From positions 1 through 8,390 of the forward strand of contig QNDJ01000051.1 in assembly GCA_003644825.1 (NCBI GenBank): DNA of 8,390 nt, in the 5' to 3' direction. This DNA comes from B21-G16 sp003644825 [NCBI: Candidatus Zhuqueibacterota bacterium] (GTDB taxonomy: Bacteria > SM23-31 > B21-G16). The notes under the pieces are model-generated. The model had not been told where the DNA came from. It saw nothing but the letters and a program-made list of their open reading frames with translations, and made no database searches. This document shows, in pieces, positions 1 to 8,390 of this stretch. The number at the start of each line of letters is the position of its first letter. Positions within the stretch are counted from its first letter, which is position 1. The position numbers and the translations under genes are program-made.

Positions 1-1328
1 AAATAATATTTTGATTTTTTATGTTTATCTATATAAAGATTGGTTATAAGATACCTCAGAGCATCCATCGAATGACTTGTTATATCATCTTTCAGAGGCT
101 CATCGCTATTCTTTTTAAGAACATATCCTTTAATATCACTTATCATTCTTTTCATCTGTGGAGAAAAGAATAGACTTACTTCACCTGTAGATGAAAGTAT
201 CTTCTCTCTAACAAGGTCAATTCCGACTTTCAAAGGGCAATTTATATAACTCACTTTTATACCTGCTTTTTTCAGCCTTTCAATTGAGGATATTCCCTCA
301 TCTCTCTTTTGAGCACCTGCTGGGTCACAAAATGTCATTTCTATATCTCTTTCATCTATTCCTATCTCTTTATCTATCCTCTTAACTTCTTCAATTAATT
401 CGAATATTGTATTGTCTTCACCAACCCATTCTCTTAACAGATATATGTTAGATTCTTTATCCATCTGTGCCCATAAAACATAGGGCGTATGATATCCAAA
501 ATCTATGCTCCTGAAACTCCTGTATTCTTGATTATATTCACAATCCATAACATTTCTCTTCTCAAGAAAATTTTTGTATACTCTATTCCCCCCTACATCC
601 AGGTTCATCTCCTGTTCTCTATCCCATGTTTCCTGGCTGATACCTTTTTGAGCTTCCTTTTTCCATTCTTCATCTTTTTCTGGATGAAGGCTGTAATGAA
701 CATCAATCTTGCAAAATCCCTCTTTTTCTGCATTTAAATACAATTGACCATGCTTTGTATGGCTCCCATTGGAAGTGGAAATACCTATGAATTTTCCTCC
801 ACCATCCAGGGCTGGCTGTAATGAATTAAATATCTCTTCCGCATAAGGAACAAATCCAAATTCATCTATTATGACCCTTTTAGGAGAATATGTCCTCCCG
901 GCCTCCGGATCCGCTGGAAGCGAAATCATTCTCGAACCTGTCCCTTTCAATTCCAGTACATTCTTATTATTATATCCGAGATTCACTTTCATATATTCCG
1001 GAAGTCTCCGATATATAAATCTGGCTCGCCATAGTAACTCCTGTGCTGTTTTCAGTTTCCGGGATATAAAAAGATTATCTGAATATCCCCTGAATATACA
1101 TTCCCATAAAACATAAGCAACAACTATCCAGCTCACAAGCATCTGTCTGGATTTCAGAATCACTATCAATCTTTCTCTTTCAAATGTTCTCACCAGATTC
1201 TTAAGATAATTCCAGTCAGGAAATAACCTCTCTCCTCTCAGCCGGTCAAAGGTTTTAACATAACCAGTTAAAAAATACCAGGGGTCTTTAAAACATTTTT
1301 CAAGTTCTTTAAATTCATTTCTTCTCAT
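1..1328 (-). CDS. Terminase large subunit (DNA-packaging ATPase/nuclease), 3' end cut by window edge
   Basis: This is the motor that cuts concatemeric phage DNA and pumps it into the prohead. I translated 442 codons from ATG at 1328 to the window edge with no stop. The ATPase domain shows a deviant Walker A, K59-S-R-Q-M-L-V-S66. Its lysine precedes the loop, as in lambda gpA, instead of the classical GKT/S. Walker B is VIIDE (152-156) with catalytic-type E156, and a coupling motif, GISTSNG, lies around 182-188. The C-terminal RNase H-like nuclease has its three acidic positions: D276 in SIDFGY, D335 in FCDPAG and D422 in HSMDALRY. DALRY usually lies near the C terminus, so little is probably missing. 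The start overlaps the small-subunit gene by 14 bp, with a weak GAGAGA Shine-Dalgarno, suggesting translational coupling. The motif set and the neighbour make this call firm. Confidence 0.93.
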   Translation of the reverse strand, partial: MRRNEFKELEKCFKDPWYFLTGYVKTFDRLRGERLFPDWNYLKNLVRTFERERLIVILKSRQMLVSWIVVAYVLWECIFRGYSDNLFISRKLKTAQELLWRARFIYRRLPEYMKVNLGYNNKNVLELKGTGSRMISLPADPEAGRTYSPKRVIIDEFGFVPYAEEIFNSLQPALDGGGKFIGISTSNGSHTKHGQLYLNAEKEGFCKIDVHYSLHPEKDEEWKKEAQKGISQETWDREQEMNLDVGGNRVYKNFLEKRNVMDCEYNQEYRSFRSIDFGYHTPYVLWAQMDKESNIYLLREWVGEDNTIFELIEEVKRIDKEIGIDERDIEMTFCDPAGAQKRDEGISSIERLKKAGIKVSYINCPLKVGIDLVREKILSSTGEVSLFFSPQMKRMISDIKGYVLKKNSDEPLKDDITSHSMDALRYLITNLYIDKHKKSKYY

Positions 1329-1683
1329 TTTCTCTCAATATCTTTAATGCATCCTCGGTAGTTAAATTGTTAGTTATATCTATCCGTGTTTTCTTTTTCT
1401 GAGCTTGGTCAAGTATCAACTTAATTGCCTGAACATTACCTTTCTTCGCATTCTCTATTAATGCATCAAGAACCTTTGGAAGCTCCTTACTTATCTTCAT
1501 CATTGCTCTGCAGTAAACCTCATTCATTATCAGTTCATCTTTCAGCCAGTTGTTTATCATCCTTACACTTACACCTATATCCCGGGCTACTGCTTTCTTC
1601 GTGGTTCCATTACCATTCCCAACAAGATATTCTATAAATTCTATCTGTTTCTTTGTAAACCTGTTATTTTTATCCTTATTCAT
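1315..1683 (-). CDS. Putative terminase small subunit (HTH DNA-binding protein)
   Basis: This small basic protein of 122 residues lies directly before, and overlaps, the large terminase gene. That is the classical position of the small subunit, which recognises the packaging site and regulates the motor. A helix-turn-helix lies at about 27-48 (TTKKAVARDIGVSVRMINNW), preceded by a helix of FTKKQIEFIEYL type. A second helical region follows at about 65-95 (LPKVLDALIENAKKGNVQAI), a pattern common in phage small terminases and phBC6A51-type HTH proteins, where it supports oligomerisation. The tail from 96 is basic and then acidic, and may contact the large subunit. An in-frame TGA shortly upstream leaves ATG 1683 as the only reasonable start. 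The Shine-Dalgarno is weak (GGA about 12 nt upstream), which may keep expression low. An HTH regulator is the alternative, but the position argues for terminase. Confidence 0.78.
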   Translation of the reverse strand: MNKDKNNRFTKKQIEFIEYLVGNGNGTTKKAVARDIGVSVRMINNWLKDELIMNEVYCRAMMKISKELPKVLDALIENAKKGNVQAIKLILDQAQKKKTRIDITNNLTTEDALKILRENEKK

Positions 1684-1735
1684 TTTTTTATTATTCCATT
1701 TAATTCATTCCTGATTTCTGCCTTTTTGTTAATTT

Positions 1736-2737
1736 TTATAAATCCCAGGAAATGTTTTTTTGAACCTTCAGTCCTTTCCGTCTGTATCCCGGGAATTTGA
1801 CATATTTCCTCAAATACTGAACTGCTGTAATCCTGTGTTTTTCCGCAACTTCAAGAAGTTGTTTTGAGGCAAGGTCTACATCATCATTTTTTGCATCAAT
1901 TATCAGTTTTTGTGCATAAAATTTATTCATCAAATACAATGTATAAAAGCTTTCTCCATATTTCAATTCAAGCTCTTGTGTGCTGTCCAAAGATTCCAGA
2001 AGAGACTCGGGTATTAAACTGACTATATATGTATGAGCACTATCTATCATTAACGAAATAAACGAGTCTCTTATTGATTCCTCTTTTTTATAGTCAATAT
2101 AAACTTTACTTCCAGATTCAATATTTCCACTTTCAAGCCTTGCAATAGAACCCCTCTCATAATTTATCGAATAATCAATGTCCTTGAGAAAAATTTTATA
2201 ATAACTATAAAAAACTTTAACTTTATTTTCTACTGTAATCTTTGCTGAAAATTCACATAAAGATGAACCTTCACCTGTTGAAGCGCCTGCCGCTGTTCCC
2301 GGTTCACCACTATAAACAAGCCTTTTTATCTTTCCTGAAGGGTAATCCATTTCATAATCTTTTCCCTCTACCATTTCTATTTCTTCCTCCAGGTCATAAA
2401 CCTTTACAGTTCCTTTTATTATATCATTATTTCCTAAATTTACCCATTCAGAACCCGTGAAGGTTATAACTTCCGGTGGGAGAACCCTGACCTCCTTTTT
2501 CACCCGCTCCGAATCCACTACAATATTCTTATGATTAAGATAATTTTCCCTGGTTCCAGATATTATCTGTTCCTCATTCTGGATTATACCTGATTCTGTA
2601 GTTACCTGAAACATCTCCTTAACTGTAGAAATATCTGTAAACCATTTTTTTATTGATATTACCGCACTGAATTCTATCCTCTCACTTCCAGAAGGAGTCG
2701 TGAGTTCAATCGATCTTGAAGGACCTCTTTTTGACAT
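1736..2737 (-). CDS. Putative phage structural protein with duplicated beta modules and helical C-terminus
   Basis: I do not recognise a named family. The protein has 333 residues and no signal peptide or membrane segment. Residues about 85-220 are beta-rich and contain two copies of a 'DY-x3-Y-x2-G-x-I-x-RL' element: EGKDYEMDYPSGKIKRL at 124-140 and KDIDYSINYERGSIARL at 185-201. Each is flanked by a V-x-V-x-D/Y strand, so they look like a tandem duplication. A low-complexity G/A/S/T stretch (145-159) separates them. Residues 222-312 are predicted mostly helical. The N-terminus is basic (MSKRGPSRS). Such DY-x-NG-I elements occur in phage neck, tail or fibre proteins (my recollection, not a search result). 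The start lies 2 bp after the stop of the secreted DNRLRE gene, with a GGAGAT Shine-Dalgarno inside that gene, so the two are probably co-translated. A head-tail connector or adaptor role is possible but unproven. Confidence 0.6.
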   Translation of the reverse strand: MSKRGPSRSIELTTPSGSERIEFSAVISIKKWFTDISTVKEMFQVTTESGIIQNEEQIISGTRENYLNHKNIVVDSERVKKEVRVLPPEVITFTGSEWVNLGNNDIIKGTVKVYDLEEEIEMVEGKDYEMDYPSGKIKRLVYSGEPGTAAGASTGEGSSLCEFSAKITVENKVKVFYSYYKIFLKDIDYSINYERGSIARLESGNIESGSKVYIDYKKEESIRDSFISLMIDSAHTYIVSLIPESLLESLDSTQELELKYGESFYTLYLMNKFYAQKLIIDAKNDDVDLASKQLLEVAEKHRITAVQYLRKYVKFPGYRRKGLKVQKNISWDL

Positions 2738-2739
2738 AA

Positions 2740-4815
2740 TTATTTTTTATCTCCATCTTTTGAATAAACTCTTAATATATATCTGGTGGATGGTTTAACT
2801 CTTAAAAAAACACCAGTTGAATCACCCCAGTCAGTAAAAGTACCCCACGCCCAGGATGAATCAACCGTTGCAAATCCCCTTAATTCTTTTGTCGTTACAT
2901 CAAAAAAGTATCCTGATAAGCTATCCTGAATCGAATAGTATGTATACTCCGGGTTGTTCCCGGGGTCAATAACAAAATATATTGAGTCTTTAGACCATAT
3001 ATAGGCAGTATCAATATCCGGAACCTCTGCCCATGTCCATAAAGAATCTATAAATGGTGAGCACCATATACTATCGTTATTTTTAGCCTGAGCCTTAAAA
3101 ATTATCTTTATATTAGGACTGTAATAACTTATGGTAAAAGTATCCCAGGCTGATTTAACAAATTGCTGAAAATAACCAGAAGATTCTCCTCCAGGCTCAA
3201 TGTAAACCGAGAATGTAGAATCATAAAGATAATAGTAAGTATTACTCAGGTTTGAATCCGGTATGAAAGTAATTGTAAGAGTTGTCTCGGATGTATCAAT
3301 AACCGTTATTTCAGGTATATCCGCATAAGTCCAGGCATATTCAACTTCAGATTGACCGGTATTGCCGAAGGAATCGAACGTCCAGAATTTAAAACCTACA
3401 CGTTTGTTGCCGACAGGAACATTTAAGGTATCTCTAATGGTATCAATTCCACCTGTTCCACCAAATAGTATAGTATCGTGTACTAAAAAGCCAGAACTGT
3501 CAACAATCCAGAATCCTTCTCTTGAGAGATTTGAATCAAGAGCCTGTAAAACAGCCTGAGTATCATTGAGAATAAATAGAGTATCATCCCAGGGATCAGC
3601 GAATGGTGGAGTTGTAAACCAGACTTCAAGTTTTGGCCTCAAAGAAGGGTCAGCCGTATATTCAGAATGAGCACCCTGAAAAACATTCTGTGCACCTGAC
3701 TCACTATCGGTATGCCTCGCAATAAATCCGTGGTTAGGATATACCCTGTGCACTATATCAGCAATAAAGGTATCAATCCTGAACGAGTACCACCCGCTCT
3801 GGGTATGATTAAAAGTAATAGTATCAGAATAAGCATACGTCCTCCAGGAACCCCCACTCCATTGTTGACCGGATTGCGCAGAATCCCAGCAAACTTCAGT
3901 TTCAACCCAGGGAGTATCGACCATTGAGAAAAAAACGCTCTCATCGTAATCACCGATAGCTGAATAATAAAGAGATAGTTTTGCAGAATCAATAGTCGCA
4001 TTTGACGGAATACTATCAGTAATGGCAGGAAATTTAATAAGATAGCGGAAGGGTCCCGAGGTACTCCATTTACCGGTAAAATAGTAAAATACGGTCACAG
4101 TGCCCCAGTTAGCAGTTGAATTACTCTGAGATATAACAGCATCTTCAATATCAGATTCTGACCAGATGCAAGTTGAGGGATCAATTTTAACAGGATAAGA
4201 AACACCAGCAGTATCTATCTTAATGTTAATAAAATAAAGCTCATTAAAATGACCGATTTTAAAAGTAATAGGTACAGGGTTACCCTCTGAATCAAAAGCA
4301 GTAAGCCTGGGTATATAGAACACAGGTTCCGTAATTCTATCTTTAAAGAAACGCACAGTATCTTTAAATTTTGCAAATTTAAGATTACTTATAATCTGGA
4401 AAGAAAATTCCAGAGGTCCCCCATCTTTAACGATAATATACTCTTTTAATCCTTTGGAATAGGGCGTAAGAATAATATCGGTACTTTTCCATACATTATA
4501 GAATATAAGTGAATTTTTGACGATTGTTCCAGGACTCAGGGCTGGATTAACCGGTTTATAGACTACATAAAAACCATTTTGTTCGATTTTATAAATAGAA
4601 GGTTCATTAGAATTGAACCTTAAGAGAAAACGATTAGTACGGACATAATGAGTATAATCAGAAATTGAATAAGATGAAATTGATAAATCAGATGTCCTGT
4701 TAAATAATACAGATTTTTTCACTCTGCGATAAATCTCATTCCTTATCTGACATACTGATGTTGAAGGAATCAGTGTTAATATTGAAATTAACAGAAAAAT
4801 TATTCTTTTCAGCAT
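2740..4815 (-). CDS. Secreted DNRLRE-domain protein with fibronectin-III-like repeats
   Basis: This is a large exported protein of 691 residues, likely to bind surfaces or carbohydrate. A signal peptide is clear: MLKR, a hydrophobic core at 5-17, and a signal-peptidase I-like site after SVC (about 22). It is not a good lipobox because V precedes the Cys. Residues 55-213 form the beta domain that often precedes DNRLRE, ending in SYPVKIDPST. Residues about 218-400 are a DNRLRE (CBM96-like) domain with YLIKFPAI, ATIDSAKLSLY, WVETEVCW, GWYSFRID, GFIARHTDS and RPKLEVWF landmarks. The rest is fibronectin-III/Ig-like. Two repeats start WTYADIP (495) and WTWAEVP (593), 98 residues apart, and an earlier one may span 405-494. 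The start overlaps the 98-residue gene by 7 bp and has an AGGTG Shine-Dalgarno. Exported proteins are odd in a phage morphogenesis operon. It could be cargo altering the host surface, or a receptor-binding protein. Confidence 0.82.
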   Translation of the reverse strand: MLKRIIFLLISILTLIPSTSVCQIRNEIYRRVKKSVLFNRTSDLSISSYSISDYTHYVRTNRFLLRFNSNEPSIYKIEQNGFYVVYKPVNPALSPGTIVKNSLIFYNVWKSTDIILTPYSKGLKEYIIVKDGGPLEFSFQIISNLKFAKFKDTVRFFKDRITEPVFYIPRLTAFDSEGNPVPITFKIGHFNELYFINIKIDTAGVSYPVKIDPSTCIWSESDIEDAVISQSNSTANWGTVTVFYYFTGKWSTSGPFRYLIKFPAITDSIPSNATIDSAKLSLYYSAIGDYDESVFFSMVDTPWVETEVCWDSAQSGQQWSGGSWRTYAYSDTITFNHTQSGWYSFRIDTFIADIVHRVYPNHGFIARHTDSESGAQNVFQGAHSEYTADPSLRPKLEVWFTTPPFADPWDDTLFILNDTQAVLQALDSNLSREGFWIVDSSGFLVHDTILFGGTGGIDTIRDTLNVPVGNKRVGFKFWTFDSFGNTGQSEVEYAWTYADIPEITVIDTSETTLTITFIPDSNLSNTYYYLYDSTFSVYIEPGGESSGYFQQFVKSAWDTFTISYYSPNIKIIFKAQAKNNDSIWCSPFIDSLWTWAEVPDIDTAYIWSKDSIYFVIDPGNNPEYTYYSIQDSLSGYFFDVTTKELRGFATVDSSWAWGTFTDWGDSTGVFLRVKPSTRYILRVYSKDGDKK

Positions 4816-5105
4816 TTCTTACACCTCGGATGTGGATGTTTTTTATATGAAATTCCAACTACATATTCTTTTTCTCCATCAGACCAGCCTATGAATTCTC
4901 CTTCAATTTTTATTACTCCAGATTCTGTTATAAACTCATAGTAATGGACAAAATGTTTAAAATTCTTGACGTCTTTATGTATCTTAAAAAAAGGAAGAGC
5001 ATCAATCCAGACCATCCTTATCCTGTCTATATCAAGCTCGTTCCAGCTGTATTTTCCCCCCTCAAAATACAGCCTTCCTTCATCGTCTATTGCATTCCAT
5101 CCCAT
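4809..5105 (-). CDS. Hypothetical 98-residue protein ending in CKKC
   Basis: I do not recognise this small protein. It starts MGWNAIDDEGRLYFEGG, followed by a W-rich first half (W3, W21, W33) and a beta-type second half (HYYEFITESGVIKIEGEFIGWSDG at about 54-77). It ends in a basic HPHPRCKKC tail, whose two cysteines two residues apart could bind metal or be incidental. It has no signal peptide. A Shine-Dalgarno, AAGGGG, precedes ATG 5105, 14 bp after the previous stop. Its end overlaps the start of the secreted DNRLRE gene by 7 bp (the AAATGCTGA junction), so translation of the two is probably coupled. Its compact fold and place suggest a small virion or regulatory component, but nothing in the sequence fixes a role. 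Confidence 0.6.
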   Translation of the reverse strand: MGWNAIDDEGRLYFEGGKYSWNELDIDRIRMVWIDALPFFKIHKDVKNFKHFVHYYEFITESGVIKIEGEFIGWSDGEKEYVVGISYKKHPHPRCKKC

Positions 5106-5119
5106 TTTATGCCCCTTTT

Positions 5120-5638
5120 TTATGCTGAATAATCAAACTTACAACAAAACTTAAATCCACCATTCAACCCTTTATTTGACCCGACTGGTTCACTTTTATT
5201 AATATTTATAGCAAGATAAATATACTGGGAGGTATCATTGTGCCCTGTTCCTGTTATTGCTCCTCCATTCATTCTCTGCAAATTTGATGAAGGTTCACTT
5301 TGAGGGCATATACCAGGATTGCCAGACGATACCTCCCCTACACTCTTATTCTGTGTCCATACACTTGTTATATCTAAATAAAACTCGTTTCCGGTCCCTT
5401 CAAAAATTGAATTCTGAGAAAGAAAAAATTTCATATTACTTATACTGGCATTTCCTTTCAAATCCTTTGCCCTGAACCAGCAGACCCTGGGCCCAGCATT
5501 GGCATTGCTTCCTGTGTTGTTTACTATCCCGAAATCAAGTGGATTATTTATATCTATGATGCTCCCGGCTGTAGTCCTGTCCGCTGGCTCAGATAAACTA
5601 ATATCGTATGTCCTGAACTCTACTTCTGGTATTGCCAT
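5120..5638 (-). CDS. Hypothetical beta-rich structural-type protein
   Basis: I do not recognise a named family. The 172 residues are rich in G, N, S and T and have alternating hydrophobics, as in beta-sandwich phage proteins. Features include RVCWFRAKDLKGNASISNMKFF at about 51-72, an N/G/T-rich middle (105-136), then SQYIYLAININ (137-147) and a final GGFKFCCKFDYSA with paired cysteines. The 'QYIYLAINI...EPVG...GGFKF' ending resembles the last strands of jelly-roll virion proteins, by impression only. There is no signal peptide or membrane segment, so unlike its upstream neighbour it stays cytoplasmic. ATG 5638 has an AGGGA Shine-Dalgarno and follows the previous stop by 8 bp. A minor capsid, decoration or fibre role fits the context but is unproven. 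Confidence 0.6.
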   Translation of the reverse strand: MAIPEVEFRTYDISLSEPADRTTAGSIIDINNPLDFGIVNNTGSNANAGPRVCWFRAKDLKGNASISNMKFFLSQNSIFEGTGNEFYLDITSVWTQNKSVGEVSSGNPGICPQSEPSSNLQRMNGGAITGTGHNDTSQYIYLAININKSEPVGSNKGLNGGFKFCCKFDYSA

Positions 5639-5646
5639 CTTATTCC

Positions 5647-6102
5647 CTATCTATTTGTATATTGAATAACTATCCTTGAGCCACCTCCACCCTTTACCCT
5701 GCTGGTAAATATGGTATCACTGAATTTCAGAGTACAGGGTAAAGCAGGAAAATAAACTGTATCCACAGAAAAATAATATCTATCAACTACTGATGAATCA
5801 ACTAAAACAGAATCATATAAAGAACCCGAATAAAAATAAAATACAGTTGGTGAGTCCAATACGCTCTCTGTCATTATATCAATTCTGTTTATCTGAATAC
5901 CCTGATTAAGGTGGAATATCGCTATGTTTTGATTTGTTACCGAATCCGTATCAAAAACCATTATGAAATTGTTAGCTTTTCCATCAATATAATTTTTAAC
6001 ATTCTTCCACCAGCTTCTGGGTATTTTCGGGTCTTTAACCTGTGAATGCAATTCCCCAAAACTGAATAACAATACAAAAATAACCAGAACTCTCTTCAAC
6101 AT
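5647..6102 (-). CDS. Small secreted protein of unknown function
   Basis: The 151-residue protein has a textbook signal peptide: MLKR, a hydrophobic core VLVIFVLLFSFG, and a cleavage-type site LHS before Q21. The mature part is about 130 residues and beta-rich, with repeated D-S-V/D-T-V units (SLYDSVLVDSSVVDRYYFSVD at about 94-114), a GGGG run (138-141) and a final RIVIQYTNR strand. I recognise no family. It shares its N-terminal MLKR and its Asp/Ser/Val/Tyr-rich style with the 691-residue secreted protein downstream, suggesting a common origin or export partner. It is the first gene after the perfect inverted repeat that follows the capsid gene, and has a strong AAAGGAGAT Shine-Dalgarno. Export is unusual among capsid genes. 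It may be a surface or periplasmic factor such as receptor blocking, but no motif says so. Confidence 0.68.
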   Translation of the reverse strand: MLKRVLVIFVLLFSFGELHSQVKDPKIPRSWWKNVKNYIDGKANNFIMVFDTDSVTNQNIAIFHLNQGIQINRIDIMTESVLDSPTVFYFYSGSLYDSVLVDSSVVDRYYFSVDTVYFPALPCTLKFSDTIFTSRVKGGGGSRIVIQYTNR

Positions 6103-6130
6103 CTTTTATATCTCCTTTTTTTATGAACCT

Positions 6131-6176
6131 GTGAGTATATGAGTATTCTAAAAGGCTCATTTACTCATATACTCAC
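6131..6176. repeat. Perfect 15-bp inverted repeat between capsid and secreted-protein genes
   Basis: GTGAGTATATGAGTA at 6131-6145 is the exact reverse complement of TACTCATATACTCAC at 6162-6176, with a 16-nt loop. The stem holds the tandem half-motif GAGTAT twice, 8 nt apart. In the minus-strand transcript it would form a stable hairpin 18 nt after the capsid stop. An A-run, not a U-run, follows it there, so it is not a standard intrinsic terminator. It could protect or process the 3' end of the capsid mRNA, cause partial attenuation, or bind a dimeric protein. On the plus strand TTTT follows, but no plus-strand gene is seen. Confidence 0.85.
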
Positions 6177-6193
6177 TTTTGTTGACTTATGAT

Positions 6194-7264
6194 TTAAGAT
6201 GCATCCAGAACCCTCGCAGCTCCTTTAAGAAATATGGAATACGCTGTACTTTCAGATATAGCTGTTTTTTCAAACTTCTGTTCAATTATCTTACTGACTT
6301 CTATAAGAAGTCCCTGTTCAATATATTTCTTTACGGCAAATCTTTTATCGAAACAGGCAATCTTTGAATCTGTAGCATTCCCATATTGAACAATCCTTGC
6401 GCCAAGCGGGGTTGGAACTTCACCGGTGAACTGAAGCCTGCTCCCCGCAAGTGGGTCTTTAAATTCCGGCAGACTGAGTATTGCAAGTTTACCGTTTTTA
6501 CTGCATATTATCCTGTTCATCTCAAATTTCTCAAGGTCAGTAAACACACTCAATAAATCCTCATATTTGAGATTATCCAGTCCGCCCGGGGTTTCTATAT
6601 TAATTGTGGGCGCTCCACCTGATACACCATCTCCATCCAGAATCGCATTATATACCGCTCCTATCTTTGCCTCCTGAATCCTGAAACCAATATACCAGAA
6701 TATTGATTTTACCTCAGATAAATCCCTGTTTCTCAACACACGATAAGAAAGGTTAATCTGTCTGCCAAAATCTCTGGCTTTAATTGACTTTGTCCGCTCA
6801 GTTATATTTATTAATGGCATCTCAGCACCTTCAGTTACTTCTCCAAGGTCAGACTCCTCATCCCCTGCCTCTGTAATATATAACGGTGTTACTGAACTAC
6901 CACTCATAGGAACCTCCACTCCACATAAATCATCTGCCTCCGGTTTCATCTTCATTCCGGTTTCAACATTTATCCTTATCCATTCTGGCACAAGCAAACT
7001 TACGGGGCTCTCATAAAAATCCTGTAATGTTATCCTCCTTTTCCCATCAGAACAAATGTTTGCAAGATATAATAGCCTTTCAAAAGCATTCAATGGTGAA
7101 ATTATATTACCATTCTTATCCTTATCTGAAGGGTCTTTCTCCTCAAGTAAGTCAAACAAACTTATCTTTTTGAATTTAGCCTCCTCATAAAGCTCAAGGC
7201 AGTTATTATTTTTCTTATCGGATTTAAGCTTCTCAAATAGTATTTTAGTTCTTTCAAAATCCAT
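6194..7264 (-). CDS. Major capsid protein, HK97-like fold
   Basis: This is probably the shell-forming protein of the phage head; its 356 residues are in the usual range. The pattern is that of HK97-type coat proteins. The N-terminal arm of about 100 residues is charged and helical. Then comes the E-loop/P-domain entry (EGAEMPLINITERTKSIKAR at 145-164, GRQINLSYRVLRNRDL to about 182) and a long spine helix (about 183-208) ending in ILDGDG. An A-domain core follows (LEKFEMNRIICSKNGKLAILSL, LPEFKDPLAGSRL, TPLGARIVQYG). The C-terminal return is IACFDKRFAVKKYIEQGLLIEV and ISESTAYSIFLKGAARVL. The N-terminal arm might act as a built-in delta domain, but no protease gene is visible. The Shine-Dalgarno AGGAGG lies 6 nt before ATG 7264, consistent with high expression. 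The decoration-like gene ends 16 bp upstream. Confidence 0.85.
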   Translation of the reverse strand: MDFERTKILFEKLKSDKKNNNCLELYEEAKFKKISLFDLLEEKDPSDKDKNGNIISPLNAFERLLYLANICSDGKRRITLQDFYESPVSLLVPEWIRINVETGMKMKPEADDLCGVEVPMSGSSVTPLYITEAGDEESDLGEVTEGAEMPLINITERTKSIKARDFGRQINLSYRVLRNRDLSEVKSIFWYIGFRIQEAKIGAVYNAILDGDGVSGGAPTINIETPGGLDNLKYEDLLSVFTDLEKFEMNRIICSKNGKLAILSLPEFKDPLAGSRLQFTGEVPTPLGARIVQYGNATDSKIACFDKRFAVKKYIEQGLLIEVSKIIEQKFEKTAISESTAYSIFLKGAARVLDAS

Positions 7265-7280
7265 CTCTACTCCTCCTATG

Positions 7281-7673
7281 TTATAATATCAAATCACAGG
7301 TCGAAGAATTTGTATCTATTTTTATAACAAATCCTCTTCCTTTTCCAGTATCTATGTTCTTATCAACAGTAAAATTTCCGCTCATCTGAACCCCGTATCC
7401 TTTCTCAGGTGTAGTTCCTGAATACGGAACATCCTTCATTATACCTCTAATTTTTATACCAGCTATCAAACCATCAGACGATACAGACATCAACTCTCCC
7501 AAAAAAATATCACCATCTTCCCCAGGACCAGCTTCAATGTCACCTGTAAGGGCAACCGGTTTTCCGATATCTGATTGTTTGAGTGTCGGAACTCCACCCG
7601 ATTGCTTGACCTTAAATGGAACTATTAGTGTCCCCTGTGAATCCAGTATCACTTCTCTTGGATCAATTCCCAT
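7281..7673 (-). CDS. Putative capsid decoration (cement) protein
   Basis: This small beta-rich protein of 130 residues lies immediately before the capsid gene, the usual place of head decoration or stabilising proteins. The core reads DIGKPVALTGDIEAGPGEDG (35-54), IFLGELMSVSSDGLIAGIKIRG (56-77), GYGVQMSGNFTV (92-103) and GRGFVIKID (112-120). This matches the G-x-x-V-x-L ... D-G-D-x-x-G ... V-x-V-x-G pattern of small beta-barrel cement proteins. It has no signal peptide or membrane segment. Its strong Shine-Dalgarno, AAGGAGG (7680-7686), lies inside the upstream coding region and the genes overlap by 11 bp, so translation is probably coupled. A different small structural role cannot be ruled out. 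Confidence 0.68.
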   Translation of the reverse strand: MGIDPREVILDSQGTLIVPFKVKQSGGVPTLKQSDIGKPVALTGDIEAGPGEDGDIFLGELMSVSSDGLIAGIKIRGIMKDVPYSGTTPEKGYGVQMSGNFTVDKNIDTGKGRGFVIKIDTNSSTCDLIL

Positions 7674-8124
7674 TTTTTACCTCCTTAATTTTATATGGTT
7701 TATAATCAACCCTTTCAGGCTCTTTACCTTCATTCATCAGTTCAATCCTGAATTCGTTATAAAGCTTCTTTTCTATCTCCTTTTTCAGCATAAAAAGTGT
7801 CCCTGTAACTTTCTCTCCTTTAACACCTTCTAAAACTCCATCAGGACAATGCAATATCTTCATCCTGCCAATAAGGTATGTCTTCATCTCATTTTTCAGT
7901 GCCTCATTTTCTGTTCTAAGTTCTTTAATATCCCTTTCTCTTGCTGAAATTTTCTTCTCCAATTTTTGTTTGTATATATTATTACTCTTCTCAATTTTTA
8001 TTATGTCCATTAACTTATTCTTAAGATCATCAAAATCAATTTCTGTAACTCCTTCTTCTCTAAAATTGAGCTTGTCATAAACATACTTCAAAAGTGTTAA
8101 ACTTGATTTTTTCTGCTTTTCCAT
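7663..8124 (-). CDS. Coiled-coil protein, candidate capsid scaffold
   Basis: The 153 residues are highly charged and helical. A probable coiled coil spans about 34-85 (heptad-like LEKKISARERDIKELRTENE at 55-74), followed by a short globular-looking segment (HCPDGVLEGVKGEKVTGTLF, about 92-111) and a second helix (112-131). The C-terminus is basic with K, Y and E. It is the first gene of the operon and stands before the decoration-like and capsid genes, where scaffold proteins usually lie. Coiled-coil, highly charged composition and position are the only evidence; no scaffold family signature is seen, and 153 residues is on the small side. GGAAAAGAG precedes ATG 8124 as Shine-Dalgarno. Its last codons contain the ribosome site of the next gene. 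A regulatory or tail-related coiled-coil protein is possible. Confidence 0.55.
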   Translation of the reverse strand: MEKQKKSSLTLLKYVYDKLNFREEGVTEIDFDDLKNKLMDIIKIEKSNNIYKQKLEKKISARERDIKELRTENEALKNEMKTYLIGRMKILHCPDGVLEGVKGEKVTGTLFMLKKEIEKKLYNEFRIELMNEGKEPERVDYKPYKIKEVKNGN

Positions 8125-8169
8125 CTCTTTTCCTTATTGTTGTATATTATCATATTAATTTGCTATGTC

Positions 8170-8199
8170 ATAATATATAATAATTTTTTTAAATGTCAA
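8170..8199 (-). promoter_or_regulatory. Sigma70-type promoter of the late operon
   Basis: On the minus strand a perfect -35 box TTGACA (8199-8194) is followed by a -10 of TATATT (8177-8172, spacer 16) or TATTAT (8175-8170, spacer 18); each matches TATAAT at five of six bases. Upstream are A-rich tracts (about 8201-8220) like an UP element. The start would lie about 40 nt before ATG 8124. It points into the row of co-directional genes and is the only strong promoter I see, suggesting one host-polymerase transcript for head and packaging genes. Confidence 0.8.
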
Positions 8200-8390
8200 G
8201 TACTTTTTTATTTTTTTATTACGTCCCTTATTCTTCAAAACTTCTTAAATCTTCAACATTCTATATAACCATTTTTTCTAAACTTAAAAACAACGGAATA
8301 AAATTATTGTATCGAACAATTTAATTTGTAAATCAACAAAGTAATTGCTCAATAAAAAAATAAGTAGTAATTTAAAATAACATAAAAACC
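8200..8390. other. AT-rich noncoding leader upstream of the operon promoter
   Basis: I see no gene here: all frames hold frequent stops. On the minus strand it contains A-tracts next to the -35 box, three GAAG elements (CTTC on the plus strand at 8233, 8241 and 8251), and a short dyad ATTGT-ATCGA-ACAAT (8306-8320). These could be upstream regulatory sites but are short enough to be chance in AT-rich DNA. I see no terminator hairpin for an upstream gene. Confidence 0.6.

Follow-up and report, generated by a model that had tools for sequence, protein, structure and literature searches.

Background

What is the gene of an exported, adhesin-like protein doing inside a phage head-packaging operon? 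The locus that raises this question lies on a stretch of 8,390 nucleotides (the window), which is an entire contig (QNDJ01000051.1) of a 493-contig assembly (GCA_003644825.1) from the bacterial phylum SM23-31. Tailed-phage particle proteins are expected to remain cytoplasmic, so a conserved Sec-exported adhesin encoded among head genes demands some other step in assembly or at the cell surface, and such a step is directly testable. Our literature search, weighted towards open-access articles and without preprints, gave no paper on an exported adhesin gene in a phage head operon among the matches listed.

To place the element, a comparison with gene transfer agents (GTAs) is required. In RcGTA, BaGTA and BhGTA, classed as viriforms, the head, portal, terminase and lysis-type genes are derived from caudoviricetes, as they are here. 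Passages of PMC9662315 describe GTA "genomes" as often spread over several loci, and the list of GTA attributes used below comes from the same passages. That list also includes a head that cannot hold all of the agent's own genes, the packaging of mostly random host DNA and its delivery to other cells. GTA genes are known mainly in alphaproteobacteria and Brachyspira, with a recent Faecalibacterium example, according to the available portion of PMC12946183.

Results

The window operon

All ten genes of the window lie on the minus strand. The first of the operon seen is a 153-aa gene (7663-8124), coiled-coil-like by eye, with homologues in three other genomes of the phylum (G002, G003 and G005) and in a phage contig described below. 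It is followed by a head decoration-type virion protein (7281-7673; phrog_4588, "virion structural protein", E 2.5e-13), a homologue of which is found in all 14 non-phylum genomes having the major capsid protein, and by the major capsid protein itself (MCP, 6194-7264; phrog_3922, "major head protein", E 1.5e-39; Pfam PF25209, E 6e-6). A structure search of the PDB with the MCP gave nothing at E<=0.01. Next come a second exported protein of 151 aa (5647-6102), with a signal peptide by the rule given below and homologues in G002 and the phage contig, none being seen in G003 or G005; a conserved late protein of 172 aa (5120-5638), with 54-58% identity to its counterparts in G002, G003 and G005 and 45% to that of the phage contig; and a conserved 98-aa gene (4809-5105).

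The 691-aa gene (2740-4815, ATG start) overlaps the 98-aa reading frame by 7 bp, and 2 bp lie between its end and the start, at 2737, of a conserved 333-aa gene (1736-2737). Such coupling to phage head-packaging genes had been claimed in an earlier note on this DNA, and it is borne out by the ORF coordinates and by the PHROGs assignments of the neighbours. The 333-aa protein bears a weak likeness to tail-tube or Ig-like tail proteins (NF052337, E 6.7e-7, its 29 bits lying below the cut-off of 60) and may be a connector or tail part. The small terminase subunit (TerS, 1315-1683; phrog_24579, E 1e-10) and the large one (TerL, 3-1328; phrog_2, E 1.8e-22) complete the operon as far as it can be read, TerL running off the contig. 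The portal gene of this assembly lies elsewhere, on contig C335; a PDB search with it at E<=0.01 gave a single, doubtful match (E 0.0031). A further late gene of this kind of operon, seen on the phage contig, encodes a protein of phrog_16951, to which PHROGs assigns no function. Presumably it is the prohead protease.

Export signal and domains of the 691-aa protein

The 691-aa protein comprises a signal peptide at about residues 1-22, a DNRLRE region at 224-399 and a conserved, probably FN3-like C-terminal part at about 500-691. The signal peptide reads MLKRIIFLLISILTLIPSTSVC and is followed by Q, the cleavage site being placed by eye. Signal-peptide calls were rule-based throughout, the rule being a 12-aa hydrophobic core with a mean of at least 2.0 together with a net positive n-region. 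Two of the ten window genes are positive, the 691-aa gene and the 151-aa gene, the latter being one that the earlier note does not mention, and shuffles of the whole proteins pass in 21 of 2000 and 68 of 2000 cases, respectively. Among genes of the element identified by HMM as non-exported, none of 115 passes from the first start codon; when later in-frame starts are admitted, 1/115 (within 150 nt) or 3/115 (within 210 nt) do. By this rule, the signal peptide claimed in the earlier note is of Sec type. The homologues behave alike, in that the rule holds in 3/3 cases where the start is visible (window, G003 and G005), from the first start in two and, in G005, from one that lies 57 nt further downstream. 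As far as sequence can tell, then, a lack of export signal, which would have spoken against the earlier reading, is not what is found. The 151-aa gene and its homologues likewise pass in 3/3 cases.

The DNRLRE domain named in the earlier note is confirmed by NCBIfam NF033679 (residues 224-399, E 6.2e-19), with a score of 68.7 bits against a curated cut-off of 34. Pfam gave no match to the protein at E<=1, fn3 and CBM96 included, no fibre or spike family of PHROGs or Pfam was matched at E<=1, and no enzyme domain was found with Pfam or NCBIfam. The FN3 repeats that had also been claimed stand in part. The predicted structure of the C-terminal 191 aa (mean pLDDT 65.8, moderate) has 13 PDB matches at E<=0.001, the best being 1qr4 (E 1.7e-4), and all of them are FN3-containing fragments or complexes by title, but the query TM-scores are only 0.25-0.29, so the FN3-like nature of this part is no more than probable. 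A full-length AlphaFold model built on 5 alignment rows was uninformative (pLDDT 38.3), and a PDB structure search with the N-terminal 424 aa gave nothing at E<=0.01.

On the coding strand the 691-aa gene has a GC skew of 0.03, whereas the values of the remaining nine window genes span 0.21-0.48. Its GC content (0.364) falls inside their range (0.307-0.392).

Recurrence within the phylum

A search for the 691-aa protein covered 60 genomes at E<=0.001; six of the genomes available represent the phylum. Six of the 60 match: the source genome, four further members of its class and, weakly, G054 (E 3.8e-4 over 57 residues). Homologues are thus present in five of the six phylum genomes, namely the source (G000) and G001, G002, G003 and G005 (contigs JADFON010000132, JAUWXV010000121, JANQEH010000164 and LJUD01000068, respectively), each with one match in an open frame without internal stops. 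The order exported gene, 333-aa gene, TerS, TerL is kept in all four relatives. Recurrence beside terminase or capsid genes had been set beforehand as a test, and it is seen in these four further genomes and in the IMG/VR phage contig. Its return in the same arrangement, both in related genomes and in a virus, marks the gene as truly belonging to the system; on gene order, it is a real, conserved late-operon component of a caudoviricete-derived element.

An assembly chimera or one-off capture was considered and is ruled out by synteny in independent assemblies and the phage contig, which also disposes, as far as sequence can tell, of the concern in the earlier note that the neighbourhood might be unique to one assembly. 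A weak match to Streptococcus phage YS34-rum (E 4e-4) was also recorded.

A conserved C-terminal part with exchangeable N-terminal modules

Across four homologues the C-terminal ~190 aa show 34-42% identity to the window protein, and the N-terminal parts differ. The G005 homologue has a right-handed beta-helix together with DNRLRE, and that of G003 has DNRLRE/CBM96, being above the cut-offs for PF06848 and for CBM96 PF24517, the latter model being satisfied by the G003 copy only. The G002 homologue has neither beta-helix nor DNRLRE at threshold, and the G001 copy is cut off before the N-terminal part. In these alignments the exported protein is modular, with an FN3-like C-terminal part kept and DNRLRE, beta-helix or other modules swapped at the N-terminus. 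The rate of change is high in the kept part too, about threefold that of portal and TerL: between G005 and G001 its dN is 0.58 (275 codons), against 0.19 for portal, 0.17 for TerL and 0.20 for the 333-aa gene, dS being saturated.

Contig ends fall inside the exported gene in G001, G002 and G005. In G005, two of them (L024 end and L010 start) have 106 bp of the gene in common, after which they part, one of the two branches leading into a tyrosine-recombinase-like gene; this suggests strain variation or an insertion at the exported gene.

A related phage contig

Searching IMG/VR with an alignment of the C-terminal part of the exported protein found two contigs, which are identical over 9314 bp and were therefore counted as one (IMGVR_UViG_3300028837_001967; L218, L220, L221). 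This phage contig of 31.3 kb carries homologues of all genes of the window operon except the 98-aa gene, in the series 153-aa gene, decoration protein, MCP, 151-aa exported protein, 172-aa protein, exported FN3-like protein, 333-aa gene, TerS and TerL, followed by portal, the phrog_16951 protein and an Amidase_2 gene. Its exported homologue is 40% identical over the C-terminal FN3-like part and, unlike the window protein, has no DNRLRE match; a sub-threshold DNRLRE match lies in a neighbouring exported LamG protein. Three of the 14 late plus-strand ORFs after the phage MCP pass the export rule at the first start, and four do so with later starts, the LamG protein among them; the 153-aa homologue, decoration and MCP genes fail. 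None of the late genes that were scanned with Pfam and NCBIfam could be identified as a tail gene.

Beyond the Amidase_2 gene there is an opposite-strand, early-looking region ending in a tyrosine-recombinase-like fragment, the last 2 kb being unread. From their motifs we take the ORFs of this region to be helicase-like, excisionase-like and tyrosine-recombinase-like, and the contig is apparently that of a temperate phage. The phage branch in the portal tree is long and its position uncertain, and the SM23-31 portals do not come out as a single clade. The full exported protein, scanned against IMG/VR by peptide pattern, gave nothing, the phage being found only by the C-terminal alignment, and a scan with the 333-aa alignment gave no viral relative, though this phage carries one; an empty pattern scan is for that reason not evidence of absence.

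Dispersed head genes in other bacterial families

Among 386 genomes searched with the portal alignment, 20 have a match, and 15 of these are not members of SM23-31. The MCP is present in 14 of these 15, the remaining one (G270) having a weak portal match (E 2.6e-9) and no MCP. Portal and MCP are on different contigs in six (G012, G014, G148, G162, G281 and G285), 18 kb apart in G160, 28 kb apart in G034 and close together in the remaining genomes; G301 and G359 were left out of the split-loci count because their two contigs may adjoin. Isolated portal genes are located among housekeeping genes, the gene names of these neighbours being our presumption. Tape-measure PF10145 is found in 1/6 phylum genomes and 3/15 relatives, never on portal or MCP contigs.

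The arrangement can be followed best in the order of G148, represented by nine genomes in two families and seven genera. Portal is a single intact copy in eight of the nine and MCP a single copy in all nine, and the two are on different contigs in 7/8 genomes having both. Host genes flanking the portal are common to five of eight loci, shared both across families (G388 with G391 and G392) and within a family (G148 with G388; G148 with G387), and G285, G386 and G389 show no shared portal-flanking genes in the stretches read. Loci L153, L176, L189-L194 and L202-L207 of this order show a lone portal among housekeeping genes, with the MCP cluster elsewhere in the chromosome.

Distance matrices of portal and MCP are correlated (r=0.907, 23 genomes; none of 5000 permutations as high), at 0.955 within the G148 order and 0.835 elsewhere; the tests required both genes and were made without viral contigs and without G316, whose MCP is broken. 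The head genes of G391 and G392 are under purifying selection, with dN/dS of 0.05 for portal and 0.04 for MCP (dS 0.67 for both) and 0.12 for the exported protein. Since the copies are mostly single, the loci split, the genes co-varying and selection purifying where measured, the head genes of the wider relatives resemble domesticated, GTA-like genes, and the dispersed set of the G148 order is a candidate new GTA family. As compared with known GTAs, the relatives are in other protein families (no known GTA was compared) and other hosts, their packaging and transfer of DNA is putative, and the system carries Sec-exported adhesin or fibre genes.

In the G148 order a signal-peptide-bearing, fibre-like protein is encoded in the capsid cluster in 8/8 regions read, the fibre likeness, as well as the signal peptide of G389, being judged by eye. 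Seven of the eight pass the strict export rule, G388 only from a later start. A Dit tail protein lies in the capsid cluster of G148 and a BppU-N domain protein in that of G285. Four further exported-looking candidates (G299 and G301) divide into two that pass the rule and two that fail, and the exported G387 protein matched no phage record. On contig C2 of G160 (L139-L140), MCP, the 333-aa homologue and TerL are followed by portal about 15 kb and the phrog_16951 gene about 8 kb further; the intervening ORFs are large, on the opposite strand and mostly exported-looking.

Discussion

Prophage or GTA-like locus

Set beside the GTA attributes described in the passages of PMC9662315, the window has caudoviricete particle homologues (MCP, decoration protein, TerS and TerL, with portal on another contig). 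Endogenisation over several loci is seen in the relatives; for SM23-31 only the left flank is visible. Vertical inheritance is supported in the G148 order; in SM23-31 divergence is host-sized and G002 is placed inconsistently.

We consider it about equally probable that the SM23-31 element is a prophage or a GTA-like locus. An ordinary, undomesticated prophage family of the phylum, whose early region with the integrase is missing from fragmented assemblies, has a probability that we would place only a little short of one half. On the phage contig an early region of this kind does lie beyond the amidase gene, and in none of the five SM23-31 operons does the sequence extend past the lysis-type genes. 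Host genes are seen at the left flank in G003, G005 and G002, no contig showing both flanks. G003 and G005 share the NRAMP gene that the operon follows, and no integrase intervenes; in G002 the left neighbours differ, and on the NRAMP contigs of G000 and G001 other genes follow NRAMP and the operon is not there; the differing flanks favour a prophage. The same is true of the disagreement over G002, which MCP and portal place nearer G003/G005 but LeuS and TerL nearer G000, a conflict that argues against strictly vertical descent in the phylum. Against an ordinary prophage are the single copy in five of six phylum genomes, the NRAMP neighbour common to two genera, whose portals (67.7% identity between G003 and G005) have diverged as much as their hosts (LeuS 68.9%), and the relatives in other families, which have their genes at separate loci and, in one order, have passed them on vertically.

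The role of the exported protein

Our best reading, advanced tentatively and with somewhat less than even confidence, is that the 691-aa protein is a late-expressed, Sec-exported adhesin or fibre of a partly domesticated phage lineage. Its synthesis would coincide with that of the particles; as capsids are being filled in the cytoplasm, the protein would pass to the periplasm or the outer surface. Once the cell has lysed, it would serve the system as an exchangeable glycan-binding adhesin, attached by its conserved C-terminal part to the particles set free, or else sitting on producer or kin surfaces, where it would hold or admit particles. Its binding target would be determined by the variable N-terminal module. 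The element itself would be a prophage or, by analogy with the relatives in other families, a vertically kept GTA-like particle locus. The export signal, position, recurrence and modularity of the protein are features at sequence level, from which we infer that it may bind glycans, where it may be located and what role it may have. The earlier note had read it as a glycan-binding product that the phage may display or secrete late in infection, for surface remodelling, superinfection exclusion or the coating of released virions, an interpretation that is supported in part. In the portion of PMC9971899 available, glycan binding is shown only for a CBM96 relative.

Like phage tail spikes and fibres, the exported protein is modular, fast-evolving, adhesin-like and encoded in a late operon; unlike them, it has a signal peptide, keeps its C-terminus instead of its N-terminus and has no sequence match to a known fibre. 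The usual phage fibre has the reverse of this layout of conserved C-terminal and variable N-terminal parts, which counts against reading the protein as a fibre. We are also aware of no way in which a virion assembled in the cytoplasm could acquire a Sec-exported fibre before lysis, and this counts against our best reading. The exported, fibre-like protein in all eight capsid clusters of the G148 order offers an analogy for the window protein, and it shares a cluster with Dit (G148) or BppU-N (G285), a point of likeness to tail fibres and receptor-binding proteins (RBPs). A more general scheme, that a phage and GTA-like lineage across many bacterial groups sends its adhesins or fibres through Sec, its particles filling in the cytoplasm and its RBPs waiting in the periplasm or at the surface to join or capture particles at lysis, is speculative and, in our judgement, rather improbable as a whole.

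A role in surface remodelling is a weaker alternative to the late-expressed adhesin, and one that we regard as rather unlikely. Here the protein would stay on the host surface, masking receptors or altering adhesion in lysogenic conversion or superinfection exclusion, and would never join particles. The low coding-strand GC skew is as in a gene of different origin. In the head operon, the gene occupies the same slot in five phylum genomes and the phage contig, and late expression would come too late for exclusion in a lysogen; moreover, exclusion genes usually have their own promoter. A signal peptide and DNRLRE/CBM96 domains do occur in secreted surface proteins and enzymes, as part of PMC9971899 describes, and the window protein, though above the NCBIfam cut-off for DNRLRE (NF033679), lies inside a phage late operon. 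A recent capture of a host adhesin (capture as such had also been proposed in the earlier note) or an assembly chimera, in either case with no phage function, is extremely improbable, for although the DNRLRE proteins described in that part of PMC9971899 are cellular, the gene has the same place in five of six phylum genomes and the phage contig, with one match per genome and open frames.

What gives the system wider significance is that phage head genes occur in many bacterial families as a dispersed set whose members co-vary; in the only pair open to measurement they are under purifying selection. These would be candidate GTAs outside the groups in which GTA genes are known, as far as the available portion of PMC12946183 lists them.

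In a separate viral contig with a related TerL (L031, a UViG), an 878-aa protein (13174-15808) matches a tail-spike family and has a signal-peptide-like start.
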